Of a stretch of DNA of 46,235 nucleotides, positions 1-46,235 are shown piece after piece. The DNA comes from Gemmatimonadaceae bacterium. GTDB taxonomy: Bacteria; Gemmatimonadota; Gemmatimonadetes; Gemmatimonadales; Gemmatimonadaceae. Where the stretch lies: positions 1 through 46,235 of the forward strand of contig JADYYN010000101.1 in NCBI GenBank assembly GCA_020853635.1. The letters are read 5' to 3'. A program made the translations under genes and the position numbers. The first letter of the stretch is position 1. Each line of letters begins with the position of its first letter. Under the pieces are notes generated by a model, which made no database searches, was not told the DNA's origin, and worked only from the letters and a program-made list of their open reading frames with translations.

Positions 1-7
1 GGGAAGC

Positions 8-60
8 AGGTGGGCGGCCGTGCTCACAAGTACTTTACGGAATCGCACGGCCGCCCACCT
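8..60. repeat. 16-bp perfect inverted repeat (hairpin)
   Basis: Arms at 8-23 and 45-60 are perfect 16-base reverse complements (aggtgggcggccgtgc / gcacggccgcccacct) around a 21-base A/T-richer loop. A GC-rich stem this long would form a strong hairpin. No T-run follows, so it is not a textbook intrinsic terminator. It could end a gene lying left of the window or be a dispersed palindromic element; I found no second copy in this window. Confidence 0.7.
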
Positions 61-206
61 ACGTTCTATGGAAGCGGCCACAGCATAACTCGACGTCAGC
101 CAGTCGGAACAGACTCATCCCAACCCGAGCGCTCGTGCGCCGACTCTCCGCATGCGCCGGTCTGCTGAATTGCGCCCGGGGACCCTTCGGCGCTGACTTC
201 TGGACG

Positions 207-320
207 ATGCAGCGGCTCCTGGGACGGATCGCGGTGGGTGCGATGCTCGGCGCCGCTGTCGCCGTGCTTGGCATTGCGCTACGATACCGATCAACGGCTG
301 CATCGACCGGGGCCAGCTGA
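207..320 (+). CDS. possible small single-TM protein
   Basis: A 37-codon frame starting ATG encodes a basic N-terminus (MQRLLGR) followed by one hydrophobic stretch rich in Ala/Val/Leu (about residues 8-26) and a short polar tail. This is the layout of a tiny membrane protein. It lies before the first clear lipoprotein gene in otherwise empty sequence. No good ribosome binding site is visible and no family is recognised, so it may be chance. The rest of the first 380 bases holds only the hairpin at the left edge. Confidence 0.25.
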   Translation: MQRLLGRIAVGAMLGAAVAVLGIALRYRSTAASTGAS

Positions 321-381
321 CCATCTCCGGTGGATGCCCGTGGCAGGAGCAAACCGAACGCAGTCACCGACGAGCGTCACT

Positions 382-912
382 ATGCGACAAGTCCTGCTCA
401 TACTGCTCTTCTGCACAGCTTGCGACACGGCGAACACGCGCACCGTCGCGGAAGGCGATCTGGCGCCACGGAACGTCGCGCAATCAAGCGTTGGCGCTAC
501 CGCCTCCGCGCAGGTGGGCGCCGGCTTCATTTGCTTGCAGGACGACACCGATCGCGTACGGTTGACTGGGATCCTTCGAGAGCGGGTTCGTACCGCAACC
601 TCCGCAACCGGAGAACAGGGCCAACGCGATACAATCGTTGTCCTTGAAACCCCTATACGTACCGTCGACTGCAAGAATCGAGCGGGCGGCCAACCCCCGC
701 CGATGCTTGAGCCTCGCTCGATCGTGATCCTTCGCGGAGCGGGGGTGGGCCTCCGGTCCTTCATCGGTGACACGGTCGTCGTGTTCGGCGAAGCACCGAC
801 GAGAGGTGCGATCCTCGACGCAGAACCCCTTTCCATGCGCCTGGACAGTCTGCGCATCATCAGTGGGGGGCAACGACTTCGTGTCGCGGCAAGCGGCACG
901 CAGCTACCGTAG
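382..912 (+). CDS. lipoprotein of unknown function (full-length paralogue)
   Basis: The 176-residue product starts with a lipoprotein signal peptide (MRQVLLILLFCTAC; lipobox Cys at residue 14), so it should be exported and lipid-anchored. The ATG is preferred over upstream starts because it puts the signal peptide at the N-terminus. The mature part contains VRLTGI, a DTIVVLETP strand and the block DCKNRAGGQPPP, followed by about 55 residues rich in beta-type sequence. The same blocks recur in a shorter protein near 32.5 kb, which ends just after the GGQPPP block, so this is the complete member of a local paralogue pair. Family and function are not recognised. Confidence 0.7.
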   Translation: MRQVLLILLFCTACDTANTRTVAEGDLAPRNVAQSSVGATASAQVGAGFICLQDDTDRVRLTGILRERVRTATSATGEQGQRDTIVVLETPIRTVDCKNRAGGQPPPMLEPRSIVILRGAGVGLRSFIGDTVVVFGEAPTRGAILDAEPLSMRLDSLRIISGGQRLRVAASGTQLP

Positions 913-991
913 ATATGACATCGGGCGTTGCAAGAACCGGTGTCGTCTGACGGTGGCGAGCACTCGAGCGCTCAACGGATATGCGCCGAAC

Positions 992-1243
992 ATGGGCGCG
1001 CTTCGCAAAGACCTCGCGCCCGCACAGACGACGATCACGCTGGATCGGTGGAGTGCCATTCCGGCGAAGGATGCGGCGCCGGCTGTCGTTCTCGTGGTCT
1101 TCAAAGTCGAAGGGATCGCCAAGCCCTTTGAGCTCAGCTTGTACATCGAAGAAGTCGCGGGGAAGTACCTGCTGAATACCATCATGACGCGAATGATGCC
1201 GGGGGCGGTGGCTCCGCCTTCTCCTCTTGCTGCGGTGAGATGA
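992..1243 (+). CDS. possible gene fragment, hypothetical
   Basis: The open frame holds a plausible protein segment (TTITLDRW, then VVLVVFKVEG, FELSLYIEEVAGKYLLNT) that looks like alternating beta strands, ending in a low-complexity tail. The in-frame ATG chosen lies inside a longer open frame with no convincing N-terminus, signal peptide or ribosome binding site, so the 5' part of a former gene may be missing. No family is recognised. The 913-1341 stretch holds nothing else I can support. Confidence 0.3.
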   Translation: MGALRKDLAPAQTTITLDRWSAIPAKDAAPAVVLVVFKVEGIAKPFELSLYIEEVAGKYLLNTIMTRMMPGAVAPPSPLAAVR

Positions 1244-1341
1244 CGTGGTCGGCTCTGGCGACTCGGCTTTGATCTGCGCGATCTTGGTGGAACAGGTGCG
1301 AGTTGCGCTCGCGAAGACTCTGAAACAGAGGAGGGCCCAGC

Positions 1342-1845
1342 ATGCAGTATCGACTTCGCACACTGTTCGTGTTTGCGGCGACACTCGGTGGTGCGCAATC
1401 CTGTCCAGAGCCACTTCCGAAGATCACCACGCTGTTCACCGTGTCGTCGAACATCGCCACCGCGTTTCCCGATTCTGGAAGCAGCACGGACGGCTCGCTG
1501 AGGTACGAAGTCGACCGAAGGCAACTAGCCGCGTGCACGGGCTTTACGAGCTACCGAGTGCGGGAGACTGGAACGAAGCGCGAGTTCGGTCTCGATGCGA
1601 TGCTGGTACGGAGAGATTCGTTGTTCGAGGTCACGATTGTGCACCAGGACCTTCCCGCGGCGTTCTGGGGCAGGGAAAGAAGCAGCGGGCTGGCCAACAA
1701 CCTGCTTGCGACCCTCTTTCGATCGGCGTCAGCAGACTATGCGATCCGAGCAGTGATGGCTGACACAACGCTCGGCTGGAACTCCGCTGTTTGTGCTTCC
1801 CCTCTCATCGCGCGCGATGCGGGGCGTCAGCTTCCCAGTAGATGA
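1342..1845 (+). CDS. secreted hypothetical protein
   Basis: The 167-residue product begins with a signal peptide (MQYRLRTLFVFAATLGGAQS) followed by Cys, which gives a possible but imperfect lipobox (GAQSC). A purine-rich GAGGAGGG lies a few bases upstream of the ATG and supports this start. The mature region has no recognised domain; it contains paired cysteines and strands such as FEVTIVHQDL. It converges with the minus-strand lipoprotein gene, with about 135 bases between them and no clear terminator. Confidence 0.6.
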   Translation: MQYRLRTLFVFAATLGGAQSCPEPLPKITTLFTVSSNIATAFPDSGSSTDGSLRYEVDRRQLAACTGFTSYRVRETGTKREFGLDAMLVRRDSLFEVTIVHQDLPAAFWGRERSSGLANNLLATLFRSASADYAIRAVMADTTLGWNSAVCASPLIARDAGRQLPSR

Positions 1846-1980
1846 CTCAAGCGTCCTTCCGAGCGCGCGGCGCCCGACACGTCTCTCGAACACGCTCCCG
1901 AATCCACCGTTGCACCCCATCCGCATCAAGTCGTGTGCGCGCGGGATTGCCAGTGGCTCCGCTTTAGTCTTCACAGCGCT

Positions 1981-2697
1981 TCACGGAACACCAACGTCCC
2001 AGTCCTGCGCGTACGGAATGGCGTTTTGGACGAGCGGTGACCGAGAGAGTCGTGTCGCCTTGCGTTCGGCGAGTCGTCCCGACGAATCGTCTCCGTCGAA
2101 CCACAAGATGATTGCACCAGCGATGGAGTTCGTGCGCGCGACGATCCACGCACCCTCCCCGCGCAGTAGCGCATCTGCGGCGGCGCTGTCGACGGGCTGT
2201 TTCCAGATCACCATCACCAAGCCCGGGTACACGACCGCGCCGGTGTACTTCCCGCGCGGATAGAGCGAGTTCTCGAGTCCGAACTCATCCGGGAGTCGCT
2301 CGGGAGTCGCATCGGCAAGCGACTTCGCGCACGGCGGTGCCGAGCGCGAATCGAAGGCGATCGTGCTGTCGCGCCCTGTGATGACGACCCCAGCCACTCC
2401 GCGCGTCGGCAACGAGAGGGCGCGCGACGACGAACGAAGAGACTTGAAGTCGGGATTCGGGCGGCGGACAAGCACGTCAGGAGGGTCGCCGAATCCGATG
2501 TCGACTCGGATCGTCTGGTCGACGCGTCCGCTGTTCTTCACAATGAGTCGTTCGGCACACGGGGTGACAACCGAGAGTGACTCGTTGGCCGACTCTCCTG
2601 GACCGGACTGTGTGCGTGCCAGCGACCGCGGCTGACATGCCACGGTCAGGAGAAGTAGCACGAACCAGTAGAGGCTGTGGTTTCGGACAGGTGGCAT
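1981..2697 (-). CDS. lipoprotein of unknown function
   Basis: The start chosen (MPPVRNHSLYWFVLLLLTVAC) gives a classical lipoprotein signal with lipobox LTVAC, in preference to an upstream in-frame start that would bury it. The 238-residue product should be anchored in the envelope. The mature part contains a beta-rich region (VDQTIRVDIGFGDPPDV) and a Trp-containing segment (AIILWFDGDD), with no recognised family. It is divergent from the next lipoprotein gene; the 69-base gap should hold both promoters. Confidence 0.7.
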   Translation of the reverse strand: MPPVRNHSLYWFVLLLLTVACQPRSLARTQSGPGESANESLSVVTPCAERLIVKNSGRVDQTIRVDIGFGDPPDVLVRRPNPDFKSLRSSSRALSLPTRGVAGVVITGRDSTIAFDSRSAPPCAKSLADATPERLPDEFGLENSLYPRGKYTGAVVYPGLVMVIWKQPVDSAAADALLRGEGAWIVARTNSIAGAIILWFDGDDSSGRLAERKATRLSRSPLVQNAIPYAQDWDVGVP

Positions 2698-2766
2698 TCT
2701 TGCGGACGGCTGGTTCGGGCTGGAGAATAGGGGAGTACACCACATTCAAGCCGAGAGAGCAGGCCG

Positions 2767-3207
2767 ATGCAACCGTTGCGGGCCAGGGCGAGCATGCGAG
2801 CGGGCCTGTTACTTGGTGTAAGCGCCATCACACTCGCGGTAGCGTCGTGCGATCCGATCCCCGGCGCGGCCGTGCAACTCGGCCCGCAACCTCGCTCGCG
2901 CATGCCCGCTCCGGACTCGCTGCGCACGACCGTCACGCGAGTGCTTGGGCGACACGGCATCAAGCCGGCCGCAACGCCGTGTGAAGGCAACGGCCACAGT
3001 TTCTTGGGGGATGTTCCGGACACCCTCTCGTCTGCAGGGTATCCACTAGAGCTTCGCGCGTGCCTGAGCGTCGGGCCCGATACCGCAGTGATACACTTTA
3101 CTGAATGGCGCAGAGGTTGGAGGCTCACCAAAGAGAGCACGGCCATCGTGCGGTCGCTGGCGGACAGTCTTCGCGCGTTCGCGAACGTGCGGGTCTTTCC
3201 GCGGTGA
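2767..3207 (+). CDS. small lipoprotein of unknown function
   Basis: The product is up to 146 residues, with a signal peptide ending in the lipobox AVASC. An internal ATG nine codons downstream (MRAGLLLGVSA) is an equally good start. The mature region includes ELRACLSVGPDTAVIHFTEW and ends in a helical basic tail. It is probably an exported lipid-anchored protein; no family is recognised. It sits in divergent arrangement with the preceding minus-strand lipoprotein gene. Confidence 0.65.
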   Translation: MQPLRARASMRAGLLLGVSAITLAVASCDPIPGAAVQLGPQPRSRMPAPDSLRTTVTRVLGRHGIKPAATPCEGNGHSFLGDVPDTLSSAGYPLELRACLSVGPDTAVIHFTEWRRGWRLTKESTAIVRSLADSLRAFANVRVFPR

Positions 3208-3344
3208 GTGGCTTGTCGGCTGCCCCGCAACCGCATCTATGTAGGGGCTCGCAGCAGAAGCACGCGTCCGGCCAACGCTCGACCCTTCGTGACGACGAGC
3301 GAGCTCCCTCGGGTAGACTCGTCGTACCCCAGCGGAGCACGCGA

Positions 3345-3577
3345 ATGCGGAGCCTAGTCCTCGGCGCGGCGGCCGGCTCACTGTTGCGGTCTGGACCACG
3401 CGGGATGCGCTGAACCGCATTTGCCCCGCCATCTATCCGCAGCCGGTGCGCACCGAGGTTCTCATACCACCGCAGTTCCTGGGGAGCGTGCAGAACCAGG
3501 GTGCGGTTTCGGCAACCTGTCGGAGCGGACAGTGTCCGGACGATCGCCACCGAAGGTGTTGCGGTCCGCGCACCTTA
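3345..3577 (+). pseudogene. possible decayed secreted-protein gene
   Basis: An ATG opens a signal-peptide-like stretch (MRSLVLGAAAGSLL) that stops at about 3413. Shifting frame near 3383-3390 restores a sensible continuation (AVWTTRDALNRICPAIYPQ, then TEVLIPPQFLGSVQ). A second shift near 3535 would give VRTIATEGVAVRAP and a stop. This looks like one short secreted protein broken by two indels, but with no homologue to align the reconstruction stays tentative. The rest of 3208-3708 contains no supportable gene. Confidence 0.3.
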
Positions 3578-3632
3578 ATGGCGTGCGGTCGGCGCACGCG
3601 ACACCGCGCTGCCGGACCACGCATTCATTGTG

Positions 3633-3658
3633 GCGGCCGCTGCGCGGCCGCATTTTAT
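3633..3658 (+). terminator. candidate intrinsic terminator
   Basis: An 8-bp all-GC stem (gcggccgc at 3633-3640 and 3644-3651) with a 3-base loop is followed by attttat. It lies after the decayed secreted-protein frame and just before the next gene, as expected for a rho-independent terminator. The arms are each self-complementary, so alternative foldings exist. Confidence 0.45.
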
Positions 3659-3708
3659 GGAATGTCCGGAACAGAAGCACACATTCGTGGGATGCGCTCG
3701 GGAGAGAG

Positions 3709-4254
3709 ATGGTAGACCCATTGGTTGATGCCAAGCGCGAGTTCGAGCGTCTCGGACTCGATCCCCGAACTTGCCCGATCGCGGGCGCGAGCGACGGCGC
3801 AATCCCGAGACTCATCGCGCGACTTCGGCTGCTCTCCGCGCCTCAACGCTGGCGCGACATCCTCCCCAACTGGCCGGCCGAGTGGGATGAGGACAACCCC
3901 GAAACGTGGACACGGCCCCAGTCGCAGCGCGGGGCGCATGACTACGTGGACTTTCCCCGAGGACCGATCGTGAGCCTCGCCGTGCCGGGCACTTGGGATG
4001 AGCCGCGCCTTGACTCCTTTGTCTCGACTGCGATCGCTGCGAGGCACGACATCTATGGCGCGGGGTTCATGTCGCCGGCGTTCGGTCCCAATGCGACTCG
4101 GACCGCGGAGGTCGTACTCAGGCGAGGCTCCAGTGAGGAGCAGCTGTCCGCGTTTATAGAATGGATTGATGTGCAGGACAACGTGGAGCTCTCCGGCGTT
4201 CCGCGCAGACCTGGCGCTCCAAACGTTCAACGCTGCGCGTATCACCTCTACTGA
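3709..4254 (+). CDS. hypothetical cytoplasmic protein
   Basis: The start MVDPLVDAKREF is preceded by GGGAGAG and gives a 181-residue soluble protein without signal peptide or membrane segment. It is Trp/Pro-rich in the middle (ILPNWPAEWDEDNPETW) and has a C-terminal alpha/beta pattern (TAEVVLRRGSSEEQLSAFIEW). Upstream in-frame codons exist but look non-coding and overlap the candidate terminator. No family is recognised. It stands alone between small exported proteins. Confidence 0.6.
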   Translation: MVDPLVDAKREFERLGLDPRTCPIAGASDGAIPRLIARLRLLSAPQRWRDILPNWPAEWDEDNPETWTRPQSQRGAHDYVDFPRGPIVSLAVPGTWDEPRLDSFVSTAIAARHDIYGAGFMSPAFGPNATRTAEVVLRRGSSEEQLSAFIEWIDVQDNVELSGVPRRPGAPNVQRCAYHLY

Positions 4255-4357
4255 CCGATAGCGGCTCACTGGTGCCCTGAGCTTCGGGGACACCGCCAAC
4301 CACTTTCGATGGAAGCGGCAGCAGCACCACGTTTCGTCAGCGTGAATCCAGGAACCC

Positions 4358-4801
4358 ATGCCAAGATCGAGAACGTCCGCCATTGCCAGAACGATCGCAG
4401 TCGTCGCGCTGCTCGGTCTCGCGGGCGGGGTGCTCGGCGGAGTCCTGACGGGCGTCCTCTTCTCCGGGATCGTATTCGTGAATGGCGGCTGGCACGACTT
4501 CAGCCTCCGCACCCTCGGATCCATCATTGCGTTCGCGTCGGGCTTTGGCGCAGCATACGGCGTCGTGCTCGGACCGCTGCTGGGCTGGACGCTCATGCGT
4601 CGCGTGCCGCTCGGACGGGCCATCGGTGAGACAGCGTTGCTGGCGGCGTGCGGTGTTGAGATCGCGATGGTGAATGTGCTGCCGATGCCATTCGGCGTTC
4701 TGTGGTTGCCGGTGGTGCTCGCGGGGGCGGGCGCTCTGCGGTTGCGGTATGTCTACCGGGAAAAGGCCGGCCCGGTCGTCGGTCTGTCGAGCGGCCACTA
4801 G
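4358..4801 (+). CDS. four-TM membrane protein of unknown function
   Basis: The 147-residue product starts MPRSRTSAIARTIAVVALLG. Hydrophobic stretches lie at roughly residues 9-40 (one long or two short segments, very Gly-rich), 53-77, 92-106 and 112-128, so it is an inner-membrane protein with about four spans and a short basic N-terminus. No family is recognised. A second, heavily deleted copy of the gene lies just beyond the following S41 peptidase gene, so a segment carrying it was duplicated around that gene. Confidence 0.65.
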   Translation: MPRSRTSAIARTIAVVALLGLAGGVLGGVLTGVLFSGIVFVNGGWHDFSLRTLGSIIAFASGFGAAYGVVLGPLLGWTLMRRVPLGRAIGETALLAACGVEIAMVNVLPMPFGVLWLPVVLAGAGALRLRYVYREKAGPVVGLSSGH

Positions 4802-4885
4802 CAACACGCACTTCGCGCGTATCTGGGCCCCGATTGCTTCTCGCATGAATGGAGCCCTTGGCCACTTGGCACGTATATTTCCCCC

Positions 4886-6301
4886 ATGGTTCGCAATAAT
4901 TCGGCGCTGACGCGCGCACTTGCAATGTTAGTCCTCTCCGCAGCCACCGGAGGGTGCGCTGCTCGCGCGCCTGAATGGCGTCCGCTTCGACAAGGCGACG
5001 ATGCGGTCCGTCCAGAGGTGCAAGGAGTCTGGGAAAGTCCGGCGACCGGTCACGTAGTGCGGTTCACGCCGCATGGAACGGAGGTGTTTCATCGACTCGA
5101 TACGTTCTGTATCCCGGACTCCGGCCTCGTTCCGCCGTACGCCCTGTTTCAGGTCGAACCGCGCGGCGGCGAGCTGCGCCTGCACCACTACGACTATCGG
5201 GCTCGGCCATCGCTCCTACAAGCCCCGGCGACCTTTCGGCGCCTCACGTCGTTGCCTGAAGAGTGCGGCATCCTTGGACTCGGGGCGCGCACGGAACCGC
5301 GCCAGATCTATCAGCTCATCGTCCGGGCGTTTGACCGGCATTACGCATCCTTCGATGCGCGCCAGATGGACTGGGCGGCCCATAAGGCCCGCTTCGCTGA
5401 ACGAGCGAACGCACTCGAGACGGATGAGCAGCTGTTCGACCTCTTGTCAGAGATGGTCAAGCCACTGCGTGACGGCCACGTCAATGTGACGTGGTCAGGA
5501 AGAACCTTCAGTGCAGCCAGTCCGAAACTGCGCGCGCGTCTGCGCGACGCCTGGGCGACGTCGGGTACGACGCTCACCGAGGGCGCGTTCGTTTCCACGT
5601 GGCAGCGAACCGTACAGGAGTCGGTCTACCCGCTCCTGGATCCGGGCACGCGGAGATCGGGTGCGAACGGGGCACTGGAGTGGGGTACGATCGCCGATAC
5701 CATCGGCTACGTTCGGATCAATCGTTTTTCCGGCTTCACGGCCGCCAACGCCGAGCGCCCGGTGCAATTCGATTCACTGGACGCTGCGCTCTCGCGGCTG
5801 AAACGCGATCTCGCCGCGTCCGCGATGTTCATTGTTGACGTCGCGTTGAACGGCGGTGGGAGTGACCCGGCGGCGCAACTGGTCGCGTCCCATTTTGCTG
5901 ACGTCCGACGCCCCCTTCTGCGCTACGAAGTTGACCGCGCAGCACCGAACACGATCTACGTGGAACCCGTTGGCCGCGGTGAACGACGACCGGTTCTCCT
6001 GCTCACGAGCGAAGTGACAGCGAGCGCCGCCGAGATCTTCGTGCTCATGATGCGCGCGTTCCCGCACGTCACTCACATCGGCGAGCGTACTCGCGGTGAC
6101 CTGTCGTCAATGCTCCCCAAGCCGTTCCCGAACGCGTTTCGCGTCACGCTGCCGTATCAACGCGTCTTTGATGACGTCGGCACCTCGTTCGAAGCGGTCG
6201 GCATCCCCCCTGAGCGAAGCATCGTGCTCTTTCCTGAAGGTGACTTGACGGGCGGATTCGCTGCTGCGCTGGCAAGATTGACGCGGGCAGGGCCGCGGTG
6301 A
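4886..6301 (+). CDS. S41 family peptidase, lipoprotein
   Basis: The product has 471 residues with a lipoprotein-like signal (Cys at residue 24 in ATGGCAA), then a beta-rich region (40-135) and the S41 (tricorn/CtpA-type) core. Visible landmarks are the DGHVN loop (197-201), the VDVALNGGGSDP strand-turn (318-328) matching the family's DxRxNxGG region, and the nucleophile in TSEVTASAAEIF (Ser380). S41 enzymes are periplasmic serine proteases acting on unfolded or C-terminal substrates. No PDZ domain is evident. The ATG lies 7 bases after a TATATT box, hinting at a leaderless or very short-leader mRNA. Confidence 0.85.
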   Translation: MVRNNSALTRALAMLVLSAATGGCAARAPEWRPLRQGDDAVRPEVQGVWESPATGHVVRFTPHGTEVFHRLDTFCIPDSGLVPPYALFQVEPRGGELRLHHYDYRARPSLLQAPATFRRLTSLPEECGILGLGARTEPRQIYQLIVRAFDRHYASFDARQMDWAAHKARFAERANALETDEQLFDLLSEMVKPLRDGHVNVTWSGRTFSAASPKLRARLRDAWATSGTTLTEGAFVSTWQRTVQESVYPLLDPGTRRSGANGALEWGTIADTIGYVRINRFSGFTAANAERPVQFDSLDAALSRLKRDLAASAMFIVDVALNGGGSDPAAQLVASHFADVRRPLLRYEVDRAAPNTIYVEPVGRGERRPVLLLTSEVTASAAEIFVLMMRAFPHVTHIGERTRGDLSSMLPKPFPNAFRVTLPYQRVFDDVGTSFEAVGIPPERSIVLFPEGDLTGGFAAALARLTRAGPR

Positions 6302-6385
6302 GGCTTGGATACTCGAAGGACCCTCCGCTGGCGCCTGCCAAACCGACGGAGTCGAGCGCACAGCTCAACTGAGCGACAAAGACCC

Positions 6386-6544
6386 ATGCCGAGATCGAGA
6401 ATGACTGCTATTGCGAGGACGATCGGGGTCGTCGCGCTGCTCGGTCTCGCGGGCGGTGTTGAGATGGCGATGGGGGGTGGGAGCACTGCGGTTGCGGTGT
6501 GTCTACCGGGAGAGTGCGAGTCCAGTCATCGGCGCGCCGAGTGA
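6386..6544 (+). pseudogene. deleted paralogue of the 4-TM gene
   Basis: The first 23 codons repeat the start of the 4-TM gene upstream (MPRSRMTAIARTIGVVALLG). The sequence then jumps straight to the equivalent of its residue ~98 (GVEMAM), and after a second deletion to GGTTGCGGTRTGTCTACCGGGA near the end of that gene, losing all but the first membrane span. The remaining frame encodes 52 residues ending out of register. The nucleotide match before, between and after the gaps shows two internal deletions in a duplicated copy. It is most likely non-functional. Confidence 0.7.
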
Positions 6545-6548
6545 ACAG

Positions 6549-6593
6549 CCGGGGAGATAGGTAACACTCCAAACCGGGGACATCGTAAACACT
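6549..6593. repeat. tandem 20-bp repeats resembling an IS end
   Basis: Two imperfect copies of a 20-base unit lie 25 bases apart (ccggggagataggtaacact at 6549 and ccggggacatcgtaaacact at 6574). From memory, repeated 'ccggggacat.ggtaaca' blocks occur at the ends of IS21/IS481-type elements, where they bind transposase. No transposase gene is nearby, so this would be a solo end or scar. It abuts the deleted paralogue of the 4-TM gene. Confidence 0.45.
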
Positions 6594-6609
6594 GCTCTTG
6601 AACCTGCGT

Positions 6610-7089
6610 CTACCGCACCTCAACCCTCACCACCTGCTCCGCCGGCCCCCCCTCGTAGAAGTACCGCCCCCGCACCACGATCGTCCCGACACCGGGCGCG
6701 TCGAACCGCAGCGTCACCCGTCGCTCGAGGAATACCAGGTCGTCCGGGCACATCTCGACGTCCTGCAGCGCGTCGTGCGGCACGACGACGATCGTGCGGC
6801 CCGCATCGGCAACACGCTGGTCCGTGCGGGCGACGTCGCGACAGCGGGTGCCGGCGGTGCGGACCGTCACGGTGAACGGCTCGCCCGCGCGCACGGACTC
6901 CGGCCAGTCGATCCAGCGACGGCGCGGGTCCGTGCCCGGCGGCGTGGCGAACGGTCCGTCAACGAAACCCACCTCGAGCGCCTTCGCGTCGCCGTCACTC
7001 ACGAGGCTCGGCGACGAGATGGGCGCGCGGGACTCGCAGGCGGCGAGCGACGTCAGCGCGATGGTGGCGAGGGCGAGTACACGACGCAT
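6610..7089 (-). CDS. lipoprotein of unknown function
   Basis: The start MRRVLALATIALTSLAAC provides a lipoprotein signal (lipobox LAAC), so it is chosen over an upstream in-frame codon that would add 49 basic, non-signal residues. The 159-residue mature protein is beta-rich (FTVTVRTAGTRC, IVVVPHDAL, VGTIVVRGRYFYEG), compatible with a small Ig-like or beta-sandwich fold. Two paired cysteines are visible. It is divergent from the following toxin-antitoxin locus across about 270 bases of non-coding sequence. Confidence 0.7.
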   Translation of the reverse strand: MRRVLALATIALTSLAACESRAPISSPSLVSDGDAKALEVGFVDGPFATPPGTDPRRRWIDWPESVRAGEPFTVTVRTAGTRCRDVARTDQRVADAGRTIVVVPHDALQDVEMCPDDLVFLERRVTLRFDAPGVGTIVVRGRYFYEGGPAEQVVRVEVR

Positions 7090-7317
7090 AGGGATGCGAG
7101 CCTCAGGGTGGAGGGTGGCGCGTTGGGCGTTGCACACGTCATACCTGCCTCGAGAGTCTCGCGTAACCGCGCGTGCGGTGCGACGGGATGAACCGTTTTC
7201 ACGGAGGGACGAACGGCGCGCGCGGCGCCGGGTCACCGATCAACCCGACTCGCGACGCACTCGCACCTCTACACTTCGCGCCGGTCCGTTGGCATTGCTT
7301 GCGGGCCGGAAGGTCCC

Positions 7318-7339
7318 TCGGTACGTTATTCCGTACTGA
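7318..7339. promoter_or_regulatory. candidate Phd-type operator
   Basis: An imperfect inverted repeat tcggtac (7318-7324) / gtactga (7333-7339) with an 8-base AT-rich centre lies 22 bases before the antitoxin start. Phd/YefM antitoxins autorepress by binding small palindromes with a GTAC core near their promoter. The match is short and was only inspected by eye. Confidence 0.35.
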
Positions 7340-7361
7340 CCCCGCACCCAAGGGAGACTGC

Positions 7362-7643
7362 GTGTCCAAGCTCAAGCCCACCCGTGATATTCAGCCAGTC
7401 ACGGAGTTCCGCGCCAACGCCGCGCAGTTCATCGAGCAAGTTCGGACTACGGGCGAGCCGATGATCCTGACGCAACATGGCCGCAGTGCCGCCGTGCTGC
7501 TCGACGTCGAGTCGTACGAGTCGCTCATGGACGAGATCGCGCTGCTTCGTGATGTGCGGCAGTCCGAAGATCAGATCGCGGCGGGCAAAGGCATCGGCCA
7601 CGCAGCGGTGGCGAAGAAGCTGCGCGCGCGCCTCCGCCGGTGA
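7362..7643 (+). CDS. Phd/YefM-family antitoxin
   Basis: The 93-residue product reads VTEFRANAAQFIEQVRTTGEPMILTQHGRSAAVLLDVESYESL, the canonical Phd/YefM N-terminal fold (strand-helix-GEP-strand-HG-A-V). This fold binds DNA and, through the C-terminal helix, neutralises the partner toxin. The GTG start has AAGGGAG about 6 bases upstream. The stop overlaps the toxin start by GTGA, giving translational coupling. The length is typical. Autoregulation is expected from the family and from the nearby inverted repeat. Confidence 0.88.
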   Translation: MSKLKPTRDIQPVTEFRANAAQFIEQVRTTGEPMILTQHGRSAAVLLDVESYESLMDEIALLRDVRQSEDQIAAGKGIGHAAVAKKLRARLRR

Positions 7644-7942
7644 AGGTCATTTGGTCGCCGTTGGCCGAACAGCGCGCGATCGAGGCCGTCGACTCCATAG
7701 CCACGGACCGACCGCAGGCCGCGGCGGACTGGTTGGAGGAGCTGATTGCGCGCGTCGAGGCGCTCGGCAAGTTCGCGAAGCGAGGGCGCGTTGTGCCCGA
7801 GATCGGGAAGGTGACGCACCGGCAAATCTTCCACTACCCCTCTCGCATCATCTACCGAATCGACGCAAGTCAAGTCGTGATCCTGACCATCCGTCATGGG
7901 CGACGCGCGTGGGATCCGGATGAAGTCGCACCCGGCGAATAA
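7640..7942 (+). CDS. RelE/ParE-family toxin
   Basis: The 100-residue product starts MKVIWSPLAEQRAIEAVDSIATD and continues to HRQIFHYPSRIIYRID and VVILTIRHGRRAWD, the RelE/ParE superfamily pattern (two N-terminal helices and a beta sheet ending in a conserved HxRR-like strand). Members either cleave ribosome-bound mRNA (RelE) or inhibit gyrase (ParE); the ..RRA.. ending looks more ParE-like, but I cannot decide. It is coupled to the Phd antitoxin by a GTGA overlap and appears complete. Confidence 0.87.
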   Translation: MKVIWSPLAEQRAIEAVDSIATDRPQAAADWLEELIARVEALGKFAKRGRVVPEIGKVTHRQIFHYPSRIIYRIDASQVVILTIRHGRRAWDPDEVAPGE

Positions 7943-7970
7943 CGGCGGCAATTGCTGACGGTCACGGTAG

Positions 7971-8084
7971 GGAAGCGGCGATCGTGTCGGGCAGCACAGC
8001 ATCCGGGTGAACGATCAATGGCGCATCTGCTTTCGCTGGGCGGACGGCAACGCGGACGACGTTGAGATCGTCGACTATCACTAG
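7971..8084 (+). pseudogene. higB: HigB toxin, C-terminal remnant
   Basis: In the frame ending at TAG 8082-8084 the sequence reads GDRVGQHSIRVNDQWRICF, then RWADGN and DVEIVDYH, the diagnostic tail of HigB (RelE-like host-inhibition toxin). Full-length HigB is about 92 residues; only about 37 codons remain before an in-frame TAG at 7968, and no start codon precedes the conserved part. The N-terminal two thirds, including the helices, are gone, so no active toxin can be made. The remnant directly precedes an intact higA, the normal gene order. Confidence 0.82.
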
Positions 8085-8092
8085 GAGGTCCC

Positions 8093-8395
8093 ATGGCCAA
8101 GAAGCTCGACCCGATCCATCCCGGCGAAGTGTTGCTCGCGGACTTCCTTGAGCCGCTCGACGTCTCGCAGTATCGTCTCGCGCACAGCATCAGCGTGCCG
8201 CCACGGCGCATCAATGAGATCGTGCATGGCAAGCGGGCGGTCACGGCGGACACCGCGCTCCGACTCGCGCGCTTCTTCGGCACGTCGGCGCAGTTCTGGC
8301 TCAACCTTCAGGCGCGTTACGACCTTGAGAGCGAGCGCGATCGGCTCGGTGCGCGCCTGAAGAGTGAGGTTGAAGTCTTCGCCGGGGCAGGCTGA
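8093..8395 (+). CDS. higA: HigA-family antitoxin (XRE-type HTH), orphan
   Basis: The 100-residue product starts MAKKLDPIHPGEVLLADFLE, then SQYRLAHSISVPPRRINEI and a GKRAVTADTALRLARFFGTS helix, the complete HigA/VapI helix-turn-helix, ending QFWLNLQARYDLE as usual. It has a strong ribosome binding site (AGGAGGT). HigA binds HigB and represses the operon. Its partner is reduced to a C-terminal stub immediately upstream, so this is now an orphan. It could still regulate DNA or neutralise a related toxin elsewhere in the genome; that is inference. Confidence 0.92.
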   Translation: MAKKLDPIHPGEVLLADFLEPLDVSQYRLAHSISVPPRRINEIVHGKRAVTADTALRLARFFGTSAQFWLNLQARYDLESERDRLGARLKSEVEVFAGAG

Positions 8396-8417
8396 CGGCG
8401 GTTGGTGCAGACCGCCG
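8396..8417 (+). terminator. candidate hairpin terminator after higA
   Basis: A 7-bp stem (cggcggt 8396-8402, accgccg 8411-8417) with an 8-base loop begins directly after the higA stop codon. There is no T-tract, so termination is only suggested by position and stem strength. Confidence 0.3.
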
Positions 8418-8448
8418 CCCCGTCGCATCTTACCCAGGCCCTCCGCTC

Positions 8449-8853
8449 GTGATTGCCACTGGCGCCCTCGCAATCGTGGTGACTGCCGCGCTCTACCTCC
8501 TCGCGCTGGGCGGCAGCGCGCTCGTGCGGCCGGCAGTCGCGCGACGGTTCCTCAGTGGGCACGCCACAACGCAGCCCCTGCACTTTCTCGAGCTCGCGCT
8601 GCGCATCGTGGCGGGCGCTGCGTTCGTCGTTTCCGCGCCGCGCCTCGCGCTCGGGGATGCGGTCGCCGTGCTCGGCTGGGTACTCGTCGGGACGTCGCTG
8701 GTGCTGGCACTTGTTCCCTGGCGCCTGCACCAGCGCTTCGCCGCCTGGTCCGTCCCACAGGCGCTCGAGTATCTGCCGCTGATCGGCGTGGCGTCGCTCG
8801 CCGGTGGACTCGGCCTCATTGCGGCGGTCGTCCTGCCGCTCGTGACCGCCTAG
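8449..8853 (+). CDS. small integral membrane protein
   Basis: The GTG start gives a 134-residue, almost wholly hydrophobic protein. Spans are visible at about residues 3-26, 46-66, 70-90 and 106-132, with short basic loops (RPAVARRFLSGH, PWRLHQRF), so four transmembrane helices are likely. No catalytic motif or family is recognised. It is a single gene between the HigA remnant locus and a micro-ORF. No clear ribosome binding site decides the start. Confidence 0.65.
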   Translation: MIATGALAIVVTAALYLLALGGSALVRPAVARRFLSGHATTQPLHFLELALRIVAGAAFVVSAPRLALGDAVAVLGWVLVGTSLVLALVPWRLHQRFAAWSVPQALEYLPLIGVASLAGGLGLIAAVVLPLVTA

Positions 8854-8955
8854 CGAGGCTGGAACGGTCGCCGCGCGCCGTGCGTGGCATTATTCTCTCC
8901 CCACATCCCATCGGTACGCTCACCGCAGCACCACTTCGCACGACGGAGATCACCA

Positions 8956-9042
8956 GTGAAGGACGGATCGAAGAAGTTCACCCTCGGCATGGTCCTTGGA
9001 ATCGCCGTGGGAACGCTCCTGTATCGCCTACTCTTCGGCTGA
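8956..9042 (+). CDS. 28-residue membrane micro-protein
   Basis: The GTG-initiated frame encodes MKDGSKKFTLGMVLGIAVG followed by TLLYRLLFG: a basic N-terminus and one hydrophobic helix. GGAG lies 8 bases upstream of the GTG. The strong charge-then-helix layout and the ribosome binding site argue it is real, though it is below usual annotation length. It lies between a membrane protein gene and the MazEF locus. Confidence 0.45.
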   Translation: MKDGSKKFTLGMVLGIAVGTLLYRLLFG

Positions 9043-9137
9043 GACGCCCCACCACAACTTGATGCTCGCGTGACCCCAGTGACTTCCGCGCGGCCACCGG
9101 CGTGATTACATTGTGGGTACCGACTTCCGGAGCTCGA

Positions 9138-9377
9138 ATGAAGACCCGCCTCGTACGCATCGGCAACTCCCGCGGCCTCCGCCTCCCCAAGCCCCTGCTC
9201 GAGCAGGCTGGCCTCGAGGATGAGGTCGAGATCCGCGTCGAAGCCGGCGCCCTGGTCATCGCGCCCGTCGCGACCGCGCGCGCGGGCTGGGCCGAGGCGG
9301 CCGCCAAGTTCGGGCCGAGCGGGCTCCTCGATGCCCCGTCGGCCACCCGCTTCGACGACGAGGCGTGGGCGTGGTAG
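9138..9377 (+). CDS. mazE: MazE/AbrB-family antitoxin
   Basis: The 79-residue product starts MKTRLVRIGNSRGLRLPKPL and continues LEDEVEIRVEAGALVI, the swapped-hairpin AbrB/MazE DNA-binding domain. The acidic, Trp-containing C-terminal tail (RFDDEAWAW) is the part expected to wrap the toxin. The ATG is chosen over an upstream in-frame GTG because the domain begins at once. The gene overlaps the toxin start by 13 bases. A TACATT box about 30 bases upstream could be the -10 element; autorepression is typical for the family. Confidence 0.87.
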   Translation: MKTRLVRIGNSRGLRLPKPLLEQAGLEDEVEIRVEAGALVIAPVATARAGWAEAAAKFGPSGLLDAPSATRFDDEAWAW

Positions 9378-9703
9378 GCGTCCCCGTCCGTCGCGGCGAC
9401 GTCTGGCTCGTCCAGTTGAATCCCACGCGGGGCCGCGAGATCCGGAAAACGCGACCCTGCGTCGTCGTTTCGCCCGATGAGCTGAACGCGCACATGGGCA
9501 CCTTCATCGTCGCGCCGCTCACCACCGGCAGCCATCCGTACCCGTTCCGCATCGCGGTGCGCTTCGGCGGGAAGGACGGCCACGTCGTCCTCGACCAGCT
9601 CCGCACCGTCGACCGAGAGCGATTGGTCAAGCGCGTCGGCGCGTTGACGGCGACGACGTTGGGCAAAGCCCTCAACGTGCTCGGCGAGATGTTTCGCGCG
9701 TGA
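9365..9703 (+). CDS. mazF: MazF/PemK-family endoribonuclease toxin
   Basis: The product is about 112 residues and contains RRGDVWLVQLNPTRGREI, RKTRPCVVVSPDELN, FIVAPLTTG and GHVVLDQLRTVDRERLVKRVG, all hallmarks of MazF/PemK/Kid toxins, which cut single-stranded mRNA at short sites. The Arg of RP-C-V-V-SP and the Thr/Ser of APLTTG are conserved. The gene is complete and translationally coupled to the antitoxin. The start may be GTG at 9365 or one two codons later. It overlaps the following gene by GTGA. Confidence 0.92.
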   Translation: MGVVGVPVRRGDVWLVQLNPTRGREIRKTRPCVVVSPDELNAHMGTFIVAPLTTGSHPYPFRIAVRFGGKDGHVVLDQLRTVDRERLVKRVGALTATTLGKALNVLGEMFRA

Positions 9704-10515
9704 ATGCACGCTCACGATTCGGGCTGCCGATAGCCGGGTTGGTCGCGCTCGTCGTGGTCGCTGCAATCGTGCGCTTCCGGTCCGCGGCACCGGATTCCGC
9801 TCCAGTGCCGTCCGCCAGCGTCACGTCCGCGTCGCCCGCCGACAGGAGTCCGGGCCCGGCGCGCGATCGAACCCTCGCCGAGCTTGAGCGCGCCTACGGG
9901 GCCGCTTTAGCAGCGAAAGACATCGGTGCCCTCGTTGCGCTGGACCGCGAGGTGGAGGCGTGGGTCGCGCGGCTCAACCACTCGCGCTACCAGGCTGCCG
10001 TGCAGTCTGACAGCTTGTACGGGGAGTTCACCGAGCGGAGCGGCACGCTGGGGATTGGACGCAACGGCTTCGATTCGGGGGAGGGCGAATACGATGGTCG
10101 AATCCTGGCCGCGGCCCACACACTGAACCCGAACTCGGCGTGGCGCGCGCACACGCTCTGGTCGCAGATCTTCACCGTGGGCAACTACGGGCCGCCCGAC
10201 TTGGCCATGGTGCGGCAGTATCTCCGCGAGTTCCCGTCAGGCCCGTTCGCCGCCGACGCGGCGGAGATGGCGGGCACGTTCTATCACGACCTCTACATGA
10301 CGTTGCGCGACAGCACCGGCGACGGCAGCTGGTGCGTGGATCACCTGATCACGAAGGCGCCGCGTTCCGTGCAGATCGCGCTCGCGCGCGACAGCGCACT
10401 CGCGTACCTGGATATCGCGCTGCGGCTTGCACCGTCCAGTGGTCTGGCGCTTGACGCTCGGACGCGTGTGGCCGAGGGGGCGAAGCCGGGTACGCGTTAC
10501 CACTGTCCCGACTAA
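9700..10515 (+). CDS. membrane-anchored protein of unknown function
   Basis: The 271-residue product has an N-terminal membrane anchor (LPIAGLVALVVVAAIVRF, about residues 9-26), a Pro/Ser/Ala-rich linker (30-55) and a helical periplasmic region. The repeated 'LA.L...Y..AL' and 'ALAYLDIALRLAPSSGLALDARTRVAE' texture suggests degenerate TPR helices, but no full repeat can be assigned. Two cysteines (SWCVDH, YHCPD) could pair. The GTG start overlaps the MazF stop by four bases, so it may be co-translated, though a role in the toxin system is not implied. Confidence 0.65.
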   Translation: MNARSRFGLPIAGLVALVVVAAIVRFRSAAPDSAPVPSASVTSASPADRSPGPARDRTLAELERAYGAALAAKDIGALVALDREVEAWVARLNHSRYQAAVQSDSLYGEFTERSGTLGIGRNGFDSGEGEYDGRILAAAHTLNPNSAWRAHTLWSQIFTVGNYGPPDLAMVRQYLREFPSGPFAADAAEMAGTFYHDLYMTLRDSTGDGSWCVDHLITKAPRSVQIALARDSALAYLDIALRLAPSSGLALDARTRVAEGAKPGTRYHCPD

Positions 10516-10599
10516 CGGCGCCGCCCGCTACATTCGCCTGATCACTCTCGACGATCAGCGCACCATCCACAACGCGTTCCCCGACCGGGGATTCACACC

Positions 10600-10818
10600 A
10601 TGAAGCTCAACTACCACGCCGATACCGATTCGCTCTACATCGACCTCTCCGAGCGAACGAGCGTCGAGAGTCGCGAGATCTCAGAGGGCGTCGTGCTCGA
10701 CTACGACGCCGCCGGGAACCTTGTCGGCATCGACATCGACAATGCGAGCACCAAGGTCGCGCTCCAGCGCCTCGTGGTGAACCGGCTGCCGGGTGAGCTC
10801 GAGCGCATCGCGGGCTAG
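10600..10818 (+). CDS. DUF2283 domain protein
   Basis: The 72-residue product starts MKLNYHADTDSLYIDLSERT and continues EISEGVVLDYDAAGNLVGIDIDNAS, the DUF2283 signature (Y-x-D-S-L-Y-I...D-x-x-G-x-x-x-G-I-[DE]-I). The fold is small and the biochemical role unproven. DUF2283 genes often sit beside DUF4258-type toxins; no such partner is visible here, although the gene lies in a toxin-antitoxin-rich stretch. A strong hairpin follows the stop codon. Confidence 0.87.
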   Translation: MKLNYHADTDSLYIDLSERTSVESREISEGVVLDYDAAGNLVGIDIDNASTKVALQRLVVNRLPGELERIAG

Positions 10819-10823
10819 GCCAC

Positions 10824-10854
10824 GCGCAGCGGGTGCCCCTCACGCCCGCTGCGC
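10824..10854 (+). terminator. candidate terminator hairpin
   Basis: A perfect 10-bp GC-rich stem (gcgcagcggg 10824-10833, cccgctgcgc 10845-10854) with an 11-base loop starts 6 bases after the DUF2283 stop. No U-tract follows, which is common in GC-rich genomes. Confidence 0.5.
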
Positions 10855-10869
10855 CTCATCCGAGTATCC

Positions 10870-11187
10870 ATGACCACAAGCCTCCGCGAAAACCATCCGA
10901 GCCAGCCCACCTGGCCGATCTTCGCCGCGGCCCTCGTGCTCGCCGTCCTCGGCTTCTGGCCGAGCTTCTTCGCTGTCCTCTCCAAGACCCCGCTCCCACA
11001 TCACATCCACGGTTGGTCCGCCACCGCATGGATGTGCCTACCGCTGCTGCAGTACGCGCTGGTGCGGCGCATGTGGAAGCCGGCGCTGGCAATCCTCGTC
11101 GCCGTGACTGTGCTCGGGATCATGATCCCGGTGCTCGTGCCGGGTGCGGATTCGGTCGGGGACGTGCTGGGGTGGAGCGCGGCGTGA
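10870..11187 (+). CDS. membrane protein, possibly truncated
   Basis: The 105-residue product has about three hydrophobic segments (residues 17-37, 50-63, 72-95). The segment FFAVLSKTPLPHHIHGWSATAW followed by a Q in the next helix resembles the opening of a larger bacterial membrane family with an 'H[IL]HG..A..W' motif, usually around 200 residues with a following LHRR.G block. That block is absent here and the protein ends early, so a C-terminal truncation is possible. The assignment is from memory and tentative. Confidence 0.5.
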   Translation: MTTSLRENHPSQPTWPIFAAALVLAVLGFWPSFFAVLSKTPLPHHIHGWSATAWMCLPLLQYALVRRMWKPALAILVAVTVLGIMIPVLVPGADSVGDVLGWSAA

Positions 11188-11230
11188 CCGGGACGCTGTG
11201 CGCCGTAGTTCCAATGAGAGGATTTCCTGA

Positions 11231-11500
11231 ATGTCTGAGTACTCGTTCGACGATAGCTTCATGGCCTCACTCCCGCTGGCAGAACAGGCCGCGATGGTCG
11301 CGGTGTTCGCGTATCTCAACGGCGGGGCGCTTGAGCCCGCAGTGGCTGCCCTCAACGCGCTCGCCGATGTGCCCCCCACCCGTGGCGACTCGGCGGAGTC
11401 CGAGGAGTCCGACGACGTGTTGCTGGGGATCGATATGTCGGGGCTGAGTCCGGAGCAGCACGAACGGTTCGCGGCGCTGATGGCCGCCTTCGAGGAGTAG
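11231..11500 (+). CDS. small acidic protein of unknown function
   Basis: The 89-residue product starts MSEYSFDDSFMASLPLAEQ. It is strongly acidic, mostly helical, with an acidic low-complexity middle (DSAESEESDD) and a short C-terminal helix (SPEQHERFAALMAAFEE). AGAGGA lies about 10 bases before the ATG. There is no signal peptide. The next gene begins three bases after its stop, so the pair may be co-transcribed. No family is recognised; it could be a small adaptor or antitoxin-like protein, but nothing shows this. Confidence 0.55.
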   Translation: MSEYSFDDSFMASLPLAEQAAMVAVFAYLNGGALEPAVAALNALADVPPTRGDSAESEESDDVLLGIDMSGLSPEQHERFAALMAAFEE

Positions 11501-11503
11501 CGC

Positions 11504-12577
11504 ATGGCATTGAGAAGCGGGCTCGAATCTTTCGCTGTGTGCGCGCTGCTGTCGCTCAGCGCCTGTGAACGCGACTCCACACCGCGCGCGCCGGCGCTCG
11601 AGCTCGTTCCTGCGGGAGTCGTGGAACTCGAGGAGCCGGAGAACTCGCCGCTCGGAATGACCGGCGGCTTCGCACGCACAGCCTCCGGCGACTATCTCGT
11701 GTCCGACCGCCAGCGCGGAGTGGTGTTGCTGTTCACCGCCGAGGGGCGACGTGCGGCCGAGCTCGGACGACGCGGCAGCGGTCCAGGCGAGTGGGAGTCT
11801 GGACCGTTTGGCATCTACGTGTTCGATGACTCGACGCTCGCGGTGAGTGACGGGAGCCTGTTGAAGGTGTTCCCGCTCGCGCGTCCCACCGATGCCTGGG
11901 TCCGCTCGCAGTCGCCGATGTCCACCGCCTTCGCCGCCGGCAACGGTGTCGTGTTCGCGCGGCGCATCGATCGGTCACAGCGCTCCACCCTCGCTCGGTT
12001 CCGTGGGCCGGCGGACTCCGTCGAGTTCGGCGGTCCGTTTCCCAGCCAGGTGGGTCGCAGCCAGATGGTCGACATGATGCTCGTGTTCGTCGCGGCGACT
12101 TCGCTCGGAGGTGACTCGCTCGCGGTGTTCACCCAAGGTTCGGACTACCTCTTCATCGGCTCGTTCGCGGGACCGTTCGACAGCCTGCACATCCCACCGG
12201 TCACGCGACGGGGCGCAATGCCCGAGGTGCTCGGCGCCGTGCGTGACGACGACCCTGAGTCCGGCATGAAGGCCGCGTATAAGGCGTCGTACCCGCTCGG
12301 CGTGCATCGGGTCGGTGCGACCGACGCGGTCGCGATGCTCACGCTCGACCAGGAGTTCCTCGGTGATCGCATGACGGGAACGCTGAACGTCGCGGTGGCG
12401 AACGTCAGGTCGCGAATCGCCTGCGGCGAAGTCCGCGTGCCGGTCGATGCGGATCCGCAGCCGTGGGCGGTGGTGGCGGGTGATACGCTGTACGTGTTCT
12501 CGCACGAGATCGACTCGACGGCGGTGCGGAGTCAGCCGCGGGTGCGGAAGTTCAGGATGGTCATGCAGGGGTGCTGA
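11504..12577 (+). CDS. six-bladed beta-propeller lipoprotein
   Basis: The 357-residue product has a signal peptide ending LSLSAC (lipid attachment). After the anchor come repeated blade-like units: GDYLVSDRQRGVVLLF, then GRRGSGPGEWESGPFGI, DSTLAVSDGSLLKVF and later GDSLAVF and GDTLYVFS. The G.G.GPGEF-like turn is typical of the '6-bladed beta-propeller' proteins abundant in Gemmatimonadota and Bacteroidota, whose function is mostly unknown (surface binding is presumed). It resembles the other propeller lipoprotein at 32.8 kb. It follows the acidic protein gene by 3 bases. Confidence 0.75.
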   Translation: MALRSGLESFAVCALLSLSACERDSTPRAPALELVPAGVVELEEPENSPLGMTGGFARTASGDYLVSDRQRGVVLLFTAEGRRAAELGRRGSGPGEWESGPFGIYVFDDSTLAVSDGSLLKVFPLARPTDAWVRSQSPMSTAFAAGNGVVFARRIDRSQRSTLARFRGPADSVEFGGPFPSQVGRSQMVDMMLVFVAATSLGGDSLAVFTQGSDYLFIGSFAGPFDSLHIPPVTRRGAMPEVLGAVRDDDPESGMKAAYKASYPLGVHRVGATDAVAMLTLDQEFLGDRMTGTLNVAVANVRSRIACGEVRVPVDADPQPWAVVAGDTLYVFSHEIDSTAVRSQPRVRKFRMVMQGC

Positions 12578-12621
12578 GCAAGGGTGCGCGGCGACTTCCC
12601 GCCGAACGATAAGAGGCCCGA

Positions 12622-13413
12622 GTGACGGAGAGCCGCCACGTCCACGAAGAACTCAGCGCGCCCGCGCTCCACGTGCTCCACCTGCTTCGGTTCCGGCACG
12701 GGCGGAGCGCTGTGCGTCCTCAGATCGGATCCACGTTCGTCGCGCGCGTTGGTTGGCAGGATGCGACGGTACGCGCCTCCGGAGCGTTCGCATACTTCCT
12801 TGGCGGCCGCCTTGATGTCTGGTCGCTGCAGGGGGAGACCAGTTCCTTCGCGGCGGCTCAGGTCCGTCCAAACTGGTTCACACGGGGATTCGGGCATCTC
12901 GCCGGTCTCGCATTGGTCACGGCGGTGCTGCGGACGTTCTCCTCGCGCTACCTGCCGATCACGGCCGGCCACGTCGTGACGCTGATCGCTCTCGCCGGTC
13001 TGTGGGCCCTCGGACGGTGGCAGACCAAGCGCGACGCGACGCCGCTGCTTGCGATGTGGCAGGAGCTCGTCCGGGACGTGAAGAACCTCGGAGGCAAGTT
13101 GCCGGAGACGTTTCACTTGCCGGCCACCGAAGTCGCTTTGCTCGTCGATCACAACTGGATGCATCGCGTCTGGCTACTTCGCGCAAGAGGGACGGTGCAC
13201 GTCGTGCAGTACGTCGGCGTCGGAGCCAATTGGGATGGCATCGATATCGACGGTACCTTGGTAGCGAAGGAGAAGAGCACCTGGCTGCGAACACAACAGC
13301 TGCAGGCTCGTCTCGATGACGTCTCGCTCGCGATCGCGGTGCGGAAGTGGCCCTGGGTGACCGTCCGCGGGATCACGCTGACGCTCGATGGTGGGGCGAT
13401 CTACGAGGAGTAG
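12622..13413 (+). CDS. membrane protein of unknown function
   Basis: The GTG start gives 263 residues. After a soluble N-terminal ~90 residues, two hydrophobic segments (about residues 92-106 and 114-132) form a hairpin in the membrane, followed by a ~130-residue C-terminal domain with strands such as VHVVQYVGVG and IDIDGTLVAK. No catalytic motif is seen and no family is recognised. It lies between two lipoprotein genes. Confidence 0.62.
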   Translation: MTESRHVHEELSAPALHVLHLLRFRHGRSAVRPQIGSTFVARVGWQDATVRASGAFAYFLGGRLDVWSLQGETSSFAAAQVRPNWFTRGFGHLAGLALVTAVLRTFSSRYLPITAGHVVTLIALAGLWALGRWQTKRDATPLLAMWQELVRDVKNLGGKLPETFHLPATEVALLVDHNWMHRVWLLRARGTVHVVQYVGVGANWDGIDIDGTLVAKEKSTWLRTQQLQARLDDVSLAIAVRKWPWVTVRGITLTLDGGAIYEE

Positions 13414-13474
13414 ATCAGGATCCGCGAGCGGGTACCTGGAATGACGCATGCCCTGTCACGCCGGACCGTACAGC

Positions 13475-13484
13475 GGGGTAGAAT
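13475..13484 (+). promoter_or_regulatory. candidate -10 element, leaderless start
   Basis: The sequence ggggtagaat contains TAGAAT ending 7 bases before the GTG that begins the next lipoprotein signal peptide. That spacing would put transcription initiation at or next to the start codon. A similar ggggtattct lies at 15078-15087. No clear -35 is visible. Confidence 0.35.
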
Positions 13485-13491
13485 ATCTGAC

Positions 13492-13932
13492 GTGCCGACC
13501 GCAAGACTCCACCGCACACACCGCGCCGTGACCCTCGCACTCGCCGCGCTGCTGCTCGGCGCATGCGAGAGCGCCGAGCAGCCGACCGTCGAGCCCGAGA
13601 CGTGGCGGCGCTATAACCTGGTCCGGTTCGACACGTCGGCGCTACCAGCGGTGATCGTCGCCAACGGCGCCGATACAACCTACCTGGCCGGCGGAAGGCT
13701 TGAGTTTCGTGTCGACGGGTCGGCGGCGATGCACTCGGACTACCTGTACTCCGGTCACGCGGACACGGTGAGCAACGTCTGGCTCAGCGAGTACTCGCTC
13801 GGTCCCGATTCGCTCTACTGGGGCGCGATGCGCATTGCCTTGGTCGACACGACACTGGCGCTCAGCAGACGTATTCCTCCTCTCGGGGCATTGCACTATC
13901 GCCTCGACCCGACCTCGCGACTGGCGCCCTGA
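13492..13932 (+). CDS. lipoprotein of unknown function
   Basis: The GTG start gives MPTARLHRTHRAVTLALAALLLGAC, a strong lipoprotein signal (lipobox LGAC); an upstream in-frame ATG would add 17 residues before it. The 146-residue product's mature region is beta-rich (YLAGGRLEFRVDGSAAM, YLYSGHADTV), similar in texture to small META/lipocalin-like lipoproteins. This is only a fold impression. No ribosome binding site is visible, but a TAGAAT box just upstream suggests a leaderless transcript. Confidence 0.68.
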   Translation: MPTARLHRTHRAVTLALAALLLGACESAEQPTVEPETWRRYNLVRFDTSALPAVIVANGADTTYLAGGRLEFRVDGSAAMHSDYLYSGHADTVSNVWLSEYSLGPDSLYWGAMRIALVDTTLALSRRIPPLGALHYRLDPTSRLAP

Positions 13933-14013
13933 ACGCGCTCCCGAGTACCATGTGGCGATGGTTCAAGGCTTCGTCACTGAATTCAACTGCTCGCGGTCGG
14001 AAGGCCGACATCC

Positions 14014-14484
14014 ATGCCGCTGCCACTCCGCTCGTTGAAGCACATCCTCGCGCGCTTGCCGTTCACCGCACTGCCCGTCGGCGCCCAGGCCGCGAGTGCG
14101 CACGCGCTCGGCGCGCTCGGGCCGTCCAAGGTGTCGCGCTGCGAAGTGTCGCGGGACCGCGTGCTGCCGTTCCCGTTCCCGAATCCGGTGATGATGACAT
14201 TCGTACTCCTGGAGCCCTCGGCGCCGAGCGCCAGGTCGCCTTCGCAGCGGAGTCCGCTGCGTACGATCATCGCTGGTTTCACCCAGGAGGGGGAGCCGCT
14301 TACGTACACTGAGATCGTCATGGACTCGACGGCGGATCCCCAAGTGCAGATGCCGCAGTTGCGACGGGATGCCCGCGGGGTGTACTCGGGGACGCGGAGT
14401 GCGCGGGTTGCGTCCGCGGGCGCGTCGCCGAGCACCGCCCTTGCCCACCGCAACGACCCCGCCCCAGATTGCACTCATGTCTGA
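14014..14484 (+). CDS. hypothetical protein, doubtful
   Basis: The frame encodes 156 residues starting MPLPLRSLKHILARLPFTALP with a weak signal-like start. The central part (TIIAGFTQEGEPLTYTEIVMDS, then VQMPQLRRDARGVYSG) looks protein-like, whereas both ends are low-complexity. It may be a diverged or frameshifted secreted protein; the opposite strand also has open frames of similar length. It overlaps the start of the next antitoxin gene by 8 bases. Confidence 0.35.
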   Translation: MPLPLRSLKHILARLPFTALPVGAQAASAHALGALGPSKVSRCEVSRDRVLPFPFPNPVMMTFVLLEPSAPSARSPSQRSPLRTIIAGFTQEGEPLTYTEIVMDSTADPQVQMPQLRRDARGVYSGTRSARVASAGASPSTALAHRNDPAPDCTHV

Positions 14485-14725
14485 GCCGACGCTCTACCTC
14501 CAGTCCCTTCGAAAACTCAGCGTCGCTGAGCGGATCCAGCTCGTCGAGGATCTGTGGGACTCGATTGCCGAGGAGGCACCAGACGATGCGTTCCCGATCT
14601 CTGCGGAACTGGGCGCAGAGTTGGACCGCCGGCTCGCGGAAGCAGACGCCGATCCGCACGGTGGATTGGAGTGGAGCGCCGTTCGGCGCGCGATCGAGGC
14701 TCGGACGCTTCGTCTCGAGCCGTGA
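14477..14725 (+). CDS. addiction-module antitoxin (TIGR02574-like)
   Basis: The 82-residue product reads LSVAERIQLVEDLWDSIAEE, then a central AELGAELDRRLAEADADPHGGLEW and a short basic C-terminus. This is the usual pattern of the small 'putative addiction module component' proteins paired with RelE/ParE toxins. These are mostly helical antitoxins. The gene is complete and its stop overlaps the toxin start by GTGA. The ATG is chosen because the conserved region begins at once. Family recognition is by pattern, not search. Confidence 0.82.
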   Translation: MSEPTLYLQSLRKLSVAERIQLVEDLWDSIAEEAPDDAFPISAELGAELDRRLAEADADPHGGLEWSAVRRAIEARTLRLEP

Positions 14726-15033
14726 GCTCAAGCGCGCGACGGCTCATGATTCGCCCACAAGCCGCGTTCGAGATGAACGCGGCTTTTGACTGGTACGAAC
14801 AGCAGCGGGCTGGCCTGGGCTACGAGTTCCTTCGGGCGCTCGACGCGGCCCTCGCCGCGCTCGCGCGCGAGCCGCTCCTCCGACGCGAAGTTCGTCCCGG
14901 CGTCCGACGCGCGTTGCTGCGCCGATTCCCGTATGGCGTGTTCTTCGGCGTCAGCGAGACGGCAGTGATCGTGCTCGCAGTCCTGCACCACCGTCGAACG
15001 CCTCACCGCTGGCCTCGTCGCGCGGGCGGGTGA
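14722..15033 (+). CDS. RelE/ParE-family toxin
   Basis: The product is up to 103 residues: IRPQAAFEMNAAFDWYEQQ, GLGYEFLRALDAALAALARE, then RRALLRRFPYGVFFGVSE and VIVLAVLHHRRTPHRW. The A..D...WYE...GLG..F motif and the RRFPY.V.F...ILAV.H..R ending are characteristic of ParE-like toxins of the RelE superfamily. GTG overlaps the antitoxin stop by four bases; an internal ATG eight codons later is an alternative start. It appears complete and probably functional with its antitoxin. Confidence 0.88.
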   Translation: MSSSARRLMIRPQAAFEMNAAFDWYEQQRAGLGYEFLRALDAALAALAREPLLRREVRPGVRRALLRRFPYGVFFGVSETAVIVLAVLHHRRTPHRWPRRAGG

Positions 15034-15143
15034 CGGCAGCTTGTGTGACCGGCGCCCGTGACGGCCTCCGCGAAAACGGGGTATTCTCGGTCAGCATGCG
15101 TTCGGGTGGGCCGTCACTTCATCATCACTGGAGCGGTCTTGCG

Positions 15144-15554
15144 ATGCCCTTCGCCAAACTGCGCCGCGCCCGCTCGACCCTCGCACTGGTCGCCACCGTC
15201 ACCGCGTGCAGCGGCCTCGACGAAGCGTGTACACTGATCGGCTGCCTCGCTGGACTCACGGTGAGTCTCTCCAGTGTGCCGATCGGTGCATACTCGGTGG
15301 AGGTGATCCCCGAGGGGCCGCCCGGCAACGCGAGGACGTATCGCGTCGACTGCGGCGGCTCCGCGCCATCGTGCGGATCGCAGGTCTACTTCCGCGATCT
15401 CTTCATCGAACGCGCACAGGTGCGCGTGGTCACCAGCCTTGGTACGGTCACGCAGTCGGTCGGACCGGTGACGTATGTGACCTCGTATCCCAATGGGCGG
15501 CAGTGCGAACCGGCTTGCCGGCGGGCGACGGTGAATGTTGGCGTCCCTGAGTAG
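15144..15554 (+). CDS. Cys-rich lipoprotein of unknown function
   Basis: The start MPFAKLRRARSTLALVATVTAC gives a lipoprotein signal (lipobox TVTAC), with GGAG about 9 bases upstream. The mature protein has at least six further cysteines (EACTLIGC, DCGGSAPSC, CEPAC), suggesting disulfides, and beta-strand texture (AYSVEVIPEG). An earlier in-frame ATG at 15096 lies 9 bases after a GTATTCT box and would make a leaderless mRNA with a longer signal; I cannot decide between them. Function is unknown. Confidence 0.62.
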   Translation: MPFAKLRRARSTLALVATVTACSGLDEACTLIGCLAGLTVSLSSVPIGAYSVEVIPEGPPGNARTYRVDCGGSAPSCGSQVYFRDLFIERAQVRVVTSLGTVTQSVGPVTYVTSYPNGRQCEPACRRATVNVGVPE

Positions 15555-15563
15555 CCCGGACGG

Positions 15564-16091
15564 ATGATCGCCGCGAACGTATCGCGAGCTGCGATCGTAG
15601 TGTGCGCCGCCACCACGATCAGCTGCACGATGCACACCACGCGCTCGACGGCGGGTGCTCCTCGCATCGACTCTGCAGGTCAGACCGTTCTCCGTATGCC
15701 GGAGGACGACCGTCGTCGCGTACTGGTGGGGCGCTGGCACGTGGAGTTCCGATGGGAGGCGCGCCGACGGGCGCTCATCGGGGCGATCGAACTCCGCGAT
15801 TCGATCGTGTCCACGTTCCCCGTCCGGGGTGTTCGGAGCCTTGTGGATGCCGACTTCGCGACAGCCTTCGGATTGTCGTTCGCGTGTCTTGACCAGACCC
15901 GGGGCGTGCTCGGTGTCGCAGTCACGGGATCCGAGGTCGAGTTCGACTTCTCGCCGTGGTGTCTCGACAACAATCTCAAGGTGCGCGCCACGCTACGAGA
16001 CCGCGAAATCGTGGGCCGGTGGACCATGGTGCGGTTCGCCGGTCCGGGGCCCGAGGGCGGGACGTTCCGAATGTGGCGTGACGGTTCCTAG
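15564..16091 (+). CDS. lipoprotein of unknown function
   Basis: The 175-residue product has a signal peptide with lipobox TISC. The mature part shows alternating beta strands: LVGRWHVEFRWEARR, LIGAIELRD, VTGSEVEFDFSPWC, REIVGRWTMVRFAGPG. The repeated 'GRW' at strand starts is reminiscent of small lipocalin/avidin-like barrels; no motif proves that. It starts 9 bases after the preceding lipoprotein gene, so the two are likely co-transcribed. Confidence 0.67.
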   Translation: MIAANVSRAAIVVCAATTISCTMHTTRSTAGAPRIDSAGQTVLRMPEDDRRRVLVGRWHVEFRWEARRRALIGAIELRDSIVSTFPVRGVRSLVDADFATAFGLSFACLDQTRGVLGVAVTGSEVEFDFSPWCLDNNLKVRATLRDREIVGRWTMVRFAGPGPEGGTFRMWRDGS

Positions 16092-16180
16092 GCGCGACCG
16101 CGCCCCTAGATTTTTGATGAACGGTCACTTCACGCCCCGCTGTCCCGTGCATCACGACGACCTGAGGAGTGAGGCAAAGT

Positions 16181-16429
16181 ATGAGCGAACATCTCGTTGA
16201 TCGTCTTGGCAGGGCGATCATCGCGGCGCTTGGCGCCGGTGCGCTGACGGCGGTGGTCGCGCTGTTTCAGGGGACGAGCATGACGGCGTCGGCGTATGCC
16301 GCGTTCGTCAGCATGCTGGCGGTTTCCGCGTTCGTCGAGTGGCGCGTAATGTGGCGCGCCGACAGTGCGGGCTCCGCCTTTGGGCGGTCGACTGAAGGCC
16401 GAGTCACATCGCCGCACGTCGGCAGGTAG
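16181..16429 (+). CDS. small two-TM membrane protein
   Basis: The 82-residue product starts MSEHLVDRLGRAIIAALGAG; hydrophobic segments at about residues 11-29 and 34-53 form a hairpin, with a basic C-terminal tail. A GAGGAGTGAGG tract upstream supports the ATG. No family is recognised. It stands alone between lipoprotein genes. Confidence 0.57.
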   Translation: MSEHLVDRLGRAIIAALGAGALTAVVALFQGTSMTASAYAAFVSMLAVSAFVEWRVMWRADSAGSAFGRSTEGRVTSPHVGR

Positions 16430-16467
16430 TAACGGCGGGACGACGGGTGCTCCACCAAGGAGGAAAC

Positions 16468-16857
16468 GTGCGATTCACATGGTTGGCGGTGTTCCTGCTG
16501 ATGCTCTCGTGTTCGGAACCGGTCTGCGGCTGCTCGCCGATCCCGAACGCCATCCAATTGCAGGGCACCCTGCAGTCGGCGGCGGGAGTTCCACAGCCCG
16601 GCAAACGTGTGCGCGCCGAAGTCGCCGCGGCGACCTGCACAACCTATTTCGACACCTACTCGAGTAGCGTGACGGATGCCGCGGGGCTGCTCAGGCTCGA
16701 GATCGAGACGCCGCGAGTGGATTCCGTCTGCGTTCGGCTCTTCGCGCGCGACACGACCCCTGGCGCGCCGGAGGTCCAACTCGTCGGTCCGCTGCGGGTT
16801 CCGGGCGGAAGTCCACGTGTCGAGCCGGTGGCGGTCACGCTCGTGCTCCCGCCGTGA
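16468..16857 (+). CDS. CGC-motif lipoprotein, copy 1
   Basis: The GTG start is decided by a near-perfect AAGGAGGAAAC ribosome binding site directly upstream and by the lipoprotein signal MRFTWLAVFLLMLSC. The 129-residue product has a CGC motif shortly after the anchor (EPVCGCSPIP), then a beta-sandwich pattern (IQLQGTLQSAAGVPQPGKRV, LLRLEIETPR, VCVRLFARDT) like carboxypeptidase-regulatory/Ig-type domains. A clear relative follows at 17.4 kb with the same layout. It overlaps the next micro-ORF by GTGA. Confidence 0.7.
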   Translation: MRFTWLAVFLLMLSCSEPVCGCSPIPNAIQLQGTLQSAAGVPQPGKRVRAEVAAATCTTYFDTYSSSVTDAAGLLRLEIETPRVDSVCVRLFARDTTPGAPEVQLVGPLRVPGGSPRVEPVAVTLVLPP

Positions 16858-16976
16858 GCGTGCGGGCGTCGCCGCGGTGGCTCTACGTGGGCGCAGCGTT
16901 CACTGCCGCGGCGGTGGTGCGCTTCGTTGCGCACCTGCTCTGGGAGGCACTGCAACTCAACGCGCGCCGACGTTGA
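16854..16976 (+). CDS. 40-residue single-TM protein
   Basis: A GTG overlapping the preceding TGA opens a 40-codon frame: MSVRASPRWLYVGAAFTAAA then VVRFVAHLLWEALQLNARRR. It has one hydrophobic helix flanked by basic residues. The overlap suggests translational coupling with the CGC lipoprotein gene. No homologue is known to me; the clean composition makes it more likely real than chance. Confidence 0.5.
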   Translation: MSVRASPRWLYVGAAFTAAAVVRFVAHLLWEALQLNARRR

Positions 16977-17065
16977 TGGTGAGCCGCGCGCGTGCAATCT
17001 TGGTAGGACGGTGATGGCACAACCTTGTTGGCAGGCCGAGGAGTCGGCCGCGGAGACGCGAGAAC

Positions 17066-17368
17066 GTGCACTATCACGCGTGGCGCAACCCCGACGGCAA
17101 TATCCTGTTCATCGAGTACTCGCTGGACGACTTGGAGCGCGACGGTCCGCCCGAGCCTGATCTCGAGCACCTCTATATGGTCGAGGCAGCAACGTGGGAG
17201 GAGGCCATGTCGATCCATCATCTGCGAATGGGATGGGATCCATATCGGCCGCTCGGTAAGGCGGCGCCGTGCGAGTTCTGCGGAGCATTGGTCTATCCGC
17301 ACGGGACCGGCCTCTGCTGGAAATGTGGGTGCGTTGCACGTCGCCCTCCGCATGACGACGAGTCGTGA
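17066..17368 (+). CDS. zinc-ribbon protein of unknown function
   Basis: The 100-residue soluble product starts MHYHAWRNPDGNILFIEYSL and ends in a zinc ribbon: CEFC (residues about 78-81) and CWKC (about 93-96), spaced as two CxxC knuckles joined by GALVYPHGTGL. The middle has an acidic helix and the segment EEAMSIHHLRMGWDPY. Such treble-clef or rubredoxin-like ribbons bind Zn(II) and often mediate protein or nucleic-acid contacts. The GTG start has GGAGACG upstream. The specific family and partner are not recognised. Confidence 0.7.
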   Translation: MHYHAWRNPDGNILFIEYSLDDLERDGPPEPDLEHLYMVEAATWEEAMSIHHLRMGWDPYRPLGKAAPCEFCGALVYPHGTGLCWKCGCVARRPPHDDES

Positions 17369-17394
17369 CGTATCGGGGCCATCTCGGGTATACT
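17365..17394 (+). promoter_or_regulatory. candidate promoter for CGC lipoprotein copy 2
   Basis: TATACT at 17389-17394 is a strong -10 match, preceded by GTGACG at 17365-17370 (4/6 to TTGACA) with an 18-base spacer. It lies about 30 bases before the ATG of the lipoprotein gene. Confidence 0.42.
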
Positions 17395-17423
17395 CAGACA
17401 TCCGCGACTCCCACCCGACCACA

Positions 17424-17828
17424 ATGAAACGCCTGTCGTTGCTCGGACTGGTGGCGGTCGTTGCCTGCGCCGAGGCGCTCGCACCGCGCACGCTCTGCGG
17501 TTGCACCATCGCCAGTCCGGGGGCCTTCGTCTCGGGAGTTCTGGCGGCTGAGGACGGACGCCCGGTTGAGGGCGCGCGCGTGCAGTTTGTGGTCTGGACG
17601 CTGCCCGACACCATCAACCGGATCTCGCGCTCGACACTCACCGATTCCGGTGGACGGTTCGAACTCTTCGCGCTCGGCGCGACTGAGGGTTCACGGTGGG
17701 TCCACGTGTTCGTGCACGATACCGCGTCCGGAAGGATCACGCGGCCGGCCCCCGAGAGTCTGCTCGTGCGGTTCCGCTACAGCCCCCCATTCGATACCGC
17801 GCGGGCGACGCTCGCGTACAGGCCATAA
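17424..17828 (+). CDS. CGC-motif lipoprotein, copy 2
   Basis: The product is 134 residues with signal MKRLSLLGLVAVVAC and a CGC motif (TLCGCTIASP) like the protein at 16.47 kb. The body matches an Ig-like or carboxypeptidase-regulatory domain: FVSGVLAAEDGRPVEGARVQ, STLTDSGGRFELFALG, WVHVFVHDT. Such domains are structural or adhesive modules of exported proteins. The two copies are separated by a micro-ORF and the zinc-ribbon gene, so they probably arose by local duplication and have diverged considerably. Confidence 0.7.
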   Translation: MKRLSLLGLVAVVACAEALAPRTLCGCTIASPGAFVSGVLAAEDGRPVEGARVQFVVWTLPDTINRISRSTLTDSGGRFELFALGATEGSRWVHVFVHDTASGRITRPAPESLLVRFRYSPPFDTARATLAYRP

Positions 17829-17879
17829 CGTTCCGCCATGCGTGCTTCGACTTCGTCGTCATCACTCGCCGCTCGCGTC

Positions 17880-18221
17880 ATGAAACGGACCGCACTCATT
17901 CTCGTCGCGCTGTTCGCGCTGGGCTGCAGCGACCCACTCTCCCCGACCGACGTCGCCGGTCGGTACCAGCTCGAGCGCGTGCAGAACGCCCCGCTGCCCT
18001 TCGTCTTGCCCTCACCAGCGGATCGGATGCAGCGCCTGCTCAGCGGCCACTTGATCCTGTCCGCGGACGGATCAGCCGAGGAGGTGATGCACATCGAGCA
18101 GCACTCGGGTCCGGGAGCGACCATTATAGTCGTGCAACGGACCGACTTGGTGTACGAGGGCGATGCGCTGGTCGAGACGGACGGCCTGCACTACGTTCGG
18201 TCCGAGATCACAACGCAGTGA
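17880..18221 (+). CDS. small lipoprotein of unknown function
   Basis: Starting at MKRTALILVALFALGC gives a compact lipoprotein signal (lipobox ALGC); an in-frame ATG 14 codons upstream would add a Ser/Thr-rich N-terminus. The 113-residue product reads SPTDVAGRYQLERVQNAPLPF, LSGHLILSADGSAEEVM and ends beta-rich. The 'GRY.L..V.....P' opening recalls lipocalin-type lipoproteins, but this is only a resemblance. Confidence 0.66.
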   Translation: MKRTALILVALFALGCSDPLSPTDVAGRYQLERVQNAPLPFVLPSPADRMQRLLSGHLILSADGSAEEVMHIEQHSGPGATIIVVQRTDLVYEGDALVETDGLHYVRSEITTQ

Positions 18222-18255
18222 CGCGGTAGCACTCACACCGAGGAGCCGATCGAGC

Positions 18256-19089
18256 ATGTCCGGACCCGTTCCATCCGTGCTCCTCGGCCTCTTCATCGGT
18301 CTGGCAGGTGCGCTCACATGGTCGCGTCTGGTGGTGGCGAACACGCGCTCCCTGTCCGCGATCCCGTGGGCCGTCGTGGTCATGGCGCCCCTCCTCGCGT
18401 TGTGGTGGCACTACTTCGCGCGGGGCCGCGGCTGGCCGCGTCGCACGGCCGAGGTGCGGAAGCTCTTGGGGCGCGCGAACCGCGTGCCCGATCACCTCTG
18501 GGGACCGGCGCTCGGGGCCGGCATGCTGGGTCTGATGTCGACGCTCCTCCTGCAAGGCGTGCTGGCGCGTCTCGTCACGCTGCCGCAGCAGCGTGACTTG
18601 GATCCCAGTCAGTATCCGCTGTTCACGGTGTTCTCATGGCTGGTGATGAGTGCGGCCGTCTCGGGCGTCGTCGAGGAGACGGCCGCACGCGGATACATCC
18701 AAGGCGGTATCGAGCGTCGCTATGGCATCGCGCCGGCCATTCTGCTCACGGGCATGCTCTTCGGCGCGAGCCACTTCACGCACCCGGAAGTCGGGATCGT
18801 GTTGCTCCCCTTCTACATCGCCGTGTCCGCCGTGTACGGCCTCCTGGCCAGCGCGACCAACTCGATCTATCCGAGCATGGTGCTCCACGGAGGCGGGAAC
18901 CTGTTCTCCGCGTTCGGTTTGGTCGTCCAAGGGCGCTCGGAGTGGGCGCCGTCAGCTGCGCCGGCGCCGACCATCTGGGAAACGGGGCCCGACGGACCGT
19001 TCTTCGTCACGCTCGGCGCTCTCGCGATCATGGGGGTGGCAACGGTGATGGCCTACCGCGGGCTGTTCCGGCTCGCCCGCTCGCAATGA
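18256..19089 (+). CDS. CPBP family intramembrane glutamic endopeptidase
   Basis: The 277-residue multi-span protein carries the three CPBP/Abi (Rce1-like) motifs: EETAARG (Glu140-Glu141, Arg145), the FGASHF helix with His173, and HGGGN (His211, Asn215). Hydrophobic helices surround each motif. These membrane proteases cleave within or near the membrane; in bacteria they are linked to peptide maturation, immunity or signalling, but the substrate cannot be read here. The ATG has GAGGAG nearby upstream. Its role relative to the neighbouring lipoproteins is unknown. Confidence 0.92.
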   Translation: MSGPVPSVLLGLFIGLAGALTWSRLVVANTRSLSAIPWAVVVMAPLLALWWHYFARGRGWPRRTAEVRKLLGRANRVPDHLWGPALGAGMLGLMSTLLLQGVLARLVTLPQQRDLDPSQYPLFTVFSWLVMSAAVSGVVEETAARGYIQGGIERRYGIAPAILLTGMLFGASHFTHPEVGIVLLPFYIAVSAVYGLLASATNSIYPSMVLHGGGNLFSAFGLVVQGRSEWAPSAAPAPTIWETGPDGPFFVTLGALAIMGVATVMAYRGLFRLARSQ

Positions 19090-19134
19090 CGCGATGACTG
19101 GAGGTTTCCCTTCTCTCACGCCGGAGCGGCGTCC

Positions 19135-19809
19135 GTGCGCCACTATCTGATCCTCGCGGCCGTCGCATTCCTCTGCGCCAGCGCACCACTCAGCACCGCG
19201 CTCCACGCCCAGCGCCGCGGTGCGCCGCTCGAGATCACGCTCGCCCACGACTCGCCGCCCGAACGCGCGACCGCAGAAAGACTGCGGGAGCTGCTGCAGA
19301 CGTACGATGTCGATCGCTGGCTCTACACGCGCCGCGTGGTGATCGACGAGCGAACGACACCGTTCTCGCATCCGGTGCTCACGCTCACGCCGCGCCTGCC
19401 GCGTGCGGGCGCGACGGCGGCGGCAGTCGCGGCGGCCGACCGTCGGTTGCTCGCCGACTTCCTACACGAGCAGTTCCATTGGCTCGAAGAGGGCAACCCG
19501 CAGTTCCGCTCAGCGATGCAGGCCTTCCAGACGCAGTTCCCCGATGCACCCGCCGGCGGACCGACAGGTGCGAAGGATCTGGAGAGCACGTATCGCCACC
19601 TCCTCGTCTGCGACCTCGAACTGCAGGTGCTCACGGAGTTGTTCGGGGCCCAGGCGGCGCGGGAGGAACTGGCGGCGCGGCGCTACTACACCTGGATCTA
19701 CGAGCGCGTGCTCGAGGATCCGAAGGTCCGCGAGATCGTCATTGAGCACGGGTTCCTGCTCACCGGCAGCGGCCTGAGCCGCCGCGGCATTTTGGCGCCG
19801 CCGGGATGA
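19135..19809 (+). CDS. secreted protein with HExxH motif
   Basis: The GTG start gives 224 residues with a cleavable signal peptide (MRHYLILAAVAFLCASAPLS, ending ...LHAQ). Residues 111-115 are HEQFH, a zinc-metalloprotease-type HExxH, within LADFLHEQFHWLEEGN. Downstream, KDLESTYRHLLVCDLELQVL supplies glutamates that could be the third ligand of a gluzincin-like site. The rest is helical. A periplasmic zinc hydrolase is plausible, but the family is not recognised. It converges on the kinase-permease gene with 40 bases between. Confidence 0.65.
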   Translation: MRHYLILAAVAFLCASAPLSTALHAQRRGAPLEITLAHDSPPERATAERLRELLQTYDVDRWLYTRRVVIDERTTPFSHPVLTLTPRLPRAGATAAAVAAADRRLLADFLHEQFHWLEEGNPQFRSAMQAFQTQFPDAPAGGPTGAKDLESTYRHLLVCDLELQVLTELFGAQAAREELAARRYYTWIYERVLEDPKVREIVIEHGFLLTGSGLSRRGILAPPG

Positions 19810-19849
19810 CATTGCGGTGAGGTTCCGGTGCAGTGACGCGGTCGGTCGA

Positions 19850-22800
19850 CTATTCCGCCCGCAGCGCGATCCCCGGCGCGATCCGTAGCGCGCGCCACGC
19901 CGGCAGTGCCACCGCGGCCATACACGCCAGCGCGAGCACGGCCAGCGCGGCAAACAGTGAGCGTGGATCACCTGGCGTCAGGTCGAACAACAGCGAACGC
20001 ACCACCCGTGCGACGCTGAGCCCCGACGCGACGCCGAGCACGAGCCCCACTCCCACGATCCACGTCGCCTCGCCCGCGACCAGTCGATAGACGCGCGACG
20101 GACTCGCGCCCAACGCCACGCGGATGCCGATCTCCCGCGTGCGGCGCTGCACCGCGAACGACAGCGTGCCGTACAGCCCGATGGCCGCGAGGAACACACC
20201 GAGCGCGGAGAAGCCCGCTGCCAGTGCGCCGAGCAGCGTGGCATCGCGGGTACGCGCACGACGTTGTTCCTCAAGATTGCCGACGTGTTCCAGCGGCAAT
20301 CGCGGTGCGGCTTCATTCATTGCCCTGCGAACACCGGCGGCGACTGGCGACTCCTCGCCGGCGACGCGCGCGTAGACCCAATACGAGTAGCTGGGGTCCT
20401 CATGGTCCGCCGAGAGCCAGACGGTCCGGGTCGGCTCCTCCTTCGGGTCGACGTGCCGCGTGTCCGCGACCACACCGACGATCTCGTAGGTCGACTCGTT
20501 CATGGTGAATCGACGGCCGATCGCTCCCGCGCCAAGCGCGAAGTGTCGGACGAACGATTCGTTGACGACCACAGCGCGCAACCCGGCCCCACCATCCGTT
20601 GACGCGAGATCGCGTCCCGCGCGAAACGGGACGCCCGCGAGCGTGAGAGTGCCGGGTGCCACGATGTCGAATCCGACCGACGAGTCCTCTCCGGAACGTT
20701 CCGCTTCACCTTCCATTCGGATGGAGCTCCCGCTGCGCGAACCGGTCAGGAAGCCGGTCGACGCACTGCCGACCGCCTCGACGCCCGGCACGGTGGCGAC
20801 CGCGGCGAGCAACGTCCGCCGCATCGCGCTCTGTTGTGCGCCGTCCATGCGCAGGCGCCCCGGTGCGACGCTGATCGCCAACACGCGTGCTTCCCTGAGA
20901 CCCGTGTCCGTTCGGTTCACCCGCAGCAGGCTATGGATGAAGAGCGTCCCGACGACGAGGAAACACGCCGCCACCGCCACCTGGATCATCACCAGGACGC
21001 CGCGCATGCGCGCGACCACACGCGACTCCGTGACCTGCGCGGTGCCGCTGCGGAGTACCTGCATCAGGTCAGGGCGGCTCGCGATGATCGCTGGCACGAG
21101 ACCGCAGAGCACGCCGCAGCACAGCGTGACCGCCGCGGCGAACACCACGCTGCGCGTGTCCAAGGTAAACGCGATCTCGGTGAGCCACGGCGGAGCCAGG
21201 CGCTCGATGCCCCGAAGCGTCAGCAGCGCGAACACGAGGCCGGCGACGAGTCCCGAACCCGCGAGCATCAGCGATTCGACGAGCAGCAGACGGGAGAGCG
21301 TCCCTCGCTTCGCACCGAGGGCGAGGCGCAGTGCGAGTTCGCCGCGGCGGTGCGAGCTCCGGACCATCAGGAGCCCGGACACGTTCGCGACCGCGGCCAG
21401 CAGGAGCATGACGGTGGTGACGATCAGGCCGGTGAGCGGGGCGAACGCCTGCGCGCGTGTGCCTCGCCGACTGTTGACCAGCGGTGTCGCACGCAGCGTC
21501 TTGGTGGCGAACGCTGCACGTGTGGTCGAGTCGCGGAACGACTGCGCCGGCAGCTCGACCTGCTGCACGATCGGCTGATACCGTGCATTGAGACGCGCGA
21601 TCGCTTGCTCGGCGCTGAGTCCGTCGGCCATGCGCCCGAGCGTATAGAGGAAGTAGAGGTTCCGGCGCTCCGCTGCCGGATGCAGGAACGCCCACGCCAG
21701 CTCGCGCACCTGGGAGATCGGGACGTAGAGCTGCGGGTTCGATCCGAACGTGACGCCGCGAAACCCCGGTGGTGCCACGCCGATGATGGTGAGCGGTTGC
21801 GCGTTCACCGACAGCGTCCGGCCGATGATGTCGTCGCGCTCGCCGAGTCGACTGCGCCAGAACTCATGCGAGACGACGACCACGGGGTGCGCGCCCATGA
21901 TGCGGTCGTCGTCGGGCCCGATCAGTCGTCCGTGACGGGGCACGACGCCAAGCGCGGGGAAGAACCCGCCGGTGACCAGCTGCCCTGCTACGACGTCGGC
22001 ATCGATGCCCACCTCCACCACGAACGAGCCGGGCACGAAGGCTCCGATGGACCGGAATCCGTCGGGCTGCGCCGCAAGATCCCGCACCATCGGGAGACTG
22101 AGCACGACATCGCACCCGCCGGCGCCGCTGCAACTCTGTGACCCGGGATTCGGGCTTTGTCCGTCGATCATCACCACGCGCTCCGCGTCGGGGATCGCCG
22201 GGGTCCGGAGGAGTGCCTGATCGAAGAGTGAGAATGCGGCGGCTCCCGCGCCGATCGCGAGGGCCAGTGTCACGACGCAGGTGATGGCGACGATGGGCGT
22301 CCGCCGGAGCGACCGCGCTGAAACGACCACGTCCTGCCAGAGCGTGCGCTGGAACCGGTCGTACAGTCCACCGCGCGCCGGGGTGGTCTGCGACGGCGGC
22401 GCATGCGCGATTGCGGCCGGCTCCTGCATTCGTCGGAGCATGTCCGCTGCGGCGCGTGGTCGCCGCTCGGGGTCCTTCTCGAGGCACTGCATCACCAGCG
22501 CGGCCAGCCCGGGTGGCACATCGGGTCGCGCCCGATCGATCGCGCGTGGGACTTCCGTCAGGTGCGCGGTCAACACTTTGTGCGGTGCTTCGTGTCGGAA
22601 CGGCGGCGATCCCGCCAACAGCTCGTAGGCCAACACACCCCAGGCATACAGGTCCACGCGGTGGTCCGCCGACGGGTCTCCCGCGATCTGCTCCGGCGCC
22701 ATGTAGCTGGCCGTGCCGAGCGAGACACCCTCACGGGTGATGACGTTCGCCTCTGCCGCGCCGATGTTCGCCGCCGCGCGAGGACCACTGCGCACGGTCG

Positions 22801-23287
22801 CTCTCACCTTGGCGATCCCGAAGTCGGTCACCACCGCGGAGTGCGCCGTGAGCAGGACGTTGTCGGGCTTGATGTCGCGATGCGTGACCCCGTGACGATG
22901 CGCATGGTCCAGTGCGCGCAGCACATCGCCGAGGATCGCCACGCTCTCGCGGATGCTCAGCGGTCCCCGGTCCAATCGCGACCGCAGCGACTCCCCGTGC
23001 ACCAGTGGCATGACGAAGGCGGGCAGCGGCCCGACCTCACGCGCCGTGAGGATCGGGACGATCTGTGGATGTTGCAGTGCCGCAAGCACCGCGATCTCCC
23101 GACGGAATCGTTCGATGGACTCAGGCGTGAGCAGCAGCGGCGGCAATATCTTGATCACCACCTCGCGATCCAGTCGCCGATCGCGGGCGCGGAACACGGA
23201 CGACATCCCTCCACCGGGGAGCGCCACGACCTCGTCGAACTCGTCCCCGAGCGACGCGGTGAGACTGCTGAGCAGGGACTCGGTCAT
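19850..23287 (-). CDS. Ser/Thr kinase fused to ADOP-type permease
   Basis: The 1145-residue product has an N-terminal Hanks-type kinase (about residues 16-290: Lys46 in VVIKIL, HRDIKPDN 137-144, DFG 155-157, APE 197-199, all catalytic residues present). It is followed by a first TM helix (about 332-352) and the duplicated MacB periplasmic/FtsX layout of the acidobacterial-duplicated-orphan-permease family. The two FtsX blocks are visible as ALRLALGAKRGTLSRLLLVE and TREIGIRVALGASPSRVYRL. ADOP proteins are permease-like without their own ATPase; the substrate is unknown. The ATG is chosen where the kinase begins. No ATPase gene adjoins it. Confidence 0.92.
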   Translation of the reverse strand: MTESLLSSLTASLGDEFDEVVALPGGGMSSVFRARDRRLDREVVIKILPPLLLTPESIERFRREIAVLAALQHPQIVPILTAREVGPLPAFVMPLVHGESLRSRLDRGPLSIRESVAILGDVLRALDHAHRHGVTHRDIKPDNVLLTAHSAVVTDFGIAKVRATVRSGPRAAANIGAAEANVITREGVSLGTASYMAPEQIAGDPSADHRVDLYAWGVLAYELLAGSPPFRHEAPHKVLTAHLTEVPRAIDRARPDVPPGLAALVMQCLEKDPERRPRAAADMLRRMQEPAAIAHAPPSQTTPARGGLYDRFQRTLWQDVVVSARSLRRTPIVAITCVVTLALAIGAGAAAFSLFDQALLRTPAIPDAERVVMIDGQSPNPGSQSCSGAGGCDVVLSLPMVRDLAAQPDGFRSIGAFVPGSFVVEVGIDADVVAGQLVTGGFFPALGVVPRHGRLIGPDDDRIMGAHPVVVVSHEFWRSRLGERDDIIGRTLSVNAQPLTIIGVAPPGFRGVTFGSNPQLYVPISQVRELAWAFLHPAAERRNLYFLYTLGRMADGLSAEQAIARLNARYQPIVQQVELPAQSFRDSTTRAAFATKTLRATPLVNSRRGTRAQAFAPLTGLIVTTVMLLLAAVANVSGLLMVRSSHRRGELALRLALGAKRGTLSRLLLVESLMLAGSGLVAGLVFALLTLRGIERLAPPWLTEIAFTLDTRSVVFAAAVTLCCGVLCGLVPAIIASRPDLMQVLRSGTAQVTESRVVARMRGVLVMIQVAVAACFLVVGTLFIHSLLRVNRTDTGLREARVLAISVAPGRLRMDGAQQSAMRRTLLAAVATVPGVEAVGSASTGFLTGSRSGSSIRMEGEAERSGEDSSVGFDIVAPGTLTLAGVPFRAGRDLASTDGGAGLRAVVVNESFVRHFALGAGAIGRRFTMNESTYEIVGVVADTRHVDPKEEPTRTVWLSADHEDPSYSYWVYARVAGEESPVAAGVRRAMNEAAPRLPLEHVGNLEEQRRARTRDATLLGALAAGFSALGVFLAAIGLYGTLSFAVQRRTREIGIRVALGASPSRVYRLVAGEATWIVGVGLVLGVASGLSVARVVRSLLFDLTPGDPRSLFAALAVLALACMAAVALPAWRALRIAPGIALRAE

Positions 23288-23453
23288 CTCGTGGCGGCTC
23301 CCGGTGGACGCGTCATGCGACGGCGAGCGGCACGATCCTGTTCTGCCGCCCACGTCCGACAACGAGAGGCAAGGGAGCGTTGCGCGAGGTGTGACGAACC
23401 GATAGACGGCGGGACGAGCCGTGCGTCGGGTCTGGTCTTGCGCGCGGTCGAGG

Positions 23454-24608
23454 TTACCGCCGCACCGCGAACGGCACGCGGAACTCCTGATCCGCCCAAC
23501 GCAGCACGATGGCGGGCTGCACACTGTCGACCGCGATGCGGAACTGCTCCATGAACTCCGCCCGCCGACGCTCCATGGGGACACTGAGCAGATTCGCCGC
23601 CGCGTCGTACTGCGTGCCCCAGATGCCGCTGCGGCGGTTCACGATGAGATCGGCGCGCTCCGCCGAGATGCGGGTGAAGAGCGAGTACATGCCCGGCTCG
23701 AGCGTGCCGTTCGCGAACTGGATCGGTCGAGTGATCTGAAGCTGGGTCGCCGCGTTCGCCCCGGTGCGCCACACACTGTCGCCGAGCACACCGTCGCCGA
23801 AGACGTCGCGCCCGCGCACCGACGGCCGACCATAGTCGATCAGCAACTCCGCATCGCCGACGCGGGCCCGCACCGTGTCCCGTGGCGAGAGCAGTCCGCC
23901 GCGCACTCTGCTCCAGCGCTCCTGCGTCTCCACCAACACGCCGGGCTGCGCCGGCATCATCTCGATCTTGAGCGAGGTGCCACGCGCGTCGACGCTCACG
24001 ATCTCACCGTCCTCGCCGCGACGCATCTGTGCGAAACCGGCCGACAGTCGGTACTCCAGACTCCGTCCCTGTGTGCGCCGCGCGATGAATCGCCCACCGA
24101 TCCCGCCCAACGGTGCGATCCACGGAATGCTCACGCTGTCCGCGGCACTCGCGTCGACGCGTTGCGCCGCGAGCCAGAGCAGCGCACCGGAATTCGGCAA
24201 GGAGAGCAATGGGGCGGGCGCACGCACGCGTCGCTCTGCTCCGTCCGGCCCAGTTTGCATCAACACGCTGTCGCCGAACGCCGTGAGTGTCGCGGTGTTC
24301 TGCACGCGCCAGCCATCGGGACTCATCACCGACTGCGTCGCCTGCACCGACGCGAATCCGCCGCTCGGCGCCGCGCGGAGCAGGTACTCGAAGCGCATCA
24401 TCGCAGGCTCCCGGACCAGGATCACACCGCGCAGCGAGTCGCCTGCCCACAGCGCTTCTTCTACGGCGATGGTATCGCGGCCGAGCAGCGTGACGAATCG
24501 CAGTGCGCGTCCGCGGGCCTGCGTCAGCACACCCGGCTGGCTGTCGTCGACGCTGGGTCCGTTACCGACGAGGAGCGTGAGCACAACGGCGATGAGTGGC
24601 AAGCGCAT
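23454..24608 (-). CDS. DUF2911-domain exported protein
   Basis: The 384-residue product starts MRLPLIAVVLTLLVGNGPSV, a signal peptide, with CGGAG just upstream. The C-terminal ~150 residues are a DUF2911 domain: SPRDTVRARVGDAELLIDYG, RPSVRGRDVFGD, VWRTGANAATQLQITRPI, GMYSLFTRI and IWGTQYD. DUF2911 proteins are envelope proteins of unknown role, common in Bacteroidota and Gemmatimonadota. The N-terminal half is beta-rich and unassigned. It is transcribed in the same direction as the kinase-permease gene, 166 bases upstream, and is divergent from the propeller gene; an ATATATA tract lies just upstream. Confidence 0.82.
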   Translation of the reverse strand: MRLPLIAVVLTLLVGNGPSVDDSQPGVLTQARGRALRFVTLLGRDTIAVEEALWAGDSLRGVILVREPAMMRFEYLLRAAPSGGFASVQATQSVMSPDGWRVQNTATLTAFGDSVLMQTGPDGAERRVRAPAPLLSLPNSGALLWLAAQRVDASAADSVSIPWIAPLGGIGGRFIARRTQGRSLEYRLSAGFAQMRRGEDGEIVSVDARGTSLKIEMMPAQPGVLVETQERWSRVRGGLLSPRDTVRARVGDAELLIDYGRPSVRGRDVFGDGVLGDSVWRTGANAATQLQITRPIQFANGTLEPGMYSLFTRISAERADLIVNRRSGIWGTQYDAAANLLSVPMERRRAEFMEQFRIAVDSVQPAIVLRWADQEFRVPFAVRR

Positions 24609-24800
24609 GTGCACTCCGAAGTGGCTTCTATATATGTGTAGACGCGGAAGACCCGACGCGCTCGGCGGGCGTGACTTACCGGATACCCGCAACCAACCCG
24701 CTGCGTGACGGCAGGGCTTACATCGCGGGGCCGAGCGATACGCCGCGGGGGTGAAGCGTGGTATCTTTTCCTCACATCCCAACCCGCGCCCGGAGACCCC

Positions 24801-27254
24801 GTGTTCACGTCGCTCCTCCTCGCTGCATCCCTCCTCGCCCCACCGCCGTCCGTGCTGCCGCTCGACGGATTCGAGGAGCGCATGGTCGCCTTCGGCATGA
24901 CCGTCGCCATCAGTGGCGATCAGGCGTTCGTGGGTGAGCCGCGCGGCGGCTCGGCGCAGCTGCTCGACGCCGGCGGTGCGGCGCCGGGGATCGTGCACCA
25001 CTATCGCCGCGGACCCAACGGCTGGCGCCGCGTCGGCGCCCTGTTCGCCTCCGACAGCGCGGCGAGCGATGGGTTCGGTGCGGCGATCGCGGTCGATGAG
25101 CGCAGTCTGCTCATCGCACGCATCGGGTTCGGCAACGATGCCGACAGCACGCGCGGTTCGGTCCACACGTTCCGCAAACGTGCCGACGGTACGTGGGAGC
25201 GCACCGGGACCGTCCGTGCGCCGGTGCCGGCAGTGCGCGCCGCGTTCGGCGCCGCGCTGCTGCTCGCCGGCGACGTCGCGTATGTGGGCGCACCCACGGA
25301 CAAGGGCGGCGCCGTGCATGTGCTGCGTCGCAACACCGACGGCTCGTGGTCGGTGAGTGCGGCGCTGCCCACGCCCACGCTGGCGGCAACGGATCGGTTC
25401 GGTGCGGCGATCGCCATCGATGGGGATCGCCTCGTGGTCGGCGCGCCCGGACGGACCACCAATCGCGGCGCAGTGGTGATGTACTCGCGCGCCGCGGGCG
25501 GATCGTGGTCCGCCGACACCACCATCATGTTCTCGCGTGCGACGGACCAGTCGCGGTTCGGCGCGAGTGTGCTGCTCAAGGGCGACCGACTGATCGTCGG
25601 TGCGCCCGGCGCGCTACCCATCAACAATCCCGGCGGTCCGGCGGCCGGACTGGTCGCCGTGCTCGAGTACAGCCGAGTGACGGAGATCTGGCGCGAACGG
25701 CAGACCTTCACGTCGTTCCTCAACGCGTCGGCACGGTTCGGACAGACGCTGGCGATGGTCGGTACGGAACTCTGGGTGGGCGCACCTGCGAGCATGCGGG
25801 GCACGGGCCATGTGTTCCGGTTGCGTCAGGGCGCCGACGGCGTGTGGGGATCCATGCGCATGCTCGACGCAGGCTCGGTGGATGGTGGTGCACAGTTCTC
25901 GGCCGCGATGGCCGCTTCGAGTGATGCGGTGATCATCGGGATGCCGCAGGACGCGGGCGGTGAAGGCAGCGTGATGTTCTTCGCGCGCACGCCCGCCGGT
26001 GAGTGGACCTCACGTGGTGCGGTGTTCCCCTCGCCGGCCGTGAATCCGATGAAGGCCGTGACGGGGAAGGAGATCGAGTGTGCGACGTCGGGGAAGGTGA
26101 ACGAGTTCGAGTGCCAGGGCACGGCGCTCTCGTCGTTCTTGCCGATCGAGGCGATCGGCGGGCGCCGCGGCACCACACTCAATGACAACTGGGGCTGGAC
26201 CGATCCGGTGACCAAGCGCGAGATCGCACTCATCGGACGTTCGGACGGCACGTCGTTCGTCGACGTGAGTGACGCGGCGAACCCGCGCTACCTCGGCGAT
26301 CTCCCCAAGACCAAAGGCCAGCCCTCAGCAGCGTGGCGCGACATGAAGGTCTACAAGGACCACGTGTACATCGTCGCCGACAACGCGGGTGAGCACGGCG
26401 TGCAGGTGTTCGACCTCACGCGACTGCGCGCGGTGAAGACGCCGCAGACGTTCACCCCGGATGTCACCTACGACCGGATCGCCAGCGCGCACAACATCGT
26501 GAGCAACGTCGAGTCGGGCTTCATGTACGTGGTCGGCGGCAACGGGGGCGGCGAGACCTGTGGCGGTGGCTATCATATGATCGACGTGCGCGAACCCAAG
26601 AAGCCGAAGTTCGCCGGCTGCTACGGCGATCCCAAGACCGGCCTCGCCGGTACCGGCTACTCGCACGATGCGCAGTGTGTCATGTACCGCGGCCCCGACA
26701 CCAAGTACAAGGGGCGCGAGATCTGCATCGGCTCCAATGAGACGATGATCAGCATCGCCGATCTCACCGACAAGAAGGCGCCGGTCGCGATCTCGCGGGC
26801 GAGCTACCCCAACAACGCTTACGCGCACCAGGCGTGGCTCACCGATGACCATCGCTACCTGTACCTCAACGACGAAGGTGACGAGTCGCAGGGCGCCGGC
26901 GAGGCGGGCAAGGGCACGCGCACGCTCGTGTGGGACCTCGCCGATCTCTCCGACCCGATCCTCGTGAAGGAGTTCGTCGGCAACACGCGCGCGATCGACC
27001 ACAATCTGTATGTGCTCGGCGACCGCATGTATCAGGCGAACTACAACGCGGGCCTGCGCATCATCGACATCGCTGATCCGCGGAATCCCAAGGAAGTCGG
27101 ATACATCGATACCACGCCGGGTGGCAACAATCTGCCGGCGTTCATCGGGGTGTGGAGCATCTATCCCTACTTCGACAGCGGCACGATCGTCGTGACGAGC
27201 ATCGGCGAAGGCGTGTTCTTCGTGAAGGACCGCACCAAGCGCGTCGTGCAATGA
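24801..27254 (+). CDS. FG-GAP propeller plus choice-of-anchor-B protein
   Basis: The GTG start (VFTSLLLAASLLA signal peptide, CGGAGAC upstream) gives 817 residues. Residues ~18-410 carry seven FG-GAP-like repeats, each opening FG.., e.g. FGMTVAISGDQAFVGEP, FGAAIAIDGDRLVVGAPG, FGASVLLKGDRLIVGAPG: one complete seven-bladed propeller. The remainder matches the 'choice-of-anchor B' family: GRSDGTSFVDVSDAANPRYL, AWRDMKVYKDHVYIV, HNLYVLGDRMYQANYNAG, LRIIDIADP. It is exported and probably surface or periplasmic. The stop overlaps the next gene by ATGA. Its ligand is unknown. Confidence 0.87.
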   Translation: MFTSLLLAASLLAPPPSVLPLDGFEERMVAFGMTVAISGDQAFVGEPRGGSAQLLDAGGAAPGIVHHYRRGPNGWRRVGALFASDSAASDGFGAAIAVDERSLLIARIGFGNDADSTRGSVHTFRKRADGTWERTGTVRAPVPAVRAAFGAALLLAGDVAYVGAPTDKGGAVHVLRRNTDGSWSVSAALPTPTLAATDRFGAAIAIDGDRLVVGAPGRTTNRGAVVMYSRAAGGSWSADTTIMFSRATDQSRFGASVLLKGDRLIVGAPGALPINNPGGPAAGLVAVLEYSRVTEIWRERQTFTSFLNASARFGQTLAMVGTELWVGAPASMRGTGHVFRLRQGADGVWGSMRMLDAGSVDGGAQFSAAMAASSDAVIIGMPQDAGGEGSVMFFARTPAGEWTSRGAVFPSPAVNPMKAVTGKEIECATSGKVNEFECQGTALSSFLPIEAIGGRRGTTLNDNWGWTDPVTKREIALIGRSDGTSFVDVSDAANPRYLGDLPKTKGQPSAAWRDMKVYKDHVYIVADNAGEHGVQVFDLTRLRAVKTPQTFTPDVTYDRIASAHNIVSNVESGFMYVVGGNGGGETCGGGYHMIDVREPKKPKFAGCYGDPKTGLAGTGYSHDAQCVMYRGPDTKYKGREICIGSNETMISIADLTDKKAPVAISRASYPNNAYAHQAWLTDDHRYLYLNDEGDESQGAGEAGKGTRTLVWDLADLSDPILVKEFVGNTRAIDHNLYVLGDRMYQANYNAGLRIIDIADPRNPKEVGYIDTTPGGNNLPAFIGVWSIYPYFDSGTIVVTSIGEGVFFVKDRTKRVVQ

Positions 27255-30200
27255 GGCGTCGCGCGGTCGCACTGGCCGCGGTCCTCTACGCGGCGTGTGC
27301 CTCGGCCGGTGCGTCGTCGCCGGACGAGGGGCTGCGTCCGTCGAGCGGCGAGACTGACAAGCTGTACGTTGTGAACCAGGGCGGTGCGACGATCTCCGTG
27401 ATCGATCAACAGAAGCTCGCGGTCGACACGGTCCTCGATCTGCGCGCGCTCGGCTTCAGTGCGAACGCCAAGCCGCATCATGTCGCGGTCGAACAGGACG
27501 GCAGCTTCTGGTACGTCTCGCTCATCGGCGACGGCCGCGTGCTGAAGTTCGATCGCGCCAATCGTTTGGTGGGACAGGTGCAGCTGGAGACGCCCGGGCT
27601 GCTGGCGCTCGACCCGGTGCATGATTCGCTGTATGTGGGGCGGTCGATGACGGCGGTGAACCCGCCGCGTTCGCTCGGCGTGATCGCAAGGGGCGCGTTC
27701 ACACTGGTGGACGAACACGAGATCGTCATCGCGCGACCGCATGCACTCGTGGGGACACACGACGGGCGGTGGATCCACACCGCCTCGCTCGCCGAGAACC
27801 GGATCGCCTCGGTGGAGACGGCGACCGGGCGCGTGGTGCTGAGCACGATCGCCGGCGCGCCGCGGTCGCTCGTGCAGTTCGCGCTCTCGGCGGACGGGCG
27901 TCGAATGGTCGCGGGCGGCGAGCTCTCCAACACATTGCTCGTCTTCGATCTCACGCGTGCGCCGCCGCTGCAACCTGTGGCCGAGTACCCGCTGGAAGGG
28001 AAGCCGTGGGATCCGCGCTTCTCCACGGACGATCGCACGGTATTCGTCACGCTCCTCACGCGCAACGCGGTCGCCGAAGTGGACGTCGCCAGCGGGGCCA
28101 TGCGTCGTGTGCTCGAGGGTCGCCTCGCACAGCCGTACGCGATGCTGGTGCGTGCGGACGGGCGCTACGCGTTCGTGGTGAACCAGAACACCGGGGCGCT
28201 CGCTCCGGGGCAGAGCGGTCATGAGATGCACGGTATGGCCGGGCACACGTCGACCGATGGCTGGCTTTCGGTGATCGATCTTCGCGATGGGTCGCTCGTG
28301 ACTACGCTCATGCTCGGCAGCGGTCCAACGGGTCTGGGGGCGGCGCTGGTGCAGGCGCGCGTGCCGACGAGCACGCAGGTTCCGGCGCCTACCGCGCGCG
28401 GTGTGCCGACGCTCGTGCGCGAGGTGGCGCCGTTCGCCGTGCTCGACGAAGCGGGCGCGGCGATCGATGAACCGTTCCTCGGCGGGTTCGATGTGCCGCG
28501 GCCGCAGGTGGTGGATATCGATGGTGATGGCGACCTCGATCTGTTCGTGCAGGAGCGGCGCGGCGCGGTGATGTTCTTCGAGAACGTGCGCGGACGTTAC
28601 GAGTGGCGCAGCGATCGATTCCTCGGACTCGATGTCGGTGAGTGGTACCGCTTCGCCGACCTCGATGGTGACGGACTCGTGGACCTGCTCAGCGAGTCAC
28701 CCATCAGCCTCATCCGTGCCTGGCGCAACGTGGGCACCCGTGCGGCGCCCGCGTTCCGCGTGGTGGCCGACACGCTGCGCGACGGTGACAATCGCCCCAT
28801 CGCGGCGGACCGACAGAACATCCTGAACGTGGTCGATATCGACTGCAATGGCCGTCTCGACTTGTTCCTCGGTCGCGTCACGGGCACCATCGATCGATTC
28901 GAAGCGGTGCCGAGCAGCGCGCAGGATGGCGCGCCGCGATTCACCTTGCACACCGAACGGTTCGAGGGCATCGAGATCCTCGGCAACGTCCCTGGGCAGC
29001 CGAGTCGGACGGAGATCGGTGGGACGCGCCATGGCGCGAACACGATGGCGTTCGGTGACATGGATGGTGACGGTGACGTGGATCTGTTCTGGGGCGACTA
29101 CTTCGAGCCGGGACTGCTGCTCATCGAGAATCGCTCTACGGGATGCACCGTGCCGGCGATGCAGGAGCGTCCGCGGCGATTTCCCGACGACAGCACGCTG
29201 CTCACGAGCGGATACAACGCGCCGTCCATCGGCGACGTGGACGGCGACGGACTGCAGGACCTCGTGATGGGCGTGATCGGTGGTGCATTCACGCCGCGGC
29301 GCACATCGATCGCGAATCTGCATCTCGTGCGTCAGGTGTCGCGCGGGCGATTCGAGCGAGTGTCCGATCGATTGTTGCGGACCGTCGACGTGGGCAGTGA
29401 TGCGATGCCGCACTTGGCGGACTTAGACGGGGACGGCGACCTCGACCTCTTGGTGGGGAATCGCATCTCGCCGGAGTCGGACACCACGGCGTTCGTGAGC
29501 TGGTTCGAGAATACGGGAGGTCGCACGACGCCGGCGTTCCGTGCGCGCGGCACACTCCCCATGCGCGGCGAGTTCCACTACGCGCCGAGTGTGGTCGATC
29601 TCGATGGCGATGGCCGGCACGACCTCGCGCTCGGTACTTGGCGCGACAAGCTGCAGTGGTGGCGGAACACCGGGACGGCGCAGGTCCCGCGCTACGCACT
29701 CGCTGATTCAGCGTTGATCACACTCACGCGCGGCAGCAACACCACGCCGGCCTTCAGTGACCTCGATGGCGACGGTGACTTGGACCTGGTCGTCGGCGAG
29801 GCGAGTGGTCAGCTCAATCTGTACCGCAACGAAGGATCGTCCACCGCGCCGCGGTTCGTGTTGGTGACTGATACGCTTGATGGGATCGACGTCGGGCGGC
29901 GGAGTGCACCGACGTTCGTCGATCTCGATGGGGACGGTGCGGTGGAGCTTGTGGTGGGGTCGGAGGACGGTGGCCTGCAGCGTTGGCGCGTCGAGCGTGA
30001 GGGGGCGTGGGTAAGGTTCGTCCGTGACGCCGCGGTGGACGCCGCGACGTATACGTATTCGGCGGCGACGTTCGGTGATGTTGACGGCGATGGTCGTCCT
30101 GATGTGTTGGTGGGCACGCCGTCGGGTGGGTTGTTGTGGTATGGGACGGCGGGGCGTGGCGCGTCGGCGGATCGACAGGCGAGTGCGGAGCCAGCGGAGA

Positions 30201-31051
30201 TGCTCCTGTGGCCGAATGGTGCGCCCGATCCTAGGCCCGGGGTCGGGCCCGAGGCGATGCACTACGCCACGGACGAAGCATCGAAGACGCGAAAGCTCGT
30301 CGGCGGCAAGCCGTATATGTACATCGAGAACGTGACGCGCCCGACCATCACGGTCTTCTCGCCGACTGCGGGGAAGAACCGTGCGGCCGTGGTGGTGTTC
30401 CCCGGCGGTGGATTCAACGTGCTCGCGATGGACATCGAAGGCACCGAAGTGTGCGACTGGCTGGTCGCGCAGGGCGTGGCCTGCGTGCTGCTCAAGTACC
30501 GTGTACCTTGTCAGCATGTGGGCGCGTATCGTGACTGCCCGTCGGCGCATCAGGACGCACAGCGTGCGATGCGCATCGTGCGGTCGCGCGCCAGCGAGTG
30601 GAACATCGATCCGCGCCGGATCGGCGTGCTCGGGTTCTCGGCCGGCGCACACATGGCGATCATGAGCAGCACGCGGTTCGATCGGTCGTACGCGGCGGTG
30701 GACGCGGCGGACAGCGCGAGCTCGCGACCGGACTTCGCGCTGGTGTTGTATCCGGGGCGGATGGCGTACCGGCATTCGGGCTTCAAGCCGAATCCGGACA
30801 TCCGCGTCACGGCCACGACGCCGCCGACGTTTCTGATGCATGCGCGGGATGACAAGACGAACGCGGTGGAGAACTCGCTGCTGTATGCCGAGGCGCTTCG
30901 AAAGGCGGGTGTGGCGGCGGATGTTCACCTCTATGAGAAGGGTGGGCATGCGTTCGGGCTCCGGCAGACGGGGCAGGCTGCGTCGGAGTGGCCGCAGCGT
31001 GCGGAGGCGTGGCTCAAGCGCATTGGCGTGATCGGCAGCCAAGCGAAGTAG
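27251..31051 (+). CDS. YncE propeller + VCBS/FG-GAP repeats + esterase fusion
   Basis: One 1266-residue frame joins three modules. Residues ~1-380: a signal or lipobox-like start and a YncE/YVTN-type propeller (KLYVVNQGGATISVIDQQKL) with a His-rich insertion (GHEMHGMAGH). Residues ~405-965: about ten Ca-binding loops (DIDGDGDLD, DLDGDGLVD, DMDGDGDVD and others) of VCBS/FG-GAP type. Residues ~983-1266: an alpha/beta-hydrolase esterase (LLWPNGAPDPRPGVGPE, PGGGF oxyanion, GFSAG nucleophile ~1129, RDD acid, GGHAFGL histidine). The esterase matches stand-alone acetyl-esterase-like proteins that normally have their own signal peptide. It is translationally coupled to the preceding gene. Confidence 0.87.
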   Translation: MRRRAVALAAVLYAACASAGASSPDEGLRPSSGETDKLYVVNQGGATISVIDQQKLAVDTVLDLRALGFSANAKPHHVAVEQDGSFWYVSLIGDGRVLKFDRANRLVGQVQLETPGLLALDPVHDSLYVGRSMTAVNPPRSLGVIARGAFTLVDEHEIVIARPHALVGTHDGRWIHTASLAENRIASVETATGRVVLSTIAGAPRSLVQFALSADGRRMVAGGELSNTLLVFDLTRAPPLQPVAEYPLEGKPWDPRFSTDDRTVFVTLLTRNAVAEVDVASGAMRRVLEGRLAQPYAMLVRADGRYAFVVNQNTGALAPGQSGHEMHGMAGHTSTDGWLSVIDLRDGSLVTTLMLGSGPTGLGAALVQARVPTSTQVPAPTARGVPTLVREVAPFAVLDEAGAAIDEPFLGGFDVPRPQVVDIDGDGDLDLFVQERRGAVMFFENVRGRYEWRSDRFLGLDVGEWYRFADLDGDGLVDLLSESPISLIRAWRNVGTRAAPAFRVVADTLRDGDNRPIAADRQNILNVVDIDCNGRLDLFLGRVTGTIDRFEAVPSSAQDGAPRFTLHTERFEGIEILGNVPGQPSRTEIGGTRHGANTMAFGDMDGDGDVDLFWGDYFEPGLLLIENRSTGCTVPAMQERPRRFPDDSTLLTSGYNAPSIGDVDGDGLQDLVMGVIGGAFTPRRTSIANLHLVRQVSRGRFERVSDRLLRTVDVGSDAMPHLADLDGDGDLDLLVGNRISPESDTTAFVSWFENTGGRTTPAFRARGTLPMRGEFHYAPSVVDLDGDGRHDLALGTWRDKLQWWRNTGTAQVPRYALADSALITLTRGSNTTPAFSDLDGDGDLDLVVGEASGQLNLYRNEGSSTAPRFVLVTDTLDGIDVGRRSAPTFVDLDGDGAVELVVGSEDGGLQRWRVEREGAWVRFVRDAAVDAATYTYSAATFGDVDGDGRPDVLVGTPSGGLLWYGTAGRGASADRQASAEPAEMLLWPNGAPDPRPGVGPEAMHYATDEASKTRKLVGGKPYMYIENVTRPTITVFSPTAGKNRAAVVVFPGGGFNVLAMDIEGTEVCDWLVAQGVACVLLKYRVPCQHVGAYRDCPSAHQDAQRAMRIVRSRASEWNIDPRRIGVLGFSAGAHMAIMSSTRFDRSYAAVDAADSASSRPDFALVLYPGRMAYRHSGFKPNPDIRVTATTPPTFLMHARDDKTNAVENSLLYAEALRKAGVAADVHLYEKGGHAFGLRQTGQAASEWPQRAEAWLKRIGVIGSQAK

Positions 31052-31099
31052 ATTCCGCAGATCGACGGTCCGTGTACGCTTTCTCTTCCGAGCCACACC

Positions 31100-31750
31100 A
31101 TGTCCAAACTCCGCGTCGAGAGCTTCACCATCTCCCTCGACGGATTCGGCGCCGGCCCCGACCAAGACCTGCAGAACCCACTCGGCGTCGGCGGCACCGC
31201 GCTGCACGGCTGGGCCTTCTCCACGCGGACCTTCCAGAAGAACGTGTTCGGCAAGGACGCCGGCGCGACTGAAGGCGTCGACGAGACGTTCGCGCAGCGC
31301 GGCTTCACCAATGTCGGCGCGTGGATCCTCGGCCGGAACATGTTCGGCCCGGTGCGCGGCCCCTGGCCCGATGAGAGCTGGCGGGGATGGTGGGGCGAGA
31401 ATCCGGTGTATCAGGTGCCGGTGTTCGTGCTCACGCACCACGCGCGCGCGCCGCTGGTGATGCAGGGCGGCACGACGTTCTACTTCGTGACCGAAGGCCC
31501 GACCGTCGCGCTCGAGCGCGCACGCGAAGCGGCGGGTGGGAAGGATGTGCGGGTGGGTGGTGGGGTGAACGTCATCCAGCAGTATCTGCGTCTCCGGGCG
31601 ATCGACGAGATGCATCTCGCCATCGCGCCGGTGCTGCTCGGCGCGGGGGAGCGGTTGTTCGAGGGCGTGAACATGCCGGAGTTGGGGTATGCGTGCACGC
31701 GACACGAGCGATCGGCGCTGGCGACGCATGTGGTGTTCACGCGGACGTGA
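31100..31750 (+). CDS. dihydrofolate reductase family (RibD C-like) protein
   Basis: The 216-residue product starts MSKLRVESFTISLDGFGAGP and continues to WILGRNMFGPVRGPW, VFVLTHHARAPL, FYFVTEGPTVALERAREAAG, DVRVGGGVNVIQQYL and DEMHLAIAPVLLGAG. This is the RibD C-terminal/DHFR fold: the strand-G-R-x-M-[FY] block, GG.....QYL and E..L..AP.LLG.G. These NADPH-dependent reductases are distinct from folate DHFR and usually of unknown substrate. It is a soluble single gene, 48 bases after the esterase fusion. Confidence 0.88.
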   Translation: MSKLRVESFTISLDGFGAGPDQDLQNPLGVGGTALHGWAFSTRTFQKNVFGKDAGATEGVDETFAQRGFTNVGAWILGRNMFGPVRGPWPDESWRGWWGENPVYQVPVFVLTHHARAPLVMQGGTTFYFVTEGPTVALERAREAAGGKDVRVGGGVNVIQQYLRLRAIDEMHLAIAPVLLGAGERLFEGVNMPELGYACTRHERSALATHVVFTRT

Positions 31751-31813
31751 CGGTCGTGATGCGGGCAGTGCGCCGCAGTGCGGACCGAAGACCCACTCAG
31801 CAGCGCACGATCG

Positions 31814-32290
31814 CTACTGCCCCGCCGCCCGATGCAATTCCGCGCTGAGTTTGCTGACCAGCGCCTGCAGCAACATGGGTCGAACGCCCGACCCGGTCGG
31901 TAGCGGCTCCTCCAGTCGGGGCTCGACGCGGTGTTCCCACAGCACGCGGCCTGAGGCCCGCTCAATGAGGCGCGCCCGCCCGACCATGCGTGGAAGGGTC
32001 TGTGCGGTCGCGGCCGGCTGGTAGGTCAGCTCCGTGATCAAGAGCGCGTCCGCTTCGTCTCGCGCGTTCACGAGGACGAAGCGCTGGCGTCGGGCGAAAT
32101 CCGAACGGGTCCACTCGCGCGCGTTCTCCGCTTCGGGTGAAGGGGTCTGGAACTCCACGTACACGTAGGCGGTCGCACTGAATAGATCGGCCGAGGAGAC
32201 GGCCGCGCTCTGGGGCGGTGGTGTATGCGAGGCGCAGGCGGATCCGATAAGCAGCGTGCAGGCGAGGCCGAGCAGGGCGGGGCGCGACAT
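31814..32290 (-). CDS. lipoprotein of unknown function
   Basis: The start MSRPALLGLACTLLIGSAC gives a lipoprotein signal (lipobox GSAC). The 158-residue mature protein reads AYVYVEFQTPSPEAEN, RQRFVLVNARDEADALLITE and GRARLIERASGRVLWEHRV. The '.L.D..SG..LW' strand recalls DUF4136/LpoB-like periplasmic lipoproteins, but this is tentative. It converges with the reductase gene and is divergent from the truncated lipoprotein gene that follows. Confidence 0.67.
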   Translation of the reverse strand: MSRPALLGLACTLLIGSACASHTPPPQSAAVSSADLFSATAYVYVEFQTPSPEAENAREWTRSDFARRQRFVLVNARDEADALLITELTYQPAATAQTLPRMVGRARLIERASGRVLWEHRVEPRLEEPLPTGSGVRPMLLQALVSKLSAELHRAAGQ

Positions 32291-32455
32291 GGGATGTCCT
32301 GGCGTGGGGGCTGCCCTAACATACCCGCTCAGACCACAATCGGTTGCGGCGGGTCGGTACGGGTTGGAGATTCGGATGCAGGGAACGACGAACACGGCGC
32401 TGGGCAACTTGCGTCGCGACACCCTGCTACGCTCCCAACGTCGAGGGTCATCTGC

Positions 32456-32803
32456 ATGCGACGCATCTTCATCCTTCTCCTCGCGTGCTCCGCCTGCGAA
32501 CCCTCGCGCAGTCGCACCCTCACCGACGAAGATCTCCCGCCGCGCACCGTCGCGCAGACGAGTCTCGCCGCTGCGCCGCCTGTCGTGGGAGCGATGTTCC
32601 AGTGTCTGCAGGACGACTCCGGGCGCGTGCGACTGACCGGCATCATTCGACAACGGATCCACACGACCGCCGGCGGTGCGCCGGGAAGTGCGCGCCGTGC
32701 CGATACGCTGGTGGTCCTTGAGACGCCAATGAGAACCATCGACTGCAAGAACCGCGCGGGCGGACAGCCGCCGCCCGAGTTCGAGCCGCGCTCATCACTC
32801 TGA
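32456..32803 (+). pseudogene. truncated paralogue of the 0.4-kb lipoprotein
   Basis: The frame encodes MRRIFILLLACSACEPSRSR, a lipoprotein signal, then sequences matching the gene at 382-912: FQCLQDDSGRVRLTGII, DTLVVLETPMRTIDCKNRAG, GQPPPEFEPRS. It ends at EPRSSL where the other copy continues for about 57 residues. The C-terminal third is missing and the next gene begins 11 bases later, as if a deletion joined them. A short lipoprotein could still be made, so loss of function is inferred. Confidence 0.6.
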
Positions 32804-32814
32804 CTGGGAACTCG

Positions 32815-33837
32815 ATGCGACCTCTGATTCTTGTGGCGATCGCCACTCTCGCGTGTGCGAAGGGCGACCGCTCGGCCGCGGCCACGCTGGCATGGGAGTC
32901 GTGGCGAGCGGAAGGCGTCGTCGGCGACACGCTCGGGGAGTCGAACGCAACCATCGGGACCGTGCTGGCCACGACGCTGGACTCGCGCGGCAACGTACTC
33001 GTCTTGGACGGCGCCGAGATGCGCGTCCTCGCGTTCGACGCTGGCGGCCAACTGCGAGCCCGCAGTCCGGGGGCCGGCGACGGCCCTGGGGAGCTCAGGG
33101 ATCCCGTGGCGATCGTGACGCTCGCGGGGGATTCCGTTGCGGTCGCGGATCGGACGCTGCGACGCATCGAGGTATTGAGCCCCGTCGCAGATGGTTTGCG
33201 ACCGGTGCGGTCCTTCGCGCTCGACTTCTCACCGTCCGCCGCCTGCCTGCTTGACGGCGACCTCTTCGTGCTCGGGGGACGCGACAACGTCTACCTGCAT
33301 CGCATGATGGTGGCCGGCACGTTCAAGGGCTCGTGGTCGCCGGTCCCGGCGGATACCATCAAGGAGAATGCGGACGCCGTCGTCGGATTCCGGCGCTTCG
33401 CCCTCGGGGACGGAGCGTTGGCCTGCGACGCCGACGCCGGGTTGCTCGTGCACGCTCCTTGGGCGCACACGGAGGTTTACGGGATTCGCGCAGATGGACG
33501 CATCGCATGGACGCAGACCGTCGACAGCCTCGTGATGCGGACGATCGTCGCGGTCGAAAACGGTGTCAGCTTCGCTCTCGATCCGGCCTTCGGGTACGGG
33601 GAGGATGTGCAGCGCGTCACACCACTCCACAACGGGCAGGCTCTGCTGCTGATCCGGCGTCGGTTCGCGCGTGAGGCGAATCGCGACCCGGAACACCGTG
33701 CGATCGTCATCGACGTGGCGAGCGGTGTGCTGCTCCATCGCATGCCGTCACCGCGGCACTATGGCTTCACGACGCGAGAGTGGGCACTGGAGCATCTGGA
33801 GGACCCCGCGCCAGCGGTGCGTCGCTGGCGTCGGTAG
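32815..33837 (+). CDS. six-bladed beta-propeller lipoprotein
   Basis: The 340-residue product starts MRPLILVAIATLAC (lipid anchor) and shows blade-like repeats: GNVLVLDGAEMRVLAFDAGG, GAGDGPGELRDPVAIV, GDSVAVADRTLRRIEVL and GDLFVLGGRDNVYL. It belongs to the same class as the propeller lipoprotein at 11.5 kb, including the GDGPGE(L/W) turn. Such proteins are presumably periplasmic or outer-surface binding proteins of unknown ligand. It begins shortly after the truncated lipoprotein gene and may share its promoter. Confidence 0.76.
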   Translation: MRPLILVAIATLACAKGDRSAAATLAWESWRAEGVVGDTLGESNATIGTVLATTLDSRGNVLVLDGAEMRVLAFDAGGQLRARSPGAGDGPGELRDPVAIVTLAGDSVAVADRTLRRIEVLSPVADGLRPVRSFALDFSPSAACLLDGDLFVLGGRDNVYLHRMMVAGTFKGSWSPVPADTIKENADAVVGFRRFALGDGALACDADAGLLVHAPWAHTEVYGIRADGRIAWTQTVDSLVMRTIVAVENGVSFALDPAFGYGEDVQRVTPLHNGQALLLIRRRFAREANRDPEHRAIVIDVASGVLLHRMPSPRHYGFTTREWALEHLEDPAPAVRRWRR

Positions 33838-33881
33838 TTTGGATAGTGACCGCTGACCTACACGCCTTGCGAGATGAGCCC

Positions 33882-34322
33882 ATGTTCTCCGATCAGCTCA
33901 AGAGCGCGCTCCTCTCGGCGCGGGATGAAGCCGCGAGGTTGCGACACGCCAGTATCGGGCCGGAGCATCTCGCGCTCGGGCTCCTGCACGAGCCGCGCGA
34001 TGAGCTGTCGGTCGTGTTGGCAGGCCAACAGGCGCCCGCGCTCGTGGACGCGTTGCTCGCGCGCATGGATGCCGGCGACGCGCCCGAGCAGTGGGTCTTC
34101 GATATTCCGTATTCCCCCGAGGCCAAGTTGGCGATCAAGCACATGGTCGTCGAGGCGAAGGCGCTCGGGCACGCCGACGTGACGTGTGCGCATCTGTTGC
34201 TTGGTCTGCTTCTGCTGACAGTGCCCATGCCGCGATCGGTGTTCGAGTCGGCGGGTGTGACGGTTGAGGGCACGCGGGCGGCGCTGCGAGTTGATCCGAG
34301 TTCGACTCAATCGTCCAACTGA
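33882..34322 (+). CDS. stand-alone Clp N-terminal domain protein
   Basis: The 146-residue product carries two Clp_N (ClpA/B/C N-domain) repeats: FSDQLKSALLSARDEAARLR followed by HASIGPEHLALGLLHE, then YSPEAKLAIKHMVVEAKALG followed by HADVTCAHLLLGLLL. In Clp ATPases this domain binds adaptors or substrates; here no AAA+ domain follows. Free Clp_N proteins may act as adaptors, decoys or ClpS-like helpers; none of this is shown here. The ATG at the domain start is preferred over upstream codons. Confidence 0.83.
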   Translation: MFSDQLKSALLSARDEAARLRHASIGPEHLALGLLHEPRDELSVVLAGQQAPALVDALLARMDAGDAPEQWVFDIPYSPEAKLAIKHMVVEAKALGHADVTCAHLLLGLLLLTVPMPRSVFESAGVTVEGTRAALRVDPSSTQSSN

Positions 34323-34433
34323 ATTCTTGCGTGTCACTGTCAGCGTACGCACGACAATCGCCGGCAGCGCACGGATCGCAGCGCTTCGAATCGTGCGCTG
34401 GCCTTCACCCAACTCAGAACAAATGGCGACCGA

Positions 34434-34880
34434 ATGGCTGAACTGATCATCGCCGAGGAAAACGAACTGCCGGCGGATGATCTGGCACGAGTGTACGCCG
34501 GTTTGATGGCGGCCGATCCGCGCACGCCGCTGGGACGCAACTTCCAGCCACTCGTGCTCGCAATGCGTGACGCCCACGGCGCGCTCTGCGGCGGGTTGCT
34601 CGGTGAGACGGTATGGACCTGGTTCAGCGTCGGTGTCATCTGGGTGTCCCCTGAACTTCGCGGGGCAGGACAGGGCGCTCGCCTTCTGCGGGCGGCAGAG
34701 GAGCTCGCCCTTGCGCGCGGCTGCACGCACGCGCGACTCGATACCTTCGACTGGCAAGCGCGCGGGTTCTACGAGCGGCGCGGCTACGAGGTGTACGGGC
34801 AGTTGGATGGATTCCCGGAAGGCCACACGCAGTACCATCTTCGAAAGTCGCTGCTGATCGTTCCGCGTAGCGCAACGTGA
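34434..34880 (+). CDS. GNAT family N-acetyltransferase
   Basis: The 148-residue product shows the GNAT fold: GGLLGETVWTWFSVGVIWV (beta 3-4), the acetyl-CoA loop RGAGQGARLLRAAEE (Q/RxxGxG/A as RGAGQG), then ARLDTFDWQARGFYERRGYE (motif B). These enzymes acetylate amines using acetyl-CoA; the acceptor is unknown. The protein is soluble. It lies after the Clp_N gene with about 110 bases between. Confidence 0.87.
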   Translation: MAELIIAEENELPADDLARVYAGLMAADPRTPLGRNFQPLVLAMRDAHGALCGGLLGETVWTWFSVGVIWVSPELRGAGQGARLLRAAEELALARGCTHARLDTFDWQARGFYERRGYEVYGQLDGFPEGHTQYHLRKSLLIVPRSAT

Positions 34881-34936
34881 TCCGAGGGCACCGCTCACGC
34901 AACACTCCGGCGGTCGGTCGATTCCCCCATATCCTA

Positions 34937-35183
34937 ATGCCTCGAACTCCGAACCGTACCCGCGTCGCCGAGTACGCCGAAACGGTCGCGGTGGTACTCG
35001 ACCTCTTGCGTCAGGGCATCAAGGCGAACGAGGCGTACCCGCTGTCGATTCGGATCGAACGCGTTGGTGGAGCGACTGAACGACGGAGTCACTCCGCTGG
35101 ACGACGAGTTGCCGGCGTATGTCGCGCAGCTCACTGAGGACTTCGAGAATCGCGCCGTGAAACGGAAACGGCCTTCCGTGTGA
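34937..35183 (+). pseudogene. frameshifted small helical protein
   Basis: From ATG the frame reads MPRTPNRTRVAEYAETVAVV, LDLLRQGIKANEAYPLSIRIER and then becomes meaningless. Removing one G from GCGTTGG at about 35061-35067 gives a clean continuation LVERLNDGVTPLDDELPAYV, AQLTEDFENRAVKRKRPSV and a TGA. The restored product would be about 82 residues, acidic and helical. Either a real single-base insertion inactivated it, or this is a sequencing error. No family is recognised. Confidence 0.62.
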
Positions 35184-35256
35184 CTCCACGAACCATGAGG
35201 CGGGATTGCGGACGGCCGGTCCGCGTTGGAGATTCGGCTGAATCTGGAGGTGGTGC

Positions 35257-35619
35257 ATGCGACGCTGGTGTTGGCTGCTCGGCCTGTTACTCGTCACGGC
35301 GCCTAAGCTGGGTGCGCAGGCGTTGATGCCTTCCCGCTTCAGTCTTCCGGCGCCCGTCGTCGCTGGTGATGCGCCGGAACTGCTTCCGGGACCGAGGATC
35401 TGCAGCGCGAGCAAACGCTCGACGGTCATCCGTGGGGCGGTCACCGGCTTCTTGCTCGTCGCAGGCGCGACGTTCGTGGTGGTCCTGGTTCGCGGCGTGA
35501 TGCGTGTCGCGACGTTCCGCTCGGGCATGCAGGATGTCCCCGTGCTGGAGTTGGCGGCCGGCGGCGCGGTGCTGTTCGCGGTGCTCGAAGGGATGGAGTG
35601 GGAGCGACAGTGCGGGTGA
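35257..35619 (+). CDS. small membrane protein with signal peptide
   Basis: The 120-residue product has a signal peptide (MRRWCWLLGLLLVTAPKLGA) and two further hydrophobic segments at about residues 58-80 and 95-111. There is no recognisable domain; one Cys pair (RICSAS, ERQCG) is possible. GGAGG lies upstream of the ATG. It opens a chain of four genes whose ends overlap by 4 bases, so it is probably first in an operon. Confidence 0.6.
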   Translation: MRRWCWLLGLLLVTAPKLGAQALMPSRFSLPAPVVAGDAPELLPGPRICSASKRSTVIRGAVTGFLLVAGATFVVVLVRGVMRVATFRSGMQDVPVLELAAGGAVLFAVLEGMEWERQCG

Positions 35620-36107
35620 GATCCATCGCGATCGCCCTGCTGCTGACCCTCGCGTCCGCGTGCATCTCCTCCAGCGGACGCGGTGTCTTCGCGTCGGTGC
35701 CCGTCCCCGCGTCGGTGCTGATGGACTCCCGCACCATCGACCGCGGCGTCCCCGCGCGACCGGGACAACTCACAGCCGCGGAGGTCGACTCGCTCGCGCC
35801 GCGCATCCGCGCGCTGCGCGCCGATCCCGACGTGCTCGATGCGTTCGTCGGCGACACGCTCCGCGTCGCGCGCGAGGTGCGCATCCTCGCACTCGACAGC
35901 GCGGGGACCGTATTAGGTGAGCTACCCGTGTACGACTTCGGCTACACCGGCCGCGGCTTCCGGCTACTCGCCGATGGCGGGCTCTCGCTCAGTCGTGCGG
36001 GCACGATAGTCTTCACCGCGCGACTGCCCGCTACGCACTGGACCGGCGCACCCGCGGAACGGCCGCGTGCGGCCGTGACGCTCACCATTCGTCGTGGAGG
36101 ACCATGA
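35616..36107 (+). CDS. lipoprotein of unknown function
   Basis: GTG overlaps the preceding stop (GTGA), giving MRSIAIALLLTLASAC, a clean lipoprotein signal; earlier GTG codons would add up to six residues. The 163-residue product includes the helix QLTAAEVDSLAPRIRALRADP, VRILALDSAGTVLGELPVYD and a C-terminal beta region ending RAAVTLTIRRGGP, plausibly an Ig-like sandwich. It is translationally coupled upstream and downstream (ATGA). Function is unknown. Confidence 0.66.
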   Translation: MRSIAIALLLTLASACISSSGRGVFASVPVPASVLMDSRTIDRGVPARPGQLTAAEVDSLAPRIRALRADPDVLDAFVGDTLRVAREVRILALDSAGTVLGELPVYDFGYTGRGFRLLADGGLSLSRAGTIVFTARLPATHWTGAPAERPRAAVTLTIRRGGP

Positions 36108-36526
36108 GTACCGTCCTGTGGGCCAACGTCCTCGTCAACGGCACCGTGCAGTCCGAGGCCGAGGACCGATACGCGCTGTTCGATCAGACCGACAAGCTCG
36201 ATGAGCTCTGTCGGTCACTGAAGCTTCCGTCCTTCGAAAGCATCTGCGACTCGACCGACGTGCGGTTCAATATGGATGAGTTCGAGCTGCCCGACGGGAT
36301 GGAATCCACCAACGACTACATGGCGCTCCACGGCGTCTGGATGGCTCTGCCCGAGGCCATTCGTATGCTCGACGCGCTGCTCGCGCACATCCAGGCGAAG
36401 TCGGTGCGGTTCGGGCTGCTGACGAACCAGCACGACCAAGTGGTGTCGGAGCTTACAGAGGTCCTCGCGTTCGCGAAGGCGCATCAAGGGGATGCGGCCA
36501 AGTTCAACTTCTCCATCGTCCAATGA
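36104..36526 (+). CDS. hypothetical cytoplasmic protein
   Basis: The 140-residue soluble product starts MSTVLWANVLVNGTVQSEAE. It has helical segments (DKLDELCRSLKLPSFESI, EAIRMLDALLAHIQAKSV) and the conserved-looking centre DVRFNMDEFELPDGMESTND. There is no signal peptide although both neighbours are exported. It overlaps both by ATGA. The family is not recognised; the acidic helical texture could suit an immunity- or adaptor-type protein, but nothing proves this. Confidence 0.66.
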   Translation: MSTVLWANVLVNGTVQSEAEDRYALFDQTDKLDELCRSLKLPSFESICDSTDVRFNMDEFELPDGMESTNDYMALHGVWMALPEAIRMLDALLAHIQAKSVRFGLLTNQHDQVVSELTEVLAFAKAHQGDAAKFNFSIVQ

Positions 36527-36894
36527 ACGCACTCGCCGCTCTCGCACTGCTCGCCGCCTGGAGCATCACACTCCCCGCGCAGCAGTGCCGTCCGCCCGAA
36601 CATCCCTACTTCGACTTCCAGGTCGATCGCCCGGCGGAGTTGCTCCCGGATTCCACCGTGTCGCCGCGTCCGTTCCACGCGCGTCCGGGCCAAGGCGAGG
36701 CGGAACGTGTACTGGTGCAGTTCGTCGTCGACACGATGGGGCGGCCCGACAGCGCGTCGTTCAAGGTGTTGCGGAGCTCCGATCCGGCACTCGAGGAGTC
36801 GGGGCGGCGTGTGGAGCAACGCTGGCGGTACACGCCAGCGCTGCTCGCACGCTGCAACGTGCCGCAGCTCATTCAGGCTCCGCTACGCCCCTGA
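36523..36894 (+). CDS. secreted TonB C-terminal-like protein
   Basis: The 123-residue product has a signal peptide (MNALAALALLAAWSITLPA) and a C-terminal domain VLVQFVVDTMGRPDSASFKV, LRSSDPALEESGRRVEQRWR, YTPALL. This is the TonB-C pattern (V.V.F.VD..G......V..SS...L...A...v..W.Y.PA). It lacks the N-terminal membrane anchor and Pro-rich linker of real TonB, so it is a free periplasmic TonB-C-like domain. It is last of the overlapping chain. Confidence 0.73.
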   Translation: MNALAALALLAAWSITLPAQQCRPPEHPYFDFQVDRPAELLPDSTVSPRPFHARPGQGEAERVLVQFVVDTMGRPDSASFKVLRSSDPALEESGRRVEQRWRYTPALLARCNVPQLIQAPLRP

Positions 36895-37267
36895 GTCCCG
36901 GCCGGTCTGGCGGAAAGATCACGGGGGCGACCGCGCTGTATCGGGATGCGCACTTCGTTGTCCTCTGCATCATCCCGCTCTCGGTACTCGCGCCCTGGAG
37001 GAGTTGTTTCTCGCGGATCGCGGACGCGCGTGCGGCCGTACCTCTCCACAGCTGATTCGCCACAGTTTCGGTCCTCCGCGATGATTCCATTGGGCGTGAT
37101 CCTGGCGACTCGCACGATCGGCGGCGGGCTGACCGTGTTGCGCGGCTGGGCCGACGGAGAGCGTGAGCGGTGTCTGCGCACGTGAATGTGCTCTCACGCC
37201 ACGTCGTGAACCTTTCGGCCCCCGCGGCGACTCCCTTGGTGCATGCCTCGATCTCACCGGTTCACCG
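36895..37267. other. intergenic stretch before sigma operon
   Basis: These 373 bases hold no gene I can support. Short frames on both strands lack coding character. TGAACCTTTCG at 37207-37217, about 50 bases before the sigma gene, resembles ECF-type -35 boxes (TGAAC-C) and could be an autoregulated promoter, but no convincing -10 was identified. Confidence 0.35.
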
Positions 37268-37834
37268 ATGCCTGACCCGACCATTCCTGCGCACGAGCCG
37301 CTCGCTGATGAGCTCCTCGTCGTGCGGTGCCTGCTCGGTGAGGCCGCAGCCTTCGATGAGCTGGTGGCGCACTGGCATGAGCCGCTCTGGCGGTACCTGC
37401 GGCGCCTCCTCGATGAAGATGAGGCCGCTGCCGACGCGGTCCAGGACTGCTGGCTTCGCGTCCTCCGATCCTTGCCCCGGCTCCGCGATCCGGCACGGCT
37501 GAGGCCGTGGCTCTTTGGGATCGCACGCCGCACCGCGATGGACCGCCTGCGGGCCGAGTATCGCGCGCCAGTGGAGGCGGATATCGATCCAGAAACGCTC
37601 ATGGCAGACCCCCAGGATGACCTACGGGAGGATCAGCTCGCCGCCATGCACGCGCAGCTCCAGCGGCTCCCTTTGGTGGAACGCGAGGTGCTGGAGCTCT
37701 TCTACCTGCGCGGACTCTCGCTGGCACAACTTGTCGACGTGCTCGCGGTCCCACTCGGGACCGTGAAGTCCCGTCTCTTTCGCGCACGAGGGATGCTGCG
37801 CGCTCATCTCCTCGCCGAGGACCTTTCGTCATGA
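37268..37834 (+). CDS. ECF-type RNA polymerase sigma factor
   Basis: The 188-residue product has region 2 (ADELLVVRCLLGEAAAFDEL, DAVQDCWLRVLRSLPRL, LRPWLFGIARRTAMDRLR) and region 4 (LQRLPLVEREVLELFYLRGL, LGTVKSRLFRARGMLR), with no other domains: a sigma-70 extracytoplasmic-function factor. The linker between is acidic. The ATG is chosen where region 2 begins. It overlaps the next gene by ATGA, suggesting it directs its own operon with the membrane protein and peptidase. Confidence 0.92.
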   Translation: MPDPTIPAHEPLADELLVVRCLLGEAAAFDELVAHWHEPLWRYLRRLLDEDEAAADAVQDCWLRVLRSLPRLRDPARLRPWLFGIARRTAMDRLRAEYRAPVEADIDPETLMADPQDDLREDQLAAMHAQLQRLPLVEREVLELFYLRGLSLAQLVDVLAVPLGTVKSRLFRARGMLRAHLLAEDLSS

Positions 37835-38334
37835 GCGAGATCTCAGGGATGCCGCCCGCCGCGGTGATCCAGGCGCGAGTCAGCACGGCGCTCGCGCTGC
37901 CCTCCCGCCTCCGACACACCGCGCTGTTGCTCGTGGCCACGGCGATGGCTGGTGTCACAGGCGCCCTGGCACTGACCGAGCCGGGTTTGCCGCTCCGAAC
38001 AAGGCTCGCGCTCGGCGCACTCGCGGTCGGCGGCGTGGCGTGGGCGATGTTCGCGGGCTGGGTGCTCGCGCGACGTGAGGTGTTGTTCGGCCGTCATCGT
38101 CTCATCGCGGGATGGATGGCGGTGGGCTTCAGTGCGGTGTTGACGATGACCTCTGCGGTGGCGGCGTGGATGGACCGCCGCACCACCATGTGGCTGCCGG
38201 CCACCGGTGTGGGCGTGGTGATGCTCATTCTCGCTGCGGTCCTGCTTCATCGTGCGCACGGAGACGTGCGAGCACTGCGCACTCGGCGCGATGCGCTGCG
38301 GGCCGCGCTCGAGACCCACGAGGTGGCGTCATGA
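37831..38334 (+). CDS. four-TM protein, candidate anti-sigma or sensor
   Basis: The 167-residue product has an N-terminal cytoplasmic stretch of about 28 residues, then hydrophobic helices at about 29-50, 57-76, 92-112 and 122-141, and a basic helical tail (HGDVRALRTRRDALRAALET). It lacks the HxxxCxxC zinc motif of typical anti-sigma factors. Its position between an ECF sigma gene and a hydrolase gene, with ATGA overlaps on both sides, suggests it restrains the sigma factor or transmits a signal; this is inference. Confidence 0.78.
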   Translation: MSEISGMPPAAVIQARVSTALALPSRLRHTALLLVATAMAGVTGALALTEPGLPLRTRLALGALAVGGVAWAMFAGWVLARREVLFGRHRLIAGWMAVGFSAVLTMTSAVAAWMDRRTTMWLPATGVGVVMLILAAVLLHRAHGDVRALRTRRDALRAALETHEVAS

Positions 38335-39620
38335 TGCACCGCCTCATCCTGCAGGTTCTGGTGCCCTTCAGCGTGAGTGGTCAGCCGGTGGACGCGGAGC
38401 GCGGCGTGCTGCGAGTGCCGGCGGTGCGAGCACAGCCCACGACCGATAGCCTGACGTTGCGTTACGCACGCTTCAAGTCCACGGCCAGCGAACCAGGCGC
38501 TCCGATCGTCTTCCTCGCGGGCGGCCCGGGTGATGCCGCGACCCGCGCGTTCGCCGGGATGCCGATCGCGCTGCTGGATCGCCTGCGTGCCCTGGGCGAT
38601 GTGATCGCGTTCGATCAGCGTGGGACGGGGGAGTCCGAACCGCTTCGCCCGCTCTGCCCGCCCGGCGCCCCACGCCCACTCGATCGTGCGACGGCGCCGG
38701 ACGACCTACTCGACGACCTGCGCGCGCGTGTGCGTGCGTGTCTCCTGCGCGCGGATTCCCTTCGCGTGCCGGTGGCGGGACTCACGACTGCCGAAAGCGC
38801 GGATGATCTGGAGGCGCTGCGCCGCGCGCTCGGGGTGGACCGACTGAATCTCCTTGCCGGGAGCTACGGGACGCATCTCGCGCTCGCCGCTGTCGCGCGT
38901 CATCCGACGCTGGTCGATCGCATGGTGCTCGTCGGGGTCGAGGGTCCCGATCACACGGTCAAGGATCCCGCGCGTGTGGACGACGTACTTGATGTGATCG
39001 CCGTCGCACGCCGGCCATCGTTGCGCGCGGATCTGCAGAGGCTCATCGACCGACTTGCGGGCGAACCGGCGCACGTATCCGCGCCCGACGGGCGGGTGAT
39101 CGTGGTTGGTGCATGGGACTTCCAGCGCTGGGTCGCCGAGGCGCTCGACGACGTCAGGGAGATCGACGCCATGCTCAGCGCGATCCCGGCTATGCTCGAC
39201 GGTGACCTTCGCGTCCTCGCACGATGGGCCGCCGCGCACCGCGCACCCCGACCACTCCACCTGATGAACCTTGCGATGGACTGCGCCTCGTACATTTCCG
39301 ATGCGCGCCTCGCGCGAATCAGCCGCATGCCGTCGGGTGTGCTGGGAGGAGCGATGTCGTTTCCACTGCCGTGGATCTGCGATGTGCCGGGACTGCCGAG
39401 GCTGCCAGACGCATTCCGTGCCGTCGTACAATCCGACGTCGAGACCTTGCTCGTCGCGGGAACCTATGACGGTCGTACCCCACCGGCGAATGCGCGTGAA
39501 GTCGCGGAAGGCCTGCCGCGGTCACGGGTACTGATCATCGACGGAGCGTCGCATGCCCTGATGGGGCACGCCGACGTGACAGAGGCGCTACTGAGGTTCT
39601 TCGCCCGACGGACACCGTGA
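38331..39620 (+). CDS. alpha/beta hydrolase, S33-type peptidase
   Basis: The 429-residue product shows the tripeptidyl-aminopeptidase/proline-iminopeptidase-like layout: VFLAGGPGDAATRAF (oxyanion region ~61-75), VIAFDQRGTGESEPL (~91-105), the nucleophile elbow LLAGSYGTHLAL (Ser178), acid in VAGTYDGRTPPANA and histidine in DGASHALMGH. Substrates are typically peptide N-termini or small esters. The N-terminus is weakly hydrophobic, so export is uncertain. The ATG overlaps the TM gene stop by ATGA, placing it in the sigma operon. Confidence 0.87.
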   Translation: MMHRLILQVLVPFSVSGQPVDAERGVLRVPAVRAQPTTDSLTLRYARFKSTASEPGAPIVFLAGGPGDAATRAFAGMPIALLDRLRALGDVIAFDQRGTGESEPLRPLCPPGAPRPLDRATAPDDLLDDLRARVRACLLRADSLRVPVAGLTTAESADDLEALRRALGVDRLNLLAGSYGTHLALAAVARHPTLVDRMVLVGVEGPDHTVKDPARVDDVLDVIAVARRPSLRADLQRLIDRLAGEPAHVSAPDGRVIVVGAWDFQRWVAEALDDVREIDAMLSAIPAMLDGDLRVLARWAAAHRAPRPLHLMNLAMDCASYISDARLARISRMPSGVLGGAMSFPLPWICDVPGLPRLPDAFRAVVQSDVETLLVAGTYDGRTPPANAREVAEGLPRSRVLIIDGASHALMGHADVTEALLRFFARRTP

Positions 39621-39662
39621 GCGGTTCTGCCGCCACTTTTCTCACACGCCACAGGATCCCGC

Positions 39663-41168
39663 ATGCCGCGCATGAGTCTCCGAGTTCTCGCCGTGGGCCT
39701 TTTCACCCTGTTCAGTGCGACGTCGGCTTTGGCGCAGGCGCAGATCGGCCGTGATGCGATCGAGCGACCGGCGGCATTGTCTGAGTACGAAGGACTGTAT
39801 CGCTACCGCGACGGAGGCCAGCTCATCATGGTCGCGGACCGCGAACGGCTCGTCGCCCTGATCGGAGAAGCGAAGTATCCGCTGCGCGCCGTGGCTAAGG
39901 ATACATTCGCGAACCCCGGCGGTGATCGCATCCCGTTCGTGCGCGACCGCACGAACCGCATCGTCGCGTTCAAGGAGAGCGGTGAGACGTTCGCGCGCCT
40001 CTCCACCGAGATCGCTCCCGAGGCGAGGAAGCTCCTCGTGCCTCGGCCGCCGGGTCCGGATGGGCGTCCAGAGCCCTATCGCTGCACGGCACCGTCCGCG
40101 TCGGATGATGGCATCCGAGTCGGTGCGATGGGATCAGGCACCCTGACCTGTGCGGTGGCGGAGCAGGTGGTGAACGGTGTGCTCGACGGCACGTACCCGG
40201 ACGTGCGAGCCATCGCGGTCCACCACAAGGGTGCGCTGGTGCTCGAGGAGTACTTCTATGGATACGATCGCGAGCGGCCGCACCAGATGCGCTCGCTCAC
40301 GAAGAGCGTGATCGCCCTGCTGGCCGGCGCGGCGATCGACCGCGGGCGGCTGCGTGCCGACGAGCCGGTCATCGCGCGGCTCGGCTACCCGTCCACCGCG
40401 AATCCCGACGCGCGCAAGGAGCGGATCACACTCCGCGACCTGCTGAGCAATCAGTCCGGGCTCGCCTGCAACGATCGCGATGGCGCGTCACCCGGCAACG
40501 AAGTGAAGCTGTACGAGACGGCGGATTGGCCGCAGGCCTTCATGGATCTGCCGATTGTCGCGGAGCCCGGCACAATCGGACGGTACTGCTCGTTTGGGTT
40601 CATGACCGCCGGACGAATGGTCGAGCGCGCCGTCGCACAGCCCCTTCCGGAGTTCGCGCAGGACGCGCTCTTCGGTCCCGTGGGCATCGCGCGCGACCAG
40701 TGGCGCTGGGCGTTCGTGCTCGATCGCAGCCAACGGAACGAGTTCGGTCAGATCCATCTGCGGCCGCGCGACATGCTCAAGCTCGGACTGTTGATCCGCT
40801 CGCGTGGCGTGTGGCAAGGGCGCCAGGTCGTTTCGGCGTCCTGGATCGATGCGGCGGTCGCCAAGGTGTCGACGGTGGACGACAGCGACTACGGACTCGG
40901 CATCTGGCACCGCTGGTACGGTGTGGCAACGGCCGCGGGGAGACAACGAGTGGAGACGATCATGCTCTCAGGGAACGGCGGTCAGAAAGTGTACATCGTG
41001 CCGAGTCTCGATCTCGTGGTGGTCTTTACCGGCGGCGCCTTCAACGCCGAGTCGCCCGTGAACACCCTGATGGCGGGCGTTCTGCTCCCGGCGCTGCTCG
41101 AGACGGTGGAGCAGCCAGTTGGGGGATCCGCGGCGCGGCGCGGCGCGACGCCGCCGGGCACACCGTGA
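39663..41168 (+). CDS. serine hydrolase (class C beta-lactamase fold)
   Basis: The 501-residue product has a signal peptide (cleavage after SALAQA) and an N-terminal ~100-residue beta domain (EYEGLYRYRDGGQLIMV) resembling the DUF3471-like partner domain of this family. The catalytic domain has the SxxK motif SLTK (Ser211, Lys214) and a Tyr motif RYCSFGF, where the usual YxN reads Y-C-S. A GNGGQ segment stands where the third (KTG-type) motif is expected. The family covers PBPs, esterases and beta-lactamases. It overlaps the following broken hydrolase gene by GTGA. Confidence 0.9.
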   Translation: MPRMSLRVLAVGLFTLFSATSALAQAQIGRDAIERPAALSEYEGLYRYRDGGQLIMVADRERLVALIGEAKYPLRAVAKDTFANPGGDRIPFVRDRTNRIVAFKESGETFARLSTEIAPEARKLLVPRPPGPDGRPEPYRCTAPSASDDGIRVGAMGSGTLTCAVAEQVVNGVLDGTYPDVRAIAVHHKGALVLEEYFYGYDRERPHQMRSLTKSVIALLAGAAIDRGRLRADEPVIARLGYPSTANPDARKERITLRDLLSNQSGLACNDRDGASPGNEVKLYETADWPQAFMDLPIVAEPGTIGRYCSFGFMTAGRMVERAVAQPLPEFAQDALFGPVGIARDQWRWAFVLDRSQRNEFGQIHLRPRDMLKLGLLIRSRGVWQGRQVVSASWIDAAVAKVSTVDDSDYGLGIWHRWYGVATAAGRQRVETIMLSGNGGQKVYIVPSLDLVVVFTGGAFNAESPVNTLMAGVLLPALLETVEQPVGGSAARRGATPPGTP

Positions 41169-41950
41169 ACGGCACCCTCACCGCGCCCCGAGTGAACGCC
41201 GCTCGCCGGTGGATTCGGCGCGGGTTCCTGTTGTGGGCGGTCGTGTCGTCTACGTGGCTGGCGAACTCCGTCCGCACGCAGGGTCTGCCGGACGACGCAC
41301 TTCGCGCCACCCAGGCCGTACGTGTCGTCGATGGTCCCACCGCGCTGGAGTTCCAGCCGATGACGCGAAACGGGAAGGCGGCGTTGCTCTTCATCTGCGG
41401 CTCCGGTATCCATCCGCACGCGTACGCCCCTCTGCTGCGTCCGATCGCGGAGTCCGGATATCCCGTGCTCGTCGTGAAGTTGCCGTACCGCTTCGCCCCG
41501 CTCGCGGCGCACAGGGACCAAGCGCTCGATCGCGCACGGGCCCTGATCGCGGCACACCCGGACGTGGCGCATTGGGTCATCGCCGGGCACTCCCTCGGCG
41601 CTGCACTGGTCGCTCGGCTCGCGCAGACAGATCATGGGCTCGACGCCGCGTTCGTGCTTCTTGGAACGACCGATCCGAAGTAGGATGACCTTTAGGGACT
41701 CGATGCCCCCTTCACGAAAGTATATGCCACGGCCGATGGCGTCGCTCCCATGGCGCGTGTCATGGCGACCAGATCATTGCTGCCGAAGCACACGCGGTGG
41801 GTCGAGATCGCGGGAGGCAATCACTCGCAGTTCGGCCACTACGGTCATCAGCTGTTCGACGGCAACGCGACGGTCACGCGGGAAGCGCAGCAGGTGATCG
41901 CGCGCGATGCCCTGTTCGAGCGTCTGCACGCGAGCCTGAAGTCGCCATAG
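41165..41950 (+). pseudogene. alpha/beta hydrolase with two in-frame TAG stops
   Basis: GTG opens a frame with an N-terminal hydrophobic anchor (RRGFLLWAVVSSTWLANS), then LLFICGSGIHPHAYAPLLRP and the nucleophile elbow IAGHSLGAALV. It reaches TTDPK and a TAG (41681), four codons later a second TAG (41693), and then continues in the same frame GLDAPFTKVYATADGVAPM, then IAGGNHSQFGHYGHQLFDGN to a final stop. The C-terminal GGNHSQFG-YG-Q and histidine region belong to the same Abhydrolase-type family, so one gene is interrupted by two nonsense codons. It is coupled upstream by GTGA. Confidence 0.82.
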
Positions 41951-42018
41951 CTGAGTCGCGTAAAGCGCTGCGCCCATTGGTCGGGAACCGCTTGGTCATG
42001 GCCGAGGCGTGCGAGCGC

Positions 42019-43473
42019 TCAGCGCACCAACGCCGCGAGCGCCGCCTTGTCCAACAACCGCCCCTTCGACACCACCGCCTCGATCCGCTTGGTGTTGGTG
42101 ATGTCCACCAGCGGATCCGCCGACAACAGCACGAGATCCGCCAACATTCCCGGCGCGATCGTCCCCATCTCGCCCGCACGACCGAAGAACTCGGCCGGTC
42201 GCAGCGTCGCGGCGCGCAGCGCTTCCATGGGCGGGAGTCCCGCACGCACGAGCATCTCCATCTCGCTGTGCAGACTGTACCCCGGCGCCGCGAACCCGAT
42301 TGGCGTGTCTGTGCCCGCGCCGATCGGCACACCGGCCTCGAACATCATGCGCACGAGGCGCAGACTGAACTCGCCGTACGTGCTGTCGCGCGGCGGCGCA
42401 CCCATCTGCACGGTGCGCTCACCCGTCGCACGCCACTCGGCCGCCACATCCGCGGGGAGCTTGGCGAGGATCACCGACCAGTCGCTGCGCGTGAACGGTG
42501 AGCGCAGCCCCATCGCGTTGAGACGCAGCGTGGGCACCTGGATGGTGTTGCGCATCGCGGCGAGCACCTGCGCACATTCGCGCGCGTCGAACGCGGCCAC
42601 GGCGGCGAGTCGCTGCAGCGTGTGCAGGTTGGAGCGCAGTGTGAAACCCGACACCGCCTCGGGGTTGAGCATGCGCTGGCGCCGTTCGGCGAGCAACTTC
42701 TCTGGCTGCGCCGCGCAGTCCATCTCGATGTTGCGGAGATGCTCGAGCGACTGCACGCGCGGGCCCACCTCGCGCGCGCGCATCGCCAGCGGCACGTGTG
42801 CGTCGATCGGCAGTCCACGTGCGCGCGCCTCGGTGACGAGCACGTCGAACACCTCGGGCGTGACCATCTCGTAGATCTTCACGAAGTCCACGCCCGCGTC
42901 TGCGAGGCGCGCGATGTTGGCGCGCGCGGCGGCGACGTCGGGGTTCGCGATGCCGAGTGGCGGGCGGCCGGTGCCGTCGTAGACGACCGAGGCGCCGTCC
43001 ATGAGTGGGCCGGCGAAGAACACGCGCGGCGCGAGTGCACTGTCGGCGCGCAGGGTGCGCACGGCGGCGGTGACCAAGCCGAGTTCACCGCCCGTGTCGC
43101 GGATGCTGGTGATGCCGTGATTGAGGAAGAGGCCCGGCATCGCGGCGCTGAGGCGCGCGTCGTAGGTGAGGTGGACGTGGAAGTCCCACAGGCCCGGGAT
43201 GAGGAAGCGGCCGGTGCCGTCCACGGTGGTCTTTGCGGTGGACGATTGTGTGGCGTCGTTCACCGCCACGATGCGGCCGTTGGTGACGAGTACGGTGCGG
43301 GCTTTGCGCACGCCGTTCACCGCGTCGATGACGGTGACGTTCTTGATGGCGAGGTCGGCGGCAGTAGCAGTAGCAGTAGCGGGAGCGGTCGCGGCCGGAG
43401 GCTGGGCGCCGAGCGCCGGGGCCGCGAAGGCGCTCAGGAAGAGCAGGGCGAGGCGGGTGATCGACGAGCGCAT
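42019..43473 (-). CDS. secreted amidohydrolase
   Basis: The 484-residue product starts MRSSITRLALLFLSAFAAPA, a signal peptide, followed by a short Thr/Ala repeat (encoded by gtagca units) and the amidohydrolase fold. Visible are DLAIKNVTVIDAVNGVRKAR, the metal motif FHVHL in LWDFHVHLTYD, INITS-type GITSIRDTGGE, IDAHVP, EHLRN, GTDTP and the C-terminal GTIAPGMLADLVLLSADPL. It is probably a periplasmic imidazolonepropionase- or dipeptidase-like metal hydrolase. The frame is open without a stop into the upstream regulator, so this internal ATG is chosen because of the signal peptide. Confidence 0.87.
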   Translation of the reverse strand: MRSSITRLALLFLSAFAAPALGAQPPAATAPATATATAADLAIKNVTVIDAVNGVRKARTVLVTNGRIVAVNDATQSSTAKTTVDGTGRFLIPGLWDFHVHLTYDARLSAAMPGLFLNHGITSIRDTGGELGLVTAAVRTLRADSALAPRVFFAGPLMDGASVVYDGTGRPPLGIANPDVAAARANIARLADAGVDFVKIYEMVTPEVFDVLVTEARARGLPIDAHVPLAMRAREVGPRVQSLEHLRNIEMDCAAQPEKLLAERRQRMLNPEAVSGFTLRSNLHTLQRLAAVAAFDARECAQVLAAMRNTIQVPTLRLNAMGLRSPFTRSDWSVILAKLPADVAAEWRATGERTVQMGAPPRDSTYGEFSLRLVRMMFEAGVPIGAGTDTPIGFAAPGYSLHSEMEMLVRAGLPPMEALRAATLRPAEFFGRAGEMGTIAPGMLADLVLLSADPLVDITNTKRIEAVVSKGRLLDKAALAALVR

Positions 43474-44895
43474 GGAGGGTCTCGGGCTCGGGCGACGGGT
43501 GGCCTGCGGCACGATCAGCGTCGCCAGTTCCTTGATCGCTGCGGTGATCACCGGCTCCGCACTGCGCGCATACCCGATGATCAGCGCCGGCAGCCGTTTC
43601 GTCCGCGTCATCTCGTACGCACCAAGATAGTTCAACGCGATGCCCTCGCGCTCGGCGGCGCGCACGGTCGCGCGTTCGTCGCATCCCTTGGGGAGTCGGA
43701 CCACCGCATGCAGTCCGGCCGCGATACCGCAGACGGACGCCTCGGGCATGTACCGCTCCACCGCCGCGACCAGCGCATCACGGCGCGCGCGATAGGTGCT
43801 GCGCATCCGTCGCAGATGGCGGTCGAGTTCGCCGCGCGCGAGGAACTCCGCAAACGCGTGCTGCTCGATGCGTGGCACTCCGAAGTCGGCGCTGCGCTGC
43901 TCGGCCTGCACGGGCTCGATCAGCCGCGGCGGCAGCACGAGCCATCCGAGCCGGAGCGCCGGTGCCAGCGTCTTGCTCGCCGTCCCGCCATACACGATGC
44001 GCTCGGGGTCGAGTGGCTGGAGCGCACCCACAGGTGCCCGATCGTACCGATACTCGGCGTCGTAGTCGTCCTCGATGAGGACGGTGTTGCGACGACGGGA
44101 CCACTCGAGCAGTGCCGCGCGTCGTTCACCCGACAGCACCGCGCCGCTCGGGTACTGATGGGCGGGCGTCACGATCACGGCGTCGGGTCGGAGCTGGTCG
44201 AGCAGGTCGACGCGGAGACCGTCATCGTCGACCGGCACCGGGATCCGCTTGAGGCCGAGTCGCTCGACTACATCCCACGCTTCGACGAAACACGGATCCT
44301 CGATCGCGATGCGTTTGGCGCCACCAGCGCGCAGCGCGCGAAGGAGCAGACTGCGCCCCTGCGCCCAGCCGCTGGTGATGACCACGCGCGCGGGATCCAC
44401 GTCGACACCGCGCACGCGTGCGAGGTACTCGCCCAGCGCTTGTCGCAACACGAGTGCACCGTGCGGATCGCTGTAGCCGAGCGCGGCATCGGGCATGTGG
44501 CGCAGCGCGTCGCGTGTGGCGCGCAGCCAAGCGCCGCGCGGGAAAGCCGAGAGATCCGGGACGCCAGGTCGTAGATCGATCCGCGGCTCACGGGCGGGCG
44601 GTTCACGTCGCACGCGGGATGCCGTCGCCGGCCCGACACAGTCCGAGACGTGCGGGCGCGCGCCCTGTCGCACACTCAGGAAGCCTTCGGCCGCCAACTG
44701 CCCGTACGCCTCGACCACCACCGGGCGCGAGATGCCGAGTTCACCGGCGAGGTCGCGCGTGGAGGGGAGGCGCGCGCCGGGCGGCAGCGAGCCATCGCGG
44801 ATCAGCGCTCGCAGTTGGTCCTCGAGCTGTCGGCCGAGGGTACGGCCGCTGCCGCGTTGCATGCTGAGGAGCAGGTCGAGCGGGGAACTGGTCAA
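43474..44895 (-). CDS. MocR/PdxR-type regulator, no own stop codon
   Basis: The TTG start (GGAG eight bases upstream) gives a GntR winged helix (residues ~14-80: LEDQLRALIRDGSLPPGARL, PSTRDLAGELGISRPVV). It is followed by a fold-type I aminotransferase domain with LITP-like VTPAHQYPSG, EDDYDAEYRY and the PLP lysine in GTASKTLAPALRLGW (Lys308). MocR proteins sense PLP or amino compounds and often control transporters. The natural end is near residue 461, but the frame runs through 13 more codons straight into the amidohydrolase signal peptide. It is divergent from the EamA transporter, its likely target. Confidence 0.87.
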
Positions 44896-44934
44896 GAATA
44901 TTGCTCCGGAACTGGAACTGGTATCATGACCAGT
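44887..44934. promoter_or_regulatory. candidate MocR operator array
   Basis: ACTGGT occurs at 44887-44892 and 44917-44922, with the near-copy ACTGGA at 44911-44916. The inverse ACCAGT at 44929-44934 makes a perfect 6-6-6 palindrome (actggt-atcatg-accagt). The two exact direct copies are 30 bases apart (about three helical turns). MocR regulators typically bind spaced direct repeats between divergent genes, exactly this position. Confidence 0.55.
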
Positions 44935-44996
44935 CTGCAGCGAGATTCGTCGGAGGTCAAGCGCCGTGTGCGATCATCCTTCCGTTGGAGTCGTCT

Positions 44997-45041
44997 GTGT
45001 CATCCGTGTCGTCCGTGTCGTCCGTGTCATCGGTGTCGCCC
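44997..45041 (+). repeat. 9-bp minisatellite at gene start (5 units)
   Basis: Five consecutive 9-base units (gtgtcatcc, gtgtcgtcc twice, gtgtcatcg, gtgtcgccc) each begin with an in-frame GTG and encode V/M-S-S steps. GGAG at 44986-44989 sits 7 bases before the first. Change in copy number would keep frame but alter the number of potential starts and the leader distance. Confidence 0.85.
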
Positions 45042-45929
45042 GCTGCACCCGTGCTTTCTCCCGCCGAACGCCCGGCCGCGCTCGCCGACTGGTCGCTGAT
45101 CGCTGTGCCGGGGGTGATCTGGGGCGCGAGTTTTCTGTTCATCGCCGAAGGATTGAAGGCCGTCGCGCCGATGGGTGTGACGGTGTTGCGCATCGCGATC
45201 GGTTTCGTGGTGCTCGCCGTGTTCCCCGCCGCGTGGAAGGGTATCGAACGCAAGGACTGGTCGAAGATCGCGTGGCTCGGTCTACTATGGATGGCCTTTC
45301 CGCTCTCGATGTTCCCGTTCGCGGAGCAACGGATCTCGTCGGCGATCGCCGGCATGCTCAACGGGTCAGTGCCACTCACGACGGCGATCATCGCGTCGAT
45401 CATCGCACGGCGTCTTCCTGCGCGCGGCGTGATCGCAGGGCTCGGTGTCGGTCTCGTGGGTGTGGTGATGATGGCGGTGCCCGATCTCGGGAGTGCGAGT
45501 AGGGCCGCGGGGATCGCGATGGTGACCATCGCGTGCGTGTCGTACGGGTTCGCTCCCAACATCGCGCGTCCACTGCAGCACAAGTATGGCGCGCTGCCGG
45601 TGATCTGGCGTGCCCAGATGGTCGCGCTCGCGCTCACGTTGCCCCTTGGCTTCCGCGATGTGCTGCAGGCGCAGTGGTCGTTAGGCCCGGTGCTGGCCTT
45701 GCTCGGTCTCGGCGCGCTCGGCACGGGGGCGGCGCATGTGGTGATGACCGTGGCCTCGGGCCGACTCGGCGCGACGAAGGCGTCGGCGGCGGCGTTCCTG
45801 ATCCCGCCGGTGGCGCTGCTGCTCGGCGTGCTCGTTCGTGGGGAACGCGTCGCGGTGATCGCCGTGGCCGGTGGTGCGCTCTGTGTGGCCGGGGCGTGGT
45901 TGATGCGGCGATCGAACGTGGCGCGTTGA
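44997..45929 (+). CDS. EamA/DMT-family transporter
   Basis: The product has up to 310 residues. After a Ser/Val repeat and Pro/Ala-rich N-terminus come ten hydrophobic helices in two EamA repeats, beginning LIAVPGVIWGASFLFIAEGL with the usual WG.sF, and ending VALLLGVLVRGERVAVIAV, GGALCVAGAWL. These drug/metabolite transporters export small metabolites or amino acids. It is divergent from the MocR-type regulator, with an operator-like array in between, so regulation by that protein is likely. The GTG with GGAG upstream is preferred, but four further in-frame GTGs follow. Confidence 0.9.
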   Translation: MSSVSSVSSVSSVSPAAPVLSPAERPAALADWSLIAVPGVIWGASFLFIAEGLKAVAPMGVTVLRIAIGFVVLAVFPAAWKGIERKDWSKIAWLGLLWMAFPLSMFPFAEQRISSAIAGMLNGSVPLTTAIIASIIARRLPARGVIAGLGVGLVGVVMMAVPDLGSASRAAGIAMVTIACVSYGFAPNIARPLQHKYGALPVIWRAQMVALALTLPLGFRDVLQAQWSLGPVLALLGLGALGTGAAHVVMTVASGRLGATKASAAAFLIPPVALLLGVLVRGERVAVIAVAGGALCVAGAWLMRRSNVAR

Positions 45930-45990
45930 GCCGATGGGCCGCGGTGCTGTCACTCCATGACTCACGCACCGACATGCCCTGCGGACTGAT

Positions 45991-46235
45991 CTAGTTCGCA
46001 GGGACTGCGGGCAGGGGAAGCTTGAAGAGCCGCCGCGCATTCTCGTACATCATCAGGTGGTATGCCTCGGGACTGAGCCCGAGCTGCTTCACGAACTTCA
46101 CGTACGAGGTCATGGAGCAGATCGGCCAGTCGGTGCCGAAGAGGAAGAACTTGGGGTCGCCGGCGTAGATGATCGCGTCCTTGATCTCGTCCGACATGTA
46201 GTCCTCGAACGCCTCGGTGAACTCGCCGAGGACGA
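45991..46235 (-). CDS. amidohydrolase-2 family protein, C-terminal end
   Basis: The gene enters from the right edge, so only the last ~81 residues are visible: FTEAFEDYMSDEIKDAIIYA, PKFFLFGTDWPICSMTSYV, then LSPEAYHLMMYENARRLFKL. The FG(T/S)DWP motif carries the metal-binding Asp of amidohydrolase_2 (TIM-barrel, Zn) enzymes, and the closing 'Y.NA.RLF.L' is their usual terminal helix. The substrate cannot be told. It converges with the EamA gene across about 60 bases. Confidence 0.87.
   Translation of the reverse strand, partial: VLGEFTEAFEDYMSDEIKDAIIYAGDPKFFLFGTDWPICSMTSYVKFVKQLGLSPEAYHLMMYENARRLFKLPLPAVPAN

Follow-up and report, generated by a model that had tools for sequence, protein, structure and literature searches.

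A beta-propeller, an FG-GAP/VCBS region, and a BD-FAE-type esterase in one reading frame of a Gemmatimonadaceae draft genome

A propeller and an alpha/beta-hydrolase are combined in one chain in S9 prolyl oligopeptidase and DPP4, and GH43 has a propeller fold. Fusion of two neighboring genes has long been read as a clue that the encoded proteins contact each other. The BD-FAE family (PF20434; 6TKX, 6a6o, 7dwc, and PaeX) has a catalytic domain, with Ser-Asp-His residues and a PGGG motif, in common with the fused protein described here; unlike that protein, the solved single-domain members have no propeller-type scaffold. PMC8165983 describes BD-FAE itself as removing ferulate and acetate from xylan substrates.

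In the window (the whole 46,235-nucleotide stretch of DNA that was analyzed), we found three parts, each encoded by its own gene in relatives, fused in frame. The parts are known, but the combination is new. A preliminary description had read 27251-31051 as a single 1,266-residue frame holding a propeller, a VCBS part, and an esterase, and reading the frame bore this out: it opens with an ATG at 27251, closes with a stop whose last base is 31051, and has zero internal stops across 1,266 amino acids (aa). The features of the gene and its neighbors are as follows.

24705..27254 (start codon uncertain), plus strand: choice-of-anchor B family gene (FG-GAP_2 and TIGR04312), upstream, its stop overlapping the fused ATG
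27251..31051, plus strand: fused gene, single frame, 1266 aa (signal peptide, propeller, VCBS, esterase)
27251..27331, plus strand: export signal at the N terminus, residues 1 to approximately 27 (hydrophobic 10-mer mean 2.37; alignment)
27341..28345, plus strand: YVTN/YncE-like beta-propeller, residues 31-365 (identity to relatives; predicted model, Foldseek match to 1l0q)
28214..28246, plus strand: His/Met-rich loop SGHEMHGMAGH, residues 322-332, partly kept in relatives
28346..28414, plus strand: join 1 (residues 366-388), lacking the stop of the propeller gene and the start and signal peptide of the VCBS gene
28415..30148, plus strand: FG-GAP/VCBS region, residues 389-966, containing ten loops of the calcium type (PF13517, PF01839)
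30149..30202, plus strand: join 2 (residues 967-984), lacking the signal peptide and the initial WQP..GH of the esterase
30203..31048, plus strand: BD-FAE-type alpha/beta-hydrolase, residues 985-1266 (PF20434; 82% identity to the G154 esterase)
30638..30640, plus strand: catalytic Ser1130 in GFSAG (motif, alignment)
30851..30853, plus strand: probable catalytic Asp1201 (identical residue in the aligned esterase column)
30947..30949, plus strand: catalytic His1233 in GGHAFGL (motif, alignment)
31100..31750, plus strand: RibD_C-domain (dihydrofolate-reductase-like) gene (PF01872, 69 bits)

The source is one draft genome (83.66% complete, 3.45% contaminated, 295 contigs). The upstream gene, whose TGA the fused-gene ATG overlaps, scored 435.4 bits with TIGR04312 (cutoff, 100) and 91 bits with PF14312, and it agrees with the gene triplet of relatives described below. 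In genome G154, an 85%-identical relative of the RibD_C gene lies just upstream of a free esterase, so that the order is swapped relative to the window. The same contig has a second run-on frame (42022-44895), consisting of a MocR regulator and an amidohydrolase with the inner signal-like stretch kept. Among 11 other frames of the window scanned with Pfam, none matched a model of a sugar-degrading enzyme. Near the N-terminal signal, VLYAAC is, by eye, what we take to be a lipobox-like sequence, not a strict fit, with the Tyr at -3 off-pattern.

For structure prediction with AlphaFold, the chain was folded as two separate pieces. The best PDB match of the propeller model (m5c06509bb97d) by Foldseek was the YVTN propeller 1l0q (TM 0.68), and the TM values against YncE 7seu were 0.60/0.73; the predicted fold is thus like that of 1l0q and YncE. 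No Pfam propeller model reached its cutoff on this part (Lactonase, 18.0 bits versus 21.7), and TIGR03866 gave 39.9 bits versus a cutoff of 287.3. Given the good match to 1l0q and the lack of a Pfam propeller model at cutoff, the fold is well supported but a family name is not. NosZ structures, together with other propellers, fill much of the fold list. A kinship with nitrous-oxide reductase was rejected, NF052460 (Lactonase-type) scoring 35.5 bits versus a cutoff of 700. Identity to the separate full-length propeller open reading frames (ORFs) of relatives was 57 to 77%.

The VCBS region was matched by FG-GAP_3 (PF13517; 138 bits versus 26.9) and by PF01839 (100 bits). About ten DxDGDGxxD loops had been noted previously, and a pattern search found exactly ten (residues 422, 470, 529, 603, 662, 724, 783, 837, 891, and 943). 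In 1,000 shuffles of the protein, the mean was 0.002 matches and the maximum was 1 per shuffle.

The esterase motifs PGGGF, GFSAG, and GGHAFGL, also noted previously, lie at residues 1051, 1128, and 1231, and the BD-FAE model scored 54.4 bits versus a cutoff of 26.8. Ser1130, Asp1201, and His1233 all fall in conserved columns of the esterase alignment, in which a few tail residues of the VCBS rows also fall in esterase columns. This part matched 6a6o with an E value of 6.9e-39 (32% identity in the Foldseek alignment) and was 82% identical to the free esterase of G154. Its nearest solved relatives, 6a6o and 7dwc (BTAxe1), are acetylated-sugar enzymes according to their structure titles. The PaeX equivalog model NF041902, with a cutoff of 550 bits, gave 183.3 bits for the window protein and 198.8 bits for the free relative at locus L114, both below cutoff. 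Peptidase_S9 gave 39.7 bits versus 22.6 on the hydrolase.

We examined how relatives encode the same parts. Both the propeller and the VCBS part were found in 28 of the 29 loci checked, and in all 28 (from 28 genomes) they were separate ORFs; this set includes L010, in which the propeller is incomplete, close to where the contig ends. The two ORFs were in different frames in 26 of the 28 loci and in the same frame, with a stop between them, in the other two (L139 and L144). In 27 of these 28 loci, a signal-like stretch lies ahead of the VCBS part, the sole exception being L120, which had none within the 70 residues looked at. The 29th locus (L131, in G302) has a VCBS ORF and no propeller ORF of at least 100 aa; in another search, a match there spanned query residues 6-996 with two internal stops. 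An old propeller-VCBS fusion was considered and rejected: in 17 of the 18 triplet loci retrieved, L131 being the other one, the long stop-to-stop frames (G366, G374, G313, and others) resolved into distinct ORFs that overlap. By eye, the VCBS proteins of relatives were lipoprotein-like in 5 of 8 cases. A choice-of-anchor B relative lay beside the propeller and VCBS genes in 7/7 loci and within the stretch in 18/18 further triplet loci, and this triplet recurs widely among the Gemmatimonadota genomes searched. The literature searched yielded no function for it, no Gemmatimonadota VCBS proteins, no combination of VCBS with esterase, one marginal paper on choice-of-anchor B, YncE, or FG-GAP proteins in Gemmatimonadota, and, for FusH (discussed below), unrelated papers.

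Relatives of the esterase were read at 85 loci (84 distinct sequences). The scaffold was absent from all 85, with no scaffold-like ORF anywhere in them, and 81 had a signal-like stretch in the 60 residues ahead of the esterase. The expectation that this esterase is normally separate with its own signal therefore held in the main, but 4 of the 10 long esterase frames scanned carried another domain (HEAT repeats in three, a beta-lactamase-like domain in one). The free esterase of relatives lies away from the triplet, and the triplet loci read were without esterase. The esterase had been supposed to be captured by a large binding scaffold. It is indeed joined to one, but because the propeller and VCBS parts are separate ORFs in 28/28 loci, two fusions are needed. 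The additional join, at residues 366-388, had been overlooked.

At each join the frame is kept and the stop, the spacer, and the export signal are missing. At join 1, the conserved anchors are 141 nucleotides (nt) apart versus 170 to 280 nt in the 6 relatives, of 7, in which both anchors were found. No signal-like hydrophobic stretch was found at either internal join: the best 10-residue mean was 1.45 at join 1 and, in agreement with the preliminary description, only 1.17 ahead of the esterase, compared with 2.37 at the N terminus. Residues 968-979 of join 2 (model residues 584-595) had pLDDT values under 50, with folded flanks on either side; the VCBS-esterase model had a pTM of 0.64, and its packing of the parts is unreliable. 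The G+C content of the two linkers was 0.77 and 0.76 versus 0.66 to 0.68 in the parts, which have similar codon usage (GC3, 0.79 to 0.84). Join 2 had no second copy in its own genome, other matches being at most 27 bases, and no repeats besides the FG-GAP repeats. A plasmid search with the join region gave just two short hydrolase matches.

We found no match combining scaffold and esterase among the matches listed from other genomes. Depending on the search, the best 2 or up to 3, 5, or 8 candidates were scored per genome, and a remote fusion might therefore have escaped notice; a search with six peptide patterns covered the best 80 of 321 confirmed stretches. None of the 16 other genomes of the same genus had a match at 1e-30, and consequently there is no sister copy confirming the fusion. 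With the VCBS part in 39 genomes (E up to 1e-40) and the esterase in 14 (E up to 1e-60), the two occurred together in 3 of the 288 genomes of the taxonomic order versus 1.9 expected, which is not above chance. G009 fell narrowly outside the esterase limit (E, 2.5e-57). A general scaffold-esterase partnership was rejected for lack of excess co-occurrence, and the partnership therefore looks lineage specific.

We think it somewhat better than an even bet that this is a real three-gene fusion producing one exported, scaffold-tethered carbohydrate-ester hydrolase, as predicted from sequence. A rather improbable alternative is an artifact of assembly or consensus, with unrelated stretches brought together in the contig, or stops masked by an indel, while the organism has separate genes. 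The fusion is known from a single draft genome, the contig has a second, different run-on frame (42022-44895), the esterase and RibD_C order is swapped relative to G154, and the linkers are richer in G+C than the parts. The two-gene reading had foreseen that relatives would end before the esterase, and their VCBS matches do end near residues 964-969; its other half, a missed stop or indel near 30180, was rejected, since whole signal peptides (and the first residues of the free esterase), not just stops, are gone, whereas an indel or lost stop would spare them. Two chimeric joins would both need to fall in frame near the start of a mature protein. The even composition of the three parts and the uniqueness of join 2 also argue against a chimera, and the upstream gene fits the triplet.

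A real but neutral fusion, with no new joint function and perhaps cut after export so that the parts keep their old jobs, is unlikely. It would suit the chance-level co-occurrence, the low-confidence linker at join 2, and the occurrence in a single genome among the matches listed. Yet neither join retains a signal, and the parts still show 65 to 82% identity to their nearest relatives with motifs intact, which a decaying accident need not do. Very improbable is a VCBS part that serves the hydrolase as a lid or gate, which would make the protein a new analogue of the prolyl-oligopeptidase and DPP4-type propeller-hydrolases. Many S9 peptidases (2ecf, DPP4) appear in the Foldseek list for the fused model, and the Peptidase_S9 score on the hydrolase points the same way, but whole-chain alignments with S9 structures are poor (TM 0.15 to 0.24, rmsd about 23 to 27 Å), the propeller-type part is FG-GAP rather than S9, and a stretch of low model confidence separates the VCBS part from the hydrolase.

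In relatives, gene 1 encodes an exported YVTN-type propeller and gene 2 an exported FG-GAP/VCBS protein, the two being neighbors in the triplet, and gene 3 encodes an exported BD-FAE-type esterase that stands alone. In the window, nothing is left of the stop, spacer, and signal peptide that divide genes 1 and 2, and the mature esterase comes directly after the VCBS region. If the tethered hydrolase is real, the whole chain would presumably be exported once, through the N-terminal signal, and calcium would make the VCBS part rigid. Both propeller-type parts may bind the ligand of the ancestral pair, a surface partner or a glycan, and the C-terminal Ser-Asp-His enzyme may cleave acetyl groups or similar esters off a nearby polysaccharide or glycoside; the docking through propellers and polysaccharide deacetylation proposed earlier are what we infer as well. 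The benefit would be a fixed 1:1 stoichiometry and the tethering of an enzyme that otherwise diffuses. A bolder idea, which we hold to be distinctly doubtful, is a newly born three-gene surface enzyme in which two formerly separate propeller-type subunits of a phylum-wide Gemmatimonadota binding complex were merged into a single scaffold and given a catalytic domain, so that the complex became a substrate-docked deacetylase or, boldest of all, the propeller-gated S9 plan was reinvented independently.

The fused protein predicts that the propeller and the VCBS protein, at least, pair up outside the cytoplasm, and it marks one site at which that pair can carry an enzyme. It further provides a clear example of a double fusion, every internal export signal being gone. 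The architecture had been suggested to be new. The three-part order is absent among the matches listed, but the plan of a propeller plus an alpha/beta-hydrolase is old (S9; 6mly). S9 and DPP4 have another propeller type, with a gated cavity that is not indicated here; the Pfam matches of the fused protein include no S9 propeller model, and FG-GAP models and YVTN-type structures are found instead. GH43-CE of Bacteroides eggerthii (6mly) is similar in that its single chain links a BD-FAE-like esterase to another domain, but its propeller is itself a glycosidase, whereas the propeller-type parts here match scaffold-type models only. The model for the FusH fusidic acid esterase (NF000157) gave 26.3 bits on VCBS residues 782-959, far below its cutoff of 999; the match probably falls in the repeat region of FusH, which we take to be a different hydrolase type with repeats at its C end. 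The Gemmatimonadota triplet, from which the first three quarters of the fused protein come, has the same order and the same upstream gene, but there the genes are separate.

Window positions 27251 to 31051 (+) hold a single open frame, from its ATG to the end of its stop, that encodes 1,266 residues. A propeller, calcium loops and a full esterase had been described in this frame in the preliminary description, and all of these parts are present.

Parts of the fused chain (window 27251 to 31051, + strand)
N-terminal end: export signal
Residues ~31 to 365: YVTN/YncE-like propeller
Residues 389 to 966: calcium-loop (VCBS) region; FG-GAP_3, 138 bits
Residues 985 to 1266: complete alpha/beta-hydrolase, BD-FAE family; 54.4 bits versus 26.8

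The VCBS region has 10 calcium-type loops versus a mean of 0.002 in shuffled sequences, and the hydrolase retains its active-site residues, Ser1130, Asp1201, and His1233. The assembly shows one frame made from three ancestral genes, with these residues kept and export signals lost at both joins (join 1, residues 366 to 388; join 2, residues 967 to 984). The ATG overlaps the TGA of the upstream gene, which encodes a member of the choice-of-anchor B family (435 bits versus a cutoff of 100). One propeller loop (SGHEMHGMAGH, window 28214 to 28246) is His/Met-rich and partly conserved in relatives; it could bind a metal, e.g., copper.

Relatives were gathered by a genome-collection scan (the best 80 of 321 were kept) and by searches of the family (179 genomes), order (288), phylum (395, evenly drawn), and class (198, evenly drawn; query, residues from about 584 on). 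These genome sets overlap (our genome numbers run to G459), and few candidates were scored per genome. The relatives were of two kinds, matching either residues 1 to ~1000 only or residues from ~961 on only. With the window's record set aside, none of the ORFs in the fetched relatives combined the scaffold (propeller plus VCBS region) with the esterase in a single frame, nor did any match listed in the family, order, phylum, or class searches span both. The same three-part order, which the preliminary description proposed to seek in other Gemmatimonadota, was absent among the matches listed from family to phylum. The open-access papers listed by our literature searches included no report of such a domain combination.

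The final count of triplets (neighboring choice-of-anchor B, propeller, and VCBS genes) was 29 loci in 29 genomes. Propeller and VCBS ORFs were both present in 28 of the 29 loci, were distinct in all 28, and differed in frame in 26. A signal-like hydrophobic stretch (limit, 2.0) lay ≤70 residues ahead of the VCBS part in 27 of the 28; the value in the window is 1.45 versus that limit. From propeller end to VCBS start, the distance was 170 to 280 nt and never a multiple of 3 in the 6 of 7 relatives where both conserved anchors were found; the window has 141 nt there and stays in frame. The additional DNA in relatives, missing at join 1, contains the stop of the propeller gene and the start of the VCBS gene together with a signal peptide, which, judged by eye, is lipoprotein-like in 5/8. 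A choice-of-anchor B relative adjoined the propeller/VCBS genes in 7/7 loci and was present in 18/18 stretches of another set.

Individual loci varied. In L139 and L144 the two genes share a frame with a stop in between; losing that stop alone would yield a fused frame with the inner signal retained. In L118 (11959 to 13122, −) it is the propeller, not the VCBS protein, that is lipoprotein-like (VTAC, by eye), the opposite of the five loci whose VCBS start is lipobox-like. Choice-of-anchor B genes flank the pair on both sides in L146 (genome G263), and one contig (G257:C79) has two VCBS copies.

For the esterase we had 85 loci (77 from the genome-collection scan and 8 from the family search), with 84 distinct sequences (L015 = L037). 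None of the 85 had a scaffold in the esterase's frame or a scaffold-like ORF nearby, in stretches of 3.0 kb to ~14 kb (median, 12.8 kb). The family had been described as normally a separate protein with its own signal. The signal held up, in that 81/85 loci had a strongly hydrophobic stretch ≤60 residues upstream of the esterase; the corresponding 60 residues in the window have none. Separateness was less general: among 12 frames with long extensions, 10 were domain-scanned, and 4 of these bore other domains. Three, close esterase relatives from Planctomycete-group records (L048, L084, and L101), had C-terminal HEAT repeats, and one, from an Acidobacteriota record (L062, 443 to 2323), had an N-terminal beta-lactamase-like domain in one frame; the other six matched hydrolase models only. 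Thus, the family is occasionally modular, but no propeller partner was found among the 85 loci. The nearest relative, a free esterase in genome G154, is 82% identical over 278 residues. In the window, the esterase is immediately followed by a RibD_C gene (31100 to 31750), which in G154 sits immediately upstream instead (L114, 9689 to 10390); the identities of the RibD_C/esterase pair are 85% and 81%, respectively. The swapped order may stem from a tandem duplication with a later deletion, or from the DNA having moved in circular form.

Two points would fit an assembly artifact: the fusion is known from one draft genome, and the same contig has a second run-on frame. That second frame (42022 to 44895, −; 958 residues) joins a MocR/PdxR-like regulator (~1 to 460) to an amidohydrolase (~500 to 958). 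It retains a signal-like stretch at its inner join, its matches elsewhere span one half or the other, and a free amidohydrolase on contig C243 of the same assembly is 92% identical; it reflects a lost stop or a sequence error. At both joins of the fused gene, stop, spacer, and export signal are missing, which is hard to attribute to an indel and makes chimeric assembly, which would be needed twice, unlikely. The three parts are also alike in GC3 (0.84, 0.79, and 0.83) and codon usage (distances of 0.072 to 0.078, inside the range of 0.064 to 0.122 to five other window genes compared). The DNA of join 2 (30149 to 30202) has no second copy in its own genome (matches of ≤27 bases only), and no repeats other than the FG-GAP repeats were found around the join. 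The linkers' G+C contents, 0.77 and 0.76, exceed those of the parts, a bias that short Ala-, Pro-, and Arg-rich linkers would show. Weighing all of this together, we consider an artifact improbable, though a real concern, and favor a true fusion. Another long frame in the window (19853 to 23584, −; 1,244 residues) combines a Ser/Thr kinase with a duplicated permease of the ADOP family (669 bits for TIGR03434 versus 622).

The fused protein would be exported as a single chain. Calcium may stiffen its VCBS part; calcium sites stabilize the blades of integrin-type propellers (PMC3192720). The scaffold may bind a surface partner or glycan, and the enzyme could cleave acetyl or feruloyl-type esters close by. 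BD-FAE takes both acetyl and feruloyl groups off xylan substrates (PMC8165983). From the propeller-VCBS fusion, one would predict that these two proteins pair in other Gemmatimonadota. A general scaffold-esterase partnership is not supported: the two co-occurred in 3/288 order genomes, the window's included (1.9 expected; P = 0.29), and a slightly laxer limit would add a fourth, G009. FG-GAP and propeller genes are also reported to be colocalized near hydrazine-synthase-like genes (PMC12758564), which only shows that such neighborhoods recur.

The chain was modeled as two separate pieces. The propeller model had a pLDDT of ~90 across most of residues 41 to 310, with 1l0q as its top structure match. 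The model of residues 385 to 1266 (mean pLDDT, 80.6; pTM, 0.64) had a pLDDT below 50 at join 2 (model residues 584 to 595, i.e., 968 to 979), as well as in a few short loops elsewhere. Its best PDB match was the acetyl ester-xyloside hydrolase 6a6o (32% identity), followed by the bifunctional GH43-CE 6mly and S9 peptidases, the last of which aligned poorly over the whole chain. The domains are already known; their combination, via two fusions and in one genome only, is new.
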